A stretch of 64,000 nucleotides of DNA, taken from Corynebacterium pacaense. GTDB taxonomy: Bacteria; Actinomycetota; Actinomycetes; Mycobacteriales; Mycobacteriaceae. Below are positions 1 to 64,000 of the stretch, piece after piece. How positions within the stretch are numbered: position 1 is the first letter of the stretch; each line of letters starts with the position of its first letter. The notes below the pieces were generated by a model. That model had not been told where the DNA came from. It made no database searches and was given only the letters and a program-made list of their open reading frames with translations. The stretch is taken from the NCBI RefSeq assembly GCF_900169525.1, contig NZ_LT821239.1, positions 434,001 to 498,000 of the forward strand, in the 5' to 3' direction. Made by a program: the position numbers and the translations under genes.

Positions 1-747
1 GCGGTGCTGAAGCCCGCGGGTATCCTCCTCGGCGGGAACGGAGGAGAGGTGGCCGGGGTTGCGGGCGGGGGCCAGCGCCGCCTCGAGGAGCGCCGTGGTC
101 GCCGCGGGCAGGTACCCGCGGATGAAGCTGCCCCCGTCGGCGTCGGGTGCGCCGATGACGAGGTGGCGCCGGCGGGCGCCGGCGCTGGGATCCCTGCCGG
201 TGTGTGCGTCGTTAAGCATTGCGACCTGCTCACGGATCCAGGTGCGCAGGTCCGCGAAAGAGCGTGTCGACGCCTCCTCCGCCGCCCTCACCCTCAACCC
301 GTGGAGTTCCGGCCGATTCTGCAGCTTCTTGAGTTCCCTTTCGAGAAGCTTCTGCTTCTCGGCACTGATGGCGTGCCGGTGCAGGACATCCCTTCCATAG
401 GCGCGGGCATCCTCATCGGTGTGTTCATCCATCTGGCCGAAGTCCCTCAATCCGAGGCGGAGCCGGGAGAGCGCCTCGGGCCGGGAGATGTCGAGGTGCT
501 GCGCCAGGAAGTCGACGGGCCGCGTGGATCCGACAAGGTTGCCGGCCCTGGCTTCCCGGACGGACTGTGCGAAGGCGGAATCGATCAGCGTTTTCTGATT
601 GAATGCCCGCTCGAGCTCGATGACCGCATCAAGGTTCTCCCTGGTTGCTTTGGTGGCGCCGATGTCCTCGATGAACAGGGCGGCGAGGGCGGTTATGGAA
701 CGACTGATTGCCTGGGTCAATTCGCTTATGGAAGCCATGGTCGACAT
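1..747 (-). CDS. DUF222-type HNH endonuclease family protein (5' part only)
   Basis: The open frame runs from ATG at 747 off the left window edge, giving 249 codons without a stop. The protein begins MSTMASISELTQAIS, has a helical N-terminal half with the stretch RPEALSRLRLGLRDFG, then a charged segment around HAISAEKQKLLERELKKL (about residues 145-165). This is the pattern of the large actinobacterial DUF222/13E12-repeat family, whose C-terminus normally carries an HNH nuclease domain. That domain would lie outside the window, so nuclease activity cannot be judged. An in-frame ATG at 738 is an alternative start; neither has a convincing ribosome binding site. The family is variable and multicopy in corynebacteria. 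Three copies of the genome-wide CGCYTATGGAAG motif family lie in or at this gene (392, a degenerate one at 691, 723). Confidence 0.72.
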   Translation of the reverse strand, partial: MSTMASISELTQAISRSITALAALFIEDIGATKATRENLDAVIELERAFNQKTLIDSAFAQSVREARAGNLVGSTRPVDFLAQHLDISRPEALSRLRLGLRDFGQMDEHTDEDARAYGRDVLHRHAISAEKQKLLERELKKLQNRPELHGLRVRAAEEASTRSFADLRTWIREQVAMLNDAHTGRDPSAGARRRHLVIGAPDADGGSFIRGYLPAATTALLEAALAPARNPGHLSSVPAEEDTRGLQHR

Positions 748-984
748 GAAAGCAGAGGTGCCCCGGTTCTGGAAAGCAGCAGGTCCGGGAAACTGTGGAT
801 ATCCGGAGCCTGTCCACAGGATGGGGCGATCGCGGGAACTGGGGGGAACCGGAAGACCCTTCCGGGAGTCCAACCATTCCTCGGGGTGGGCGCATACCCG
901 GTGGATTCCCGCCCGCGGCTTCCATAGGCGTCCGCGGTGACATCCACCGTCCGGCTCCGCCGCTTATGGAAGGACATGGTTTCC

Positions 985-1012
985 TTGCGCCGGTGCCGCT
1001 CTGTGCTATATT
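985..1012 (+). promoter_or_regulatory. Promoter of the ABC importer operon
   Basis: TTGCGC (985-990) and TATATT (1007-1012) are separated by 16 bases, a good corynebacterial -35/-10 pair, predicting transcription start near 1019. It lies upstream of the ABC operon that begins at 1084. The rest of the 336-base gap between the divergent genes holds motif copies at 919 and 961 and nothing else recognisable. Confidence 0.55.
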
Positions 1013-1024
1013 TGCAAAGCTTAC

Positions 1025-1039
1025 TGAAAACAGTTTCCA
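1025..1039 (+). promoter_or_regulatory. Zur-like operator palindrome
   Basis: TGAAAACAGTTTCCA is a near-perfect inverted repeat lying about 6-20 bases after the predicted transcription start, where a bound repressor would block the ABC operon. It resembles the corynebacterial Zur box, an AT-rich TGAAAA...TTTTCA palindrome, matching both arms but not the centre. Known: Zur represses zinc uptake genes when zinc is plentiful. Inferred: this operon is metal-responsive. Another Fur-family or unrelated repressor is possible. Confidence 0.45.
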
Positions 1040-1083
1040 CTTGAATGTGTGATACATCGGGAACTCCGGGGAAGGAGGATGGC

Positions 1084-1845
1084 ATGGCCGGTGCACTGCT
1101 GCGTGCAACGGACGTCACGATGAGACGTCACGGGGCACGCCGTGACGGGCCCGCATCCCCACTGATCGACAACGTCAGTCTGGACATCGGCGAAGGGGAG
1201 CGGGTGGCCGTCATCGGGCGTTCGGGTTCGGGGAAGTCGCTGCTCGCCGGCGCACTCAGCGGCACCGTGCCGGCGACACTTTCCATAAGCGGAACGGTCA
1301 CCTTCGATGGTCGTGCTGTGACCGCACGAACGGTGGGGGACCGTGGCATCGTCGTCGTGCGCCAGGACAGCGCCGACGCCCTGAACCCACTGGTCATGGT
1401 CGCTGAACAGATGGGGATTCCGCTCCGGGTACGGGGAGTGGACAGCACGAACGCCGCTGAGTTTCTCCGCCGCGTCGGGATGGATGATCCGGAGCGGATC
1501 CTGCATTCCTACCCCGGGGAACTCTCCGGAGGACAGCGTCAGCGGGTGTGCGTGGCACTCGGTCTGGCCTGCGCACCCAGGCTGCTGATCACCGATGAAT
1601 CCACAACCGCCCTGGATGTGATCAATCAGGCGGTCGTGGTTGAGGCGCTGGGCGGTGTGGAAACCCTGGTGTTCATCACCCACGACCTGGCGCTGGCGGC
1701 ACAGCTGTGCACCCGCGTTCTGGTTATGGAAGCCGGACGCATCGTGGAGGACGCGTCGCTCACCGAGGTCCTGGGCAATCCGGTTCGGGACATCACCAGG
1801 TCTCTGGTCGAGCAGGCGAAGCGGCGGGGCGGGTGGGTGGCGTGA
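1084..1845 (+). CDS. ABC transporter ATPase, oligopeptide/opine/nickel type (first subunit)
   Basis: A 253-residue ATPase of the DppD/OppD/NikD/CntD class. Walker A GRSGSGKS, signature LSGGQRQR, Walker B LLITDES and the switch histidine FITHD are all present, so it should hydrolyse ATP at the inner membrane. It lacks the usual C-terminal oligopeptide extension, so it is short for OppD. The ATG at 1084 follows GAAGGAGG with good spacing; an upstream in-frame ATG at 1045 would remove the leader and overlap the operator region. It is first in a tightly coupled operon with a second ATPase (4-base overlap), a binding lipoprotein and a fused permease. The substrate cannot be read from the ATPase; the neighbouring exporter and biosynthetic genes suggest a metal chelate. 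Confidence 0.85.
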   Translation: MAGALLRATDVTMRRHGARRDGPASPLIDNVSLDIGEGERVAVIGRSGSGKSLLAGALSGTVPATLSISGTVTFDGRAVTARTVGDRGIVVVRQDSADALNPLVMVAEQMGIPLRVRGVDSTNAAEFLRRVGMDDPERILHSYPGELSGGQRQRVCVALGLACAPRLLITDESTTALDVINQAVVVEALGGVETLVFITHDLALAAQLCTRVLVMEAGRIVEDASLTEVLGNPVRDITRSLVEQAKRRGGWVA

Positions 1846-2639
1846 GCGTGGCACTGACCCTCAGGGGCGACAGTCTCAGCCGTGTCCACACCCGGCCCGG
1901 AAGGCGGGGACGCGGTGGGACGGTCGCCGCGGTCTCCGATGTCAGCCTGTCCCTGGAACCGGGGCAGCGGATGGCCATAGTCGGGCGTTCCGGGTCGGGA
2001 AAGTCCACCCTGCTGCGGATGCTCCTGGCGCTGGACCTCCCGGATTCCGGTGGTGTGAGCTACGGGGGTCGGAAGGTGGAACCGGGGTCGCTGCGGAGTC
2101 TGCGGTGGTACCGCCGCAGTGTCCAGTACATCCCCCAGGATCCGGCGCTGAGTCTGAGTCCGCGGATGTCTGTCGGCGCGCTGGTCTCCGACCCCCTGCG
2201 CAGACTTGGGATCGAAGGCGATCACCGGGGGATGACCAGAAGGGCCCTGGCGCAGGTGGATCTGGGGCCGCGGTTCGAGTCCCGCCGTCGCAACGAGCTC
2301 TCGGGTGGTCAGGCGCAGCGGGTGGCTATCGCCAGGGCATTGGCGATCGGTGCCGGGACCCTGCTTGCCGATGAACCGGTCAGCGGCCTAGACCTCCCCC
2401 TCAGGGATGAGACGCTGGAACTGCTGCACCGATTGTCCGTCGAGGGGGGAATGTCGATTCTCATGGTCACCCACGACCTGGAGGCCGCCGCCCGGTTGTG
2501 CACCGACGCCATGGTGATGTCGGCGGGTGAGGTGGTCGAGCGCGCGCCGATCTCCCAGCTGCTGAGTTCACCGGCGCACCCGGAAACCCGGCTGCTGCTG
2601 AGATCGGTGCCCCGCTTACCGACGCCCCTCTCCCCATAG
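1842..2639 (+). CDS. ABC transporter ATPase, oligopeptide/opine/nickel type (second subunit)
   Basis: A 265-residue partner ATPase of the DppF/OppF/NikE/CntF class with Walker A GRSGSGKST, signature LSGGQAQR, Walker B LLADEP and switch histidine MVTHD. The GTG start at 1842 overlaps the stop of the preceding ATPase gene (GTGA), indicating translational coupling; a second GTG at 1848 is possible. Both ATPases retain complete active-site motifs, so the importer probably uses a heterodimer. A 50-base gap containing an SD separates it from the binding-protein gene. Confidence 0.85.
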   Translation: MSVALTLRGDSLSRVHTRPGRRGRGGTVAAVSDVSLSLEPGQRMAIVGRSGSGKSTLLRMLLALDLPDSGGVSYGGRKVEPGSLRSLRWYRRSVQYIPQDPALSLSPRMSVGALVSDPLRRLGIEGDHRGMTRRALAQVDLGPRFESRRRNELSGGQAQRVAIARALAIGAGTLLADEPVSGLDLPLRDETLELLHRLSVEGGMSILMVTHDLEAAARLCTDAMVMSAGEVVERAPISQLLSSPAHPETRLLLRSVPRLPTPLSP

Positions 2640-2689
2640 AACATCCGGGCGTTCCCCCCAGACCGCCCACGACCCCATAAGGAAACCCC

Positions 2690-4222
2690 ATGTCTGTCAC
2701 CCCCATGAGAAAACCCCTCATTGCCGTCCTCGCCTCCATAGGCGTGTTCGCCCTGTCCGGCTGCTTCAGCGGTACCGGCACCTCGGCTCCCTCTGAGGGA
2801 ACCGGCGATGGTCGCATCTCCGTCGCCATGCTTCTTCCTCCGCGCAGCGGCTTGTCCCCCTTCAGCGATGATGCCTTCAAACTGTCGCGCTGGAGCACCG
2901 CCGAAACCCTCGTCGTACTCGATGATGAGGGGGAGGCCCAGCCGGCCCTGGCGACCGGGTGGACCAGGGAGGGCCCCGACACGTGGCGCTTCAGAATCCG
3001 GGAGGCAGTCACATTCCATGACGGCAGCGAACTGACGGCGGAGACCGTGGCCCGGGCGCTGAGCAGCGCAACCGAGGCGGTCCCGAAGCCGCGCATCCTC
3101 GACGGCGTGGACATGACCGTCACGGCCGATGACGGCGACGTCGTCGTGCGCACCGCCGATGAGGATCCGCTGGTGCCGCAGCGACTGTCGAGCCCGCAGC
3201 TGTCCATACTCTCCGCCGCCGCTTATGGAAGCGACGGGGTCGTCGATCCCGTCGGGCACGGCACCGGCGCCTTCGAACTCACCGCCGTCGACGGGACATC
3301 ATCGGCAACCCTCGACCGCTATGAGAATTACTGGGGGCACAAAGCCATCGCCGAGGGAATCGATGTCTCCTTCGTTCCCGATGGTACCGCGCGCGCGGCA
3401 GCTCTGCGCACCGGAGATGCGCAGGTCGTGGAGGCCATCCCGGTGGGTCAGGCCGCCCAGATCGATCAGGACATGATCATCGAGGTGCCCATGCCCCGTA
3501 CCAACACCCTCTATCTCAACACCAGTCGGGGGCCGTTCGCCGACCCGGCGGTGCGAGCCGCCGCCAATGCGGCGATCGACCGGGCAACGCTTGTCGACGG
3601 CGTCTATGAGGGCCGGGCCGACGAAGCGGTCGGACTCCTGGGACCTGCGTTGCCGTGGGCGGCGGAGTACCGCGACCGAGAGGGCTACCGCGCCACCATC
3701 GGGCAGCGGGCGGAGCCGGCGACCGTTGACGGCGTGGAGATCTCCCTGGGAACCTTCACCGACCGTGCTGAGCTTCCCGAGGTGGCGGTCCGCCTCGAGC
3801 AGCAGCTCGAGGCGGTCGGATTCATCGTCAACCAGGATGTCCGCGAATACCAGTACATCGAGTCCGATGCCATCGACGGGGCCTTCGACGCCTTCATCCT
3901 CTCCAGGGCGACCGTCCTGGACTCCGGGGACCCGGTGGCCTACATGTACAGCGACTTCGCGTGCGAGGGCTCCTTCAACATCTCCCAGTTCTGCGATCCG
4001 GACGTTGATCGCGCACTCGAGCAAGCCGCGGCCCTGGAGCAGGGGACCGCACGCAAGGAGGCCATCATGGGCGCCGAGGCGCTCATCCTGAAGAACACCG
4101 CAGCAATCCCGTTGCTGCACGAGCGCGTCATCCAGGGGGAGGCCGTGGGCGTGAGCGGAGTCGCCCGCGATTCCCGCGAACGCGAGCTGATCACCCCGGA
4201 GTCGAAGGTTGAACTCGGCTAG
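2690..4222 (+). CDS. ABC transporter substrate-binding lipoprotein (SBP family 5)
   Basis: A 510-residue extracytoplasmic solute-binding protein of the DppA/OppA/NikA/CntA family. An N-terminal signal peptide ends in lipobox LSGC (Cys about residue 25), so the mature protein is membrane-anchored outside the cell membrane. The family's usual motif region WRFRIREAVTFHDGSELTAE is present. ATG at 2690 is preceded by AAGGAA. It is third in the operon and its TAG stop overlaps the permease GTG start. Known members of this family bind peptides, nickel complexes, heme or opine-metal complexes such as staphylopine; sequence reading alone cannot choose. The locus context favours a metallophore complex (inference). 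Confidence 0.85.
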   Translation: MSVTPMRKPLIAVLASIGVFALSGCFSGTGTSAPSEGTGDGRISVAMLLPPRSGLSPFSDDAFKLSRWSTAETLVVLDDEGEAQPALATGWTREGPDTWRFRIREAVTFHDGSELTAETVARALSSATEAVPKPRILDGVDMTVTADDGDVVVRTADEDPLVPQRLSSPQLSILSAAAYGSDGVVDPVGHGTGAFELTAVDGTSSATLDRYENYWGHKAIAEGIDVSFVPDGTARAAALRTGDAQVVEAIPVGQAAQIDQDMIIEVPMPRTNTLYLNTSRGPFADPAVRAAANAAIDRATLVDGVYEGRADEAVGLLGPALPWAAEYRDREGYRATIGQRAEPATVDGVEISLGTFTDRAELPEVAVRLEQQLEAVGFIVNQDVREYQYIESDAIDGAFDAFILSRATVLDSGDPVAYMYSDFACEGSFNISQFCDPDVDRALEQAAALEQGTARKEAIMGAEALILKNTAAIPLLHERVIQGEAVGVSGVARDSRERELITPESKVELG

Positions 4223-5964
4223 TGTCTTCTCTCCGACGCTCCTCCTCCCGCACAGATACGCTGATCATCGCCGCTTCGCGCGTGGCTTCCATAAGCGCGG
4301 TCGTGCTTCTGATCGGCATGCTCCCGTGGTTGTCCGGCAACCGCCCCGAGTACACGATTCTGCGCGCACGTTATGCGGATCTGGAGGTCACGGAGGAAAA
4401 CCTCGCCGCCGTCCGTGAACAGCTGGGTCTCGATCGCGGACCGTGGGGAGTGTTCGCCGATTGGCTCGGCGGACTCGCCCATGGCAACGCCGGGCAATCC
4501 TGGATCAGCGGCAGGCCGGTGCTCCCCGGAATCATCAACGCCTTGGGAGTCTCGGTCACGCTTATGGGGTGCGCGATGATGGTCGCCTGCGTTGCGACGG
4601 CGGCGATCGCGGTGCCACCGATGGTGCGGGGCCTGAGGGGCCGACCGTCCCGGGGTTCGGGTCTGCTCGCCGTGGCCTTCACCGCGCTGCCGGAGTTTCT
4701 CCTCGCGGCCGTGCTCCTGGTTATCGGTGCGGTGTGGCTGGGCTGGTTTCCGCCCTATGGATGGAAGAGCCTGCACTATGCCGTTTTGCCGGCGCTCGCC
4801 CTCGGCATTCCGGCAGGCGGGTTGATCGGTCGGTTGATCTCGGATTCCATCACCGCGGTGTTCAGCGAGAAATGGGTGCTGACCTGGCAGATGGCGGGTG
4901 CAACGACGGTTAGGCTCGCCGGGGCGGTGTTCAGGCGTGCTCTGACGCCGGTGCTTCCCCAGGTCGGACTCGTGCTCATCGGACTGACCGGCGGCGCGGT
5001 GACCGTGGAGCAGGTCTTCGCGATCCCGGGACTGGGCCGGACCACCCTGGGCGCCGCCAGCTCCCAGGACATTCCCACCCTGCAGGCCGGGGTGCTGGCA
5101 CTGGTGCTGCTCGCTGTGATCGTGGGCGCCCTCACCGGGTTGGCCCGCCGGATTCTTCTGGGTCCGGCGCTGCACCAGGATTCCATGCCCGTCCAGATTG
5201 AGCAGCGGCACCTGCGGAGGCGTGACCTCGTTGTTCCGGTGGTCATCGCCGTTGTGCTGGCACTGATTATCATCACCGGGCTTCTCCGTGACCCCTTCAC
5301 CTCAGCCCACGGCAGGCTGGAGGGCCCGTCCCCGGCACTGCCGTTCGGGGCTGATGCGAGTGGGCGCGACCTGCTCGCCCGCGTCGGACACGGCGCGGTG
5401 ACCACGCTCGGCTCAGCCGTCGTGGTGGTGCTGATCTGCCTGGTGCTCGGCCTGGTGCTCGGGTGCTTTCCGCGGCTCCCCGTCGGCGTCTTCGAGATCA
5501 CCAACGCGGCTCCCCCGATCATCGCCGGATTAATCGTCGCCGCCATCGCCGGACCGAGCACGGGCGGGGCCGCGCTGGCGGTCGCCGCCGTCAGCTGGGC
5601 GCCACTGGCTGCGCACACCGGATCGCTGGTCACCGAGGCCAGGGCGCAACCGCATATCGCCATGCTGCCTGTCCTCGGCGTGGGGCGCGCCCGGATCCTG
5701 CTCGTCCATGTGCTGCCCACCGTGATACCCCCGGTGGCAAGGCACGCGGCTCTGCGTCTTCCCGGAATCGCCCTCGCCCTGGCAGCACTGGGTTTCCTCG
5801 GCCTCGGCCCGCATCCGCCGACCCCGGAGTGGGGTCTGATTCTCTCGGAGGGCATCGACTACGTGGAGCGCGCCCCGTGGGCGGTGCTGGCACCGGCCAC
5901 GGCGCTGGTTCTGTCCTCCATGCTCGCGGTGTCACTGTCCGCGCTGCCTCCGCGCCGCCGCTGA
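4222..5964 (+). CDS. Fused two-domain ABC permease (DppB-DppC type in one chain)
   Basis: A 580-residue membrane protein that joins the two normally separate permeases of a peptide/nickel importer. Residues about 1-310 are DppB-like: N-terminal membrane segment, periplasmic loop with VREQLGLDRGPW, and an EAA-like region near GLGRTTLGAA. Residues about 335-580 are DppC-like, with an N-terminal helix, the segment LPFGADASGRDLLARVGHGA and a C-terminal GLGPHPPTPEWGLILSEG. Both halves look complete, so the fusion is probably functional. The GTG start overlaps the SBP stop (TAGTG). Fused permeases are unusual in this family and may fix 1:1 stoichiometry. Confidence 0.85.
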   Translation: MSSLRRSSSRTDTLIIAASRVASISAVVLLIGMLPWLSGNRPEYTILRARYADLEVTEENLAAVREQLGLDRGPWGVFADWLGGLAHGNAGQSWISGRPVLPGIINALGVSVTLMGCAMMVACVATAAIAVPPMVRGLRGRPSRGSGLLAVAFTALPEFLLAAVLLVIGAVWLGWFPPYGWKSLHYAVLPALALGIPAGGLIGRLISDSITAVFSEKWVLTWQMAGATTVRLAGAVFRRALTPVLPQVGLVLIGLTGGAVTVEQVFAIPGLGRTTLGAASSQDIPTLQAGVLALVLLAVIVGALTGLARRILLGPALHQDSMPVQIEQRHLRRRDLVVPVVIAVVLALIIITGLLRDPFTSAHGRLEGPSPALPFGADASGRDLLARVGHGAVTTLGSAVVVVLICLVLGLVLGCFPRLPVGVFEITNAAPPIIAGLIVAAIAGPSTGGAALAVAAVSWAPLAAHTGSLVTEARAQPHIAMLPVLGVGRARILLVHVLPTVIPPVARHAALRLPGIALALAALGFLGLGPHPPTPEWGLILSEGIDYVERAPWAVLAPATALVLSSMLAVSLSALPPRRR

Positions 5965-6025
5965 AGTTGACCCCCGCTTCTCGACGCCCGCACCCACTCA
6001 ACCCGGGACGGCCACGGGGCGCGGC

Positions 6026-7303
6026 CTATGGGCGGCCGGTCGCCGCGCCGACCCTGCGGCAGAGGGCAACCAGGACGAGGGCGGAGGAGGCACTGATCAG
6101 GGAGAGCAGGAACCAGGGCAGCGCCGCCTGCGGTTGGGGGGTGGTGGCGGCATCCAGGAGGTGGCCCAGAAACAATGAGCTCCCGAGGACCGCCAGACCC
6201 CCGAAAGTGTTGAGGAAACCGAAGTACGCACCGAGGTTTCGCTCCCCGGCCAGAATGCCGACGAAGTCCCGGGCGACGGGTACGGCGAGCATCTGGCCGA
6301 GATGCATCAGGGTCAGCATCGTCACCGCGGGGGCCAGGGACCACAGGCCGGGCGGGGGTGGGAACACCGCCGCGACCGCGAGGAGGAGGAATCCCGCGGC
6401 AGTCAGGGCGAAACCGGCCCCGAGGCTTCGCTGTCGTGGCATCCGCTGGGCCCTCCTCCCGAGCGGAATCTGGAGCAGCAGGATGAGCACACTGGAGTAG
6501 ACGAACATCCAGCCGAGGTCTTCCTGGTGCCCCCGGGCGCGGGTGAGCTCGGTGGGCAGCGCAAGGTACTGCTGATTGTAGGAGACCAGGTAGGTGCTGT
6601 AAGCCAGCGCGAAGATGAGGAACACCCTGTTGCGCAGCACCGTTGACCAGCCCCGCAGCAGGGGGGTGGCAGTCCCGGTCCGGACCGCGGGAATCAGAAG
6701 GAGATGGGCGAGAAAGAGCAGGGAGAAGATCCCGGCGGCCACCCAGCAGGTGACGTCGAATCCGATGTCGATCAACAGGGCGCCGAGCACAGGGCCGAGG
6801 AGGGCACCGGTGCGGGAGAAGAATGTGTCAAAAGCGAAGACCTCCGCACGTGTTGTCGACCCTGCGCGCTCGGTGTCGCGCCCCGTCGTCGCCAGTGCGG
6901 CCTCCGCGGCGGGAGAAAACAACGCCGCCGCGAAACCGATGAGGATCACGCCGATCATCAGGTGCACCGTGGAGTCCGCCGACGCAGCGATGAGGAACCC
7001 CAGGACACGGATCGCGATTCCGGTCAGCAGCACGGGTCTGACACCGAAGCGATCGGTCAGCCCACCGCCGAGAAAGAACAGGCCCTGCTGGCTGAAGGTG
7101 CGCAGTCCCAGGACGAGTCCGACCATGGCGCCGCTGGCACCCAGAGACTGCGTCATGAACGTGGCCAGGAAGGGCACAACCAGGTAGAAGCCCACGTTGA
7201 ACATCAGCTGGGTCCACAACAGGAGCTGGACTGCCGTGGACAAGCCCCGAAAACGTCGGTACGCACCGCCGGGGGCAGCGGTTGTGGCGAGCTCCGTGGG
7301 CAT
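6026..7303 (-). CDS. MFS transporter, probable exporter
   Basis: A 425-residue, 12-segment major facilitator protein. The loop between segments 2 and 3 carries GGLTDRFGVRPVLL, the MFS motif A region typical of drug/H+ antiporters, and a charged central loop follows segment 6. ATG at 7303 has the strong SD AAAGGAGG. It converges with the ABC operon and diverges from the SbnA-like gene, so it lies within the putative metallophore locus. By analogy with CntE-type exporters it could export the product made by the next two genes; this role is inferred from position only. A TAAACT -10 is visible upstream in the divergent gap. Confidence 0.75.
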   Translation of the reverse strand: MPTELATTAAPGGAYRRFRGLSTAVQLLLWTQLMFNVGFYLVVPFLATFMTQSLGASGAMVGLVLGLRTFSQQGLFFLGGGLTDRFGVRPVLLTGIAIRVLGFLIAASADSTVHLMIGVILIGFAAALFSPAAEAALATTGRDTERAGSTTRAEVFAFDTFFSRTGALLGPVLGALLIDIGFDVTCWVAAGIFSLLFLAHLLLIPAVRTGTATPLLRGWSTVLRNRVFLIFALAYSTYLVSYNQQYLALPTELTRARGHQEDLGWMFVYSSVLILLLQIPLGRRAQRMPRQRSLGAGFALTAAGFLLLAVAAVFPPPPGLWSLAPAVTMLTLMHLGQMLAVPVARDFVGILAGERNLGAYFGFLNTFGGLAVLGSSLFLGHLLDAATTPQPQAALPWFLLSLISASSALVLVALCRRVGAATGRP

Positions 7304-7440
7304 TGTTGAGCCTGCCTCCTTTCAGTGACCACCTACTGCGGTGAGGGATCGATGCCCAAGTGAGTTTAGCCGTTCACCCATCTGCGGCCGCTGTGCCCGC
7401 TTATGGAAGCCAGGGGCAAAACATATATAGGATGATTTGC

Positions 7441-8451
7441 ATGACCTCCGGCCGTGGAAAACCAGTTGCCGGGATCACCGGTGCGGTGGGCAACACCCCG
7501 CTCGTGCGCCTGGCGCGCCTCAGTGACCGTGACGATATCCTCATCTGGGCGAAACTGGAGGAGTTCAATCCCGGCGGCAGTGCGAAGGATCGCACCGCAC
7601 TGGCGATGATCGACGCGGCGCTCAGCGACGGAAGCATGACGGCTAAGACCAGCATCGTCGAATCCAGCTCCGGCAATCTCGGGGTCGCGCTCGCGCGTGA
7701 GTGTCTCCTCCATGGCTGGGCGTTCCACTGTGTCGTCGACCCCCGGGTGAACCGGCGCACTGTGGCACTGATGTCGGCGTTCGGGGCGACCATCCACCGC
7801 GTCACCGCGCCGGATCCGAAAACCGGCGACTGGCTCATCGCCCGACGCGCCATGGTCCGGGAGCTGCTCATGGAGATCCCGGATTCCGTGAGCTTCGATC
7901 AGTACTCCAATCCCGCGGCGTTCACCGCGCACGCGGCCGGGACGATGAGCGAGATCGTCTCGGACCTCGGTCACGCCCCCGATCTGCTGTTCGTGGCCAT
8001 GAGCACCACGGGCACCATCGGCGGGTGTGCCAGGCACCTCGCTTCCATAGGCGCGCGCACCCTGGCCATCGGTGTCGATGCGGAGGGTTCCGTTCTTTTC
8101 GGAGGCAGCAGGGGGACGCGGGTCCTCCCGGGTTTCGGTGCGGGCGTAGCGCCGGAACTGGAGAAGAACGCCCATCCGCACGAGGTGGTCCGCGTCGCCG
8201 ACACCGCATCGGTGGTCGGCGCCCGCGCACTCGTCCACCGCGAGGGTGTCCTCGCAGGCGCCTCGGGAGGGGCGGTCGTCGCCGCGCTTATGGAAAGGAT
8301 CGGCGATTTCGCACCCGGCACCGAGGTCGTGCTTGTCCTCCACGATTCCGGGGCCTCCTACCTGGAGACGATCTACGACGATGCCTGGGTCGAGGAGAAC
8401 CTGGGAATGTGTGCCGGGGAGCTGCGGCGCCGCGAGGAGCTGATGACATGA
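7441..8451 (+). CDS. Cysteine synthase / SbnA-like PLP-dependent enzyme
   Basis: A 336-residue fold-type II PLP enzyme of the cysteine synthase family. It starts GAVGNTPLVRL, has the PLP lysine in NPGGSAKDRTA (about residue 47) and ESSSGNLGVAL, with the phosphate-binding glycine loop STTGTIGGC around residue 185. Known family members include CysK and SbnA, which makes N-(1-amino-1-carboxyl-2-ethyl)-glutamate, the precursor of 2,3-diaminopropionate in staphyloferrin B. The locus lacks an obvious SbnB, so the product is uncertain. ATG at 7441 was chosen because homology begins just after it; TAGGAT at 7428 would suit a leaderless transcript, or AGGATG could act as SD. The stop overlaps the next start (ATGA). 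Confidence 0.75.
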   Translation: MTSGRGKPVAGITGAVGNTPLVRLARLSDRDDILIWAKLEEFNPGGSAKDRTALAMIDAALSDGSMTAKTSIVESSSGNLGVALARECLLHGWAFHCVVDPRVNRRTVALMSAFGATIHRVTAPDPKTGDWLIARRAMVRELLMEIPDSVSFDQYSNPAAFTAHAAGTMSEIVSDLGHAPDLLFVAMSTTGTIGGCARHLASIGARTLAIGVDAEGSVLFGGSRGTRVLPGFGAGVAPELEKNAHPHEVVRVADTASVVGARALVHREGVLAGASGGAVVAALMERIGDFAPGTEVVLVLHDSGASYLETIYDDAWVEENLGMCAGELRRREELMT

Positions 8452-11165
8452 GGGTGGCCATCATCGGTGCCGGGCCGCGGGGACTCTGGGCCGTCGAGGA
8501 GCTTCTCGACGCCTCCGACACCAACTGGGTCGACCTTGACATCGATGTCTACGAGCAGGGCGTTCCGGGTGCGGGTTCGGCCTACTCCACCGATCAGCCG
8601 GATTATTGGCGACTCAACGTCGCCTCCTCCATCGTGACCACGGCATGGACCTCCTTCGATCGGTGGCGCAGGGACGGCGGAGAGGACCTGCCACTGGATC
8701 CCTTCCCGCCGCGGGCGCTGGTGGGCGCGTTCCTCGCGCAGGCCTGGGAGCGCTGCGCACGCCGCGGGGTCACCACCTTCCATAGGCGCGTCGAGTCCGT
8801 GGAGCAGCTGGCCTCGGGTTGGCGTGTCGAGGGCCGCGTCTACGACGAGCTCCTGGTGACCACCGGCCACGCCACGGGCCGCAGGGGTACGTTGTCCGGC
8901 ATCTATCCGCACGGGCAGCTGGACGCGGTCGCGCCCGGAGCGGTGGTGGCGGTGCGGGGCATGGCGCTGACCTTCATCGATGCCGCGCTGGCGCTGAGCC
9001 TTGGTCGCGGTGGCCGGGTGGAGAACGGGGTCTATGTGCGCGGTGGCGGTGAACCGTCGCTGATCATTCCGACAAGTCGCAGCGGACGGCTTATGGAAGT
9101 TAAGCCGGACCCCGCCGGTGACCTGGCGAAACTGGATCTGGACGCGATTGTGCACAGGGGATCCCTGGCGGTGCGCGCGGCGGTCGACCTTCACGGGATC
9201 CGTACCGCCCTGCTCGCGGCGGCGCGGGGGATACTCGGGCGCGCCGAATCCGTTGCCGATCTCGGTGATTTCCCCGCGGTGCTCGACGGGACGGATGCGA
9301 GCGGGGATCCCGTGGCGGAGTTCCGGCTCTCCCGCGATGTCGCCGTCGGTCGCGTGCGCCCGGGTGCGCGCTGGGCGGTGGGCGAGGCGTGGCGACGCCT
9401 CTACCCCGCGATCGTGCACCGCGTCTCCTACCGCGATCCGCTGCCCGGCTTCGCCGAACTGGCGCGGCGGATGGAGCGCGTCGCCTTTGGGCCGCCGCCG
9501 GTCAACGCCGATATCATTCTCGCGCTCATCGACGCCGGGCTCATCGACACCTCCGCCGACCCCTCGGTAGCCGACCTGCTTGTCGACGCCACCACCGCAC
9601 CCCCCGGCGTTGCCGCCGGTGGAGTCGTCGACAAGCTCGGTGTGCGGCGCGGCGGCCGGGCCGCGATCGTCGACCGTGACGGTTCGGTCCCGGGGTTCGC
9701 GCACCTGGCGATCGTCGGCCGCGACGCCGCGGATCGCGTCCTGGGCCCCGACACGCTTTCGCGTACCCTCCACGATGTGATCCCGCGGTGGGCGCGGAGG
9801 GTCGTCGCCGCGGCCGGGACGCCGCCCCTCGATCGCGGCATGGGGGCCACCGTACCGCTGAGCGCCCGCCTGGAGCCGTGGATGGTGGCGGTGGCCGCGG
9901 ACCCGCGGCGCTGCGACCGCCTACTTGAGAGCCATGGATCGCCGGTGAACCTCCTGCGCCCGCCGCTTATGGAAGGACGGGTCCGCGAACTCATCGACGC
10001 GGGTCGGGACGCCGGGGTGGACACGCGCATCTTCTTCGCCCGCAAGGCCAACAAGGCGCTGTCCCTCGTCGACGCCGTCCGGAACGGCGGGCACGGGGTG
10101 GACGTGGCAAGTGAGCGGGAGCTGCGCCAGGTGCTGTCGCGGTCGGTACCGGGGAGGCGGATCATCCTCAGCGCGGCCATCAAGCCGGATTCCCTGCTCG
10201 AGCTGGCTATCACCAGTGATGTGTGCATCTCGGTCGATTCCCTGGCGGAGCTGGCGAGGGTGGGGGAGCTGGCATCCTTCCATAAGCGGATCGCCAGGGT
10301 GGCCCCCCGACTGGCGCCGGATCCGCGCACACTGCCGCCGACGCGTTTCGGTGAGCTCCTCGATGTGTGGCTGGGGGCGGAGACGGGGGCGTCGATAGGC
10401 GTCGTCGGTGTGCATCTGCACCTGCACGGCTATGCCGCCGCGGACCGGCGGGCCGCGCTGACCGAGGCGTTTGCGCTTGCCGACGCCCACCCGGGCTGTG
10501 AATTCATCGACCTCGGTGGAGGAGTGCCGATGAGCTATCTCGACGATCCCGCGCAATGGCGCGCCTTCCGCGCCGCACTCCGCGCGGGCGCGGATTTCAC
10601 CTGGAAGAATGATCCCTTGACCGCGACCTACCCCTTCCACCAGTCGCCGACCCGTGGCCGCTGGTTGTCCGAGGTGCTCGCAGAACCCATCGCGCGGGGC
10701 TTCGTCTCCCGCGGGCTGCGCCTTCATCTTGAACCGGGGCGCTCGATTCTCGACGGCTGCGGAATGACCCTCGCCCGCGTCGCCTTCCTGAAGAGGCGCA
10801 GCGACGGTGTCCCGCTCATCGGCCTCGAGATGAACCGGACCCAGTGCCGGACGACCTCCGATGACATCCTCCTTGATCCCATCCTCATCCCCACCGGCCG
10901 GCCCGCCGCGAACGGGTGGGGGCCCGGTGCCGAGGGGTACCTCGTCGGTGCCTACTGCATCGAGGATGAGGTCATCGTCCGCCGCCGCATGCGTTTCCCG
11001 AGGGGTGTCGCGCCGGGCGATATCGTGGCCATTCCCAACACCGCCGGATATTTTATGCACATTCTCGAAAGCGCCTCGCATCAGATTCCGCTGGCGCGCA
11101 ACGTGGTGATGACCGGCCCGGAGCCCGGGGCCGAGATGCTCGACGACATCGACCTGCCCGGCTGA
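8448..11165 (+). CDS. FAD/NAD(P)-binding domain fused to a fold-III PLP decarboxylase
   Basis: A 905-residue two-part enzyme. Residues 1 to about 470 form an FAD-NAD(P)-binding flavoprotein domain (GAGPRG at the N-terminus, PGAGSAYS, later VTTGHATG). Residues about 490-905 are a group IV decarboxylase of the LysA/SpeA/SbnH class: PLP lysine in FFARKANKA, HLHLHG, the glycine loop DLGGGVP, LEPGRSILDGCG and the catalytic cysteine region GAYCIEDEV. The Y4yA family of PLP enzymes is a likely relative. The first half could also be an oxidase or N-oxygenase. The ATG overlaps the preceding stop. Inferred role: decarboxylation and redox steps on a diaminopropionate-type intermediate of a metallophore. 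The fusion itself is unusual. Confidence 0.7.
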   Translation: MRVAIIGAGPRGLWAVEELLDASDTNWVDLDIDVYEQGVPGAGSAYSTDQPDYWRLNVASSIVTTAWTSFDRWRRDGGEDLPLDPFPPRALVGAFLAQAWERCARRGVTTFHRRVESVEQLASGWRVEGRVYDELLVTTGHATGRRGTLSGIYPHGQLDAVAPGAVVAVRGMALTFIDAALALSLGRGGRVENGVYVRGGGEPSLIIPTSRSGRLMEVKPDPAGDLAKLDLDAIVHRGSLAVRAAVDLHGIRTALLAAARGILGRAESVADLGDFPAVLDGTDASGDPVAEFRLSRDVAVGRVRPGARWAVGEAWRRLYPAIVHRVSYRDPLPGFAELARRMERVAFGPPPVNADIILALIDAGLIDTSADPSVADLLVDATTAPPGVAAGGVVDKLGVRRGGRAAIVDRDGSVPGFAHLAIVGRDAADRVLGPDTLSRTLHDVIPRWARRVVAAAGTPPLDRGMGATVPLSARLEPWMVAVAADPRRCDRLLESHGSPVNLLRPPLMEGRVRELIDAGRDAGVDTRIFFARKANKALSLVDAVRNGGHGVDVASERELRQVLSRSVPGRRIILSAAIKPDSLLELAITSDVCISVDSLAELARVGELASFHKRIARVAPRLAPDPRTLPPTRFGELLDVWLGAETGASIGVVGVHLHLHGYAAADRRAALTEAFALADAHPGCEFIDLGGGVPMSYLDDPAQWRAFRAALRAGADFTWKNDPLTATYPFHQSPTRGRWLSEVLAEPIARGFVSRGLRLHLEPGRSILDGCGMTLARVAFLKRRSDGVPLIGLEMNRTQCRTTSDDILLDPILIPTGRPAANGWGPGAEGYLVGAYCIEDEVIVRRRMRFPRGVAPGDIVAIPNTAGYFMHILESASHQIPLARNVVMTGPEPGAEMLDDIDLPG

Positions 11166-11279
11166 TCCACCCTGGTCGGCCGTGGTTGACCGATCTCCGC
11201 GATGGGCCCGGGCGTGCCGGCCCCGGCGGTTCTGTAGGGTTGGTGGCGAATCAACAACTTTTCTCTATGGAGGCAGCAC

Positions 11280-11693
11280 ATGAGTTTGTCCAACGCAATT
11301 CTGCGGGGCGTGTCCGGGGCCTATCTACTGCAATCCGGTTATGGAAAGCTCGGCCTGCCACCGGAGGCGGCCGAGGGACTCAAGGGATTCGCCTCGACGG
11401 GTGTGCCGCAGCTTGGGGGCCTCGACGCCGACACCTTCGGCAAACTGCTGGCCTATTCCGAGCTCGGTATCGGCGGCGCGCTCGTCGCACCGGTGGTGCC
11501 CAACCGTCTCGCGGGACTCGCCCTCGGTGCCTTCTCCGCCGGCCTGCTCGCTATCTACTTCCGTAATCCCGCCATGACCAGGGAGGACGGCATCCGACCC
11601 TCCGAGGCGGGAACCGGCCTGTCCAAGGACCTCTTCCTGGCCGCGATCGCCGGTGCGCTGGTTTTCGCTCCGCGCCGGAAGGGGCGGAAGTAA
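11280..11693 (+). CDS. DoxX-like small membrane protein
   Basis: A 137-residue protein with about four membrane segments and the opening GAYLLQSGYGKLGLP typical of DoxX/DoxD-like proteins. The family is linked loosely to redox and thiol homeostasis, but no reaction can be assigned here. ATG at 11280 follows the SD GGAGG within CTATGGAGG. A copy of the dispersed CTTCCATAAGCG motif lies 4 bases after the stop. Confidence 0.6.
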   Translation: MSLSNAILRGVSGAYLLQSGYGKLGLPPEAAEGLKGFASTGVPQLGGLDADTFGKLLAYSELGIGGALVAPVVPNRLAGLALGAFSAGLLAIYFRNPAMTREDGIRPSEAGTGLSKDLFLAAIAGALVFAPRRKGRK

Positions 11694-11757
11694 CGTCCTT
11701 CCATAAGCGCGCGGTCGCCCGGGGACCCGGGACCCGCGTGCGCGTCTCCTGACCCGA

Positions 11758-11774
11758 ATTGAACACTGTTCAAT
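11758..11774 (+). promoter_or_regulatory. BioQ-type operator before bioB
   Basis: ATTGAACACTGTTCAAT is a perfect 7-3-7 inverted repeat, 49 bases before bioB. It contains the TGAAC-N3-GTTCA arrangement known for the TetR-type biotin regulator BioQ in C. glutamicum. BioQ itself is not in the window. Expected effect: bioB repression when biotin is sufficient. Confidence 0.75.
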
Positions 11775-11822
11775 CGGTGGTTAAGCTATCTCCCTACACA
11801 TCCATTTGCGTGAGGAGTAGGC

Positions 11823-12815
11823 GTGACGATCCTTGAAACAGCCCGAGTAAAGGTTCTCGAGAACGGAACAGGTCTGGACCAGGCCGAGGTGCTGGAGGTG
11901 CTCAACCTCCCGGAATCGGAGATTCCCGCGCTTATGGAGATGGCGCACCAGGTCCGGTTGAAGTGGTGCGGGGAAGAGGTCGAGGTCGAGGGCATCATCT
12001 CGCTTAAGACCGGCGGCTGCCCCGAGGACTGCCATTTCTGTTCCCAGTCCGGCCTCTTTGAATCACCCGTGCGTTCGGTCTGGCTCGATATCGCACAGCT
12101 TGTCGAGGCCGCCAAGCAGACCGCCAAGTCCGGGGCCACCGAGTTCTGCATCGTCGCGGCGGTCAAGGGGCCGGATGAGAAGCTGGTGGAGCAGATGGAG
12201 CAGGCGGTCGCCGCGATCCACGCCGAGGTTGACATCGAGGTCGCGGCTTCCATAGGCACGCTGGATGCGCAGCAGGTCGAGCGGCTGGCGAGGGCGGGGG
12301 TGCACCGTTACAACCACAATCTCGAGACCGCGCGGTCGTATTTCCCGGAGGTCGTCTCCACGCACACCTGGGAGGAGCGCCGCGACACCCTTCATCTTGT
12401 TGCCGACGCAGGGCTCGAGGTGTGCTCGGGAGGAATTCTGGGCATGGGCGAGACGCTCGAACAGCGCGCCGAGTTCGCGGTGCAGCTCGCCGAGCTGAAT
12501 CCCACCGAGGTTCCAATGAACTTCCTCGATCCCCGCCCCGGCACCCCCTTCGCAGACCTTCCGCTTATGGAAGCTCCGGATGCACTCCGTGCCATCGGTG
12601 CCTTCCGCCTGGCGATGCCGCACACCACGCTGCGCTTCGCGGGCGGCCGGGAACTGACCCTCGGTGATCAGGGCGCGGAGCAGGGGCTGCTGGGTGGGAT
12701 CAATGCGTTGATCGTCGGCAACTATCTCACCACGATGGGAAGGCCCATGGAACGCGATCTCGATATGATGGACAGGCTCCAGCTTCCCATCAAGGTACTG
12801 AACAAGGTGATTTAA
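11823..12815 (+). CDS. bioB: Biotin synthase
   Basis: A 330-residue radical SAM enzyme that inserts sulfur into dethiobiotin, the last step of biotin synthesis. The 4Fe-4S/SAM motif is CPEDCHFC (residues about 63-70) and the family signatures [12 protein letters not shown] and GGILGMGE follow. The GTG start at 11823 is the most upstream start that fits homologues ([10 protein letters not shown]); SD GAGGAGTAGGC is close by. It heads an apparent operon: bsaP starts at the base after its stop, then the CHY gene overlaps. A BioQ-like operator lies upstream. Three copies of the dispersed motif family fall inside (11928 degenerate, 12247, 12562). Confidence 0.96.
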
Positions 12816-13049
12816 ATGTCGGAGCTGCTGTCCGCCGTGCTTGCGGGGGAACAACCCCTGTTTCATCCCAACACCGGTCTCCGGGGTGATGAGCAGCACC
12901 TTTCACCGTCCGCGCGTGCCGGTCTGGAGGCGCCGCGCTACTGCCAGATCTGTGGCCGGCGAATGAAGGTGCAGGTCCGTCCCGACGGCTGGTTGGCGCA
13001 GTGCTCGCGTCACGGCGAGCTGGACTCGGTGTATCTGGAGCGGCGCTGA
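12816..13049 (+). CDS. bsaP: Biotin synthase auxiliary protein
   Basis: A 77-residue protein starting immediately after the bioB stop codon. It carries four cysteines plus a histidine in CQICGRRM ... CSRHG. This matches the actinobacterial family downstream of bioB (Rv1590 type), reported to support biotin synthase turnover, probably through an iron-sulfur cluster. The second motif could alternatively bind zinc. No separate promoter or strong SD is visible, so translation probably depends on bioB reading. Position and motif together support the call. Confidence 0.8.
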
Positions 13050-13321
13050 TGGGCTGCCGCCACTACAACAGCGAGTACGACGTGGTGCTCAACAGGTGCT
13101 CCACCTGCGGGGAGTTCTGGGCCTGTCATCTCTGCCACGCGGAGGCCACGGAGCACCCCTTCGGAAGGATGCCTCTCGACGCCCCCGACTCCACCCGGTG
13201 CGGCGCCTGCGGGCTCCTGATGGGCTACGCCGAGTACTCGGCGCAGCCCCGGTGCCCGGGGTGCGGCCACCCTTTCAACCCCGGTTGCTCCCTGCACGCG
13301 GGGATCTACTTCGACCTGTAG
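13049..13321 (+). CDS. CHY zinc finger protein
   Basis: A 90-residue protein starting [13 protein letters not shown]; its ATG overlaps the bsaP stop (TGATG). It is rich in Cys-His pairs: CRHY, CSTCGEFWACHLCHAE, CGACG, CPGCG, the layout of the CHY zinc-finger family, which binds several zinc ions. No enzyme function is known for these small bacterial members. Its place third in the bioB operon, conserved from memory in C. glutamicum (cg0095-cg0096-cg0097), suggests a link to biotin or iron-sulfur metabolism, but this is inference. Confidence 0.78.
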   Translation: MGCRHYNSEYDVVLNRCSTCGEFWACHLCHAEATEHPFGRMPLDAPDSTRCGACGLLMGYAEYSAQPRCPGCGHPFNPGCSLHAGIYFDL

Positions 13322-13492
13322 TGGGTGGGTGAGGGGGTGCGGTCCGGGCGTCGAGAAGCGCGGCCGCGGCCAGCCGCCCACCTGGACGGCGGTGCCTTCC
13401 CGGTGCGGGGAAACACGATGTCGCTGATGTGTACAGTCGGTGTGACCGGTCTACGGACGACGAGTCGCACCCAAGGAAAGGACTGAAGTCCG
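13322..13492. other. Intergenic stretch with motif-2 copy
   Basis: GGGCGTCGAGAAGCG at 13346 is a reverse-strand copy of the second dispersed motif, shortly after the end of the bioB operon. No clear hairpin with a U-tract is visible. An SD-like AAGGAAAGG precedes the next small gene. Confidence 0.4.
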
Positions 13493-13702
13493 ATGAGCAC
13501 TGCTTCGACCTATGTACCCGATCCGGGCGGACACCATCAGCTGGAGGAGGAGTTCATCTCTTCCATAAGCGGAGCGCTCACCCTCTCGAGCCCTGACGGG
13601 GGCGGAACACTCGAGCTCACCGGGGAGCTCTCCGACGCCATCCGCGAGATCGTCGGAGTTTTCGCGCGCGGGCGCGGCGTGCGGATCGAGGCTCTTGGCT
13701 AG
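13493..13702 (+). CDS. Small protein of unknown function (69 aa)
   Basis: ATG at 13493 is preceded by AAGGAAAGGAC, so translation is likely. The 69 residues are acidic, with a C-terminal segment LELTGELSDAIREIVGVFARGRGVRIEALG. This tail recalls the N-terminal part of excisionase-like DNA-binding antitoxins, which continue into a helix-turn-helix; that part is missing here, so this could be a remnant or an independent small protein. The motif copy at 13560 is read as SIS. Not confidently assigned to a family. Confidence 0.5.
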   Translation: MSTASTYVPDPGGHHQLEEEFISSISGALTLSSPDGGGTLELTGELSDAIREIVGVFARGRGVRIEALG

Positions 13703-13764
13703 GCGAGCGCGGCTGTGGTCGGCGCCCCAGCCGGGGCGGAAGGGGTGCGTCGTGGACGATTACA

Positions 13765-14700
13765 ATGGCGTCGGTGTTCAACCCCGACATCGCCCGCGCG
13801 CACCGGGCGGCTCTGCGTTCGATCAACCGTGTGGTCACCGACACCGCCACGCCTATGGAGGACGGGGCGGCGAGGGCGGGTGTCGTGGGGCTGTTCCGCT
13901 CCGGAGGCGTCCTCGTCCTCACCGGCGCCGGGGTGTCCACCGACTCGGGCATCCCCGACTACCGCGGACCCGGTGGCCGTCATGGACGCCACCGGCCGAT
14001 GACCTACCAGGAGTTCCGCCACGACATACGCGCCTCGCACCGCTACTGGGCGCGTTCCTTCGTCGGGTGGCGGGTGATGGCCTCGGCCGCGCCTAACCGC
14101 GCCCACTTCAGCCTCGCGGAACTGGAGCGTGCAGGGCTTGTCGACGCCCTGATCACACAAAACGTCGATGGCCTCCACCTTGCCGCGGGCAGCACCAGGG
14201 TGCTGCCCCTGCACGGGGATCTCTCCAGGGTGCTGTGTCTGAACTGCGGATTCGTGGAGGACCGCCGGGAGTTCGACCGACGCCTGGAGTCCGCGAATCC
14301 GGGGTTTGTGGATGCGGTGCGCCTGGATCCCCGCGTGCTCAACCCGGACGGTGATGTCTTCCTGGATCCGGAGCAGGTGGCGCGGTTCCGGATGGTCGGT
14401 TGTGTCAGGTGCGCGTCGACGCTGCTCAAACCTGATGTCACCTACTTCGGTGAGCCTGTATCCTCCATAAGCAGGGCGCGGTCCCTGGAGCTGCTGGGGA
14501 GGGCCTCATCGCTGGTGGTCATCGGCTCGTCGCTGGCGGTGATGAGCGGCTACCGGCTCGTTATCGAGGCACAGCGCGCGGGAAAGCCCGTGGCGGTGGT
14601 AAACGGCGGGCCCGGTCGCGCCGATGCCCGGGCCGAGATCGTCTGGCGAACACGGATCGGACCTGCGATGGATGCCATCCTCGATGGCCTGGACCTCTAG
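13765..14700 (+). CDS. Sirtuin (Sir2-family NAD-dependent deacylase)
   Basis: A 311-residue protein with all main sirtuin elements: NAD-binding [18 protein letters not shown] (about residue 51), TQNVDGLH, catalytic histidine in LHGDL, a zinc tetrad made from CLNCG and CVRCA separated by an insert of about 50 residues, and GSSL. It should remove acyl groups from protein lysines using NAD. The longer insert and RHGRH after the DYRGPGG loop place it outside the classic CobB group. The ATG lies directly after a TACAAT-like box and has no SD, suggesting a leaderless message. Its stop shares a CTAG with the convergent aquaporin gene. Confidence 0.88.
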
Positions 14701-15458
14701 TTTCTGACCTCCCCGGTGATCTCGGGTTTGGGAGCCGCGGCGCCCTCCGCTGTGATGAAGCGGTAGGTTGCCCCGGCGATTATCGCGCCGATGATCGGTG
14801 CGAGCCAGAACAACCAGAGCTGTCCGGGGGCGCCGTTGCCGTTGAAGAAGGCGACCGCCGTGGAACGCGCCGGGTTGACCGAGGTGTTGGTCACAGGGAT
14901 GGAAACCAGATGGATCAGGGTGAGGGTGAGGCCGATGGCGATACCCGCGAAACCCTTGGGGGCGCGGCCGTCGGTGGCACCGAGGATGACGTAGAGAAAG
15001 ATTGCGGTGAGGATGATCTCGATGAGCAGTGCCGCACCGAGCCCGTAACCGCCCGGTGAATGCTCGCCGAAACCATTGGCCGCCATGCTGCCCACGGCCT
15101 CGAACCCCGGCTTGCCGGAGGCGATCGCGTAGATGGCGGCGCCGGCGATCAGACCACCGATGACCTGGGCGATGATGTAGGGGATGACATCCTTCCAGGC
15201 AAAGCGCCTGCCGACGGCCAGACCGACGGTGACCGCCGGGTTGAAGTGCCCACCGGAGACGTGGCCGAAGGCGTAGATGCCCGTGAGGACCGTCAAACCG
15301 AAGGCGAGGGCGACGCCGAGGAATCCGATGCCGAGCTGGATTCCATCGTCGTTGAGGAATATGGCGGCGAACACGGCTGAGCCGCAACCACCGAAGACGA
15401 GCCAGAATGTACCGATTGCCTCAGCACCGAGGCGTGAGATGAGCGGGGGAGTATTCAT
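14697..15458 (-). CDS. aqpZ: Aquaporin Z-like water channel
   Basis: A 253-residue MIP-family channel with six membrane segments and both half-helix motifs, NPAV ([16 protein letters not shown]) and NPAR ([13 protein letters not shown]). The opening [22 protein letters not shown] is AqpZ-like rather than glycerol-facilitator-like. ATG at 15458 (MNTPPLIS) was chosen; an ATG at 15473 adds five residues. The gene converges on the sirtuin gene with a 4-base CTAG overlap of stops. Expected role: water flux across the inner membrane. Confidence 0.92.
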
Positions 15459-15555
15459 TCTTATCAGTCCCATTGCGGATGGAGTCCGGTCGTGCCGGAT
15501 GCCGACCGGTGATCCAGAGTCTAGGACAGTGGGTGGACATGGGCCAGAGTTTCAT

Positions 15556-16518
15556 CTACTCCGCGGAAAGCAACCTGTTGAGGTCGGCCCTGACCAGTGC
15601 CCTGACGTTGATGTCATAGGGCATGGTTTCATGGAGGACCACGGCGTTCGGTGAGAGGTTTTCCACCCAGAGATTGCGCACGCGGTCGGCATCCGCCGGG
15701 TCATCGGCCTGGAGGAAACAGGTCTCGGGGGGCTGGATCACGGTGTCGAAATGGGTGGAGATGCACGTGTAGGTCACCCCCGGGTCGAGGTCGCCTCCGG
15801 CGTTGATGGCCTCGATCGTGGGATGTCCGCGGATGATCTCCACGCAGGCCTCGCCGAACCACGACTGCGCCACGCTGTAGGCGATCGCCTCCCCGCGGTT
15901 GCTGCGCAGCAGCGGACTGACGATGCCGCCCATGGTGGTCCCGTGGTTGGGCACCGCGAGGCAGACCAGATGCTTGACCCTCGGCGCACCCCCGAGCAGC
16001 CGCATCCAGTAGCGGATGAGCACCCCACCCTGGGAATGGCCGACCAGGATCGCCTGCTCCGCCCCGGTCACCGATAGGACGACCTCGATATAGGCCTTGA
16101 TCTGTTCCGCAGACTCCCTGACCGGACCGGTGGCGCGCCTGCCGAAGTCGGGTGCGAAGACCGCCCAGCCGTCGTGACGCAGGTCCGCCCCCATCTGCTG
16201 CCAGTAACCCTTCGTGTCACCGGTGCCATGGATGAGAATGACGGGCCAGGGGCGTTCCGCGGTGGGCCGGGCACGCCAGTCATCCTCGAAGACGCCCTGC
16301 GGCTTCCGGCGTGCCATCAGCGGCAGGGAACCGGTGCTGTCATCATCGAAACCGTCGCGGTGATCGGGGTTGGCCAGATAGTTGGTGACGATTTCCTGAA
16401 CCAGGTCATCATCGAGGGAATCGACCTTCGGGCTCTGATCGTCAGGGACGTTGCGCCACAGGGACCTGATCGCGGAACTCAGCTCCAGACGAAGTTCACC
16501 AAGGGGATCGACGTGCAT
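15556..16518 (-). CDS. Alpha/beta hydrolase, lipase-like (first of a tandem pair)
   Basis: A 320-residue hydrolase with oxyanion-loop HGTGDTKGYW and nucleophile elbow GHSQGG, followed by CLAVPNHGT, the pattern of actinobacterial triacylglycerol lipases/esterases. No signal peptide is evident, so it may act in the cytoplasm or leave by an atypical route. It is a clear paralogue of the adjacent upstream gene: both share DDWRARPTA-RPWPV-LIHG, PDFG-RAT, VPNHGT and a VRN-WVE-pattern tail. Start at 16518 (MHVDPLGELRLELSS). Likely a product of tandem duplication; the physiological ester is unknown. Confidence 0.8.
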   Translation of the reverse strand: MHVDPLGELRLELSSAIRSLWRNVPDDQSPKVDSLDDDLVQEIVTNYLANPDHRDGFDDDSTGSLPLMARRKPQGVFEDDWRARPTAERPWPVILIHGTGDTKGYWQQMGADLRHDGWAVFAPDFGRRATGPVRESAEQIKAYIEVVLSVTGAEQAILVGHSQGGVLIRYWMRLLGGAPRVKHLVCLAVPNHGTTMGGIVSPLLRSNRGEAIAYSVAQSWFGEACVEIIRGHPTIEAINAGGDLDPGVTYTCISTHFDTVIQPPETCFLQADDPADADRVRNLWVENLSPNAVVLHETMPYDINVRALVRADLNRLLSAE

Positions 16519-16527
16519 GCACCCAAC

Positions 16528-17430
16528 TTAACCGAGTCGTGCGACGCGGTCGAGTTCAGCACGCACGATCTCGATGACCCGCGGATCACGGACCATGTCG
16601 TTGTGCCTGATCATCGCACGCGGATTGTCGTCCTCGACCCAGATGTTTCGTACCCGGTCCGGATCGTCATCCTCACCCACCTCCAGGAAGGCCACCTCGG
16701 GTGGCTGGATGAAGGGGTCGAGGTGCGTCGCAACGCAGCTGTAGCTGACCCCGGGATCGAGGTCCCCGCCCTCCGCCAGGAAGGTGATGATGTCATGTCC
16801 GCGCAGCTGCTCGAACCCGGTCGGCCCGAACAGGGAATCCATCACCGACTCCAGGAAACCCTCACCGCGGCGCAGCTTGGTCATGGGATTGAGGATCCCG
16901 CCCATCAGCGTTCCGTGATTGGGCACGGACAGCGAGACCATGTGGCGGACCTTCATGTAGCCGCCGTAGGTGCGCATCCAGTAGCGTGCAACGACCCCAC
17001 CCTGGGAATGGCCAACCAGCACCACCTGCGCCGCGCCGGTGATGAGGAGCACGGCATCGATGTACGCACCGACCTGGCTCGCGGACTCTGCGATGGGATC
17101 GGTGGCCCGGGTGCCGAAATCCGGCGCGAACACCGCCCATCCCGCCTTCCGCAGCTCCGCACCCAGCTCCTGCCAGGACCCCTTGCTCGCCCCCGAACCA
17201 TGGATGAGAACGACGGGCCACGGGCGCGCCGCAGTCGGACGGGCACGCCAGTCGTCCTGGAAGAAACCCTTGGGCTTCAGCCGCGCTGTCAGCGGCAGCG
17301 TGATATTGGTTGCATGGTCGTAGAACTCCTGCGTGAGTTCCTCCGTGATGTCTCCGCGCGGGTTCCGACGCAGCTTGGCCACGCCACGATCGAGAGCACG
17401 CCGGAGCAGACCCGGCTCTTCCTGGGACAT
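16528..17430 (-). CDS. Alpha/beta hydrolase, lipase-like (second of a tandem pair)
   Basis: A 300-residue paralogue of the downstream hydrolase, with HGSGASKGSW, nucleophile elbow GHSQGG and SVPNHGTLMGG. ATG at 17430 (MSQEEPGLLRR) fits the paralogue better than the upstream in-frame codons, which would read through a copy of the dispersed motif at 17444. Only 9 bases separate the two genes, so they are probably co-transcribed. No secretion signal is visible. Function: carboxylester or triglyceride hydrolysis by family, substrate unknown. Confidence 0.8.
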   Translation of the reverse strand: MSQEEPGLLRRALDRGVAKLRRNPRGDITEELTQEFYDHATNITLPLTARLKPKGFFQDDWRARPTAARPWPVVLIHGSGASKGSWQELGAELRKAGWAVFAPDFGTRATDPIAESASQVGAYIDAVLLITGAAQVVLVGHSQGGVVARYWMRTYGGYMKVRHMVSLSVPNHGTLMGGILNPMTKLRRGEGFLESVMDSLFGPTGFEQLRGHDIITFLAEGGDLDPGVSYSCVATHLDPFIQPPEVAFLEVGEDDDPDRVRNIWVEDDNPRAMIRHNDMVRDPRVIEIVRAELDRVARLG

Positions 17431-17537
17431 GGCCACACCATATCTTCCATAAGCGGATGGCGCGCGGTGAGCAACCGTCACACCGCGAACCCCGGACCAC
17501 TCCGCTGCGCGGCCTATGGAAGCAGTGAGCACCGGAG

Positions 17538-18578
17538 TCAGTCGGCGAAGTCGGAGACCACGAGCACCGGCGTCAACGGTATGGTTCTCCTCCAGCGCTC
17601 CGGGAGCAGGTCGTAATTGTCGAGTAGTAGAGAGACGATATCCTCGCCGGACAACAGTCGCAGCCCAGGTCGCTGACGCTCAATGGCCAGTGCATCACGA
17701 CTGTAGGCGCCCAGGCTGAAGAACAGACAGAGCTCGTCGTGTCCCCGCGTACCCACCAGCTGCTGCACCTCGGGTGCGCCAACCGTCGAAACCTTCTGTT
17801 TGCACTGTGCCTTGATCTGTGGGGGTTCGACCCCCAGCGGATCCCTGTGCGCGATGATATCCACCCCACCATCTGATGAATATCGAGTTACGCGTGCCTG
17901 ATATCCGATTACCCGAAGCAGATCCGCACAGATCTCCTCGAACTCCCATGGCGTGATTCGGCTGGACAGGGCATCGAGGACGAAATCTCGGATGTGCCTG
18001 TCGATCCTGGACGCCCGGGGCTGCTCCGGTTCATCCTCGACCGGATCCGTATCGGTGGATCCTCGGTCGGGAAGCTCATCCACCGATTCGGCGAGTGTAT
18101 CCGCGTCCTCGGTATCTGCGTTCATCACCGTCAACACCTCATCGGTGTGTCGACTGATCTTGAACAGCGTCAGCGAAGAACCCAGCTCGTAAAGCGCGGA
18201 TTGGCTGAAAACCGCTCGCGGCAGACCGGTCTTGATCCATCTCACCGCCCGTCTGTTGGGATGGGACGCAGCGTCGGCCTGAAAATAGTAGGGGCCGTCC
18301 ACGATGCCGATGCTGATGGTGCTGTCGGGCTTGTACGGAGCGACAATCACATCCCCGATGGCCATTTCATGGACGAATCTTTAGGCCACTCCCGCCCTAC
18401 CGGCGATCCGGTTCGGCGAGTCCCTCGGATGGAGTTCATGCAGCGCATCCTTTTTGCCGGCCCGCCCATTGGGGATCGTGGAAAGATCACCGAGCTCATC
18501 CCAGCCGATGCTGACAAATCCCTCGTCGACAAGCTCGTGGGTCAGTGTGTCATTGTGGATTCCCCACATCGTCGCCAT
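17538..18578 (-). pseudogene. Mrr-type restriction endonuclease with an in-frame stop codon
   Basis: The reading frame starts at ATG 18578 (MATMWGIHNDTLTHELVDEG) and continues in the same frame to 17538, broken only by TAA at 18381-18383. The part after the stop begins RFVHEMAIGDVIVAPYKPDS, a middle domain, and ends with an Mrr catalytic domain: DLLRVIGYQARVTRYSSDGGVDIIAHRD ... KAQCKQK, carrying the D and Q-x-K residues of the PD-(D/E)XK fold. Mrr nucleases cut foreign methylated DNA. A single nonsense change separates this from a full 346-residue protein; translation could restart at ATG 18365 and give a 275-residue product keeping the nuclease domain. An IS630 copy sits about 90 bases upstream of the start. 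Confidence 0.75.
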
Positions 18579-19613
18579 CGCGTCATCCTTGTCAACGTCG
18601 TTCGTACTGGTCAAAAGGGGAAATGGTGCAGATCGCACAGGGTTGCGCGGCGGTATCGGCGGACAGCCTAGTGTCGCGTTTCTGAAGTTGGTTGACGGTT
18701 CGCTTTGGTGAGGATCTCGTCGGCGGTCTTGGTCCACATGAAGGCGTGTTTGCGGACATTCCAACCGGTGATGAATTGCCGGATCTTCGCATTGAGGTCC
18801 TTCACACTCGTGAACACGCCGCGGCGGATCGCGTGGCGATCAATGATCCCGAACCAGACCTCAACGAGGTTCAGCCACGACCCCGAGGTCGGGGTGAAAT
18901 GCACGTGAAACCGCGGGTGCTTCTCAAGCAAGTCCTTCACCTCGAGCGTCTTATGGGTGGCGTAGTTATCCATCACCAGGTGCAACTCCCGCTCCGGGTG
19001 GGCGCGGTCAAGCTGGCGTAGGAATGCCAGGAACTCCTGACGGCGGTGCTTGGGCTTGACCGCACCGGTGACGTGCCCTGTCGCGATCTCCAACGCCGCG
19101 AACAAGGTCGTCGTGTCATGCCGCTTGTAGTCATGGGTGCGTTTCTCTGTGTCCCCGATGCGCATCGGCAGCATCGGCGCGGTCCGCTCCAACGCCTGGA
19201 TCTGGCTCTTCTCTTCCACGCACAACACGATCGCGTTCTCCGGCGGTGCCAGAAATAACCCCACAACATCGGTGACCTTGCCGACCAGCTCCGGGTCAGT
19301 GGAGAACTTAAACGTCTCACACCGCCACGGCAGCACGCCATACGTGCGCCACGCTCGAGCAACGGTCGCGTTCCCGATCTTCAAATGGGTCACAAGCAGC
19401 CTCGAAGACCAATGCGTCACCCCGTACTTCTTCGGTGGCGGCCCAAGAGTTGCCGCGATGATTCGTTCATCATCAACACGCTTCGGCCTCCCTGAACGAG
19501 ACGCATCACCCAGCCCCGGTAAACCGGCCTCGACATACCGCTTCCGCCACTTCCAGACCGATGTCGTCGTCCCGACTTCAGCCGCGTGAACCGGCCCGGG
19601 TTCTGTGCCGCTT

Positions 19614-20594
19614 CTATGCGGGGAGCGACTCCTCGGTGAGGGCCGCGTAGTAGGTCGCCTCGAACTCGTCGGGGCTGACCATTCCAAGGCTACCGTGAAG
19701 CCTTCGGTTGTTGTACCAGTCGACCCATCCGGCGGTCGCGAACTCGACGTCTGCGATTGTCTTGTAGGGGCCGTCGTGGAAGATCGTCGTACGCACGCAT
19801 TCGGCCTTGTAGAGCCCGTTGATCGTCTCCATAAGCGCGTTGTCGTACGCATCGCCGACGGTCCCGATCGAGGCGGCGATACCCTCGAGCGCGAGATGCT
19901 CGGTGAGCATCACGGAGGTGTATTGGGCCCCCGCATCCGAGTGGTGCCGCAGTTGTCCGGGGCCGACTCGGTGGCCTTGCCGGTCACGTTCCCAGAGCGC
20001 CATGCGCAGCGGGATCATGACGAGGTCGACATGCTTGGTGGTCTGGACGTGCCAAGACACGATGCGTTGCGAGAACACGTCGAGGATGAACGCGACATAC
20101 ACCCATCCCGCCCAAGTGCGGACATAGGTGAAATCGGTGACCCACGTGTGATCGGGCCGCGGGGCGGTGAAGTCCCGGTTCAGCAGATCCCCGGCCCGGA
20201 TCCCGTCCTTCACACGGATCGTCGTACGGATCGCTTTCGCCCGCGTGACGCCCGAAAGCCCCAATGCCCGCATGGCACGGTCGACTGCCCCGCGGGAGGC
20301 CTCCGGGAGCGCGGTGCGGCGGATCAGGGCGGTCATTTTCTTCCGCCCGTACAACCCCTCCGGAGTCATCCGACGACGTTGCTCACCGGCCTGATCCTCG
20401 ACGGTCGTCCAGGCGGCGTCACGGACCGCGTCCACGACCATCGCGTCGGCTACTGTACGGGCCGAAATCCGGGGGCGTTTCCAGGACCGGTAGGTGCGTG
20501 CCGCGATCTTCATGCCCTGCTCACGCAGGACGCGAACGATCGACTCGACGGCGAAGCCCTCCGAACGCATCTGGTCGATGAAGCCCATCATCAA
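19614..20594 (-). CDS. IS3-family transposase OrfB (DDE integrase domain)
   Basis: A 326-residue catalytic subunit with the rve/DDE core: first D in WVTDFTYV, second D in HHSDAGAQYTS, and E in NALMETINGLYKAE. It is normally made as a fusion with OrfA by frameshifting. No internal stop is seen. The CTCCATAAGCG string at 19827 is the reverse of the conserved NALMET codons and is not counted as a copy of the genome motif. Confidence 0.88.
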   Translation of the reverse strand: MMMGFIDQMRSEGFAVESIVRVLREQGMKIAARTYRSWKRPRISARTVADAMVVDAVRDAAWTTVEDQAGEQRRRMTPEGLYGRKKMTALIRRTALPEASRGAVDRAMRALGLSGVTRAKAIRTTIRVKDGIRAGDLLNRDFTAPRPDHTWVTDFTYVRTWAGWVYVAFILDVFSQRIVSWHVQTTKHVDLVMIPLRMALWERDRQGHRVGPGQLRHHSDAGAQYTSVMLTEHLALEGIAASIGTVGDAYDNALMETINGLYKAECVRTTIFHDGPYKTIADVEFATAGWVDWYNNRRLHGSLGMVSPDEFEATYYAALTEESLPA

Positions 20595-20902
20595 CGGTTG
20601 CGGGGGTCGAGCTCCCCCGCGAAGAAAGTCGTCGCCGCGCGCAGGATCGCTACGTCCTCACGGAGCCGACGGTTCTCGGCTTTGAGCCGCTTGATCTCAG
20701 CGTGCTCTTCGCTGGTTTGACCTTCTCTGGTGCCGGCATCGATCTCAGCTTGGATCACCCACCGGCGCAGCGACTCCACGCCGACGCCCTCCTGACGCGC
20801 AACGGCTGCGATCGCCTTCGCGTTCGATGGGTACTCCGATCGGTGCTCGCGCACCAGCCTGACCGCTCGTTCACGGACCTGCGCATCAATCTTCTTTGGC
20901 AT
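20591..20902 (-). CDS. IS3-family transposase OrfA
   Basis: A 103-residue DNA-binding protein: helix-turn-helix (VRERAVRLVREHRSEYPSNAKAIAAVARQEGVG) followed by a leucine-rich coiled coil (AEIKRLKAENRRLREDVAILRAA) used for dimerisation. It overlaps orfB in another frame; in IS3 elements a programmed frameshift makes the OrfAB transposase. ATG at 20902 is preceded by GAGAGGATGGCTTC. Confidence 0.88.
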   Translation of the reverse strand: MPKKIDAQVRERAVRLVREHRSEYPSNAKAIAAVARQEGVGVESLRRWVIQAEIDAGTREGQTSEEHAEIKRLKAENRRLREDVAILRAATTFFAGELDPRNR

Positions 20903-21146
20903 GAAGCCATCCTCTCAACTCGAAAAGATGCGGCATCAAACCTGGGCCGGTTCAGCGATCCGCGCGTTCGCCACCCCCTCCGACGCGAGCAACACGATCC
21001 TCGCCCGCATCGCCAGCCCGGCACCGATCGCCGTCGACCGCGTCCACGACAACAACTCATCCCGGTCACCATCACGAAGTACTAACGCCGGAGCAGGAGA
21101 ATTCGCCATAGGCAATTCGCCCACACCACGAACCATTAACGCGACA

Positions 21147-22790
21147 CTAGGATACGAACCCCCTCCCGATCTCCCACCGCTTATGGAAGGACTCGACCAC
21201 AGCCGAGCCGGGGTCGCCCAAATCGCTCACCCTGAGCCAGCTCATCTCCGCGCTATCCCTGCCGAGCCTCACGATCGAGTAGCCGTGGGCGTCCAGGTCG
21301 ACGTGCCGGATGTGCGGATTCGCGTTGGCGATCACGGTCTCGGCGAGGAGGGAGACGGGGTTGTCCACCGGGAGGTTGAGCTGCTCGTCGATGTTCGGTG
21401 CGCTTATGGAAGCACAGACCACCTCCAACCCGAGTGGCACGCCCTCCAGAGTGATCCAGCTGGCCCATTCGGTGTGGATGTCGCCGGTGAGGAAGAGGGT
21501 GTCGCATCCGCGGGCGAGCTGCTGCCGGCGGAGGAGGTGGAGGAGGCGGGTGCGGTCGGCGCCGAAGCCGTCCCACTGGTCGAGGTTGAGGGGGATTCCC
21601 TCCGCGGAGCGGACGCCCAGGAATTCGGCGACCGGGTTGAGCTGTTCGTGCTGGTTGAGTGTGGCTGCGTTCAACGGTGCCATCATCACTGAATTGCCCA
21701 TGATGTTCCAGCGGGCGTGTGCGCCGTCGAGGTCCTCCTCGAGCCAGCGATACTGCTGTTCGCCGAGCATGGTCCGTGTGGTGGGGGCACCGGTGAGCCA
21801 GTGCATGTGGTCGATCGCCTCGTCGCGGTGGGTGCGCAGGTCCATCATCGACAGATGCGCCAGGTCGCCGAAGTCGAAGGAGCGGTAGATGCGGTCCCTG
21901 TCCGTTTCGGCGACGCGGCGGATGGGCTGCCATTCGAAGTAGGCGCGGCGGGCCGCGTCCGAGCGTTCGGCCCAGGGGCCCTCGGCGGTGGCGTCGTGGT
22001 TGGTCGCTCCCCCGCGCCAGGAGTTGTCGGCTGTCTCGTGGTCGTCCCACACCATGATCCAGGGGGCGCAGGCGTGCGCCGACTGCAGGGCCGGATCGGT
22101 GCGATAGTGGCCGTATCGTGCCCGGTAGTCGCCGAGGGTGGTGGTTTCCCAGGGTGGTTCGTGGGCGCGTGTGGCCCCGGCTTTTCCGGTGTATTCTCCG
22201 CGCGCGTACTCGTAGATGTAGTCCCCGAGGAAGACCACCAGGTCCAGGTCACCGTTCCATCCGCGTGCGGCGAGGTCGGCGTAGGCGGCGAAGAAGCCGG
22301 ATTCCCAGTTCGCGCAGGACGCCAGGGCGATGCGGAGGCTGTCGGTGCGTGCCCCCGCCGGCGGCGCTGTCTGTGTGCGGCCGGTGGGTGAGACCGCGCC
22401 GGTGTGCGGGCCGTCGGTGACGGTGAACCGGTAGTGGTAGACGGTGGCCGGAGTGAGGTTGCGGGCGTCGATACGCAGGGTGTGGTCCGAGCCGGCGTGG
22501 GTGCGCACGGTACCGGAGGCGGTGACCCCGGCCGCGGTGAAGATCTCCCAGCGCACGCCGGTGTCGGCGCCGAGTCCGGATCCCGGTGTCGCCTCGGGGG
22601 AGGGGGTCAGGCGTGTCCAGAGGATGACCGCGTCCGGCAGCGGGTCGCCGGAGGCCACGCCGTGCCGGAATGGGGAGGCGGCCAGCGCGTCGGCGGGTGC
22701 GGCACCGAGGCCGATTGCACCGAGGCCGAGTGCACCGAGCAGAGCCTGTCGACGCGAGAGCTGCCGCGGAGGTGTGGCGTGGGTGCCCAT
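21147..22790 (-). CDS. phoD: Secreted alkaline phosphatase/phosphodiesterase, PhoD family (Tat-exported)
   Basis: A 547-residue protein with a twin-arginine signal (RQLSRRQALLGALGLGAIGLG, ending near ALA) and the PhoD core: FRHGVASGDP, ILWTRLTP, FLGDYIYEY, MVWDDHETADNSW and LFLTGDIHTEW, which hold the metal ligands. It hydrolyses phosphate esters outside the membrane. It diverges from a PAP2 phosphatase gene, forming a phosphate-scavenging pair. The last codons run into the IS630 insertion: the TAG stop (21147-21149) contains the TA target, so the native C-terminus may have been shortened by a few residues. Motif copies at 21178 and 21401 are read as FHKR and SIS. Confidence 0.92.
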   Translation of the reverse strand: MGTHATPPRQLSRRQALLGALGLGAIGLGAAPADALAASPFRHGVASGDPLPDAVILWTRLTPSPEATPGSGLGADTGVRWEIFTAAGVTASGTVRTHAGSDHTLRIDARNLTPATVYHYRFTVTDGPHTGAVSPTGRTQTAPPAGARTDSLRIALASCANWESGFFAAYADLAARGWNGDLDLVVFLGDYIYEYARGEYTGKAGATRAHEPPWETTTLGDYRARYGHYRTDPALQSAHACAPWIMVWDDHETADNSWRGGATNHDATAEGPWAERSDAARRAYFEWQPIRRVAETDRDRIYRSFDFGDLAHLSMMDLRTHRDEAIDHMHWLTGAPTTRTMLGEQQYRWLEEDLDGAHARWNIMGNSVMMAPLNAATLNQHEQLNPVAEFLGVRSAEGIPLNLDQWDGFGADRTRLLHLLRRQQLARGCDTLFLTGDIHTEWASWITLEGVPLGLEVVCASISAPNIDEQLNLPVDNPVSLLAETVIANANPHIRHVDLDAHGYSIVRLGRDSAEMSWLRVSDLGDPGSAVVESFHKRWEIGRGFVS

Positions 22791-22936
22791 GGAAGGTCAT
22801 TGTCACCGGCATCGCGCAACCCGGCAACCGGAGGAAGGTGCGATACCTGGTGTTCGTTTCCGGGACATTTGGATATCACCCTGTGGCGCTATCGTCCCGC
22901 CTAGCCCGCACCCACCTTCCATAAAGGATTCGGCCC
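22791..22936. promoter_or_regulatory. Divergent promoter region of the two phosphatase genes
   Basis: The 146-base gap between the divergent phoD and PAP2 genes must hold both promoters. GCTATCGTCC near 22886 could supply a -10 for the rightward gene. No clear PhoP direct repeats were recognised by eye. Confidence 0.3.
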
Positions 22937-24121
22937 GTGAAACCTCTCCAGTCGACCACCGTCATGGCGGCCGCCCTCGCCTTGATCGTCCTTGCCTGGG
23001 CACCCGCCCCGGCCGCTGCGCAGCCCGCTGTTGACGGGAACCCGTTGTTTCCCCCCGCGGCGGTGCAGTACCGGGGCGCCCCGGTACCCGGCGCCTTCCC
23101 ACCGGAGGCCATGCTGAGCGGATACCGGTCGGATCTCTCCGGTGACGGCGGCGACTATCACCGCATCATCGACCAGTTCCCGCTGCTGCGCGCCAACGCC
23201 CCACAGGTGATGAGGGCGAACATGGAGACGGTGAGGGGGATCAATAACGCGGCCGGTGCCACCACCGTCGAACGCGCCCTTGCCGATGACCACGACGACC
23301 TCCTGCTGACCATGTCCGATGCCTGGGGGCCGACTCTGTCGGAGCATTTCAGGCGGGCCGTCGGGCAGGGGCGCCTGCCCAAGACCACCCAGCTGCTCTC
23401 GGGTTCGCTGGCGCGTGCCGGGGGACCGGCATCCTCAACCTTCACGGAGAAGTACCTGTACAACCAGGACCGACCCTTCGTCGTCCATCCCGCGGCGGTC
23501 GTCCGCCACCACCGTGAGGGCGCCGGGGACGAGTACTCCACCTCGCCCTCCTTCCCCTCCGGGCACACCAGTCAGGCCACCTGGAAGTCGATCCTTTTGG
23601 CGACGATGCTCCCCGAGTTCGGTCCCCAGATGCTCGCCCGCGGATCCGAGGTCGGATACAACCGCATCGTGCTCGGGGTGCACTACCCCCTCGATGTGAT
23701 CGGCGGGAGGATGACCGGGATGGCCGCGGCCGCCGACCGCCTCGGTGACCCACGGTTCCGAACGCTTATCGACGCCGCCGCCACGGAACTGCGCGCCGAG
23801 CTGGAGTGGCGGTGCGGCACCACCGTGGCGGACTGCGCCGCCACCGACACCCCCTACCTCAGCGACGAGCGGGCCGTGGCGGTGTACGGGGGGAGAATGG
23901 ACTACGGACTGCCGAAGGTGGGCCCGACTGACCTGGGAATAATTGTGCCGGACACGGCACAGATTCTGATCTCCGGCGCGCACCCACAGCTCGGGCCGGA
24001 GCAGCGTGCGGAGCTCCTTGGGCGGACGGCGGCCTCGTCAGGCTCCCCGCTCGACCGCCCCGGAGCTGACGGTTCCTGGCAGCGGCTCAACCTGGCCGCG
24101 GCGTGGACCGAGCTTCCATAA
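22937..24121 (+). CDS. Secreted PAP2-superfamily acid phosphatase
   Basis: A 394-residue protein with an N-terminal Sec signal peptide (ALIVLAWAPAPAAAQ) and the three PAP2 motifs: KYLYNQDRPF (K-x6-RP), PSFPSGHTS (PSGH) and GYNRIVLGVHYPLD (R-x5-H-x3-D). It should remove phosphate from non-specific esters at the cell surface, as class A acid phosphatases do. GTG at 22937 follows AAAGGA. The stop codon TAA is part of a CTTCCATAAGCG copy at 24113. Divergent partner of phoD. Confidence 0.88.
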   Translation: MKPLQSTTVMAAALALIVLAWAPAPAAAQPAVDGNPLFPPAAVQYRGAPVPGAFPPEAMLSGYRSDLSGDGGDYHRIIDQFPLLRANAPQVMRANMETVRGINNAAGATTVERALADDHDDLLLTMSDAWGPTLSEHFRRAVGQGRLPKTTQLLSGSLARAGGPASSTFTEKYLYNQDRPFVVHPAAVVRHHREGAGDEYSTSPSFPSGHTSQATWKSILLATMLPEFGPQMLARGSEVGYNRIVLGVHYPLDVIGGRMTGMAAAADRLGDPRFRTLIDAAATELRAELEWRCGTTVADCAATDTPYLSDERAVAVYGGRMDYGLPKVGPTDLGIIVPDTAQILISGAHPQLGPEQRAELLGRTAASSGSPLDRPGADGSWQRLNLAAAWTELP

Positions 24122-24270
24122 GCGGAGGGAGTGTGCGGGAGCGCACAGGGTGAGTGCGAAACTTCCGGCGGGGAAAGTGTTACCTGAAACACGTTTTGAG
24201 ATCAGAATGAGGTGCACCACGAACTTTGTTGAAATGCCCGACCACAGGGCACCGACCGGAAGGTGTAGAC

Positions 24271-25671
24271 ATGTCTGATCAAGGTATCCAGGAAACGGCG
24301 GGTGCGGTGCGGGACCGCGCCGGCGACGGGGAGTCCGCAGGGGGTGGAACGACGAAGGGGCTCCGCCGGGTGGTTGTGGCCTCGATGGCCGGCACCGTCG
24401 TCGAGTGGTACGAGTTCTTCCTCTACGCCACCGCCGCCACACTGGTGTTCAACGTCGTCTTCTTCCCGCCCAATGACAATCCCTACCACGGCATCATCGC
24501 GGCCTTCGGCACCTATGCGGTCGGTTTCGTCGCCCGCCCGCTCGGTGGCATCGTGTTCGCCCATTTCGGGGATCGTTATGGAAGAAAGCATCTGCTCCAG
24601 GTGGCGATCATCATGGTGGGCGCCTCGACCTTCCTGATGGGCTGCCTGCCCACCTACGACAGCATCGGCTATCTTGCGCCGACGCTGCTGGTGGTGCTGC
24701 GCTTCATTCAGGGGATCGCGGTCGGTGGCGAATGGGGCGGGGCGGTGCTGCTCGTCGGCGAGCACGCCCCGGCGAAGAGTCGTGGATTCTGGTCGAGCTG
24801 GCCGCAGGCGGCGCTGCCGCTGGGCAACCTCCTCGCGACGGTCGTGCTGCTGGTGCTGTCCTCGACTCTGACCGAGGAGGCGTTCCTGAGCTGGGGTTGG
24901 CGCATTGGATTCTGGCTGTCTGTGGTGATCGTGGCGGTTGGCTACTATGTGCGCACCAAGGTCGAGGACGCCAAGATCTTCCAGGAGTCCAAACAGCGCA
25001 TCGAGTCCTCGGATGAGGTTCAGTTCGGTGTGTTCGAGGTGGTGCGCAAATATCCCCGCGGCGTGCTCAATGCGATGGGCCTGAAGTTCGGGGAGAACGT
25101 GTTGTACTACATGGTTGTCACCTTCTCCATAACGTATCTGTCGGTGTGGGTGGGCATGGACACCGGAAGGATCCTGTTCCTGATCATGTTCGCCCATGCG
25201 AGCCAGTTCGTGATGATCCCGCTCATCGGGAGGCTGAACGACGTCGTCGGCAGGCGACCGGTGCAGATCCTCGGGGCTCTGGCCACGATGTGCTGGCCCT
25301 TCATCGCGTTCCCTATGCTCAACACCGCGCAGCCGCTGGTCATCTTCGTGGCCATCGTCCTCGGCCTGGGTGCCCAGAGCCTGCTTTACGCCGGTCAGCC
25401 CTCGGTGATGGCGGAGATGTTCCCCACCCGCATGCGCTACGCCGGGGTCTCGCTCGGATACCAGGTGACGGCGATTCTCGCGGGTTCGCTGGCACCGATC
25501 ATCGCCACGATGCTGCTCGACCGTTTCGATTCGTGGGTGCCGGTCGCGGTCTACATCGCCTTCGCCGGCGGGGTGTCCCTGATCTCGGCGCTGGTGATGC
25601 GTGAGACCAGGGGAGTTACCCTCGAGGAGATCGACGCCAGGGACCGCCAGCTGCATCTGGTCTCCACCTAG
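24271..25671 (+). CDS. MHS-family metabolite:H+ symporter (MFS)
   Basis: A 466-residue transporter with 12 membrane segments and MHS hallmarks: VVEWYEFFLY in segment 1, HFGDRYGRK in the 2-3 loop and GIAVGGEWGGAVLL. The family imports organic acids and similar compounds (shikimate, alpha-ketoglutarate, betaine types). ATG at 24271 has GGAAGGTG as SD. It converges with a LysR gene whose stop it overlaps by CTAG; the LysR probably controls mmsBA on its other side, so a valine-pathway acid such as 3-hydroxyisobutyrate is a possible substrate (inference). Confidence 0.85.
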   Translation: MSDQGIQETAGAVRDRAGDGESAGGGTTKGLRRVVVASMAGTVVEWYEFFLYATAATLVFNVVFFPPNDNPYHGIIAAFGTYAVGFVARPLGGIVFAHFGDRYGRKHLLQVAIIMVGASTFLMGCLPTYDSIGYLAPTLLVVLRFIQGIAVGGEWGGAVLLVGEHAPAKSRGFWSSWPQAALPLGNLLATVVLLVLSSTLTEEAFLSWGWRIGFWLSVVIVAVGYYVRTKVEDAKIFQESKQRIESSDEVQFGVFEVVRKYPRGVLNAMGLKFGENVLYYMVVTFSITYLSVWVGMDTGRILFLIMFAHASQFVMIPLIGRLNDVVGRRPVQILGALATMCWPFIAFPMLNTAQPLVIFVAIVLGLGAQSLLYAGQPSVMAEMFPTRMRYAGVSLGYQVTAILAGSLAPIIATMLLDRFDSWVPVAVYIAFAGGVSLISALVMRETRGVTLEEIDARDRQLHLVST

Positions 25672-26591
25672 CCCCGGCCGCGCCGCCGGAACTCGGCGCT
25701 GTGGGCGAAGGCGTTGATGGCCGACAGGCACGCCAGCACGGCGGGGTTGCGGATGTTCTCCTCCCTGACCACCGACCAGTAGGACAGGCGGTGGGCGAAC
25801 CGGTCGCCGAGCACCGGGATGAGGGCGGGGTCCTTGGCGGCGTACTCGGGAAGCAGTCCTATCCCGGCGCCGCTGAGGGTTGAGGCCACATGGGCGAACA
25901 CGCTGGTTGAACTGATCCCGAGCTGATAGCTCGGGATCTTTCGCGCGCCGAGATCGAGATCATCAACCTGGAGGGCGGATTCGATGTAGTAGTTCAGGCG
26001 GTGCTGCGCCAGTTCGCTTATGGAAGTCGGGGTGCCCGCGCGCTCGAGATAGTCCGCTGATGCGTACAGCTTCAACTCATAGGAGAGGATCTCATGGGTG
26101 ACGGCCTTGTTCACGATGGGCTTTCCCAGCACGATCTCGATATCGACGCCGGATCGACGCTGCCGGACCTGCTGGGTGGCGGTGGTGATCTCGATGCCGA
26201 GCCCGGGTTCCCTGATCTGCAGTTCCGCGAGGGCCGGGATGGCCACATAGGTGGTGAAGGCGTCGGGGGCGGCGATCCGGATCATGCCCCCCAGCCTCCT
26301 GGTGCTCCGTCCCTCGGCGCAGGACTCGAGGTCGCGCAGCGCCCGTTCGGCGGTTTCCGCGGCGGGGATCACCCGTGTTCCCAGTTCGGTGAGCTCCCAT
26401 CCGTGTGCGCCCCGGGTCAGCACCGCGCCGCCGAGGGCCTTCTCCAGATCGGCGATCCTGCGCGAGACCGTGGAATGGTTGATGCCCAGGCTCTTGGCGG
26501 TGGCGGTGTAGCGGCCGAGGCGGGCCACGGAAAGGAAGGTGATCAGGCTCTCGAGGTGTGCGGTGTCAATGCGGGCGACCATGGTGCCCAT
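25668..26591 (-). CDS. LysR-family transcriptional regulator (divergent from mmsBA)
   Basis: A 307-residue LysR regulator with an N-terminal winged helix-turn-helix (LESLITFLSVARLGRYTATAKSLGINHSTVSRRIADLEKALG) and a substrate-binding co-inducer domain from about residue 95. Start set at ATG 26591 (MGTMVARIDTAHLES); 26582 is possible, and no SD is visible. The adjacent palindrome TGTGCATTCATGCACA and divergent orientation suggest it regulates itself and the mmsBA operon, probably in response to a valine-degradation intermediate. The effector is unknown. Confidence 0.82.
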   Translation of the reverse strand: MGTMVARIDTAHLESLITFLSVARLGRYTATAKSLGINHSTVSRRIADLEKALGGAVLTRGAHGWELTELGTRVIPAAETAERALRDLESCAEGRSTRRLGGMIRIAAPDAFTTYVAIPALAELQIREPGLGIEITTATQQVRQRRSGVDIEIVLGKPIVNKAVTHEILSYELKLYASADYLERAGTPTSISELAQHRLNYYIESALQVDDLDLGARKIPSYQLGISSTSVFAHVASTLSGAGIGLLPEYAAKDPALIPVLGDRFAHRLSYWSVVREENIRNPAVLACLSAINAFAHSAEFRRRGRG

Positions 26592-26592
26592 T

Positions 26593-26608
26593 GTGCATTC
26601 ATGCACAG
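26593..26608. promoter_or_regulatory. 16-bp palindrome at the LysR start
   Basis: TGTGCATTCATGCACA is a perfect 7-2-7 inverted repeat immediately before the LysR start codon, well placed for autoregulation. Confidence 0.5.
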
Positions 26609-26691
26609 AGTAATTGCAATAATCGAGGGTCAAATACATTGAAGCGCACACCCGGTGCCCCTATCATGAGTTGCAGATCACAATGACACGT

Positions 26692-26710
26692 CGAGTGTGA
26701 GGCACACTCG
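26692..26710. promoter_or_regulatory. 19-bp operator-like palindrome before mmsB
   Basis: CGAGTGTGAGGCACACTCG is a perfect 8-3-8 inverted repeat, 25 bases before the mmsB start and after a TATCAT -10-like box at 26662. This position suits a repressor. Its sequence differs from the palindrome at the LysR gene. Confidence 0.5.
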
Positions 26711-26734
26711 ATCCGCTTATGGAAGGAATGGGCA

Positions 26735-27670
26735 ATGAGCACAATCGGATGGATCGGTCTCGGAAACATGGGCTCGCGGATGACGGCGAACCTCGTGCGT
26801 GCGGGACACACGGTGCAGGGTTTCGATCTCAGTGAAAGGGCGCGGGAACAGGCCGCATCCGTGGGGGTACGAAGCGTCAACTCCGTGGCGGAGGCGGTGG
26901 CCGGTGCGGATGCGGTGTTCACCATGCTGCCCAAGGGTGCGCACGTGCTCAGTGTCTTCGAGGGGGAGTCGGGCATCTGGGCCAATGCAGACAGGCGCAC
27001 CCTGCTGATCGACAGTTCCACCATTGACATCGAAACCTCCACCCTCCTCCATGCGCGATCGGGCGAGGCCGGCTTCTCCTTCGTTGACGCACCGGTCAGC
27101 GGTGGCGTCAGCGGTGCCGCCGATGGAACCCTCGCGTTCATGCTGGGTGGTGATCCCGCGGACTGCGATCGGGCGGCGGAGTTCATCGGGCCGATGTCGG
27201 GGCGGATCTTCAAGGCGGGTGGACCCGCGATGGGGATCTCCGCGAAGATCGCCAACAACATGATGCTCATGATCAATGTGGTGGCCAACTCGGAGGGCGC
27301 CCAGCTCGCCGAGCGGATGGGCCTGGACCCGAAGGTGTTCTGGGACATCGTCTCCGCATCATCGGGACGGTCCTGGGCGCAGCAGACCTGGTACCCGCAG
27401 CCGGGTGTCAGTGCCTCCAGCCCCGCCAACAACAACTATGAACCCGGTTTCGCCGCGGAACTGGCAGCCAAGGACGTCGGGCTGGCGCTCGCCGCGGGTG
27501 CCGCCGCCGGTATCGAACTGCCCGCCGCGGAGATCGTCGGGGCGCAGCTGGACCGACTCATCGCCGAGGGATACGGGGGCAGGGACTGCACCCTGATCGC
27601 GAAGTATGTCGACCCGGCCGGGCGGGTGGCCGGCTGGGACGGCGAGGACGCCGGCCGGTCCGTCGCCTGA
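26735..27670 (+). CDS. mmsB: 3-hydroxyisobutyrate dehydrogenase
   Basis: A 311-residue NAD-dependent beta-hydroxyacid dehydrogenase. N-terminal Rossmann motif WIGLGNMGSRMTANL, substrate-binding DAPVSGGVSGA (about residue 121) and catalytic lysine in KIANNMML. It oxidises 3-hydroxyisobutyrate to methylmalonate semialdehyde in valine breakdown. The SD GGAAGGAA is supplied by a copy of the dispersed motif (26714-26725). mmsA follows after 42 bases, and its product uses the semialdehyde made here. Confidence 0.9.
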   Translation: MSTIGWIGLGNMGSRMTANLVRAGHTVQGFDLSERAREQAASVGVRSVNSVAEAVAGADAVFTMLPKGAHVLSVFEGESGIWANADRRTLLIDSSTIDIETSTLLHARSGEAGFSFVDAPVSGGVSGAADGTLAFMLGGDPADCDRAAEFIGPMSGRIFKAGGPAMGISAKIANNMMLMINVVANSEGAQLAERMGLDPKVFWDIVSASSGRSWAQQTWYPQPGVSASSPANNNYEPGFAAELAAKDVGLALAAGAAAGIELPAAEIVGAQLDRLIAEGYGGRDCTLIAKYVDPAGRVAGWDGEDAGRSVA

Positions 27671-27712
27671 ACCCGCAACCTTCCATAGACCGCTGAAATT
27701 AAGGAGTGAAAC

Positions 27713-29212
27713 ATGACTACTTCCGTGGCAACGGAGATTATCGCCCACGTCATCGGCACGGAGCGGGTGACCGAGTCCGCGCGCTATGCCGATGTCTACA
27801 ACCCGGCGACCGCCCGGGTGATCCGCCGCGTCCCGCTGGCCGACGCCGCACTCGTCGATGAGGCCGTCGAGGTCGCGGCCGCCGCGCAGCGTACGTGGGG
27901 CGCGCTGGGACTGGCAAAGCGCAGCCAGGTGTTCTTCGCGCTCTCCTCGATCCTGCGCGCCGAGGGCGAGGAGCTGGCCGCGATCATCTCGCTCGAGCAC
28001 GGAAAGACCGTTCCCGATGCTATGGGTGAGATTGCCCGCGGCCTGGAAAACGTCGAGTTCTGCGCCGGTCTCATGCACCATCTCAAGGGGGAGGGGGCGC
28101 AGCAGGTGGCCGGCGGGGTGGATGTGCAGCAGCTCAAGCAGCCGCTGGGCGTCGTCGCGTGCATCACGCCCTTCAATTTTCCCGCGATGGTCCCGCTCTG
28201 GATGATCGCCACCGCGATCGCCGCGGGGAACGCGGTGATCCTCAAACCATCCGAGCGCGACCCCTCCGCGGCGGTGTGGATAGCCGACGCCTTCGCGCGC
28301 GCCGGTCTGCCGGAAGGCGTGCTCAACGTCGTCCACGGCGACAGGGACACCGTCACCGCCCTGATCGAGCATCCGGCGGTGAGGGCGCTGTCCTTCGTTG
28401 GCTCCACGCCGATCGCGCGGCACATCTACGCGGCCTCCGCGGAGCGCGGCAAACGGGTCCAGGCGCTCGGCGGGGCGAAGAACCACATGGTGGTCATGCC
28501 GGATGCGGATCTCGATTCCGCTGCCGATGCCGCAATCTCGGCGGCCTTCGGTTCGGCCGGGCAGCGGTGCATGGCGGTGTCCGTGCTCGTCGCGGTGGGA
28601 GAAATAGCCGATGACCTGGTGGATCGGATCACCCGCCGGATGGCCGGGCTCACCCTCGGTGACGGGGCGGATCCGGGTACCGATATCGGGCCGTTGATCT
28701 CGGCCGCGGCCAGGGAACGCGCGGACCGCATCCTGGCCACCGCTCCGGAGGAGGGGGCCAGCATCGTCGTCGACGGTCGCACCGCAGCGCGGGATCTGGA
28801 GGGCTTCTTCGTCGGGGCCAGCCTGGTGGACAATGTCCGCCCCGGCATGCAGGTCTACGAGGAGGAGATCTTCGCCCCCGTGCTCTCCGTGGTGCGGGTG
28901 GACACCTATGGGGAGGCGGTCGGGCTGATCAACGCCAACAACTTCGCCAACGGGGTGGCGCTGTTCACCCGCGACGGGCGCACCGCCCGCGAGTTCCAGG
29001 CCGATATAGAGGTAGGGATGGTTGGTATCAACGTTCCGATTCCCGTGCCCGTCGGCGTCTTCTCCTTCGGGGGCTGGAAGGATTCGCTGTTCGGTGACAC
29101 CCACATGTACGGTCCGGAGTCCTTCAACTTCTATACCCGCCGCAAGGTGGTGACCACGCGCTGGCCGCTGCCCAGTGAATCCCAGATCGAGTTGGGGTTC
29201 CCGGTGAACTGA
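27713..29212 (+). CDS. mmsA: Methylmalonate-semialdehyde dehydrogenase (CoA-acylating)
   Basis: A 499-residue aldehyde dehydrogenase. Catalytic cysteine in GQRCMA, NFPAMVPLWM as in MmsA/IolA, and a C-terminal FNFYTRRKVVTTRW typical of the CoA-dependent group. It converts methylmalonate semialdehyde to propionyl-CoA and CO2. Strong SD AAGGAG before ATG 27713. Pairing with mmsB supports valine catabolism rather than inositol catabolism. A 17-bp-stem hairpin follows the stop. Confidence 0.92.
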   Translation: MTTSVATEIIAHVIGTERVTESARYADVYNPATARVIRRVPLADAALVDEAVEVAAAAQRTWGALGLAKRSQVFFALSSILRAEGEELAAIISLEHGKTVPDAMGEIARGLENVEFCAGLMHHLKGEGAQQVAGGVDVQQLKQPLGVVACITPFNFPAMVPLWMIATAIAAGNAVILKPSERDPSAAVWIADAFARAGLPEGVLNVVHGDRDTVTALIEHPAVRALSFVGSTPIARHIYAASAERGKRVQALGGAKNHMVVMPDADLDSAADAAISAAFGSAGQRCMAVSVLVAVGEIADDLVDRITRRMAGLTLGDGADPGTDIGPLISAAARERADRILATAPEEGASIVVDGRTAARDLEGFFVGASLVDNVRPGMQVYEEEIFAPVLSVVRVDTYGEAVGLINANNFANGVALFTRDGRTAREFQADIEVGMVGINVPIPVPVGVFSFGGWKDSLFGDTHMYGPESFNFYTRRKVVTTRWPLPSESQIELGFPVN

Positions 29213-29220
29213 CCGCCCAC

Positions 29221-29255
29221 CGCTTGCCGACGCCCACCGTGGGCGTCGGCAAGCG
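29221..29255 (+). terminator. Strong hairpin after mmsBA
   Basis: CGCTTGCCGACGCCCAC pairs perfectly with its reverse complement around a single C, a 17-bp stem ending the mmsBA operon. There is no U-tract. Each arm is a variant of the second dispersed motif (CGCTTSTCGACGCCC), so this is also an inverted motif pair. Confidence 0.75.
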
Positions 29256-29292
29256 GGCGCGCGGCGGCGGGAAACCACATAAGGTGTGGGCC

Positions 29293-30726
29293 ATGGGAAG
29301 AATGCACGAGGTGGCCACCATCGATGGGGCCGTCACCACATTGATCGAGATCTACCGGGAATCCACCGAGCTGGCCAGGCGCTCCCTGGAAACCGAGAAC
29401 TATGCGCTGTACCGCGAGGTTGTCTACCCCAAGCTCGTGGTCGAGGTCCTCGAGTGGAAACCGATCGACCGGACCGAACCCTTCGGTTACGTCGACAGGG
29501 CCGGGCGCTACGCCGCCGTGCTGTCCAAGCCGCACATCATGGAATGGTACCTGCGCGAGCAGCTCGAACGCCTGACAGACAACTACCCCTGCCGCATCGA
29601 GGTCGGCACCTCCGACATCCGCATCCCGCCGGAGTACATCCGCGGCGCTCCGTCGGCGAACGAGGCCCGCAGGGCCGGCGACGTCGCCGACATCATCCCC
29701 CGGCCCACCCTCGACGAGGTTCACGATGACATCATCGACGGCGAGTGGGAGGCCTTCAACGGCGATGAACTGCCACTGTTCCATTTCCGCCCCCAGCGTT
29801 TCGATATCGCCTGCGCCCGCATCCAGCACTACACCGGAATCGACGTCGACAGCCTGCAGCGCTACATCCTGTTCACCAACTACGCCATGCACACCACGGA
29901 ATTCGTCGGCCACGGCATCGACGCGCTCACCGGGCCCGGCACCAGGTACGACGCGGTGGTGCTGCCGAGCGGGCAGCGTATCGACGCCGCCACCGCCGCT
30001 TCCATAAGCGCCGAGGGCGGGGTGCACAGTCTGGACCTGGGCAGCCGCTTCCAGATGCCACGCTATGACCTGACCACACCCGACGGTGACGGCATCTCGA
30101 TCATCAACATCGGCGTCGGCCCGAGCAACGCCAAGACCATCACCGACTGCCTCGCCGTGCTGCGACCCGAGGCGTGGGTGATGATCGGTCACTGCGCCGG
30201 AATGGATGCCCGCATGCGGATCGGCGACCTCATTCTCGGCAACGCCTACCAGCGCGAGGACCACATTCTGGACAAGCGCATCCCCCTTGGCAACCCCATC
30301 CCGGCGATTCCGGAGATCCAGCGCGCACTCGAGGCCAGCGTCGATGAGATCTACGGCAGGGACAATGATCTCATGCGCACCGGTACGGTGATGTCCACCG
30401 ATGACCGCAACTGGGAATGGCACACCCCGCGGAAGCTGTGGGAGTGGCTGAGCAACTCCACGGCGGTCGCGGTGGATATGGAATCCTCCACCCTGGCCAC
30501 CAACGGCTACCGCTACCGGATCCCCTATGGAACCCTGCTGTCGGTCTCCGACCTGCCCCTGCACGCCGTGCCCAAACTGCCCGCCCAGGCGCAGGCCTTC
30601 TACTCCAATTCCAAGGAAGCCCATGTCATGTGCGCGGTGCGTGCGATGGAGTACCTCGCACTGGATCCGGAACGCCTGCGTACCCGGAAGCTGCGCCGGA
30701 CCCTCGGCGAGGTTCCGTTCCGCTAG
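29293..30726 (+). CDS. amn: AMP nucleosidase
   Basis: A 477-residue protein: an N-terminal AMP-nucleosidase domain (YRESTELARRSLETENYALYREVVYPKL) and a C-terminal phosphorylase-fold domain with INIGVGPSNAKTITDCLAVLRPEAWVMIGHCAGM, and AVDMESSTLATNGYRYRIPYGTLLSVSD. It cleaves AMP to adenine and ribose 5-phosphate. ATG 29293 was chosen because AAGGTG lies 6 bases upstream; ATG 29302 is the alternative. Earlier in-frame codons lie in the terminator hairpin. The TAG stop overlaps that of the convergent lipoprotein gene (CTAG). Confidence 0.92.
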   Translation: MGRMHEVATIDGAVTTLIEIYRESTELARRSLETENYALYREVVYPKLVVEVLEWKPIDRTEPFGYVDRAGRYAAVLSKPHIMEWYLREQLERLTDNYPCRIEVGTSDIRIPPEYIRGAPSANEARRAGDVADIIPRPTLDEVHDDIIDGEWEAFNGDELPLFHFRPQRFDIACARIQHYTGIDVDSLQRYILFTNYAMHTTEFVGHGIDALTGPGTRYDAVVLPSGQRIDAATAASISAEGGVHSLDLGSRFQMPRYDLTTPDGDGISIINIGVGPSNAKTITDCLAVLRPEAWVMIGHCAGMDARMRIGDLILGNAYQREDHILDKRIPLGNPIPAIPEIQRALEASVDEIYGRDNDLMRTGTVMSTDDRNWEWHTPRKLWEWLSNSTAVAVDMESSTLATNGYRYRIPYGTLLSVSDLPLHAVPKLPAQAQAFYSNSKEAHVMCAVRAMEYLALDPERLRTRKLRRTLGEVPFR

Positions 30727-31247
30727 GGGCGGGGTGCAACCGCCGGGATGCTGAGTTCGACCAGGTCGGTGCGCTCGCGGGTGTCCAGATCGATCTCCCA
30801 GATCAACCGGCCGTCATCCTCCTCGAGCTCGAGATCGTCAGCAAGCGCGTCCGGGTGCAGATCCAGTGCCTGTCGGAGCGCCTCCGCGACGGTGACCGTC
30901 GCATCGGCGGCCGCACGCACATCCTCATCATCGTCGCCTTCGCGCTCCGCGACGCTGATCCGGCCCGCGTCATCCACCTCAAGTTTGATCACCGCGGCGT
31001 CGATCACCACATCCACATCATAGGATCCGGTGCGCAGGTCATGGTCGACTACGGTGATCACCCCGCCGGGATGCTGCGCGAGGACGGCGTCGATGACCGC
31101 GAAGGCGGGGTCGATGCCGGTGGGTGCGGCCTGCGCCGTTGTCGCCGGGGTGGTGGCGGGGGCGTCGTCAGGCGAGTCGGTGGCGGCACAGCCCGAGAGC
31201 AGGAGGGCGGTACCGGCCAGCGCGGCGGGAAGGGGACGTCGGGGCAT
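30723..31247 (-). CDS. PepSY-domain lipoprotein
   Basis: A 174-residue exported lipoprotein: signal MPRRPLPAALAGTALLLSGC with lipobox LSGC, a low-complexity linker rich in D, T, A and P, then two short PepSY-like units (IDAVLAQHPGGVITVVDHDLRTGSYDVDVVID; EALRQALDLHPDALADDLELEEDDGRLIWEIDL). PepSY proteins are thought to inhibit or bind proteases or act as surface sensors. GGGAGAG precedes ATG 31247. The upstream in-frame ATG at 31388 would place the signal peptide internally, so it was rejected. Confidence 0.78.
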   Translation of the reverse strand: MPRRPLPAALAGTALLLSGCAATDSPDDAPATTPATTAQAAPTGIDPAFAVIDAVLAQHPGGVITVVDHDLRTGSYDVDVVIDAAVIKLEVDDAGRISVAEREGDDDEDVRAAADATVTVAEALRQALDLHPDALADDLELEEDDGRLIWEIDLDTRERTDLVELSIPAVAPRP

Positions 31248-31372
31248 TCGGCTCTCCCGTTGGGGTCGGGTGCGGGTCCGTCCCGATGCTAACCGAACTC
31301 CGTGAAACGCGAATGACGCTATGTTGGGGGTCACAGTTGAAGCCTCGTGTCTTGCAAGGAGCGTGAATTGCC

Positions 31373-34300
31373 GTGAACCTGGAAACACTTGCCGATGATG
31401 CCGTAGCGAAGGTCCGGACCTGGCTGAAGTACAGCAGCGAGGAAAGCGACGGTGACGCCGCGGCCAGGAGACTGGCCGCCGTGCTCTCCGACCGAAACGG
31501 ACTGGCCTTCACCGTCGGTTTCGTGGACAGGGTGATCCGCACCGAGGACGTCGACGCCGCCGCCCACGCCCTCCACGAACTGCGCCCGATCATGCCCGAA
31601 TCGATGTCCCTGCTGGACCGCGCCCAGATCAGCGCCGGCTCGCTGCTTGGGCGTCGCCTGCCGAGGGTGGTGGTTCCGGCGGCACGCGCGCGCATCAGAC
31701 AGATGGTCGGCCACATGATTGTCGACGCCAGGGATAAGCCCTTCACCCGGGCCGTCGCGGAGCTCACCGCAGACGGTCACCGGCTCAACATCAACCTGCT
31801 CGGTGAGGCCGTGCTGGGGGAGGACGAGGCACTCAAACACCTCGGGGACACCCGTGACCTGCTGCGCCGCCCGGATGTGGACTATGTTTCCGTCAAGGTC
31901 TCTTCCGTGGCCTCCCAGATCTCCATGTGGGGTTTCGACACCACCGTCGAGGAGGTCGTGGACCGCCTGACACCACTGTTCCTGGAGGTGGCCGCGGCAC
32001 CTGCGGGCTCGAAGTTCATCAACCTCGACATGGAGGAGTACCGCGACCTCCGCCTGACCATCGAGGTGTTCAAGCGGCTGCTCTCGCTGCCCGGGACCAC
32101 CGAACTCGAGGCGGGCATCGTCCTCCAGGCCTACCTCCCCGATGCGCTGGCCTCGCTTATGGAACTGCGGGACTTCGCCGCACACCGCGTGGCCGGGGGC
32201 GGCGCTGGAATCAAGATCCGCCTGGTCAAGGGTGCGAACCTGGCCATGGAACGCGTCCACGCCGAGATCGCTGGTTGGCCGCTTGCGACGCTTCCCAGTA
32301 AGCAGGCCACCGATGCCAACTACAAGCGGGTCCTTCTCCACGCACTCGACCCCGAGCAAATGAGGGGACTGCGGCTGGGGATAGCCGGGCACAACCTCTT
32401 CGACATCGCCTTCGCCCACCTTCTGTCAGTGGAACGTGGAGTCTCCGATCGCGTCGAGTTCGAGATGCTGCAGGGGATGGCCTCCGACCATGCCAAGGCT
32501 GTCAGCCACGATGTCGGCGAGCTGCTTCTCTACGTGCCCGCTGTCAGGCCCAGCGAATTCGACGCCGCCATCTCCTATCTCGTGCGCCGGCTCGAGGAGA
32601 ATTCCGCGAGCGAGAACTTCATGTCCGGCATCGTTGAGCTCCGCGCGCAGGGCACGATTTTCGACAGGGAGGAGGAGCGGTTCCGGGCTTCCATAAGCGA
32701 GCTGGTGGCGCTTATGGAAGAACCGGTCCCGGGGCCCAATGACTCCCAGGACCGAAGCACGGCCCAGGAACCGGGGAGCCCCACCACCTTCTACAACGAG
32801 CCCGACACCAATCCGGCGCTGCCAGCCAATCAGCGGTGGGCCGGGGCGGCACTGGAGCAGGCGGTGGAGCCGGGCTGGTTGGAGGGGAGGGTGGCGCCGG
32901 CGTCGATAGGCAGTGCCGACGTTGAGGAACTGGTGACCTCGACCAGGGAGGCCGCGCTGGGATGGGCGGCGCGACCCGCACGTGAGCGCGCTGAGATTCT
33001 GCTGCGGGCCGCGGACATCCTCGGCCGGCGGCGCGGCCACCTCGTATCGGTGGCGGCAGCGGAGGTGGGCAAGTCGGTGGCGCAAACCGATCCTGAGATC
33101 TCCGAGGCCATTGACTTTGCGCGTTTCTACGCACATCTGGCGCTGGAACTCGACGAGGTGGACAATGCGCGGTTCACCCCCGACCGCGTCGTTGTGGTGA
33201 CCCCGCCGTGGAACTTCCCGATCGCCATTCCCGCAGGTTCGACGCTCGCAGCGCTGGCGGCGGGGGCGGCGGTTATCCATAAGCCGTCCGGGCCCAGCCG
33301 ACGTTGCTCGGCGGCGGTCGTCTCGTGCCTGTGGGAGGCCGGGGTGCCCCGCGAGGTGCTGCGCTGCGTCTACCCCGCCGACCGTGACACCGGCCGTCAG
33401 CTGATCGCCCACCCGGGGGTGGATCGGGTGATCCTGACCGGTTCCTCCGAGACCGCGGCCATGTTCGCCTCCTGGCGGCCGTCACTGAAGATCAGCGCCG
33501 AGACCTCCGGCAAGAACGCCATCGTGATCACGCCCTCCGCCGATCGTGATCTGGCGGTGGCGGATCTGGTGAACTCCGCCTTCGGGCACGCTGGACAGAA
33601 GTGCTCCGCGGCGTCGCTGGGGATTCTCGTCGGGTCGGTGCATGACTCGGAGAGATTCCGCAGACAGCTCATCGATGCGGCGTCATCGATCGTGGTCGAC
33701 TGGCCGCAGAACGCCTCGGCGACCATGGGTCCACTGACCGAGGAACCCACTGGAAAACTTCGGTACGCACTGACCACCCTGGAGCCCGGCGAGCGCTGGC
33801 TGCTCGAACCGCGCCAGCTCGATGACACGGGACGGCTGTGGACGCCGGGGATCAAGGACGGGGTGCGGGAGGGGTCCTACTTCCACCTCACCGAAGTCTT
33901 CGGGCCGGTGCTCGGGTTGATGAGGGCGGAGACGCTCGAGGAGGCGATCGACCTGCAGAACGCCACGGAGTTCGGTCTCACCGGCGGGTTGCAGAGCCTG
34001 GACCCGGTCGAGGTGCGGCAGTGGATCGACGAGGTGGAGGTGGGGAACGCCTATGTCAACCGTGGCATCACCGGGGCCATTGTCCGGCGCCAACCCTTCG
34101 GTGGCTGGAAGAAATCCTCGGTGGGGCTGGGATCGAAAGCGGGCGGGCCCAACTATGTCATGCTCATGGGACGCTGGTCCGATGAGCCGGGGGAGTTCGC
34201 ACCGACCACGCCCTCGCCGCTGATCAACCGCTTTGCGGGGGTGCTCGACGCGGGTGAGGTGGAATGGCTGGAGATCGCCAACGCCAGCGACCGCGATGCG

Positions 34301-34846
34301 TGGGAGGTGGAATTCTCACGGCCCCGCGACCCCTCGGGGCTGACCGCCGAGGCGAATATCTTCCGCTACCTGCCCACGGAGATGGTGCTGCGGGTCGCGG
34401 ATGACGCGGCGGCCAGGGATGTGGCCAGGGCGCTGTTGGCCATCGAGACGACGGGGGCCCGGGTGCGGATCCTGCGCAGCGTGGGGGTATCGGCGAGGGT
34501 ACGGACGATTCTGGAGCGATCCGGCGCTGACGTGGAGGTCGTCGACGAGTCCGTGTTCATCACCAACCTCACCCGCGGCAGCTACGACGAGGCATTTTCG
34601 GCACGGGTGCGGGTGATCGGAACCGTCAGCGAGTTTCTCCGGGAGCGACTCTCCTCGCGCCCTGAGGTTGCCCTCCTTGATGATGCCGTGACCTCCTCCG
34701 GCCGGGTCGAGCTGCGGTACTGGCTCAGGGAACAGTCCTTGGCGATCACGCTGCACCGCTTCGGCAATCCCTCCGCGGACTTCCATAAGCTGGCGGAGGA
34801 CCTGAAAAAAGAACGTGACCCGAAATTCGCTTATGGAAGGAGGTGA
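31373..34846 (+). CDS. putA: Bifunctional proline dehydrogenase / glutamate-semialdehyde dehydrogenase
   Basis: A 1157-residue trifold enzyme. Residues about 100-450 are the FAD-dependent proline dehydrogenase barrel (KVSSVASQISMWGFD, NLDMEEYRDL, AYLPDA, GAGIKIRLVKGANL). Residues about 500-970 are the aldehyde dehydrogenase, with PPWNFPIAIP, nucleophile GQKCSA and FGGWKKSSVG. A C-terminal domain follows. Together they convert proline to glutamate. GTG at 31373 follows AAGGAG at a long spacing; a stop lies just upstream in frame. No N-terminal DNA-binding domain is present, so it is not itself a repressor. It contains an inverted pair of the dispersed motif at 32688/32709. Confidence 0.95.
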   Translation: MNLETLADDAVAKVRTWLKYSSEESDGDAAARRLAAVLSDRNGLAFTVGFVDRVIRTEDVDAAAHALHELRPIMPESMSLLDRAQISAGSLLGRRLPRVVVPAARARIRQMVGHMIVDARDKPFTRAVAELTADGHRLNINLLGEAVLGEDEALKHLGDTRDLLRRPDVDYVSVKVSSVASQISMWGFDTTVEEVVDRLTPLFLEVAAAPAGSKFINLDMEEYRDLRLTIEVFKRLLSLPGTTELEAGIVLQAYLPDALASLMELRDFAAHRVAGGGAGIKIRLVKGANLAMERVHAEIAGWPLATLPSKQATDANYKRVLLHALDPEQMRGLRLGIAGHNLFDIAFAHLLSVERGVSDRVEFEMLQGMASDHAKAVSHDVGELLLYVPAVRPSEFDAAISYLVRRLEENSASENFMSGIVELRAQGTIFDREEERFRASISELVALMEEPVPGPNDSQDRSTAQEPGSPTTFYNEPDTNPALPANQRWAGAALEQAVEPGWLEGRVAPASIGSADVEELVTSTREAALGWAARPARERAEILLRAADILGRRRGHLVSVAAAEVGKSVAQTDPEISEAIDFARFYAHLALELDEVDNARFTPDRVVVVTPPWNFPIAIPAGSTLAALAAGAAVIHKPSGPSRRCSAAVVSCLWEAGVPREVLRCVYPADRDTGRQLIAHPGVDRVILTGSSETAAMFASWRPSLKISAETSGKNAIVITPSADRDLAVADLVNSAFGHAGQKCSAASLGILVGSVHDSERFRRQLIDAASSIVVDWPQNASATMGPLTEEPTGKLRYALTTLEPGERWLLEPRQLDDTGRLWTPGIKDGVREGSYFHLTEVFGPVLGLMRAETLEEAIDLQNATEFGLTGGLQSLDPVEVRQWIDEVEVGNAYVNRGITGAIVRRQPFGGWKKSSVGLGSKAGGPNYVMLMGRWSDEPGEFAPTTPSPLINRFAGVLDAGEVEWLEIANASDRDAWEVEFSRPRDPSGLTAEANIFRYLPTEMVLRVADDAAARDVARALLAIETTGARVRILRSVGVSARVRTILERSGADVEVVDESVFITNLTRGSYDEAFSARVRVIGTVSEFLRERLSSRPEVALLDDAVTSSGRVELRYWLREQSLAITLHRFGNPSADFHKLAEDLKKERDPKFAYGRR

Positions 34847-34851
34847 TTTCA

Positions 34852-35007
34852 ATGCCTGAGTTCATCACAAATTTCCTGTGGAACTTCTCCACCTGGGCGG
34901 TGCTCGGAGTATTCGGCGGCTTTGTCACTGGCCAGATTCTGAATCCGGAGTATCTCGGACTGCTGTCGAGTGCGTGGACGACGATGTCGAGCAACCCCTA
35001 CTCCTAG
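34852..35007 (+). CDS. 51-residue membrane peptide
   Basis: ATG at 34852 follows GGAAGGAGGTGATTTC, an almost ideal ribosome binding site, five bases after the putA stop. The peptide (MPEFITNFLWNFSTWAVLGV...) ends SSNPYS and has one likely membrane helix (WAVLGVFGGFVTGQIL). The SD is partly built from a copy of the dispersed motif (34828-34839). Family unknown; corynebacterial outer-membrane pore proteins are similarly short, but no real similarity was recognised. Translational coupling to putA suggests a role near proline oxidation at the membrane (inference). Confidence 0.65.
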   Translation: MPEFITNFLWNFSTWAVLGVFGGFVTGQILNPEYLGLLSSAWTTMSSNPYS

Positions 35008-35165
35008 GAGGCTGCTGAATAATTCGGTGGATTCAATGTGGCCGAGTCCATGCGCGGCCGGGACATCACCTGACAAGAAAGGGGGACGCAGACACGAGAA
35101 GACCTCGAGTCCACCTCAGTCTCTGGCGCGGATCCGGCCCGGAGGCACCCCCTCGGGGCCGGGTC

Positions 35166-36138
35166 TTACCCAGTGATCGCCCACCCTCCCTGACCGCGCT
35201 CCAAACCCGGGGTCAGCAGCCGCTGCAGGGTAATTCCCGCGCCCGGATGTATATAGCCATGCGTCATTCTTGCGCACCCCGATGTTCCGCAGACGCCGCG
35301 ATCCACGGGTCATCCACGCGATGGTCCTTACCACCATCGGCCGATGCGCCCGAAACGTCTCGCCAAAACAGTCCAGCCAGTGGATCCACCGCTGCCGACG
35401 CAGCAGAATGTCATGATCAGTCAAACGCATCCTCCGCCCGGACGTTGACGTCGTGCACTGCTGACGCAAAGGAAACGACGTGCAGATCTTGCCGAAAGCC
35501 ACCTGCCCCGACTCGCTGATGAACCGAGTGTGTCCAGCCGGGCACGTTAGGGTTGCGGCTATGTCATCGTGGTGGAAATCATCGACGGTAAAACCACCGT
35601 CGACCGCAGCTCGCAACCGCATCGGTTTAAACACCGGCCCGAACGCGTGTTGCTGCAGCGTATTCGGCATCGACCCGGAGGCGTAGGCTGAATCGCCGAG
35701 TACCATGATCGGCTCGTCACCAGCGGATTCCTCCAGCGTGGAAGCACGGGCGGGTAGCTCGGCCCCTGCCGTCGGGTCGGTCGCCTCCGGGCCCGTGGCC
35801 GTGGTCATCGACACCTGGGTGGTCAGACCCGTGTCCGGCTCGACAACCGGATGGCCGACAACCGGATGGCCTTTGTAGCCGTCATGGCCACGCTCACAAG
35901 ACTTGTGCACATGCCGCGACTTAGGGATTCACGGTCGATATCACCCGATCCTCAGCAGGGTCCACGTCCTGGCCGGCCACCGAAGCCAGCGGGGCGACGG
36001 CTTCTGCCCCCGCCCGCCGGCGACAGGGATCGCCGCGACATCCAGCGCATCGAGCAGGGCGAGTGCGTCGTTGACCAGCGCGCTGACCAGTTCCTGCTGA
36101 TCGTGAGTGTCGTACCAGTCAATCGCTGGTTTCTTCAC
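35166..36138 (-). pseudogene. Degenerate IS1182-family transposase
   Basis: The translation shows an IS1182-type DDE transposase broken by frameshifts. VAGQDVDPAEDRVISTVNP must shift by one base to continue SRHVHKSCERGHDGYKGH; the catalytic segment GDSAYASG and the Cys-rich tail (CPAGH ... CTSFPLRQQC) follow. Near 35236 an extra base replaces the expected tail GAGITLQRLLTPGLERGQGG, which ends in the stop at 35166. A further shift lies near 36000, before VAGQD. The N-terminal region is uncertain. Not functional. Confidence 0.75.
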
Positions 36139-36590
36139 CTGGATGTAAGTCCTGGCCCGTCAACGCCGGGTAGCGGTGGCAGACGCGGGTGAGCAGTGCC
36201 CCGGCGCCGTCAGCGACGGTGCAGACCCGCCGGATTTGGCTGATCAGCTGTCCGTCGCCGGGAGCCGTATGGTCAGCCGGTGCACCGGGGATTGAACCCC
36301 CTTCCCGGTGTCCCGGCCCCTCCCATGTTCCCCGGCGCCCGCACTCCTGCCAAAAGGCGCGGCCGCGGGCAGTTTCATCCGAGGTGGTCGCATCGCCGGT
36401 GATGCAGCAACCGGGCGTATCCCCCACTGATTGCTGCAGGTGGAGGAGGTTTCCAGGGTCCGGATCGGCTCCTGCGGGCTCCGTGGTGCCGTTCCCGGAC
36501 GGCGCCGGGACCGCCCTCGGCGGAGGTCGATTTCGAGTACGGTGGTTCAGCGAAAGCAGCCCGACCATCATCTCGACACAGGAGAAAACC
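36139..36590. other. Gene-poor stretch before the aldo/keto reductase
   Basis: About 450 bases with no gene I can defend. A leftward frame contains RGRAFWQECGRRGTWEGPGH, which could be decayed coding sequence next to the IS1182 remnant. GGGGATTGAACCCC near 36287 is a short palindrome that mimics a tRNA T-arm but lacks the rest of a tRNA. The SD for the next gene (CAGGAGAAAACC) is at the right edge. Confidence 0.4.
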
Positions 36591-37526
36591 ATGACTTTGA
36601 TCAAGGGAACCGAATTCGATGTCTTCCCACTCAACCTCGGCGGAAACACCTTCGGGTGGACAACCGACAGGGAACAGTCCTTCGCCGTCCTCGATGCGTT
36701 TGTGGAGGGGGGTGGCAATTTCGTCGATACCGCGGATGCCTACTCGGCGTGGGCGGAGGGGAACAGCGGCGGTGAGTCCGAAACGATTCTCGGAAGCTAC
36801 ATTGCCTCCCGCGGTGCGGACAAGCTGATCATCGCAACCAAGTCCGGCGCGCTCGAGTCGCTCAAGGGGCGCTCCCGTGAGGCGACCTTCACGGCCGTCG
36901 ACGGTTCCAGGGGGCGCCTGGGGGTGGAGAGCATCGACATCTTCTACTACCACTATGACGATGAGTCCGTTTCCATCGACGAGCAGATCGAGATCGCCAC
37001 CGACCTGATCGACGGCGGAAAGATCAAGCATCTCGCACTGTCCAACTACTCACCCGAGCGGCTCCGGGAGTTCTTCGAGAAGGCCGCGGGGACCACGGCG
37101 GCGCCCGTGGCGGTCCAGCCCGCCTACAACCTGCTTACCCGCCGCGACTTTGAAACCGGCGTGCGTCCCATCGTCGATGAGTTCGGACCCGCCGTGTTCA
37201 GCTACTTCTCGCTCGCATCCGGCCTGCTCACCGGAAAGTACCATTCCCGGGAGGACCTCCGGGGCCACGCCCGTCAGGGTTTCGCGGAGGCGCAGGCCAC
37301 CGAGAAGGCCTTCGTGGTTGTCGATGCCCTGCGGGAAATCGCCGAGGAGTCCGACTCCGCCCCGGCCACCGTCGCCCTGGCCTGGCTGCTTGCCAAGGGG
37401 GTCACCGCGCCGATCGCGTCGGCGACCTCCGTCGAACAGCTGCCACAGCTGCTGGCCGCACCGCAGCTCTCGCTTGATGACGCCCAGATTTCACGCCTCG
37501 ACGAGGCATCCGCCCCCTTCGCCTAA
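36591..37526 (+). CDS. Aldo/keto reductase
   Basis: A 311-residue TIM-barrel NADPH-dependent oxidoreductase of the AKR superfamily. N-terminal LNLGGNTFGWTTDREQSFAVLDAFVEGGGNFVDTADAY carries the catalytic Asp/Tyr signature; KSG holds the catalytic lysine; IDIFYYHYDDES has the usual strand but HYDD in place of HWPD-type catalytic His context; SNYSPERL and a C-terminal ATSVEQLPQLL bind cofactor. ATG 36591 has CAGGAG upstream. Substrate unknown. A motif copy follows 16 bases after the stop. Confidence 0.88.
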   Translation: MTLIKGTEFDVFPLNLGGNTFGWTTDREQSFAVLDAFVEGGGNFVDTADAYSAWAEGNSGGESETILGSYIASRGADKLIIATKSGALESLKGRSREATFTAVDGSRGRLGVESIDIFYYHYDDESVSIDEQIEIATDLIDGGKIKHLALSNYSPERLREFFEKAAGTTAAPVAVQPAYNLLTRRDFETGVRPIVDEFGPAVFSYFSLASGLLTGKYHSREDLRGHARQGFAEAQATEKAFVVVDALREIAEESDSAPATVALAWLLAKGVTAPIASATSVEQLPQLLAAPQLSLDDAQISRLDEASAPFA

Positions 37527-37542
37527 ATGGCGGGGCCGCAAC

Positions 37543-37636
37543 CTTCCATAAGCGGTGGGGGCGGCACGACGCAGTGTTAACACTGCGGAGCGAAGGAAGC
37601 CATCCCGGGGATGGGCCGTGTGCCTGCCCCCGGGAT
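37543..37636 (+). terminator. Structured 3' region after the aldo/keto reductase
   Basis: Three elements follow the gene: a CTTCCATAAGCG copy (37543-37554), the perfect 18-bp palindrome CGCAGTGTTAACACTGCG (37570-37587), and a hairpin with arms ATCCCGGGG (37602) and CCCCGGGAT (37628) around a 17-base loop. The last can end transcription; the first palindrome could be an operator or part of a structured RNA leading toward abgT. Confidence 0.5.
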
Positions 37637-37697
37637 CTGTCATGTTTCCGGCCGTTCCGGTGTCATAGGTTTCACACAGATTAGGCGGTGTTTATCA

Positions 37698-37713
37698 TGT
37701 GAACTGCGCCACA
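37698..37713. promoter_or_regulatory. GlxR/CRP-like site upstream of abgT
   Basis: TGTGAACTGCGCCACA matches the TGTGA-N6-TCACA type site with one mismatch in the right arm. GlxR is the global cAMP-dependent regulator of corynebacteria. It lies about 330 bases before the abgT start. Confidence 0.4.
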
Positions 37714-37849
37714 TCGAGCTGCTAGAATGGTTCGTGCTGGAACGTGGCACCCCGTCCGGGGGCACCGCCCCACGAGGATGGGTCCGGCCCAATCTGCTGG
37801 CTGAAGGGTTTTTATGGGAAAGAGGGGAGGTGGTCGAGACCAGTATCTT

Positions 37850-37937
37850 TTGACCTATAGAAAAGCGGAGTGTTATGTTTTCTAGTGCTCGACAGTTAAC
37901 GAAAAAGGCAAGAATACTGAATTTTTAGTTAAAAATT
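37850..37937 (+). promoter_or_regulatory. Probable abgT promoter with downstream palindrome
   Basis: TTGACC (37850) and TATGTT (37874) are spaced 18 bases and stand in an unusually AT-rich patch. Downstream, AATTTTTAGTTAAAAATT (37920-37937) is a perfect 8-2-8 inverted repeat in the leader, positioned like a repressor operator. The remainder of the 440-base gap between 37527 and the abgT gene shows no convincing gene. Confidence 0.45.
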
Positions 37938-38030
37938 GACAGATTCCGCCAGGGGCGAAGCGCTTCAATGACCCGTGCCGCGACGGATGCGGCGTTGAGC
38001 ACGCATTCGATGACAAGGATCGATACAACT

Positions 38031-39650
38031 ATGACCTCAAAAACAAAAGACGATGATCACGGTGCGGATCCGGCGGTGCCGGACGCACCGAGCAGTACCC
38101 TCGGAAAGCTGGGCGACAGGTTCCTCACCGGCGTCGAGAAGCTAGGCAACAAGCTGCCCACCCCCTTCACCCTCTTCCTGGGTCTGTTCCTCATCACGGC
38201 CCTGGCCTCGTCGATCATGGCGTGGATGGGCGTTTCCGTGCAGGTGCCGGGTTCCAGTGAGCAGCTCGATATCAAGGGCCTGTTCACCGGGGAAGGACTG
38301 ACCTGGCTCACCATCAATCTCGGCGAGAACTACATCGGTTTCCCACCGTTGGTCACCGTATTGCCCATCCTGCTGGCTGTGGGTGTGGCCGAGCGCTCGG
38401 GGATGCTGTCCGCGCTGATCAGGAAGCTCTTCGGCTCGGCGAGAAAAGCCGTGCTCCCTTACGCGGTCGGCGTGATCGGCATTTCGGCATCGGTGATGGC
38501 CGATGCCGCATTCGTGGTGGTGCCACCACTGGCCGCGATGGTGTTCAAGGCGGCGGGACGGCATCCGGTTGCCGGACTCCTGGGTGGTTTCGCCGCCGTC
38601 GGGGCCGGATACTCCACGTCCCCGGTCCCCACGAGCCTCGACGCGCTTTTCGCCGGTATCACCAATGCGGTTATGGAAACCCTTCCGGGGATCGAGACCA
38701 CCGAGGTCAATCCGGTTTCCAACTACTACTTCAACATCGCCTCCTCGGTGGTGCTCGGACTGCTCGCGGGGTTCCTCATCGACAAGGTGCTGGAACCACG
38801 CCTGTGGCGACAGAAGGTGGCGGTCGACTACGCCGCGGCCGAGGACGGTGGCCAGCATACGGAGGAGGAGATTTCACCGACCCTCAGCGCCCAGGAATCC
38901 ACCGCGCTGAAGGTCTCCATGTGGGTCACCCTCCTGACCACGATCATCGTCCTGATCGCGGTACTGATCCCCGGTTCGCCCTGGAGAAATGAGGACGGCG
39001 GATTCCTGCCGAAGTCCCCGCTGCTCAGCTCCGTTGTGTTTATCGTCTTCCTTCTCTTCATGGTGATGGGAATCGCTTATGGAATGGTGCTCGGCACGAT
39101 CAAGTCCATGGATGATGTGGTCCGGATGATGGGTGATTCCATCAAGGACATGATCAGCTTCCTGGTGCTGGCATTCATCCTCGGGCAATTCGTGGCGCTG
39201 TTCAACTGGACCGGAATCGGAACCTGGACGGCGGTGCAGGGTGCCGCGGGCCTGGAGAAGATCGGTCTCACCGGATTCCCCGCGATCATCGCCTTCATCA
39301 TCCTGGCATCCTGCCTGAATCTGCTCATCATCTCGGGCTCGGCGATGTGGACCCTGATGGCCGCGGTCTTCGTCCCGATGTTCGCGCTGCTCGGCTATGA
39401 GCCCTCCTTCACCCAGGCCGCCTTCCGCGTCGGTGATTCCGCAACCCAGGTGATCACCCCGCTCAATCCCTACATGATTGTGATCCTGGGACTACTGCGG
39501 CGCTATGAACCGAACGCGGGGCTGGGCACGCTCATGTCCAGGATGATCCCCTTCGTCATTCCCTTCTGGCTGGCATGGGCCGGAGTTCTGGCAATCTGGT
39601 TCTATGCGGATCTGCCCCTGGGGCCGGGTTCCCAGATATTCCTCAACTGA
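38031..39650 (+). CDS. abgT: AbgT-family transporter (p-aminobenzoyl-glutamate type)
   Basis: A 539-residue membrane protein with about 11 segments and AbgT-family stretches: NKLPTPFTLFLGLFLI, GVAERSGMLSALIRKL, SVMADAAFVVVPPLAAMVFKAAGRHP and SGSAMWTLMAAVFVPMF. The family imports p-aminobenzoyl-glutamate or exports sulfonamides (MtrF). ATG 38031 (MTSKTKDDD) follows AAGGAT at a rather long spacing; 38010 is the alternative. A metal-dependent amidohydrolase gene follows after 28 bases, supporting import and cleavage of folate breakdown products. Confidence 0.88.
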   Translation: MTSKTKDDDHGADPAVPDAPSSTLGKLGDRFLTGVEKLGNKLPTPFTLFLGLFLITALASSIMAWMGVSVQVPGSSEQLDIKGLFTGEGLTWLTINLGENYIGFPPLVTVLPILLAVGVAERSGMLSALIRKLFGSARKAVLPYAVGVIGISASVMADAAFVVVPPLAAMVFKAAGRHPVAGLLGGFAAVGAGYSTSPVPTSLDALFAGITNAVMETLPGIETTEVNPVSNYYFNIASSVVLGLLAGFLIDKVLEPRLWRQKVAVDYAAAEDGGQHTEEEISPTLSAQESTALKVSMWVTLLTTIIVLIAVLIPGSPWRNEDGGFLPKSPLLSSVVFIVFLLFMVMGIAYGMVLGTIKSMDDVVRMMGDSIKDMISFLVLAFILGQFVALFNWTGIGTWTAVQGAAGLEKIGLTGFPAIIAFIILASCLNLLIISGSAMWTLMAAVFVPMFALLGYEPSFTQAAFRVGDSATQVITPLNPYMIVILGLLRRYEPNAGLGTLMSRMIPFVIPFWLAWAGVLAIWFYADLPLGPGSQIFLN

Positions 39651-39678
39651 TAATCATCAACACGAGTAGAAAGTTGTC

Positions 39679-41037
39679 ATGAGCAATTCTGCACAACCCA
39701 CGACACCCTCGACCGTCTACCTGGACTACATGGAGGCAGGGATCTCGGCGCGCAAGGACGCCGTCCGGCCGGCGGAGGAGGTGACCTGGGACTATCCGAA
39801 CCAGTCCCTCCTCTGGCGTGAGGCGCAGGAAGTCGGCGAGGGGCTGCGCGACGATCTCCGGGACCTCGCCTTCGATCTCCACGACCATCCCGAGGAGGCC
39901 TTCGAGGAGTTCCACGCCCGCGATGCGATCGTCTCCCTGCTCGCGCGACACGGCGTCACGGCGAGCACCGGGGTGTACGGATTGCAGACCTCACTCGAGG
40001 CGCGGTTCAGCACACCTGGGTTCAATCCCGACACCGACCCCACGATTGCGATCCTGGCGGAATATGATGCGCTTCCGGAGATTGGGCACGCCTGTGGGCA
40101 CAACATCATCGCCGCCGCCGGTGTCGGTGCCTTCCTCACTTCCATAAGCGCGCTGAGTATCGAAGGGGCACCGCAGGGACGGATCGTGCTGCTCGGAACC
40201 CCTGCGGAGGAGGGTCATTCCGGCAAGCAGTACATGATCGCGGAGGGTGCATTCGAGGGCATCGACGCCGCCATCATGATCCACCCCTTCGGCTTCGATG
40301 TCGCCGAGCACGCCTGGGTGGGTCGCCGCACCATGACGGCGACCTTCCGCGGAGTTTCCGCGCACGCCTCGGCGCAACCGTTCATGGGGAGAAACGCCCT
40401 TGATGCGGCGAGCCTCGCCTACCAGGGGTTCGGACTGATGCGTCAGCAGATGCCACCGAGCGACCGCTTCCACGCGGTGATCACCGAAGGGGGCAACCGC
40501 CCGAGTGTGATCCCCGACGAGGCGACCCTCTCCATATACGTCCGCTCGCTGCTCCCCGAGGCACTGCTGGATCTGTCGCGCCGCGTCGATGACATCCTCG
40601 ACGGTGCCGCCCTGATGGCGGGGGTGGGCGTCGAGAAGCAGTGGGACATCCACCCGGCCAGCCTCCCGGTTCGCAACAACCACGCGCTGGCCGTGCGGTG
40701 GGCGCGCACGCAAAGCGGTCGCGGGCGCACCGCGCTGCCGGCCGGTGTGCTGCCGGATACCGTTGCGGCCAGCACCGATTTCGGCAACGTCTCCCACCTG
40801 GTTCCCGGAATTCACCCGATGGTGAAGATCTCACCGGAGAACGTCGCGCTGCACACCCGCGCCTTCGCCGAGTTCACCCGCACCGAGGAGGCTGTCGACG
40901 GCGCAGTCGACGCCGCGATCGGCCTGGCACAGGTGGCTATCGACGCCCTGGCCGACCCCTTGTTACTGCAGGCAGCGACAGCCGAGTTCGAGGCCGCCGG
41001 CGGCCAGCTCAGGGTGGAGGAGTACCTGGATTCCTGA
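39679..41037 (+). CDS. abgB: M20-family amidohydrolase, AbgB-like
   Basis: A 452-residue M20D peptidase/amidohydrolase. Metal and catalytic residues are seen in EYDALPEIGHACGHN, TPAEEGHSGK and MIHPFG; GVSAHASAQPFMGRNALDA marks the dimerisation lid. Partner of the adjacent AbgT; in E. coli AbgA/AbgB split p-aminobenzoyl-glutamate into p-aminobenzoate and glutamate. No AbgA is adjacent, so a homodimer or a different amide substrate is possible. SD is weak (GAGTAGAAAG). Confidence 0.82.
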   Translation: MSNSAQPTTPSTVYLDYMEAGISARKDAVRPAEEVTWDYPNQSLLWREAQEVGEGLRDDLRDLAFDLHDHPEEAFEEFHARDAIVSLLARHGVTASTGVYGLQTSLEARFSTPGFNPDTDPTIAILAEYDALPEIGHACGHNIIAAAGVGAFLTSISALSIEGAPQGRIVLLGTPAEEGHSGKQYMIAEGAFEGIDAAIMIHPFGFDVAEHAWVGRRTMTATFRGVSAHASAQPFMGRNALDAASLAYQGFGLMRQQMPPSDRFHAVITEGGNRPSVIPDEATLSIYVRSLLPEALLDLSRRVDDILDGAALMAGVGVEKQWDIHPASLPVRNNHALAVRWARTQSGRGRTALPAGVLPDTVAASTDFGNVSHLVPGIHPMVKISPENVALHTRAFAEFTRTEEAVDGAVDAAIGLAQVAIDALADPLLLQAATAEFEAAGGQLRVEEYLDS

Positions 41038-41162
41038 CCCCGTATAACAAACTGCGTACTATGCGAGCTCTTCCAGGGGAAATGCGGGGCCCTTCCGGCT
41101 GTTGTACGGAGTTTGTGACATCGGGATCTGCGGCCCTGCCCAACCGGTGATCTAATAGCAGA

Positions 41163-42153
41163 ATGGATACGGTCGGGGGGCCGCTGATTCGCACGGCGGG
41201 TATGTCCCAGAAGGAACGCGCGGCGATGTCGCGGGCGGCGAAGGTGGGCGAGTTTCGCAGGCTGGCGCGCGGTGCATGGGTGCCTGTCGACGAGTGGGCC
41301 AAGCTCACAACCGATGAACGACGCCTGCTGCAGACCGTGGCCTCGGTGGGTGCCTGCAACAGGGCCGTCGCCAAAGCCGAGTCCGCCCAGCTGCTTCACC
41401 AGTTGCCCAGCGAGTATCCGCGCACCGCGTACCTACCCCACCTCGGAGTTCCCGGTACGTGGACGAAGAGGGAGGGGGTGAAGATCACCCAGCTTCCGGT
41501 ATGCGTGCACCCGCATGTGCGCCGATACATCACACCCTTCGGCGCTGTGTGGGGCACGACCCCCCCTCCAGACGGGGTTGGATCTCGCGCGATTGTGCAG
41601 CATGGAGGAGGCAGTGATGGCACTCGACGAAGGATTGCGCTGCGGGCATTTCGGTCTGGATTCGCTTATGGAAGGTGTCGGGGCCATGCGCGGAACCACG
41701 GGTGTGGAGAAGATTCGTTCCGCGGCGGAGCTGGCGACGCCCTGGTCCGAGAGCCCGCGGGAATCATCGCTGAAGGTGAAGCTGCGGCGCGCCGGTCTGC
41801 CATCCCCCTACCAGCAGGTCGACCTCTTCGACGGGAGGGGCAGGTTCGTCGGTCGCGCCGATTTCTATTTTCCCGAGGCCAGACTGGCCGTGGAGTATGA
41901 CGGCGTTACAAAGACCCGGGGGAACTTCGGGGTGGAACCGGAAGCGGCCGCGCTGGCGGAGATGCGGAGGGCGAGGGCGCTGCTCAATGCCGGTCATCAC
42001 CTCAGACGCGTCGACAGGCACAACTATGGAAACGGTGAGGGGGTCGCCTCCATAGTGGCGGTGTACCGGGAACTTGTGGGCGGGATCGCCCCCGCGGGCC
42101 GAACACTATGGGTGGTTCGTGGAGGCCCCGCCTGGGTCGGCCTCAGGCATTGA
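41163..42153 (+). pseudogene. DUF559 / Vsr-like endonuclease domain protein, frameshifted at a C7 run
   Basis: Two overlapping frames make one actinobacterial protein: 41163 onwards (MDTVGGPLIRTAGMSQKERAA ... FGAVWGTTP) and then another frame from about 41560 (LQTGLDLARLCSMEEAVMALDEGLR ... VDLFDGRGRFVGRADFYFPEARLAVEYDGVTK ... HHLRRVDRHNYGN). The join is exactly at a run of seven C (41560-41566); six C restores GTTPLQTGLDLAR. The C-terminal part has the PD-(D/E)XK-like RADFYFPE...VEYDG of DUF559, often next to AbiEi-type domains. It may be a phase-variable gene, a pseudogene or a sequencing error. Confidence 0.72.
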
Positions 42154-43477
42154 CCCCGGCGCGGGCGCCGAGGTTCACACCATCGTTCTCCGCTGCGTCC
42201 CAGATCTCCTGGTTCAGGATCCCCTCGCGTTTGGCCACCACGGCGGTGACCAGGGCCTGACCGGTGACGTTGACAGCGGTGCGTCCCATGTCGATTATCG
42301 GCTCGATCGCCAGTAGCAGGCCGACGCCGGCCAGGGGCAGTCCGAGGGTGGACAGGGTCAGGGTGAGCATGACGGTGGCGCCGGTGGTGCCCGCGGTTGC
42401 CGCCGACCCGAGGACGGAGACTATGACGATGAGCACGTAGTCCATCAGGCTGAGATCAATACCGTAGAACTGGGCTACGAAGATCGCCGCGATGGCCGGG
42501 TATATGGATGCGCAGCCGTCCATCTTGGTCGTCGCGCCCAGTGGCACGGCGAAGGAGGCGTAGGAGCTCGGTACGCCGAGGGATTGCTCGCTGACCCGCT
42601 GGGTGACGGGCATGACCCCCATGGAGGAGCGGGTGACAAAACCGAGGCTGGTCACCGGCCACACGCGGCGGAAGAATCCGAGCACGGGCAGGCCGTTGAA
42701 CCTGAGCACCAGGGGATAGATCACGGCGATGACGATGAGCAGACCCACGTAGATGGCGATGACGAACTTGCCCAGCGACCCCAGCGCGGACCAGCCGTAG
42801 GAGGCCACGGCGTTGCCGATCAGCGCCGCGGTGCCGACGGGTGCCAGTCTGATGATCCACCACAGCACGGTCTGGATGATGCTGAGGAAGGATTCGGTGA
42901 AGGCAAGGAACGGCTCGGCGGCCCTGCCCGCCCTGAGTGCGGCGACCCCGATGGCGATCGAGATGACCAGGATCTGCAACACGTTGAAGGACATGGTCAC
43001 CGCTCCGCTGCTGTCGCTGTAGGACGCGGAGAGGCCGAGGATGTTGCTCGGCACGATCGATTGGATGAAGGCGAGCCAGCTGCCGGTCCGGGACGGCTCA
43101 GCGGCGGTCGCGGCGTCTATGGAGGTTCCGACGCCCGGCTGCATGATCACGCCCACGGCGATGCCCGCGAGTACGGAGAAAAAGGCGGTGATGGCGAACC
43201 ATACGAGTGTGGACACCGCGAGCCTGGCTGCGTTTGCCACCTGGCGGAGTTTGGCCACGCTGGTGACCACGGCAGCGAAGACCAGCGGCGGGACCATAAC
43301 CTTCAACAGCGAGACGTAGGCGGAGCCGACTCCGGAGAGCAGCCCGCCGAGCCAGTTCGATTCACCGAGTCCGCGGGCGATGAAGCCCAGGACGAGGCCG
43401 ATGAGCAGGCCGGCGATCACCTGGGCGCCGAAGCCCGTCATCCAGCCGGGTAGGCCGAGTTTGCCTGTTTTGGCCAT
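42143..43477 (-). CDS. Dicarboxylate/amino acid:cation symporter (DAACS family)
   Basis: A 444-residue transporter of the GltP/DctA family: KVMVPPLVFAAVVTSVAKL in the N-half, a serine-rich hairpin (TRSSMGVMPVTQR) and the helix AIEPIIDMGRTAVNVTGQAL with the NMDG-type cation and substrate site. It imports C4-dicarboxylates, glutamate or aspartate with H+ or Na+. ATG 43477 with AAAAGGAG upstream was preferred to 43507. Its stop overlaps the end of the convergent DUF559 gene by 11 bases. Confidence 0.9.
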   Translation of the reverse strand: MAKTGKLGLPGWMTGFGAQVIAGLLIGLVLGFIARGLGESNWLGGLLSGVGSAYVSLLKVMVPPLVFAAVVTSVAKLRQVANAARLAVSTLVWFAITAFFSVLAGIAVGVIMQPGVGTSIDAATAAEPSRTGSWLAFIQSIVPSNILGLSASYSDSSGAVTMSFNVLQILVISIAIGVAALRAGRAAEPFLAFTESFLSIIQTVLWWIIRLAPVGTAALIGNAVASYGWSALGSLGKFVIAIYVGLLIVIAVIYPLVLRFNGLPVLGFFRRVWPVTSLGFVTRSSMGVMPVTQRVSEQSLGVPSSYASFAVPLGATTKMDGCASIYPAIAAIFVAQFYGIDLSLMDYVLIVIVSVLGSAATAGTTGATVMLTLTLSTLGLPLAGVGLLLAIEPIIDMGRTAVNVTGQALVTAVVAKREGILNQEIWDAAENDGVNLGARAGVNA

Positions 43478-43583
43478 TGGTGGTGGCTCCTTTTCTTGGG
43501 TTGACAAGGTGTGGCGTTCCTCAACCCCAGCGTTGTGGGCCTTCGGAAAAGTCCATGGTGTGACTAATCTAACGAATCGCCCC

Positions 43584-44450
43584 TCACCGCTTGTCGACGC
43601 CCACCCCGGGCACCAGCTCGACGTTGTCGATCAGCCTAACGGCACCCACGTGGATCGCGGCCACCGCCAGGGCGGGCCGCGAGATGACGCCGGTGGTCAC
43701 CGGTTCGAGGGTGGCGGGATCGACGACCTGAAGATGGTCCAGCCGGACCCCGGGTGCGGAGCGCAGGGTCTCGCGCACCGACTCCACCTCCAGGTCCCGG
43801 CCGTCGGCGGCCCGGTCGCGCAGCACCGTCAACGCCTGCGGCAGGGCGAGGGCGTGTGCCCGGTCCTCGGTGGACAGTCGCTGGTTGCGGCTGGATTCGG
43901 CGAGTCCGTCGGCGGCGCGGATGATCGGCACCGCGCGAACCTCGACAGGGAAATCCAGATCGGCGACAAGGCGGCGGATCACCGCGACCTGCTGGGCGTC
44001 CTTCTGCCCGAAATATGCGCGGGTGGGTCCGATCAGATTGAAGAGTTTGCTCACCACGGTGGCCACCCCGTCGAAGTGGCCGGGCCGGCTGGCGCCCTCC
44101 AGCCTCCCGCCCATCGAGGAGGTGTGGACCCGGACGATCGGGGCGCCGGTGGGATACATCTCCTCGACGGAGGGGGCGAAAACGATATCGACGCCCGCCC
44201 CCTCCAGCAGGTCGAGGTCGGCGGGAAGCTGACGCGGGTAGCGGCGGTAGTCCTCGCAGTCGCCCTGGTTCTCAAACTGCAGGGGGTTGACGAAGATGGT
44301 GCCGACCACGAGGTCATTGTCCGCGCGCGCCGCGGCGACCAGGGCGAGGTGCCCCTGGTGCAGTGCCCCCATGGTCGGAACAAGGCCGGTGGTCCCGTGG
44401 GGTGCTCCCAGGGCGTCGACAAGTTCGTTTCTGGTGCGAAGAACCTTCAT
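43584..44450 (-). CDS. panC: Pantothenate synthetase
   Basis: A 288-residue ligase that joins pantoate and beta-alanine using ATP. Nucleotide-binding HIGH-like motif HQGH in [14 protein letters not shown], then [30 protein letters not shown] and the pantoate site RNQRLS. ATG at 44450 overlaps the panB stop (ATGA), so the two are translationally coupled. panD, for beta-alanine, is about 9 kb away in this window. The last codons contain a copy of the second dispersed motif (CGCTTGTCGACGCCC at 43589). Confidence 0.95.
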
Positions 44451-45259
44451 CGGTAGGACTCCGCCTCGCCCGGGAACTCGCCGGATGCCACGTCCGCGTC
44501 GTAGGCGCGGGCGGCTGCGAGCAGCGTTTCGCCGAGATCGGCGTACTCGCGGACGAAGCGGGCCCTGCGTCCGCGGTTGAGGCCGAAGGCATCCTGCCAG
44601 ACCAGGACCTGGCCGTCGGTGGCGCTGCCCGCGCCGATTCCGATGGTTGCGATCTCCACGGACCGTGTCACCTGTGCGGCGACCTCGGCGGGCACCATCT
44701 CGAGCACCACCGCGAAGGCCCCGGCCTCCTGCACCGCCTCTGCGTCGGCGAGCACCTTGCCGGCGCCCGCGCCACGACCCTGGATGACATGACCGCCGAG
44801 GGCATGTTCGGACTGAGGGGTGAAACCGATGTGGGCGCACACGGGGATCCCCGCATCGACGATGCGCCGCAGGGTCGGGGCGATCTCGGCCCCACCCTCG
44901 ATCTTGACCGCCGATGCCCCGGTCTCCTTCATGATCCGCACCGCGGTGGTCACCGCCTGCTCCTCGCTGACCTCGTAACTGCCGAAGGGCAGATCGACGA
45001 CCACGAGTGCGCGCCTGGCGGCGAGTGTGACGGCCCTGGCCAGGATGATCATCTCATCGACGGTTGCGGACAGGGTGGTATCGCGACCGAGGACGACATT
45101 CGCCGCCGAATCCCCGACCAGGAGCATATCGATCCCCGCCTCGTCGAAGATGCCTGCGGTCAGGGCATCATAGCTGGTCAGGACGGATATTTTGCGGCCC
45201 GCGGCCTTGGCCTGGGCGAAATGGCGGGTACGGACCCGTTGTGCGTCGATTCCGGACAT
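44447..45259 (-). CDS. panB: 3-methyl-2-oxobutanoate hydroxymethyltransferase
   Basis: A 270-residue TIM-barrel enzyme that transfers a hydroxymethyl group to ketoisovalerate, the first step of pantothenate synthesis. [37 protein letters not shown] and [15 protein letters not shown]-like segments are almost identical in pattern to C. glutamicum PanB. ATG 45259 (MSGIDAQRV) fits that protein; TATACT ends seven bases before it, so the message is probably leaderless. An in-frame ATG at 45280 lies upstream of that box. Confidence 0.95.
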
Positions 45260-45301
45260 GGCCTGAGTATAGAGTTTCACCGCACCCCGGAGAACTTTTG
45301 C

Positions 45302-45886
45302 TCACGATAGGGGGAGGGGCGGCCGCTGTGCCCCGGCCTCCCGCAGCGCGGCGCTAAGGGTCCGGTGCGCCTGATCAGCGGAGATATCGCCCTGGAATAC
45401 CCCGAGGGTCAGTCCCTCGCTGAGGGCCTGCAGCTGGAGCGCCGCGGCCGGATTCGCGCCGAGGCGGGTGAGCAGTTCCTGGATCTCGCGTCGGGCTCCA
45501 CGGCGTGACTCGGTGAGTATTCTGCTGATCTCGGGATCGGTGACCGCCAGGGCGAGGTAGGAGTAGTACACCGCCACACCGCGTCTGGCGGCGGGGCTCT
45601 CGGCGAGGGGCTGGGCGAGGATGTTGCGCAGTTCGGCCTCCACCGTGGAGTCCTCGGTCAGCTGCGCGTGCCGCTGGGCGGCCCGGAGGATCAGATCCTG
45701 GAAACTGCCGTGGATCAGCGCCTCCTTGGTGGGGAAGTGGTACTGGACCCTGCCCGCGGAGACGCCCGCCTCGGTGGCGACGGATCTGAAGCTGACCGCT
45801 CCCACTCCGCGCGTGTACATGACCTGCCAGACGGCGTGGATGATCTCTGAACGGGAAATCTCAGTTTTTCGCTTGGGGGTGGTCAT
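45302..45886 (-). CDS. TetR-family repressor
   Basis: A 194-residue TetR regulator with an N-terminal helix-turn-helix (IIHAVWQVMYTRGVGAVSFRSVATEAGVSAGRVQYHFPTKEALI). It opens MTTPKRKTEISRSE after SD GGAGG. It diverges from a membrane-anchored hydrolase gene; two palindromes in the 66-base gap are the likely operators, so it probably represses both itself and the hydrolase. Ligand unknown. Confidence 0.85.
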   Translation of the reverse strand: MTTPKRKTEISRSEIIHAVWQVMYTRGVGAVSFRSVATEAGVSAGRVQYHFPTKEALIHGSFQDLILRAAQRHAQLTEDSTVEAELRNILAQPLAESPAARRGVAVYYSYLALAVTDPEISRILTESRRGARREIQELLTRLGANPAAALQLQALSEGLTLGVFQGDISADQAHRTLSAALREAGAQRPPLPLS

Positions 45887-45901
45887 GCCTCCGATTCTAC
45901 G

Positions 45902-45935
45902 ATACAGTTGTATTGAGATAAAAATACAGCCGTAT
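45902..45935. promoter_or_regulatory. Paired operators between TetR gene and hydrolase
   Basis: ATACAGTTGTAT (45902-45913) and ATACAGCCGTAT (45924-45935) are two related palindromes 22 bases apart, with an extended inverted symmetry (CGATAC...GTATCG). This is the usual layout for a divergent TetR-regulated pair. Confidence 0.7.
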
Positions 45936-45952
45936 CGCGAAAGGGGATAGTA

Positions 45953-46948
45953 ATGGACGTGCCGCAAAGGGGCCGCCGCGGGTGGCGCGTTCTCGCGTAC
46001 ATGTCCGTGGCCCTGGGTGCACTGCTGGCGGTGGTCGGAGTGTGGAGCCTGATCCCATCCGCTCCGGGCGTGGGCTCCTGGAGCTCACGGGAAACGATGC
46101 AGCGGTATGGGCGCGCCTATTTCTCCCTCCTTGACGGGGTACCGACTCCGCAACGCCGATGGGTGGAAACCGAGCACGGCAGCGTTCACGCGCTGGTGTG
46201 GGAGGCGGACAATGACCGGACCCCCGTGCTGCTGCTGCCGGGCCGCAGTTCGGGGGCTCCGATGTGGGTGGAGAATCTCGAGGGGTGGATCGGCGAGCGC
46301 ACCATTATCGCTGCCGATCCGATCGGTGATGCGGGCTTCTCAGCCCAGCGCCTGGCACTCACCTCCTTCGAGGAGCAGGCGCAGTGGGTGGACCCGCTCC
46401 TCGGTGGGCTCGGGGTGGACCGCGCCCATGTGGTCGGGCACAGCTTCGGTGGCGCCACCGCGACGGTGTTCGCGGAAAGGCATCCGGAGAGGACCGCCTC
46501 ACTGACCCTCCTCGAACCCGTGATGGTCATCAGGGGTCTGTCGCTGTCCACCTATTTCTGGGCCACCATCTCCCAGCTTCCAGCGCCCCAGTCCTGGAAG
46601 GACCGGGCACTCGCCGAAATTGGTGGGACCACGGTGGAGGAGGTCCAAAAGCGCACCCCCATGTCGGAGATGATCGATGCGGCGGCCTCCGGATACGCCG
46701 CGGCGGTACCGATGCCGGCCACCTTGAGTGATGAACAGTGGCGCGGGATGACGGTGCCGCTGCGGGTGGACATCGCCGGGACCTCCTCCCTGGCGGGCGG
46801 TGAGGCGGCCGCGGCGCGGATCCGGGAACTGCTGCCCTCTGCACAGGTGCACTTGTGGCCGGATGCGACCCACAGCCTGCCCATGGATGAGAAGGAGGAG
46901 CTCGGCCCACAGTTGAGCATGTTCTGGGACGACGGTGACCCACCGTGA
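45953..46948 (+). CDS. Membrane-anchored alpha/beta hydrolase
   Basis: A 331-residue protein with one N-terminal membrane segment (VLAYMSVALGALLAVVGVWSL) and an alpha/beta-hydrolase domain: LLPGRSSGAPMW, nucleophile elbow GHSFGG and terminal histidine in DATHSLPM. Probably faces outward. SD AAAGGGG. Under control of the divergent TetR gene, so it may detoxify or hydrolyse a compound sensed by that regulator. Substrate unknown. Confidence 0.82.
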   Translation: MDVPQRGRRGWRVLAYMSVALGALLAVVGVWSLIPSAPGVGSWSSRETMQRYGRAYFSLLDGVPTPQRRWVETEHGSVHALVWEADNDRTPVLLLPGRSSGAPMWVENLEGWIGERTIIAADPIGDAGFSAQRLALTSFEEQAQWVDPLLGGLGVDRAHVVGHSFGGATATVFAERHPERTASLTLLEPVMVIRGLSLSTYFWATISQLPAPQSWKDRALAEIGGTTVEEVQKRTPMSEMIDAAASGYAAAVPMPATLSDEQWRGMTVPLRVDIAGTSSLAGGEAAAARIRELLPSAQVHLWPDATHSLPMDEKEELGPQLSMFWDDGDPP

Positions 46949-46963
46949 TCGTGTCCAGCACGG

Positions 46964-47530
46964 CTACGGGGCGGGCCGCCCTTTCCTGCGTGAGACGGTG
47001 ACATCGCCGGGGATCCAGAAGCGGAGCTTCGCCTCCACATTCCTCGAGATCCCAACTCGCGGCCCGCGCACCCATTCCGGCATGTTCCCGGGTTCGACCA
47101 GCTGGAAGTCATCGCCGCCGAGCTCCGCATGGTTATCGGAAATCTGCAGGTCCAGGGCGCGGCCCAAATTGCCGGGGCCCTGGGCGAGGCGGTGCGGGGG
47201 CACCGGGCCGCGGCGTCGAGAAGCCAGCTCCTCCCCGGCGACGACCTCACCCGCGCGCAGCAGAACGCCCTGGCCCGTGCCGGCGGGGCCACAGACAATG
47301 TTGCCTGCGCGATGGATTCCATAGGAGAGGTAGACGTACATGTGGCCGCCGGGGCCGAACATCGCCGCGTTCCGGGGCGTCTGCCCGCGGAAGGTGTGCG
47401 CCGCCTCGTCCCCTGCCCCCAGATAGGCCTCCACCTCGGTCAGCCGAATGGAGACTCCCGCATGGGTGAGCACACAGCCGAGCAGCTGCGGGGCGACGGT
47501 GTCGGCGGCCTGGAGAAAATCAATGGGCAT
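46964..47530 (-). CDS. mpg: 3-methyladenine DNA glycosylase (Mpg/AAG family)
   Basis: A 188-residue base-excision repair enzyme: LLGCVLTHAGVSIRLTEVEAYLGAGDEAAHTFRGQTPRNAAMFGPGGHMYVYLSYGIH contains the AAG active-site glutamate (EVEAY) and DNA-intercalating region; QGPGNLGRAL follows. It removes alkylated purines. Start at 47530 (MPIDFLQ). It converges with the hydrolase gene with a 15-base gap. Confidence 0.9.
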   Translation of the reverse strand: MPIDFLQAADTVAPQLLGCVLTHAGVSIRLTEVEAYLGAGDEAAHTFRGQTPRNAAMFGPGGHMYVYLSYGIHRAGNIVCGPAGTGQGVLLRAGEVVAGEELASRRRGPVPPHRLAQGPGNLGRALDLQISDNHAELGGDDFQLVEPGNMPEWVRGPRVGISRNVEAKLRFWIPGDVTVSRRKGRPAP

Positions 47531-47608
47531 GGCCGCGAGTGTAGGTCGTTCCGGGGAGTATGCTGCCGCGGCCCGGGGGAATGAAACCCGCCACTAAATC
47601 TTGCATTC

Positions 47609-47624
47609 AGTTGACATGGCAACT
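47609..47624. promoter_or_regulatory. Operator-like palindrome before the nitroreductase
   Basis: AGTTGACATGGCAACT is an inverted repeat (AGTTG-N6-CAACT with CATG at its centre) overlapping a TTGACA box, 45 bases before the nitroreductase start. The overlap suggests repression, perhaps by a MarR- or HxlR-type redox sensor. Confidence 0.5.
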
Positions 47625-47668
47625 TATTGTCTATGGAGGAAGAACACACCCCCGAACTCAGGAGAATC

Positions 47669-48250
47669 ATGACCCTGTCCGTAGCAGAAGCAATCAGCTC
47701 CCGTCGCGCCACCCGCAAGTACACCGATGAAGTTCCCAGCCCGGAGCTTCTTGACCGCGTAGTCTCACTCGCACTCGAGGCACCGAGCGCCTTCAATGCG
47801 CAGCAGCGGGATCTGGTCGTGGTCACCGACCAGGATGTCAAGCAGAAGCTCTTCGAGGCGTCCGGACAGCATCAGTTCCTTGATGCACCGGTCGTCTTCG
47901 TCACCGTCGCCCGCGTTGAGAATGAACCGCAGGACCTGGCGGACCTGATCGGGCCCGAGCGCGCCCAGCATATCGGTGGATTCCTGATCACCAGGAGCGT
48001 GGAGAAGGCCCGCGAGGCCACCATCAAGGACGCCACCCTCCTCGCGGCGTTCGTGCTCATCGCGGCGCAGGGCGAGGGCCTGGCCACCAGCCCGACCACC
48101 GGCTGGGACGAGGAGAAGGTCAAGGAGGCCATTGGGCTCGGCGGACGCGAGGACCGCGCCATCGCCCTGGTGATCGCAGCGGGTTTCCCCGCGGAAAAGC
48201 CCGCGCATCCGGGCCGCAGCCTTGATCGTCGTGTGAACAACCACTACTGA
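47669..48250 (+). CDS. Nitroreductase-family FMN oxidoreductase
   Basis: A 193-residue FMN enzyme. It opens LSVAEAISSRRATRKY with the FMN-binding arginines, then LEAPSAFNAQQRDLVVV; C-terminal EDRAIALVIAAGFPAEK is the usual family end. ATG 47669 is preceded by CAGGAG; the longer in-frame start at 47627 lies in the promoter region. NAD(P)H-dependent reduction of quinones or nitro compounds is expected. Confidence 0.86.
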   Translation: MTLSVAEAISSRRATRKYTDEVPSPELLDRVVSLALEAPSAFNAQQRDLVVVTDQDVKQKLFEASGQHQFLDAPVVFVTVARVENEPQDLADLIGPERAQHIGGFLITRSVEKAREATIKDATLLAAFVLIAAQGEGLATSPTTGWDEEKVKEAIGLGGREDRAIALVIAAGFPAEKPAHPGRSLDRRVNNHY

Positions 48251-48342
48251 TTCCACCCAACACATCCCCGCGATCGGTGGGAAAGCAATAGGGTTGAGGG
48301 TGACAAACCCCGAATCGGCCCCACATTGAAAGGCTTTCCACG

Positions 48343-48990
48343 ATGCCGGAACCCTCCATAACCCCACCGGACCGGGCGGCCCCGGCATTCCTTTTCGATG
48401 TCTTCGGCGTGCTCATCCGGACCCAGGGTCGGGCGCATCTCGAGCGCATCGACCGTGAGCTGGGGGAACCGGGTCGGTCGCAGCGGCTTATGGAGGTCTA
48501 CGCCGAGCTTCGGCCCGCATTGGATGCGGGTCGGGTCAGTGAGACCAACTACTGGAACCAGATCCGCCTGCGTGCGGGGCTGGAGTTCCTCGACCCCGCG
48601 GAAGCCATCGAGGTGGACTACCGCGGAGTGGTCGAGGAGGAGAACCGGGATGTCGTTGACCTCGTCCTCGATCTCAGGGCCCGCGGCTACAGGGTGGGAA
48701 TCCTCTCCAATATCCCCGAAGGACTGGCCAGGGATCTCCGGAACGCCCATTCCACCTGGCTGGACAAGGTGGACTCGGTGACCTTCTCCTACGAGATCGG
48801 GGCGGCGAAACCGGAGCCGGAGGCCTTCCACGCAGCGCTGGAATCCCTGGGTGTTCCCGCTGAACGCGTCATATTCATCGACGATACCGAGCGCAATGTC
48901 GCAGCGGCCCGCGAAGAGGGGCTGCAGGCGATCCACTTCCGGGGCATCGATTCCCTGCTCGCAGATCCGCTTATGGAAGGACTGCTGTGA
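48343..48990 (+). CDS. HAD-family hydrolase
   Basis: A 215-residue HAD-IA phosphatase: motif I FLFDVFGVL (the second Asp position is replaced by G, as DVFG rather than DxDxT, common in YihX-like members), motif II GILSNIPE, lysine and motif IV in KPEPEAFHAAL ... IFIDDTERNV. It overlaps the downstream carbonic-anhydrase-like gene by 4 bases (GTGA). The last codons are a copy of the dispersed motif that also gives the next gene its SD. Substrate unknown. Confidence 0.82.
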   Translation: MPEPSITPPDRAAPAFLFDVFGVLIRTQGRAHLERIDRELGEPGRSQRLMEVYAELRPALDAGRVSETNYWNQIRLRAGLEFLDPAEAIEVDYRGVVEEENRDVVDLVLDLRARGYRVGILSNIPEGLARDLRNAHSTWLDKVDSVTFSYEIGAAKPEPEAFHAALESLGVPAERVIFIDDTERNVAAAREEGLQAIHFRGIDSLLADPLMEGLL

Positions 48991-49541
48991 CCGGCCCGCT
49001 GATCCTGCCCTTCAACGGTCGGCTGCCGCGCATCCATGAGTCCGCCTGGATAGCCCCGACCGCCACCATCATCGGCGATGTGGAGATCGGCCCCGACGCC
49101 TCGGTGTTCTATGGAAGTGTCCTGCGCGGCGATGTCAACGCCATCCGAATCGGTGCCCGCACCAACATCCAGGACAACTGCGTCATCCATGTCGATGGTG
49201 ACGCGCCCTGCACGCTCGGTGAGGATGTCACCGTCGGGCATCTCGCGCTGGTCCACGGCTCCACGGTGGGACCGGGGACGCTGGTCGGGATGAAGGTGGC
49301 ATTGCTCTCGCACAGCGTCATCGGCCCCGGATCCCTCATCGCGGCCGGCGCCATCGTGCTCGAGGGTCAGGAGATCCCGCCTAAGTCACTGGCCGCAGGT
49401 GTTCCCGCCAAGGTCAAAAGAACACTTGACGACGCCCAGTCCGCATCCTTCATCCCACACGCCGGACGCTATGTGGCCACGTCGAAGGCCCAGGCCGCGC
49501 CCGGGCAGGCGTTGTCGCTGGAGAGTGTCCGTTACTCCTAG
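48987..49541 (+). CDS. Gamma-carbonic-anhydrase-like hexapeptide-repeat protein
   Basis: A 184-residue left-handed beta-helix protein built from hexapeptide repeats (SAWIAPTATIIGDVEIGPDASVFYGSVLRGDVNAIRIG...). Metal-ligand histidines are visible in NCVIHVD, VGHLALVHG and ALLSHS, as in YrdA/PaaY/CamH. It may be a carbonic anhydrase or a thioesterase. GTG 48987 overlaps the HAD stop; SD GGAAGGA comes from the motif at 48968. Its stop shares CTAG with convergent cysR. Confidence 0.85.
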   Translation: MTGPLILPFNGRLPRIHESAWIAPTATIIGDVEIGPDASVFYGSVLRGDVNAIRIGARTNIQDNCVIHVDGDAPCTLGEDVTVGHLALVHGSTVGPGTLVGMKVALLSHSVIGPGSLIAAGAIVLEGQEIPPKSLAAGVPAKVKRTLDDAQSASFIPHAGRYVATSKAQAAPGQALSLESVRYS

Positions 49542-50683
49542 AGCGCCAATGACAACGGTTCGTTGAGCAGCCGGTCGAGCGCCACGGACCGGGCCGCCGC
49601 CCGCGTGTTCTCGCGGTGGGTGGGGATCAGGCGCAGTTCGACATCGTGGGTGTAGTTCTCCTTCAGTTCGGCGGCGAAGACCTGGCGGCCGTCGGGGTCC
49701 TCGGAGAATGCCGAGCCGGAGAGCACCACGGTGCCGGGGTTGACCGACTGTGCCGCGGTCGCGGCGGACCGTGCGAGGAGGCGGGCGCGGTCGTCGAGAA
49801 GCTCCCTGATCCTGGGATTGTCCGCGGCGAGTTTGACGAGCTCGTCCAGGGAGTCGGAGAAGATTCCCTGGTCGGAGACGCGGTTGAGGAATCCCTGGGT
49901 GCTCAGTGCGTCCTCGGGTGCCATGCCGCCGGTGTCCAGGGTGGAGTCGCCGCTGGCCTCCAGGGCGCCGATGACATGGACGCCCTCGTCATCGCTGTAG
50001 GCGGCGCCGACGGAGTCGTCGGCGTAGAAGGTCAGCGTGACCGGGGCGGTGTCGCCCGGGCGGGTGAGGGGTGCGGCCTGCAGCTCGGAGGCCGCGATGG
50101 CGGGGATCGCCGAGGCGATGGTCGCGGGGACGCTGAACTGGTATTTCAGTCTGCTCGCGATATCCACCGCGTCCCAGCCGAGGTTGTGCGCGGTGACCAC
50201 TCCGTCGGCGGTCACGCGGCCCGAGGTGGCCACTCCGATCCCCACCAGCGGCAGCGTGATGCCCGTGGTCAGCCGGTTGACGCCGGCGATCAGGTGCTCG
50301 ATGAAGGTGTCGGGGTCCAGGTCTATGGAGGATTTCTCCAGCACGGATTCGCGCAGGGTCCGTCCCTTGGTGTCAAAGAGCGCGATATAGGAGGACCGTG
50401 TGCCGATGGCCACTCCGGCGTGGATCCAGGGGCTCGGCGCCAGTTCCAGCGGGATGTTCGGCCGTCCGGGGCCCGATGACTGCATGAGGTCCGGGCGTTC
50501 ACGGACCAGCTCGGCCTTCATCAGTGCCGTCACGGCGCGGGTGACCGTGGGTTGTGACAGACCGGTCGCCTCGACCAGCTCGTTGCGTATGAGCTGCTGG
50601 CCGAGGCGGATATGGTGCATGCACTTCGCCGCCGGGGTGCTCGGGCGGGCGAAGGTTGCGGTGGAGTTGGCCGGATTGGGCAT
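49538..50683 (-). CDS. cysR: ROK-family transcriptional regulator, CysR-like
   Basis: A 381-residue regulator: N-terminal winged helix-turn-helix (LIRNELVEATGLSQPTVTRAVTALMKAELVRE) and a ROK sugar-kinase-like domain without an obvious kinase active site. Two McbR-type boxes lie just upstream. In C. glutamicum the ROK protein CysR activates assimilatory sulfate reduction and is itself repressed by McbR, and its gene lies near panBC; operator and position together support the name. ATG 50683 was chosen; an upstream in-frame start would cross the operators. Sulfate-reduction genes are not in the window. Confidence 0.75.
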   Translation of the reverse strand: MPNPANSTATFARPSTPAAKCMHHIRLGQQLIRNELVEATGLSQPTVTRAVTALMKAELVRERPDLMQSSGPGRPNIPLELAPSPWIHAGVAIGTRSSYIALFDTKGRTLRESVLEKSSIDLDPDTFIEHLIAGVNRLTTGITLPLVGIGVATSGRVTADGVVTAHNLGWDAVDIASRLKYQFSVPATIASAIPAIAASELQAAPLTRPGDTAPVTLTFYADDSVGAAYSDDEGVHVIGALEASGDSTLDTGGMAPEDALSTQGFLNRVSDQGIFSDSLDELVKLAADNPRIRELLDDRARLLARSAATAAQSVNPGTVVLSGSAFSEDPDGRQVFAAELKENYTHDVELRLIPTHRENTRAAARSVALDRLLNEPLSLAL

Positions 50684-50704
50684 GAATGAAATTATAGCGT
50701 CTTG

Positions 50705-50742
50705 TAGACAACACTGTCTAATCTGGTAGACTGCATAGTCTA
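50705..50742. promoter_or_regulatory. Two McbR boxes upstream of cysR
   Basis: TAGACAACACTGTCTA (50705-50720) and TAGACTGCATAGTCTA (50727-50742) both match TAGAC-N6-GTCTA, the known site of McbR, the corynebacterial repressor of sulfur amino acid metabolism. Their centres are 22 bases apart, two helical turns. Confidence 0.85.
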
Positions 50743-50750
50743 TAAAGGTG

Positions 50751-52049
50751 TCAGGGTTCACCGGATCCAACAGTCGGGGCGGGCCTGCGGTAGCGCCAGA
50801 ATTTCGGAACCGCCACCATGCACACCAGGGTCAGAACCACCACCGCGACACCGCCGGCAAGGATCGTCCATCCCGCCCCCCAGGGCTCGGCGAGCCAGCC
50901 GTGGAGCACATCGGCCAGCCGGGGCCCGCCGACGACCACGATGATCCAGACGCCCTGGATGCGGCCCTGGACATGCTCCGCGGCCGACTGCTGCAGAATC
51001 GCGTTGCGCACCGCCGAGGAGAACATGTCCGCCATGCCGCCGATGATCATCATGAGGATGAACATCCACGCCCACACCGTCACGGCGCCCGGACTGAGCA
51101 GCACGGCCACGCCACCCAGCGCCACGGCGACACCCCATGCGATGATGCACCAGTACACAGCCACCCCCTGCCGACGGACCCTGGAGACCCACCCGGAGAA
51201 CAGCCCGCCGAGTACGGCGCCCAGTGCCATGGAGGAGTAGAGGAAGGCCAGCATTGTCGCCCCGGCGTCGCCACCTCCGAAGTCATGATCGGCAATCTCG
51301 GGGTAGAGCGCCCGTGGCATGCCGAAGACCATGGCGATCAGATCCAGAAGCATCACCATCATCAGAACGGGCTGCCCCCCGAGGTAGCGCAGCCCGTCCA
51401 CCACGCTGGCGAAACCGGCCTTCACCACCTCGCCGAGGGGTTTCATCGAGGGCAGCGCCCACACCGCCCACAGTGTGGGCACGATGGAGATGACATCCAG
51501 GAAGTACAGCCAGCCGAAACCGATCAGGGGAATCAGCGCGCCGGCGATCAACGGGCCGACGATGGCGCCGGTCTGCATGAGCATCATGTTCAATGAGGTC
51601 GCCGAGGCCAGTTGGTCGATGGGCAGAAGCCGCCGCAGCACCGATGTCCGCGTGGGCTGGTTGACCGCGAAGAAGGCCTGCTGCAGCGCGAAGTTGAGCA
51701 GCAGCAGCCAGACGTTCTGATTCTGCATGAGGGTGAGAACCCAGAAACCCGCCGTGGTGGCGATCATCCCGATGGTGGTGCAGATCAGCACGATCCGCTT
51801 GTCAAAGGCATCGGCGATCGAGCCTCCATAGAGGCCGAAGATCACCAGGGGCACCAGCCCGAAGACACCGGTCAGCCCCACATAGGCACTGGATCCTGTC
51901 ATCTGGTAGATCTGCACGGGGACGGCGACCACGGTCAGTTGGGCGCCGATGACGGTGGCGACATTGCCCAGCCACAGGTTTCGGAAGGCCGGGACCCGGA
52001 ACGGGCGGGTGTCGGCGAAGATATCTCTCAGGCTCACGCGCATAGACAT
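50751..52049 (-). CDS. MFS transporter, EntS/MFS_3-type exporter
   Basis: A 432-residue major facilitator with 12 segments, FGLYGGSIADAFDKRIVL in the 2-3 loop and NQPTRTSVLRRLLP after segment 4, as in the enterobactin-exporter-like MFS_3 group. Start at 52049 (MSMRVSLRDIF). It lies upstream of cysR on the same strand but the McbR boxes separate them, so it is probably a separate unit. Its substrate is unknown; export of a siderophore or toxic compound is typical. Confidence 0.82.
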   Translation of the reverse strand: MSMRVSLRDIFADTRPFRVPAFRNLWLGNVATVIGAQLTVVAVPVQIYQMTGSSAYVGLTGVFGLVPLVIFGLYGGSIADAFDKRIVLICTTIGMIATTAGFWVLTLMQNQNVWLLLLNFALQQAFFAVNQPTRTSVLRRLLPIDQLASATSLNMMLMQTGAIVGPLIAGALIPLIGFGWLYFLDVISIVPTLWAVWALPSMKPLGEVVKAGFASVVDGLRYLGGQPVLMMVMLLDLIAMVFGMPRALYPEIADHDFGGGDAGATMLAFLYSSMALGAVLGGLFSGWVSRVRRQGVAVYWCIIAWGVAVALGGVAVLLSPGAVTVWAWMFILMMIIGGMADMFSSAVRNAILQQSAAEHVQGRIQGVWIIVVVGGPRLADVLHGWLAEPWGAGWTILAGGVAVVVLTLVCMVAVPKFWRYRRPAPTVGSGEP

Positions 52050-52243
52050 TAGCCCAGCACCGTGGATCCGCAGTGGATCCTCCGCCATTTGGTCGCGCTC
52101 CCGGGCCCGGGACTTCCGTGCCGGATGAAACCCTGTCGCCTGCACGCGGTGCCGTGATAGCGCCCCGCACCGCATAACCCGGGATGGACCCCCTCCGGGG
52201 TTGGTTGTGCCGACGCCGTGCCCCGAGCCTATCCTGATTGATT

Positions 52244-52993
52244 GTGATTACCATTGCACTGGTCCTTCTCGCCTCCGTCTTTGTCGGCGCCATTCTCCAA
52301 CGCATCACCGGACTCGGCGTCGGTCTGGTCGCGGGTCCCGTGCTCACCGCGCTGCTCGGCCCCCTCGCCGGTGTGACCATGGTCAACGGACTCTCGGTGA
52401 TCAACGCCGTGAACAACGCCTGGTCCGTGCGCAGGAGAACGGACTGGAAACGCTTCCGCATCCTCGCGGGCGCCCTGGTCATCGGCTCGCTGCCCGCGGT
52501 GTGGGTGGTCCACACCCTGAACGGACCGTGGCTGCTGATCGCCGTCGGCCTGCTGGTTCTCCTGGCACTGGGGATCTCGCTTTTCCCGACGGAGAAATTC
52601 CGAATCGACGAGCACGCGAGGGTGCCGATGATCCTCTTCGGTATCGCCGGCGGCTTCATGTCCACCATCGCGGGCATCGCCGGCCCCGCGCTGACCGTCT
52701 ACGCCCGTCTGGCCAGGTGGGACTACCGCGACTTCGTGGCCACCCTGCATCCAATCCTGGTCGTGGCCAACTCCGTGTCCTTCCTGCTCAAGGTCTTCCT
52801 CATCGGTGGCCTGGACTTCGGTGGCACCCCGGCCTGGCTGTGGGTCGCCGCGGTGGCGATGATCTTCGTCGGTGCCTGGTTCGGCGAGCGCATCAACGCG
52901 CGCATTTCCACGCCGATGGCCAGACGGATCGCCACGCTGCTGGCGGCCGCGGGCGCGGCCGTGGTGCTCGTCCGCGGCGTCACGGGGTTTTAA
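52244..52993 (+). CDS. TauE/SafE-family (TSUP) transporter
   Basis: A 249-residue membrane protein with about eight segments and the two TSUP repeats (VFVGAILQRITGLGVGLVAGPVLTALLGP; GGFMSTIAGIAGPALTVYARL). The family moves sulfite, sulfonates or other organosulfur anions. GTG 52244 was chosen because TATCCT (52230) ends eight bases before it, suiting a leaderless message; a TTG at 52238 would add two residues. Its TAA stop is the centre of an 18-bp palindrome. Confidence 0.82.
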   Translation: MITIALVLLASVFVGAILQRITGLGVGLVAGPVLTALLGPLAGVTMVNGLSVINAVNNAWSVRRRTDWKRFRILAGALVIGSLPAVWVVHTLNGPWLLIAVGLLVLLALGISLFPTEKFRIDEHARVPMILFGIAGGFMSTIAGIAGPALTVYARLARWDYRDFVATLHPILVVANSVSFLLKVFLIGGLDFGGTPAWLWVAAVAMIFVGAWFGERINARISTPMARRIATLLAAAGAAVVLVRGVTGF

Positions 52994-53037
52994 AACCCCG
53001 CCTGTCGACGCAACCACCGCGGGCGCGGGCGTCGACA
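52983..53037. terminator. Bidirectional terminator between TSUP gene and panD
   Basis: CGGGGTTTTAAAACCCCG (52983-53000) is a perfect palindrome containing the TSUP stop codon. A second hairpin follows with arms TGTCGACGC (53003) and GCGTCGACA (53029). Together they can end both convergent transcripts. Confidence 0.7.
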
Positions 53038-53039
53038 CG

Positions 53040-53456
53040 CTAGTTCGGCGTACGTGAGGAGATCATCTGCGTCGAACCCGGAACCGGCTCCGCCGGATCA
53101 CTGCCCAGCGCCACGATCCGGTTCCCGGCGTCCACGTGCACGATCCGTGGAACGTGCACGGCCGCCTCCTCCGACGTCGCCTGCAGGTAGGACATGATGA
53201 TCACCAGGTCGCCGGGATTGACAAGGTGGGCCGCCGCCCCGTTGATGCAGATCGACCCGGTGCCCGTGGCACCGGTGATGATGTAGGTCTCCAGACGTGC
53301 CCCGTTGGTGATGTCGACCACCGAGACCTTCTCGCCTTCCATAAGCCCCGCGGCCCGAACCAGATCGCCGTCGATGGTGATGGAACCGACGTAGTTGAGA
53401 TCGGCCTGGGTGACGGTGGCGCGGTGGATCTTGCTTCCGAGGATGGTGCGCAGCAT
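53040..53456 (-). CDS. panD: Aspartate 1-decarboxylase proenzyme
   Basis: A 138-residue pyruvoyl enzyme that makes beta-alanine for pantothenate. [29 protein letters not shown] contains the Gly-Ser self-cleavage site (YVGS, about residues 24-25) and the catalytic lysine region; NGAAAH and VIIMSY follow. SD GAAAGGA lies upstream of ATG 53456. It completes pantothenate synthesis with panBC. It contains a copy of the dispersed motif (53336, one mismatch). Confidence 0.95.
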
Positions 53457-53583
53457 GATGGCGGGCGGTCCTTTCCTGCACTGAAACGTTAATTGAGTCT
53501 AGACAGTAGAGCCTCCGCTGCCCCTGGGTCAAAGGCCGAACGCCGTGCCTCGGGGTTGCGGGCCGCTCATTAGAGTGGAAACC

Positions 53584-54150
53584 ATGATCTCCAGAGTTGC
53601 CGTCTACTGCGGCTCCGTCCCCGGTACCAGGCCCGGCTACGCCGCTGCGGCCCGCGAGCTCGGGCAGGAGCTCGCGCACCGCGGTATCGAACTTGTCTAC
53701 GGTGGCGGCAACGTCGGGCTGATGGGCGAGCTTGCCGACGCCTGCCTGGACATCGGCGGCGAGGTCACGGGGGTGATCCCCCGTGCGCTGGTCGACCGCG
53801 AGATGGCGCACCCGCACCTGAGCCGGCTCGAGGTGGTGGCGTCGATGGCGCAGCGCAAGGCGCTTATGGAAGAACTCAGCGACGCCTTCATCGTGCTGCC
53901 GGGCGGAATCGGCACCCTCGAGGAGTTCTTCCAGGTGGCCACCCGGCAGCAACTGGGTCCGGAGCCCGGTCCGGTGGGCTTTTATAACGTCGACGGTTTC
54001 TGGACACCACTGCTGGAGATGCTCCGCCACCTGGTCGCGGAGGGCTTCTATCCGCAGAAGTACGTCGACGCCTTCGTCGTCGCGCAGTCGGGCGGCGCAC
54101 TGCTCGACGGGTTGGAGAACTGGGTGAGTCCGGGCAGGAAATGGGAGTGA
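53584..54150 (+). CDS. LOG-family nucleoside 5'-monophosphate phosphoribohydrolase
   Basis: A 188-residue protein with VYGGGNVGLMGELADA and PGGIGTLEEFF, the two LOG/TIGR00730 motifs that bind and cleave cytokinin-type nucleotides. In actinobacteria these enzymes release free bases from modified AMP. ATG 53584 follows TAGAGT by about seven bases, so the transcript may be leaderless. The motif copy at 53861 is read as LMEE. Confidence 0.88.
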   Translation: MISRVAVYCGSVPGTRPGYAAAARELGQELAHRGIELVYGGGNVGLMGELADACLDIGGEVTGVIPRALVDREMAHPHLSRLEVVASMAQRKALMEELSDAFIVLPGGIGTLEEFFQVATRQQLGPEPGPVGFYNVDGFWTPLLEMLRHLVAEGFYPQKYVDAFVVAQSGGALLDGLENWVSPGRKWE

Positions 54151-54255
54151 GGTCGGCTCCCGGGGGCACCCCGGCACGCTTAGATGGTTGCGAAATGACA
54201 ACAAGGTCCTACTCAGGTGGTGTATCGGCATGGGGAATGGCTACGATAGCGACCT

Positions 54256-55920
54256 ATGACTCCTGAGAGTTCTGTACAACGATCTCCATCTCTTCTCGAC
54301 GCCTCGTGTGAAGTGTTCGTCCACGACCTGGCGGCGCTCTCGCCGACCTCCGCCACCGACTGGGGCATCCCGGGCTACGAGGGCGAGTTGCAGGACTTCT
54401 CGCCCGATTACTGGAATGCGCTCGCCGAGCGCAACCGTGACATGGTCGCGGATGTTGACGCCTTCGACGACGGCACCGACGACAACGATGATGATGAGGA
54501 TTTCGACGACGTCGACAGGGTCACCGCCGAGGCGCTCCGTGACCGCGTCTGCCTCGATCTCTCCCTGCACCACCAGGGCGAGACGTTGCGAATGCTCAAC
54601 AACATCGACTCCCCGGTGCAGACCATCCGCGATACCTTCCTGATGATGCCAGGTGAATCCGACGAGGAACGGGAGAACATCAGGGAGCGGCTCTCCCGCG
54701 TACCGGACGCCCTGCACGGATACTGCGAATCCCTCGCCCTGGCGGCCAGCCAGGGACGCGTCGCCGCGGCACGTCAGGTCGATGAGGTCATCTCGCAGTG
54801 CGAGGACCTGGGGGACACGGGATCGGTGCTGGAGAACCTCGGTCTCGAGGAAAATGATCCGGTGGTGCTCGAGGCGCAGAGTGCCTTCCAGCGCGTCGCC
54901 GGCTGGCTCGGTGAGCAACTTGCCCCGCACGCTCCGCACGAGGATGCGGTCGGGCGTGAGCGTTATGAGCAGTTCTCCCACCTCTTCGTCGGTGAGTTCG
55001 TCGATCTCGACGAGGCCTATCTGTGGTCACTCGATCAGCTCAGGGCCATCGACGCCGAACAGCAGGAGCTCGCCGTCCAGCTCTACGGAGCGGGAACCAC
55101 GGTGCGCGAATCCATGAAGAAGCTCAACGCCGATGAGCGCTACATCATCCACGGCAGGGATGCGCTGGTTGAGTGGATGCAGACCACCGCTGACAGGGCC
55201 GTCAGCGACCTCGCTGGCACCTACTTCACCATCCCGGAACCCGTGCGCACCATCGAGTGCAGAATCGATCCCGCCGGAACCGGCGGAATCTTCTACACCC
55301 CGCCCTCCGACGACTTCTCCCGCCCGGGGCGCATGTGGTGGTCCGTCCCGAAATCCCAGGAGATCTTCCACACCTGGCAGGAACTGACCACGGTGTTCCA
55401 CGAGGGGGTGCCCGGCCACCACCTTCAGATCGGTCAGACGATGACGAACACCGAGGAGCTCAACCTCTGGCGCCGGGCCGTCTGCTGGAACTCCGGACAC
55501 GGCGAGGGGTGGGCCCTGTACGCGGAGACCCTGATGAAGGAACTCGGCTATCACGAGGACCCGGGAACCCGCATGGGCTACCTCGACGCCCAGCGGCTCC
55601 GGGCCGCCCGGGTGGCCATTGACATCGGGCTGCATCTTGGCAAGAAGAATCCCGAGGGTACCGGACCGTGGGACGCCTCCTACGCCCGTAGTTTCCTGCG
55701 GGAGAATACCTTCATGGCGGAGGCCAACCTCACCTTCGAGCTCACCCGCTACCTCGGCTGGCCCGGCCAGGCCGCCTCCTACGCCATCGGTCAGCGCTTA
55801 TGGAAGGATCTCCGCGATGACGCGGTCTCCCAGGGCATGGATCTTGCGGAATTCCACTCCAGGGCGCTGAGCTACGGCAGCATTCCCATGGCCATCCTGC
55901 GCGACCAGCTGCTGGACTGA
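54256..55920 (+). CDS. DUF885-family metallopeptidase-like protein
   Basis: A 554-residue soluble protein. Zinc-protease signature HEGVPGHH (about residue 382) followed by HGEGWALYAE (the third ligand region) and GYLDAQRLRAARVAIDIGLH, as in the DUF885 family. An acidic stretch (DDGTDDNDDDEDFDD, about residues 73-87) is unusual. No signal peptide. ATG 54256 has no SD; TACGAT lies eight bases upstream, so leaderless. Substrate unknown, probably peptides. Confidence 0.85.
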   Translation: MTPESSVQRSPSLLDASCEVFVHDLAALSPTSATDWGIPGYEGELQDFSPDYWNALAERNRDMVADVDAFDDGTDDNDDDEDFDDVDRVTAEALRDRVCLDLSLHHQGETLRMLNNIDSPVQTIRDTFLMMPGESDEERENIRERLSRVPDALHGYCESLALAASQGRVAAARQVDEVISQCEDLGDTGSVLENLGLEENDPVVLEAQSAFQRVAGWLGEQLAPHAPHEDAVGRERYEQFSHLFVGEFVDLDEAYLWSLDQLRAIDAEQQELAVQLYGAGTTVRESMKKLNADERYIIHGRDALVEWMQTTADRAVSDLAGTYFTIPEPVRTIECRIDPAGTGGIFYTPPSDDFSRPGRMWWSVPKSQEIFHTWQELTTVFHEGVPGHHLQIGQTMTNTEELNLWRRAVCWNSGHGEGWALYAETLMKELGYHEDPGTRMGYLDAQRLRAARVAIDIGLHLGKKNPEGTGPWDASYARSFLRENTFMAEANLTFELTRYLGWPGQAASYAIGQRLWKDLRDDAVSQGMDLAEFHSRALSYGSIPMAILRDQLLD

Positions 55921-55946
55921 ACGCCCCCACCCCGCTGATCCCGCAG

Positions 55947-57029
55947 CTACCGCCGCGGCAGAATGAGGCGGAGAATACCCGGCAGCCAGCCCGCGATGGC
56001 GAGGATGGACAACAGGCGGATGATCTGGATGGTCACCACCACCGGACCCGCCGCACCCTCCGAGCTCAGCGCCAGGACCGTTTCCAGCGCGCCGGGACTG
56101 GTGGCGAGATAGGCCTCGAAATAGGAGATGCCCAGCCACCGGCTCAGCACCGCCGCCGTCGCCGCGCACAGCCCCAGAAGCACGAAGATGAAGGCGAAGG
56201 TGGCCGGTAGCTGCCGGGAGAACACCCGCAGCGCAGGCATGTTCAGCGCCCCGCCGCACATCCAGCCGATGGACAGGAAGGCGATGATGACAAAGGGTGT
56301 CGGCGGTTCGAGATCAACCGGGAACAGGGCACCCACCACCACGGTGCACAGCAGTGGCCCCAGCACAGCCGGGGCGGGCAGCCGGAGCAGCCGGCCCAGG
56401 GGTTCGCCTACCACCACGATGCCCAGAATCACCACGATGCCTATCGACGCCTCCACCTCACCCAGCCCGAACACCTCCAGGCCCTCCGGCCGCACCCGCC
56501 CGGCACCTCCGGTGCCCGGCACGAACAGGTGCGTGACCAGGGGTAGCGAGATGGAGACGACGAGCAGGCGCAGGTACTGGGAGAGGGTGACATAGCGGTA
56601 GTCGGCGCCGAGCTGCTGGGCGAGCACCGTCATCACCGACGCGCCACCCGCGAGCATGGACAGCACGCCGGTCTCCGGGCTGATCGCCTTCTGCGAGCGC
56701 GACAACATGATCCCGCCCGCCACGCCGATGCCCACCGTGATCAGGGAAACCAGCAGGCCGGGCAGGAGGTACCTGAGGAGCTGGGCCACGGGGGCGTCGA
56801 GAAGCGGCAGGGCGGCGAGAATGGCGATCATGCTGCGACCGAAGACGTTGACACCCTTGTTCAGGGGTAGATCCTCACCGGTGATCAGCGCACAGGCACC
56901 GGCGACGACGATCGCCGCCAGGATCCACGAGGCGGGAAGGTGCCACAGGGTGAACAACCAGCCGAGGCCGAGTGAGGCGGGTATGACGATCGCCCATCGA
57001 AGCGCGACCGCGGATACGTGCCTGCCCAC
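55947..57029 (-). CDS. AbrB-family membrane protein (PF05145 type)
   Basis: A 360-residue membrane protein with about ten segments in two repeats; each has a glycine-rich turn typical of the AbrB/ammonia-monooxygenase-regulator family (SMLAGGASVMTVLAQQLGADYRYVTLSQYLRLLVV; AYLATSPGALETVLALS). GTG 57029 was chosen because GGGAGG lies seven bases before it; the longer ATG at 57065 overlaps the upstream gene. It is probably cotranscribed with the secreted protein gene. Function uncertain, transport assumed. Confidence 0.78.
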   Translation of the reverse strand: MGRHVSAVALRWAIVIPASLGLGWLFTLWHLPASWILAAIVVAGACALITGEDLPLNKGVNVFGRSMIAILAALPLLDAPVAQLLRYLLPGLLVSLITVGIGVAGGIMLSRSQKAISPETGVLSMLAGGASVMTVLAQQLGADYRYVTLSQYLRLLVVSISLPLVTHLFVPGTGGAGRVRPEGLEVFGLGEVEASIGIVVILGIVVVGEPLGRLLRLPAPAVLGPLLCTVVVGALFPVDLEPPTPFVIIAFLSIGWMCGGALNMPALRVFSRQLPATFAFIFVLLGLCAATAAVLSRWLGISYFEAYLATSPGALETVLALSSEGAAGPVVVTIQIIRLLSILAIAGWLPGILRLILPRR

Positions 57030-57054
57030 TCGTTCCGGCCTCCCAACTACTGCG

Positions 57055-57528
57055 TCATGTGGCACTCACACTAGCAGTCAGCTCCAGCACATCGTATGAG
57101 TCGGGGGTTATAAGTGCGACGGTGCCACCGGCATCCCCGATCGAGACGTGGCCGGGTTTGACGGTGACATCGAGGCCCTCGAGGCGGGTGGATCCATTCA
57201 CCGGCCGTGGCTGCGCCACCGGGGCCGTGGGCCATTGCACGTCGGTGCCGATTCCGGTGATGTGGGCATCGGCAAGCGAGATGACCACCGTGTTCGCCTG
57301 CCTTCCCGTCGCGTCCTTCCAGGTCACCGGGAAATCGGGATGACAGGTGATGGTCACGCTGGTGAAGGTACACAGCAGCGACTGCCGGGGTGTCATGGTC
57401 ATCCGGTAGCTCGGCGCGGGGTGCTGATCCACCGCGGGGACGACGGGGGCGGCCAATGCCGTGGACACCGCGGAGCCCAGGAGGACGGGGGTGAGCAGGA
57501 CGGCGGCTATGCTTCGAAGGAGTTTCAT
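57055..57528 (-). CDS. Secreted protein of unknown function (157 aa)
   Basis: ATG 57528 follows AAAGGGAATCC. The first 30 residues form a Sec signal (MKLLRSIAAVLLTPVLLGSA ... ALAAP). The mature part has two cysteines (LLCTFTSVTITCHP) that could form a disulfide and a beta-rich pattern. No family recognised. It is immediately upstream of the AbrB-type membrane gene. Confidence 0.65.
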   Translation of the reverse strand: MKLLRSIAAVLLTPVLLGSAVSTALAAPVVPAVDQHPAPSYRMTMTPRQSLLCTFTSVTITCHPDFPVTWKDATGRQANTVVISLADAHITGIGTDVQWPTAPVAQPRPVNGSTRLEGLDVTVKPGHVSIGDAGGTVALITPDSYDVLELTASVSAT

Positions 57529-57637
57529 GATGGATTCCCTTTCGTGGATGGCCCGTGGGACTTCAGTGTATTCCCAGCGCAGGATATAATCGCCGGGTTT
57601 ATACTTTGGTGACCCTATCTTGATGAAAGGCATATGA

Positions 57638-58420
57638 ATGGGTGTTGAACTGGCTGCCGGCGGTTGGGCGGTCCTGATCGCCGGAGCCGCCATCGCCGGG
57701 TGGATCGACGCGGTCATCGGCGGTGGGGGACTGGTGCTGATCCCGCTGATCATGGCGGTGATTCCGCAGCTGGCACCGGTCACCGCGCTGGCCTCGAACA
57801 AGCTCGCCGCCGTAACGGGCACCGCATCCGCGGCCTTCACGCTGGTCCGCACGGTGCGGCCACCCGCGAAGCTGCTGGCGCTCTACGTGCCGGTGGCGCT
57901 GACCTGTTCCGGACTGGGAGCACTGGTTGCCAGTGCCATAGATAAGGATGTCATGCGGCCACTGATCATCGTCCTCATGCTCCTGGTCGGAGTGTTCGTG
58001 GTGTTCAAACCGGGTTTCGGTACCGGGAGCAGCGCCGAGCTTCCGGCGGGCTGGCGCCGGTGGGCTTCCATAGGCGCGGTGGCGGTGATCGCGGGCTATG
58101 ACGGCATCTTCGGCCCCGGCACCGGCATGTTCCTGATCATGGCCTTCACCGCGGTACTCTCGCAGAACTTCCTCACCTCGGCGGCCATGGCGAAGGTCGT
58201 GAACACCGCAACAAATCTCGGGGCGCTTATTGTATTCATTCTCGGAGGTCACATGTGGTGGACCCTGGGTATCGTGCTAGGTGTCGCAAACGTCCTCGGC
58301 GCGCAGATCGGCGCCAGGACCGTGCTCGGCGGCGGGACCAGGCTCATCAGGTATGCGCTGCTCACACTGGTTGTCGTGATGAGCCTCTACCTCACCTGGC
58401 AACAGCTTGGGTCAGCCTAG
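57638..58420 (+). CDS. TauE/SafE-family (TSUP) transporter, second copy
   Basis: A 260-residue TSUP permease with repeats AAIAGWIDAVIGGGGLVLIPLIMAV and AGYDGIFGPGTGMFLIMAF. YfcA-like group by pattern. ATG 57638 has AAAGG upstream. It is distinct from the TSUP at 52244. The gene is followed directly by a McbR box that overlaps its stop codon, linking the neighbourhood to sulfur control, though the box itself serves the next gene. Confidence 0.82.
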   Translation: MGVELAAGGWAVLIAGAAIAGWIDAVIGGGGLVLIPLIMAVIPQLAPVTALASNKLAAVTGTASAAFTLVRTVRPPAKLLALYVPVALTCSGLGALVASAIDKDVMRPLIIVLMLLVGVFVVFKPGFGTGSSAELPAGWRRWASIGAVAVIAGYDGIFGPGTGMFLIMAFTAVLSQNFLTSAAMAKVVNTATNLGALIVFILGGHMWWTLGIVLGVANVLGAQIGARTVLGGGTRLIRYALLTLVVVMSLYLTWQQLGSA

Positions 58421-58433
58421 ACTTCTTAGTCTA
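58418..58433. promoter_or_regulatory. McbR box before the 126-aa gene
   Basis: TAGACTTCTTAGTCTA fits TAGAC-N6-GTCTA exactly. It begins at the stop codon of the TSUP gene and ends 64 bases before the next start. Third McbR-type site in the window. Confidence 0.82.
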
Positions 58434-58497
58434 TTCAGCAGTGGACTGGCAGCCTCAATCCTGGTTGATCCCAGACAATCTTCCTAGACTGGTCGGC

Positions 58498-58878
58498 ATG
58501 ACGAGTACACAGCTGGACACGCAATCCGGTACGCCGCAGGAAGAGCCCCTCAGTCTTCCGGGACATCCCGAGGTCATCACGGAGAGCACGGTCACGGTGG
58601 TGGTCGAGGACTCAACGAATCCCGACAGCTTCCCCTCGCTCATCGGAGGTGCCGCGGCGACATCCCGCCTCCTCGGTGCAACAAGGCTCCATATCGTCGC
58701 CCCGGCCCAGCATCTGCCCGCGCTGGCCGTCGCGGCCGGCGAAATGGTGGCGGAGCTGCCGGAGGGCTTTCTCTTCTGCGAGGCCGGCTGCGCCGAGCAT
58801 GACCACTCGCACAATCCCTCCGGTGGCGCGATGGTGCTCTCTGCCGAATCGGTGATCCAGATGGGGCGCGCGGCGTAG
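58498..58878 (+). CDS. Hypothetical protein, candidate McbR-regulon member (126 aa)
   Basis: ATG 58498 follows TAGACT by seven bases, so it is probably leaderless. The protein has an acidic, beta-rich N-half (EVITESTVTVVVEDSTNPDSFPSLIGGAAATS), a Rossmann-like middle (RLLGATRLHIVAPAQ) and a Cys/His cluster FCEAGCAEHDHSHN near residue 100 that could bind a metal. I do not recognise the family. The McbR box upstream suggests a role in sulfur metabolism. Confidence 0.6.
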   Translation: MTSTQLDTQSGTPQEEPLSLPGHPEVITESTVTVVVEDSTNPDSFPSLIGGAAATSRLLGATRLHIVAPAQHLPALAVAAGEMVAELPEGFLFCEAGCAEHDHSHNPSGGAMVLSAESVIQMGRAA

Positions 58879-59444
58879 GGGTCCGTTGGTGCCACGAACC
58901 GATCGCGGTACATCAGATACTTGTGGTGCGATCGTGCACCTTCGATATGCACGTCTACGGCGAACCTACGGGCTCCGGTTTCACCGTTACCGCAAGGACC
59001 AGCATGTCCAGAGGGCAAGACCCGCCCGGCGTTTAGGGGTTCCCGTCCAGGTGGAGGGCACAACGTCGTTGTCGGGGTAGGTATCCAGCAGAGACAGTGG
59101 ACGCTCTGCCGGAGATAGGTCGAGTTGACGGTGCAGGTACTGGATCAGCCTGAGTTGGCCGAAAGCTCATTTCATTTCTCCAACCATCGGCACTAACCGC
59201 TGGTCATTATTCAGCTTGGGTCCGAGGCCGTGGGCGCGGTTGAACATCCGGGCATGATGTAATGCGAAGTTGCGCACAGTACTCAACGATTTAGCCAAAA
59301 CTCGAGTTGAGCAGCGCTCTGCGTGCGGTTGCGTCCTTTTGTGTGGTTTATCTGTAAACGCCGGATATGGCCCCACGAATGCCATGGACGACCACCGCAG
59401 TAACCTTTAGAATCAACCCACATCTCCTTGAAAGGGAACCCACG
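58879..59444. other. Non-coding stretch before the IS graveyard
   Basis: About 570 bases with no supported gene. A short rightward frame (MHVYGEPTGSGFTVTARTS..., from about 58948) is open for about 30 codons and may be decayed coding sequence. TAGAAT at 59408 and GAAAGGGAA at 59431 form a promoter-like box and SD for the truncated gene at 59445. No copy of the dispersed motif occurs from here to the window end. Confidence 0.4.
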
Positions 59445-59612
59445 ATGGCAACTGGGTCCTATTTTATCGATCCGATCAGGACGGGCCTGAACCCCGGATG
59501 GTGGACACTGGGATTTAATCAGGATGCGATAGTAGGTGTAGCTGATCCTGCGGCTTCGAAGGTGTTCGGCGAGCGGTGTCCGCACCATGAGTGCGAGCGC
59601 CTGGAGTTGTAG
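59445..59612 (+). pseudogene. Gene truncated by an IS3 element
   Basis: After the good SD GAAAGGGAA, ATG 59445 starts MATGSYFIDPIRTGLNPGW, then the frame crosses the IS3 end at about 59502 and stops inside it at 59612. Only the first 19 codons are host sequence. Family unknown. The remainder of the original gene is not seen on the other side of the IS3. Confidence 0.55.
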
Positions 59613-59790
59613 CGCGTGCACCACCGGAACACGTCGTGGCGACATGGCAGCTGGCTTTGGGAAACGGACTCGTCCTTCAGGACTTCCCGCTTCAGTGTGG
59701 TGTTGAACGACTCCGCCAACGAGTTGCTCCCATCGATTGGGTTGCACCGAGCCGTTCACACAGTCTCCGGTAGTGCTCCAAGGCATAGAC

Positions 59791-61241
59791 GGCGGATTCA
59801 ATCGGTGGTCGCAACACCAGGTTCTTGGGCCGATGGTAGCTGCTCTGTGAATACCTCGGCTGGGGTTTTCCAGTTGAGCACTTTCCTCGGCCGGTTATTT
59901 AACGTGTACGCGACCGCGGCGAGATCGTCAGCACCCCATCTCGACAGGTCGGTGCCCTTGGGGAAGTACTGTCGCAGCAGCCCATTGGTGTTTTCGTTCG
60001 TGGGCCGCTGCCAAGGCGAGTGCGGATCAGCGAAAAACACCGTGGTGCCGGTCTCGAACGCGAATCTGGCATGCTCTGCCAACTCCTTGCCTCGATCCCA
60101 GGTCAACGTCTTACGCAGTTGCTGCGGTAGATCCGTGATTGCTCGGGTGAGCGCATCAGCCATCGCGGTCGCGCCGTGGCCGGCCAAGGCCGGCCCGTTT
60201 TTCACTCGCGGCTGCTGCCCGTAGCCTGCAAGTCGTGGCAGGTGCACCAGCAGCACAGAGCGGCTCTTGCGCTCGACGAGCGTGCCGATCGCGGACTGGT
60301 GTGTGCCGATGATCAGATCCCCCTCCCAATGTCCAGGCACCGCGCGGTCCGCCGCTTCGGCGGGACGCTCGGAGATGACGACATCGTCTGTGACATGGCC
60401 TTGTGGCTTGTTCCGTGAACGCCGTCGTGGTTTCCGCAGCGCTCGACCAGTGCGTAGACACGTGACGAGCTCGCGCTTGAGTGCGCCGCGCCCCTGGATG
60501 AACAGTGACTGGTAAATCGCTTCGTGGCTGATCCGCATGGCACCATCATCAGGGAAATCAACTTTCAGCCGGTGCGAGATTTGTTCCGGGCTCCAACCCG
60601 TGACCCATTGACGGTCCTCTCGGTGTGGCTTGTTTCGTCCCTTCCAACGCGGTGCATCGGGCCCCTGAGCTACCGTCCCGTCCGGCAGACTGACGCTGCC
60701 CTCAAGGCGCTGTTGCACATAGTCACGCAGCGCGGTGTTGGTCACCAGTTTCGCTTGTTTGGGCCGCTTGGCCGCAGACTCGGCCTTCCACTGCGCAACG
60801 GAAGCCCGGTACTCCACTTCCCCGGCACGGGTCGCGGCGTTTCGCCGCAGTTCCCGGGAGACTGTCCCGGGATCGCGTCCGAGTCGTCGGGCGATCTCAC
60901 GGACGCCGACATTTTGAACGTGTAACAGCGCGATCTCTTCACGCTCAGCAAAGCAGAGATAACGGCCAGCAGCTGGAGCAAGATCTAGTGGAGGCATACC
61001 TCCAGCATGGCGAAACCACCGCGTACCCACCGGTGCTGACACACCAACAGCAACCGCGGCATCCTCGCTCGTAAGCCCATCAGCGATCTGTACCCAGAAT
61101 GCCCGCTCGACCTCACGTCGCGGGGGCGGGCGCCCCGGAGAGCGCATCGGTTGTCGCACCGCTCGATCCGCATCCGCCTGACGACGTAGCATCACACACC
61201 TCCATGTCATCGAGGTGTTGCGACGACCAGTTGAATCCGCC
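59791..61241 (-). mobile_element. IS30-family element inserted in the IS3 orfB
   Basis: Imperfect inverted repeats begin GGCGGATTCAA at both ends (27 bases with three mismatches, ending GCAACACC). The triplet GAC is duplicated at each side (59788-59790, 61242-61244). Removing the element and one GAC restores HSDHGSVYALEHYRR in the IS3 orfB. Length 1451 bp. Confidence 0.88.
59798..61192 (-). CDS. IS30-family transposase
   Basis: A 464-residue transposase: helix-turn-helix (EEIALLHVQNVGVREIARRLGRDPGTVSRELRRNA), then the DDE domain with PGHWEGDLIIG (first D), LTWDRGKELAEH (second D) and QRPTNENTNGLLRQYFPKGTDL (E). ATG 61192 (MLRRQADADRAV). Open throughout, so this copy may be active. Confidence 0.88.
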   Translation of the reverse strand: MLRRQADADRAVRQPMRSPGRPPPRREVERAFWVQIADGLTSEDAAVAVGVSAPVGTRWFRHAGGMPPLDLAPAAGRYLCFAEREEIALLHVQNVGVREIARRLGRDPGTVSRELRRNAATRAGEVEYRASVAQWKAESAAKRPKQAKLVTNTALRDYVQQRLEGSVSLPDGTVAQGPDAPRWKGRNKPHREDRQWVTGWSPEQISHRLKVDFPDDGAMRISHEAIYQSLFIQGRGALKRELVTCLRTGRALRKPRRRSRNKPQGHVTDDVVISERPAEAADRAVPGHWEGDLIIGTHQSAIGTLVERKSRSVLLVHLPRLAGYGQQPRVKNGPALAGHGATAMADALTRAITDLPQQLRKTLTWDRGKELAEHARFAFETGTTVFFADPHSPWQRPTNENTNGLLRQYFPKGTDLSRWGADDLAAVAYTLNNRPRKVLNWKTPAEVFTEQLPSAQEPGVATTD

Positions 61242-61831
61242 GACGCTACCGTGGTCGGAATGGAAAATCGCCACGTCAAGGCTGCCTCGGATCCCGTGGG
61301 CCATCGTGAGGGCTTCTTCGACCAACTCCGTGTGCATGTGCTCGGCGATTGCGAATCCGGTCAACTGCCGCGAATAGTAGTCAATGACCGTGGCCAGGTA
61401 CATATTCGACACCTCCGCGATCGGCAGATACGTGATGTCGTTAACGTAGACCCTGTTTGGTTTCACCAAAGTGAACCGGCGCCGCAGCAGGTCGGAGAAC
61501 CTCGGAGTCCGTTTCGCAGGGACAGTGGTCGTCACCCGGCGTTTTTTGGTGTAGCCGAACAGCCTCATCTGGCGCATCAGCCTCGCGGTGCGCTTGTGAT
61601 TGAGACGGCCGTCGTTGGTTGGATTGGAGTTGATCGCCGCAGGCACGCGTTTCGCCCCCTAACAGCCGTTCTCGGCCGTGAACACGGCCCTGATCCTCGC
61701 TGTCAGCACCGCGTCGTCGATAAGGCGTCGCCGGCGCCGGGGAGCAGCAGATTTTCCATGAGTTGTACGAGGACCGGTTGATCTTCAAGACCTTACATAA
61801 CCGCTTGACCTCGTAGAGGCCTCGGTGGTCA

Positions 61832-62194
61832 TCAATGAACTGAAAGCGGTTCACCCGTTCGTCTGCTTGCCGCGAAAAACTTGGCCGCCGTGCGCAGGAT
61901 CTCTCGTTCTTCCCGGAGCGTGGCGTTCTCGCGTTCGAGCATGCGGATGCGCTCGGCATCAAAGAGCCCTTCAGCGGGCGTGCGTTGGCTGTTGGCCGCG
62001 GCGGTGGGGCTGGCGACTTTCTCGCCGTTGGCGTTGGTTGTGGTGCCGGTGCCGAAGGCGTCGAGCCAGGTGCGCAGGGAGTTGCGGTTGACCCCGAGAT
62101 CGGAGGCGATAGCGTTGATCGTGGCTGCGGGGTTTGACTCGGAGAATGAGACTGCGTCACGCTTGAACTGCTCGGTGTCGGTCTTGCGTGGCAT
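61832..62194 (-). CDS. IS3-family transposase OrfA
   Basis: A 120-residue OrfA starting MPRKTDTEQFKRDAVSF, with a helix-turn-helix (INAIASDLGVNRNSLRTWLDAFG) and a coiled-coil tail (AERIRMLERENATLREEREILRTAAKFF). It belongs to the broken IS3 element and overlaps the start of its orfB. Confidence 0.82.
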   Translation of the reverse strand: MPRKTDTEQFKRDAVSFSESNPAATINAIASDLGVNRNSLRTWLDAFGTGTTTNANGEKVASPTAAANSQRTPAEGLFDAERIRMLERENATLREEREILRTAAKFFAASRRTGEPLSVH

Positions 62195-62245
62195 GGTGGA
62201 AAGGTACCTCACTTCTCCAATGTGATGCTGGTTTCAGCGTGTCCA

Positions 62246-62600
62246 CCACCGAGGGGTCAAGTCCGATGTAGTAGGCACGGGCTTCTGCAGTCTGCACCGG
62301 CAACAACATGTGGAAGTGACTCCGGCTCAATTGTTGCGAGAGCGTTGCGACAATCTGCGCGTCGGCGAAGAGCTGAGCGAACTGGAGCATGTGGTACAGG
62401 CTCGCCCTGCTGAAGCTACGACCGTATTTCTTGGCAAATTGTCGCGACAGCGCCGCCACAATCTCCTGATCGTAACCAGCGCGTTGTTTCTTGAGTACCT
62501 TGACGTCGATCATCCGCCCGATGTACCAGTTCCGCAGCGTCAAAGTGGTGTTCACCTGTGAGGCCATGAGTGCCTGTCCCTGCTCGATCAGGGTCGACAC
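62246..62600 (-). pseudogene. DUF1016 (YhcG-type) nuclease, N-terminal fragment
   Basis: The frame starts near GTG 62600 and reads STLIEQGQALMASQVNTTLTLRNWYIGRMIDV ... YGRSFSRASLYHMLQFAQLF ... SHFHMLLPVQTAEARAYYIG, the conserved N-terminal domain of DUF1016 proteins. It is cut at about 62245 by the IS3 end, so the C-terminal PD-(D/E)XK nuclease domain is lost. DUF1016 genes are common in restriction and defence islands. Confidence 0.78.
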
Positions 62601-62711
62601 CTGTTCAAGGAGCTCACCATCATAGGCACTGACAGCTCCGCGATAGCCCGAAACGGAGTCAGGTCAGCGCCAGAGTGACATGCGGGTGAGCTGTCACTCG
62701 GGGCTTGATCT

Positions 62712-64000
62712 GGCTCTTCACGATTTAGAGTGCGTTGATCTTTCCCTGCAGCTGTCCGGAGTGGATCAGGCACCGCAATATGTAGTGGTTGATGTTCCTG
62801 AACCCGAGTGCGATCCCGCGCAGGTGCTCCAGCCGACCATTGATCGCTTCGACCGGGCCGTTGGACGCGCCGATGTCGAAATAGGCGAGCACGTCTTCGC
62901 GTCGGCGCCACAGGGTCCGCCCCAGTTGGGCGAGTTCCTCCAGCCCTGCGGGTAGCCCCTTGCGGATGCTGTTGATCACCCTGCTCATCAGCTTCTTGCC
63001 CTCCGACTTCTTCGGATGCCCGTAGGCTGCGATCAGATCCTGGTAGAACAACCACGTCACTTCCAGGGCGACGTAGTCATCGTCGGTGGCCCACAACATG
63101 TCGAGTCGTTGTTTCTGCCGGTCGGTGAGATAGTTCGTCCTGGTCAACAGGGTCCTCCGGTACTTGTACAACGGATCATCCTTGCGCCCACGCCGCCCGG
63201 TCGTCTCACGTTGGAGGCGTTGCCGGCACCCGGTGAGCTTGTCGGCAGCCAGATGCACCACATGGAACGGGTCCATCACCTTGCGGGCATCCGGGAGCAC
63301 CTGGTCCACGGCTGAGGCATAGCCGGTGAACCCGTCCATCGTCACCACCTGCACGTTTTCCCGGAAATCAGGGTCGCGTTCCTGCAGCCACGTGCGCAGC
63401 ACCTGCGCGCTACGACCGGGACGGATGTCCAGCAGGCGGGCATGCCCACGGCCATCCACCAGCGGGGTGAGGTCGACAAGGATGGTCACCAGATTCGACG
63501 GCTCAGTCGGTCGTCGGGTGTGCTTCCAGACGTGCTCATCGACGCCGAGGATGCGCACGCCGTCCAGATGTCCGGGGTCGTCGTAGACGAGGCTCCGGCA
63601 GGCATCGAGTGCGACCTGGTTGACCAGTTCCCAGCCCACGCCGAGTGCTTTGGCGGTGGCGGACACGCTCATCCGGTCGATCGCCAGGCGCTGGAGAATC
63701 TAGCGGGTGACCCGGTGGGTGATCTTGGCCCCGTCATCAGCGCAGTTGAGTGAAGCCTGGAAAATCTTCCTGGCACAGGACAGATTGCTGCAGGTGAAAC
63801 GGGGGACGCGGACGTGCAGGCGGGTGGGGAACCCGACGACCGGCAGGTCGACGAGCCGGCGGGGAGTGTGGTCGCGCAGCTTCCCGGACTGTCCGCAGTC
63901 CGGGCAGAGGTTGTTCACGGTCACGGGGGTGGCGTCGATGATGGTGATGTTTCCGGCGTCGGCGGCACCGGTGATCGTCAGGCCGATTTCCGCGGTGCGG
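62712..64000 (-). mobile_element. ISL3-family element (IS31831-like), partial
   Basis: The left end reads GGCTCTTCACGATTTAGAG from 62712, close to the terminal repeat remembered for IS31831 of C. glutamicum. The element runs off the right window edge. Confidence 0.75.
62725..64000 (-). pseudogene. ISL3-family transposase with an in-frame amber codon (partial)
   Basis: One frame runs from the window edge to 62725. Its N-terminal part has the zinc-finger pattern CPDCGQSGKLRDH ... CSNLSCARK; the catalytic part has GVDEHVWK, MDPFHVVHLA and GPVEAINGRLEHLRG. TAG at 63700-63702 replaces the tryptophan expected in HRVTR-W-ILQRLAIDRMSVS, so no full transposase is made unless the codon is read through. 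The start lies outside the window. Confidence 0.82.

Follow-up and report, generated by a model that had tools for sequence, protein, structure and literature searches.

A small gene behind a TauE/SafE-family permease in Corynebacterium pacaense as a candidate for McbR control

In Corynebacterium pacaense a gene for an uncharacterised small protein, here called HYP, lies directly behind a gene for a TauE/SafE-family permease, and an exact McbR-type operator sits at the junction of the two. In C. glutamicum, McbR is described as the global repressor of sulfur metabolism in the passages available of PMC2580772. A McbR box before HYP, together with the position of HYP behind a sulfite-type permease, suggests that HYP may be a sulfur-controlled permease helper. 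The genome sequence makes HYP a fair candidate for control by McbR in this species, and HYP is a probable new member of the McbR regulon with an uncharacterised product. We propose, at a little short of even confidence, that HYP is a small soluble accessory of TauE with its own leaderless promoter, to which McbR control has here been added. The window, that is the whole stretch of 64,000 nucleotides that was analysed, contains the following features at this locus:

57638-58420, plus strand: TauE2, a TauE/SafE (sulfite exporter) family permease of 260 aa (Pfam PF01925, E=2e-36)
58418-58433, no strand assigned: McbR-type operator TAGACTTCTTAGTCTA, 16 bp, exact match with 0 mismatches
58462-58467, plus strand: inferred -35 element TGGTTG, weak, read from the sequence 17 bp upstream of the -10
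58485-58490, plus strand: -10 element TAGACT (TANNNT) of a predicted leaderless promoter, last T at -8 from the ATG
58498-58878, plus strand: HYP, a small alpha/beta protein of 126 aa from an uncharacterised family, ATG at 58498 to TAG at 58878

The distribution of the family indicates that HYP is a real gene, since a profile search finds members in 42 of 242 Corynebacterium genomes (47 matches). A search with the single sequence recovers HYP in 19 of 151 genomes of the genus, its own included; among 397 genomes from the order, in each of which no more than 11 candidates were scored, only its own genome matched (1/397). A contig scan places HYP loci in two named organisms, Corynebacterium gallinarum and an uncultured Corynebacterium MAG (2 loci). 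A diverged second class (L162, L164, L165, L168 and L048) is located elsewhere, with no TauE2 alongside. In three of these loci (L162, L165 and L048) the next gene encodes a small, putative lipoprotein that contains TAxxVTVSGxSxQV. A named family for HYP was sought and rejected: neither Pfam, NCBIfam nor a PDB sequence profile search gave a significant match. Pfam, at E up to 10, returned weak and scattered matches only (Fn_bind at E=0.2 as the best for the window protein, 0.073 as the best over 17 members), and NCBIfam and the PDB profile search returned no match at all.

Gene order suggests that cg0177, near cg0175 (a putative secreted protein), is the probable counterpart of HYP in C. glutamicum, cg0176 and cg0177 being the probable orthologs of the two genes at this junction. 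The passages of PMC6892785 covered report that cg0175 and cg0177 are up in a (p)ppGpp-null strain; the table that lists them also includes cysY, cysN, cysH, cysX and cysI. A listing of cg0177 at -1.21 in the excerpted sigB study (PMC1779776) suggests that other regulators act. The passages of the literature covered do not name cg0177 as a McbR target. Since the genome that we take to be C. glutamicum (G178) has no box at the junction, McbR control would not be expected there from the sequence. No study of the HYP gene was found among the literature matches listed for the topics McbR, TauE with a small protein, cg0174-cg0177 and Corynebacterium NuoF.

The association of HYP with the permease holds in one direction. 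In 38 of the 46 HYP loci examined (from the 47 family matches, G008 not being among the 46) the gene immediately before HYP, on the same strand, is TauE2; the automatic adjacency check gave 36/46, to which the window and G117 were added, as their profile match ran into an upstream read-through frame. TauE/SafE is a transporter family named after sulfite export. A DUF885 gene, an AbrB-type membrane protein gene, TauE and HYP occur together in 11 of 18 larger loci. The proposal that TauE2 requires HYP was dropped: 185 of the 242 Corynebacterium genomes have TauE2 (E up to 1e-50) against 42 of 242 for HYP, and in each of 20 hand-picked HYP-negative genomes with TauE2 on the plus strand nothing HYP-like (best E 1.1) lies within about 1.2 kb behind TauE2. 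Because TauE2 often occurs without HYP, these counts make HYP an optional companion of the permease. In two genomes, G088 (L046) and G092 (L047), HYP and the AbrB-type gene are neighbours and TauE2 is missing from between them, an arrangement that loss of the permease with retention of HYP could produce. To the right of HYP, Pfam identifies three transposase genes on the minus strand, IS30-like (59798-61279), integrase-core type (61113-61646) and ISL3-type (62725-63672); HYP borders this insertion-rich stretch (window 59798-63672).

The upstream regions of the family point to a promoter dedicated to HYP. After start codons had been set from the family alignment, one locus excluded on account of its start (L174) and identical upstream regions removed, 38 distinct regions remained, and 36 of them carry TANNNT with its last T at -7 to -9 from the ATG; at any other single offset between -1 and -44 the motif is found in at most two. 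A Shine-Dalgarno-like stretch is present in 4 of the 38. The -10 motif of C. glutamicum is given as TAnnnT, with weakly conserved -35 elements and 33% of mRNAs leaderless, in the passages covered of PMC3890552. The conserved TANNNT at -7 to -9 makes it most likely that HYP transcription begins at 58498 itself, as a leaderless mRNA with a start of its own and not that of tauE.

The initial annotation had placed an exact TAGAC-N6-GTCTA site before the gene, and the site is there. We take this pattern to be the operator of McbR, the TetR-type sulfur repressor of C. glutamicum. The TauE2 stop codon (58418-58420) supplies the first three bases of TAGACTTCTTAGTCTA, and 64 bp separate the end of the box from the HYP ATG. 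Counted from the inferred leaderless start the box spans -80 to -65, which leaves 28 bp to the inferred -35 and 51 bp to the conserved -10. McbR sites often lie between the -35 and -10, and cysR and ssuR are leaderless, according to the passages covered of PMC2580772. The same passages describe an exception, cg2810, whose box precedes the predicted -35 by 14 bp. As read from the sequence, the HYP box is not at the usual McbR operator position, and any repression may therefore be modest or act on read-through. The odd position is nevertheless compatible with regulon membership, because exceptions such as cg2810 have been published. A by-eye comparison of the region upstream of HYP with the CysR motif, as given in the excerpts of PMC2580772, found a weak half-site only, on which we base no claim.

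The usual arrangement can be seen in the same window at a cysR-like gene:

49538-50770, minus strand: cysR-like ROK regulator, longest ORF (Pfam ROK, E=6.7e-11)
50705-50742, no strand assigned: two exact McbR boxes upstream of cysR, exact match

Both boxes had been proposed in the initial annotation and were confirmed as exact, starting at 50705 and 50727. A TATAAT follows the nearer box, whose end is 8 nt upstream of it, and stands 7 nt before an ATG; the true start of the cysR-like gene is probably this ATG at 50683, again leaderless. By this reading the nearer box stands beside its -10, as is usual for McbR. Beyond cysR the window encodes a second TauE/SafE-family permease (52238-52993, Pfam E=1.4e-27), which has a close counterpart near panD in five loci of close relatives (L035-L039).

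Exact boxes are enriched in this genome and are placed as operators would be. The window has three (58418 and the two at cysR), and allowing up to two mismatches gives 20 matches against 7.64 expected from shuffles. Over the whole genome (3,030,206 bases in 13 contigs) there are 15 exact boxes, compared with 5 for a control in which the pattern was read backwards and is likewise a palindrome. Because of this ratio about one third of the sites may be chance if position is ignored. Position is of help here: under the same ORF caller all 5 controls overlap a codon-biased ORF, against 3 of the 15 boxes, the three being L006 (a small ORF on the opposite strand) and the two cysR boxes (a long alternative start only). 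From the ORF lists, 14 of the 15 boxes were read as lying on the start side of a gene, L010 being left unassigned.

The genes beside the boxes include several with a likely bearing on sulfur or methionine, graded here by curated cut-offs. One box adjoins metK, which scores above its NCBIfam cut-off. The other assignments fall below cut-off, namely a MetQ/NlpA-like lipoprotein, a methionine-synthase-like protein, a nitrite/sulfite-reductase-like protein opposite a ferredoxin-reductase-like gene, polar amino-acid ABC components whose best matches include cystine transporters, a luciferase-like monooxygenase and a flavin reductase. An amino-acid permease and an ETF beta subunit, the neighbours of two boxes, are not clearly sulfur genes; at L014 (G000:C13:494414) the exact box is 89 bp upstream of the electron-transfer flavoprotein beta-like gene, an unexpected candidate target. 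The genome has 20 TetR_N matches. One of them, L062, may resemble McbR; PDB and NCBIfam do not name it.

Conservation at the TauE2-HYP junction was compared between the window and nine close genomes. The exact box is found in the window only (0/9 relatives). G046 has one mismatch, G157, G044, G145 and G172 have two, and these five degenerate copies sit on the same stop codon; G178, G090, G164 and G117 have no junction site within two mismatches. In the more distant G139 a site with one mismatch lies 26 nt beyond the first base of the stop codon. Six genomes retain the left half-site, and across them the invariant columns number 8 of 10 in the half-sites, 0 of 6 in the spacer and 3 of 16 just downstream. 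This contrast between half-sites and spacer looks operator-like, but the conservation is suggestive only, because the right half GTCTA is changed in all five relatives that retain the left half and the TAG is kept as a stop codon. In 11 relatives the exact boxes exceed the reversed control in six, equal it in two and fall below it in three; since the control is not exceeded in every genome, box counts alone prove little in relatives.

These data bear on the strongest alternative, that the palindrome is a chance or decaying sequence and HYP is made from its leaderless promoter under other control, with no meaningful regulation by McbR. The weakening or loss of the box in every close relative speaks for it, as do the atypical distance to the promoter, the five or so palindromes of this kind expected from composition, the lack of excess in several relatives and the three bases that double as a stop codon. 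It accounts poorly for the ORF overlaps, which the controls all show and the boxes mostly do not, and for half-site columns that outlast the spacer. We regard it as a possibility to be taken seriously without being the probable one. The same evidence qualifies the suggestion of the initial annotation that the gene belongs to the sulfur regulon. The exact box, the other boxes at sulfur and methionine genes and the place of HYP behind a permease of the sulfite-exporter family stand in its favour, and membership in C. pacaense is plausible. Taken as a wider claim, sulfur-regulon membership draws support from this context and is weakened by poor conservation and the position of the box far upstream of the conserved promoter.

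Structure prediction offers a different view of what HYP may be. In the AlphaFold2 model of HYP (mean pLDDT 81.8) the first 30 or so residues are of low confidence and the rest runs beta-alpha-beta-alpha-beta-beta-alpha, and the model of a second family member has the same order of elements (mean pLDDT 73.9). All 50 rows shown by the structural aligner for HYP are NuoF-type chains by entry title and chain (complex I, FdsB, HydB and Nfn; Z 8.6-9.6 over 97-108 residues at 11-15% identity), to be read against a usual best Z of 7 to 8 for unmatched models and a procedure that re-ranks Foldseek's own list. The second member likewise gives 50 of 50 rows shown of NuoF type, RnfC among them (Z 8.1-9.2, 95-107 residues, 11-17% identity). 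Foldseek itself reports E values of about 0.01 or worse, in a list that also has a designed binder, glycosyltransferases and others.

The fold comparison raises the alternative that HYP derives by reduction from a NuoF/RnfC-like 51K flavin domain, the cofactor loop having been lost on the way. Apart from the rows shown for both models (Z 8.1-9.6), what favours descent is a profile alignment of HYP with 20 NuoF-like sequences from other genera of the order, which covers the central helix and next strand (P=0.0037) at a probability of 9%. As a set these 20 sequences outscore 201 ORFs (p=0.011), a decoy set that includes one HYP member; even so, two unrelated ORFs top them all. Against NuoF proper the HYP profile gives P=0.64, and P=0.025 for NuoF-like and NuoF together; 12 NuoF proper sequences fail to beat the decoys (p=0.9997). 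Identity is low, the Foldseek list is mixed with unrelated folds, and the Fe-S part is absent. The Gly-rich flavin/NADH loop (GRGGxGFP-type) is present in the NuoF-like comparison set and absent from the HYP family alignment, and PF01512 (Complex1_51K) finds none of 17 HYP members at E up to 10. Homology to NuoF was rejected as a sequence-based claim, the three P values being too weak to carry it. From the models, the likeness appears to be a fold resemblance, possibly reflecting distant descent, and not membership; true descent is somewhat unlikely. A TusA-like reading, to which the topology is reminiscent by eye, was also set aside: the TusA profile matches none of 17 members, and TusA is not among the fold-comparison rows shown for either model.

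The protein had been annotated as having a Cys/His cluster, and the 126-aa ORF does contain it, as FCEAGCAEHDHSHN at residues 94-105. The description of the protein as Cys/His-rich goes too far, with one small cluster and 6 His and 2 Cys in all. The cluster leads to the alternative that HYP is a metal- or sulfur-binding protein. In relatives it has the form C-x4-C-x-H-x-H, and in ten close members the first Cys and both His are invariant (10/10), with the second Cys in the same column in eight; in the window protein this Cys is shifted by one column. This pattern would suit a binding site, but 15 of 28 more distant members lack Cys altogether and just one has H-x-H, and within the folded region the model is least certain at this loop (block pLDDT 61). 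Because so many distant members are without Cys, the cluster is a feature of the close clade and not of a function common to the family. By itself it gives no function, and we consider metal or sulfur binding unlikely.

The geometry of the junction also allows McbR to be a roadblock: bound at the tauE stop codon it would limit read-through into HYP, or it would act on an alternative promoter with its -10 inside the box (TAGTCT, 58427-58432). The box does begin on that stop codon and end well upstream of the conserved -10, and cg2810, with its box upstream of a mapped -35 and a second hypothetical promoter, provides a precedent in the excerpts of PMC2580772; the alternative promoter, however, has no good -35 by eye, and we judge this reading distinctly improbable.

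We return to HYP as a soluble accessory of TauE2. The protein would act on, or alongside, the TauE/SafE-type permease whose gene precedes its own and with which it travels; a physical link to the permease may be part of this, and any substrate would be conjecture. Its own leaderless promoter would make HYP, and its level would therefore be set independently of the permease. When sulfur amino acids are plentiful, McbR would bind at -80 to -65 and lower HYP transcription, either directly or by blocking read-through from tauE; with McbR off the DNA, HYP would go up alongside the sulfate-reduction genes. Such control is probably modest here, and in relatives without the box HYP would probably be under other control. 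A long shot would combine fold and operator: HYP as the first member to be described of a Corynebacterium family that turned a NuoF/RnfC-type flavin core, loop-less and Fe-S-less, into a dedicated cytosolic regulator of a TauE-type sulfur-anion permease, with one lineage having joined the McbR circuit through an operator on the permease stop codon.

C. glutamicum is an industrial producer of amino acids, and its TauE-type permeases are, to our knowledge, poorly assigned. HYP offers a concrete candidate for a permease regulator, with a predicted leaderless start, a place behind TauE in most of its loci and a putative sulfur operator in one species. The TauE2-HYP junction would also serve as an example of the gain or loss of a regulon site at a gene junction.

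Compared with the McbR regulon of C. glutamicum, this genome shares the exact operator, with boxes at cysR, metK, MetQ-like and sulfite-reductase-like genes. The HYP box differs in lying upstream of the inferred -35, on a stop codon, and in being inexact or absent in nine close relatives. The nearest parallel in the passages covered of PMC2580772 is the cg2810 promoter, which also has its McbR site upstream of the promoter and not inside it; cg2810 differs in encoding a putative symporter, in being a CysR target as well and in the distance to the -35 (14 bp, against 28 bp for HYP).

At the level of the protein, HYP is unlike the Complex1_51K domain (PF01512) of NuoF, HydB and FdsB in having no Gly-rich FMN/NADH loop and no Fe-S part and in going undetected by Pfam, but its predicted beta-alpha-beta-alpha-beta core superposes over 95-108 residues. 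TauE/SafE or YeeE-type permeases can have a small cytosolic partner, the TusA-like YeeD/TsuB. HYP has no Pfam TusA match and a predicted fold nearest to NuoF-type chains, unlike that partner; as with YeeE and YeeD/TsuB, the gene for a small alpha/beta protein here comes after that of a permease from a sulfur-anion family.
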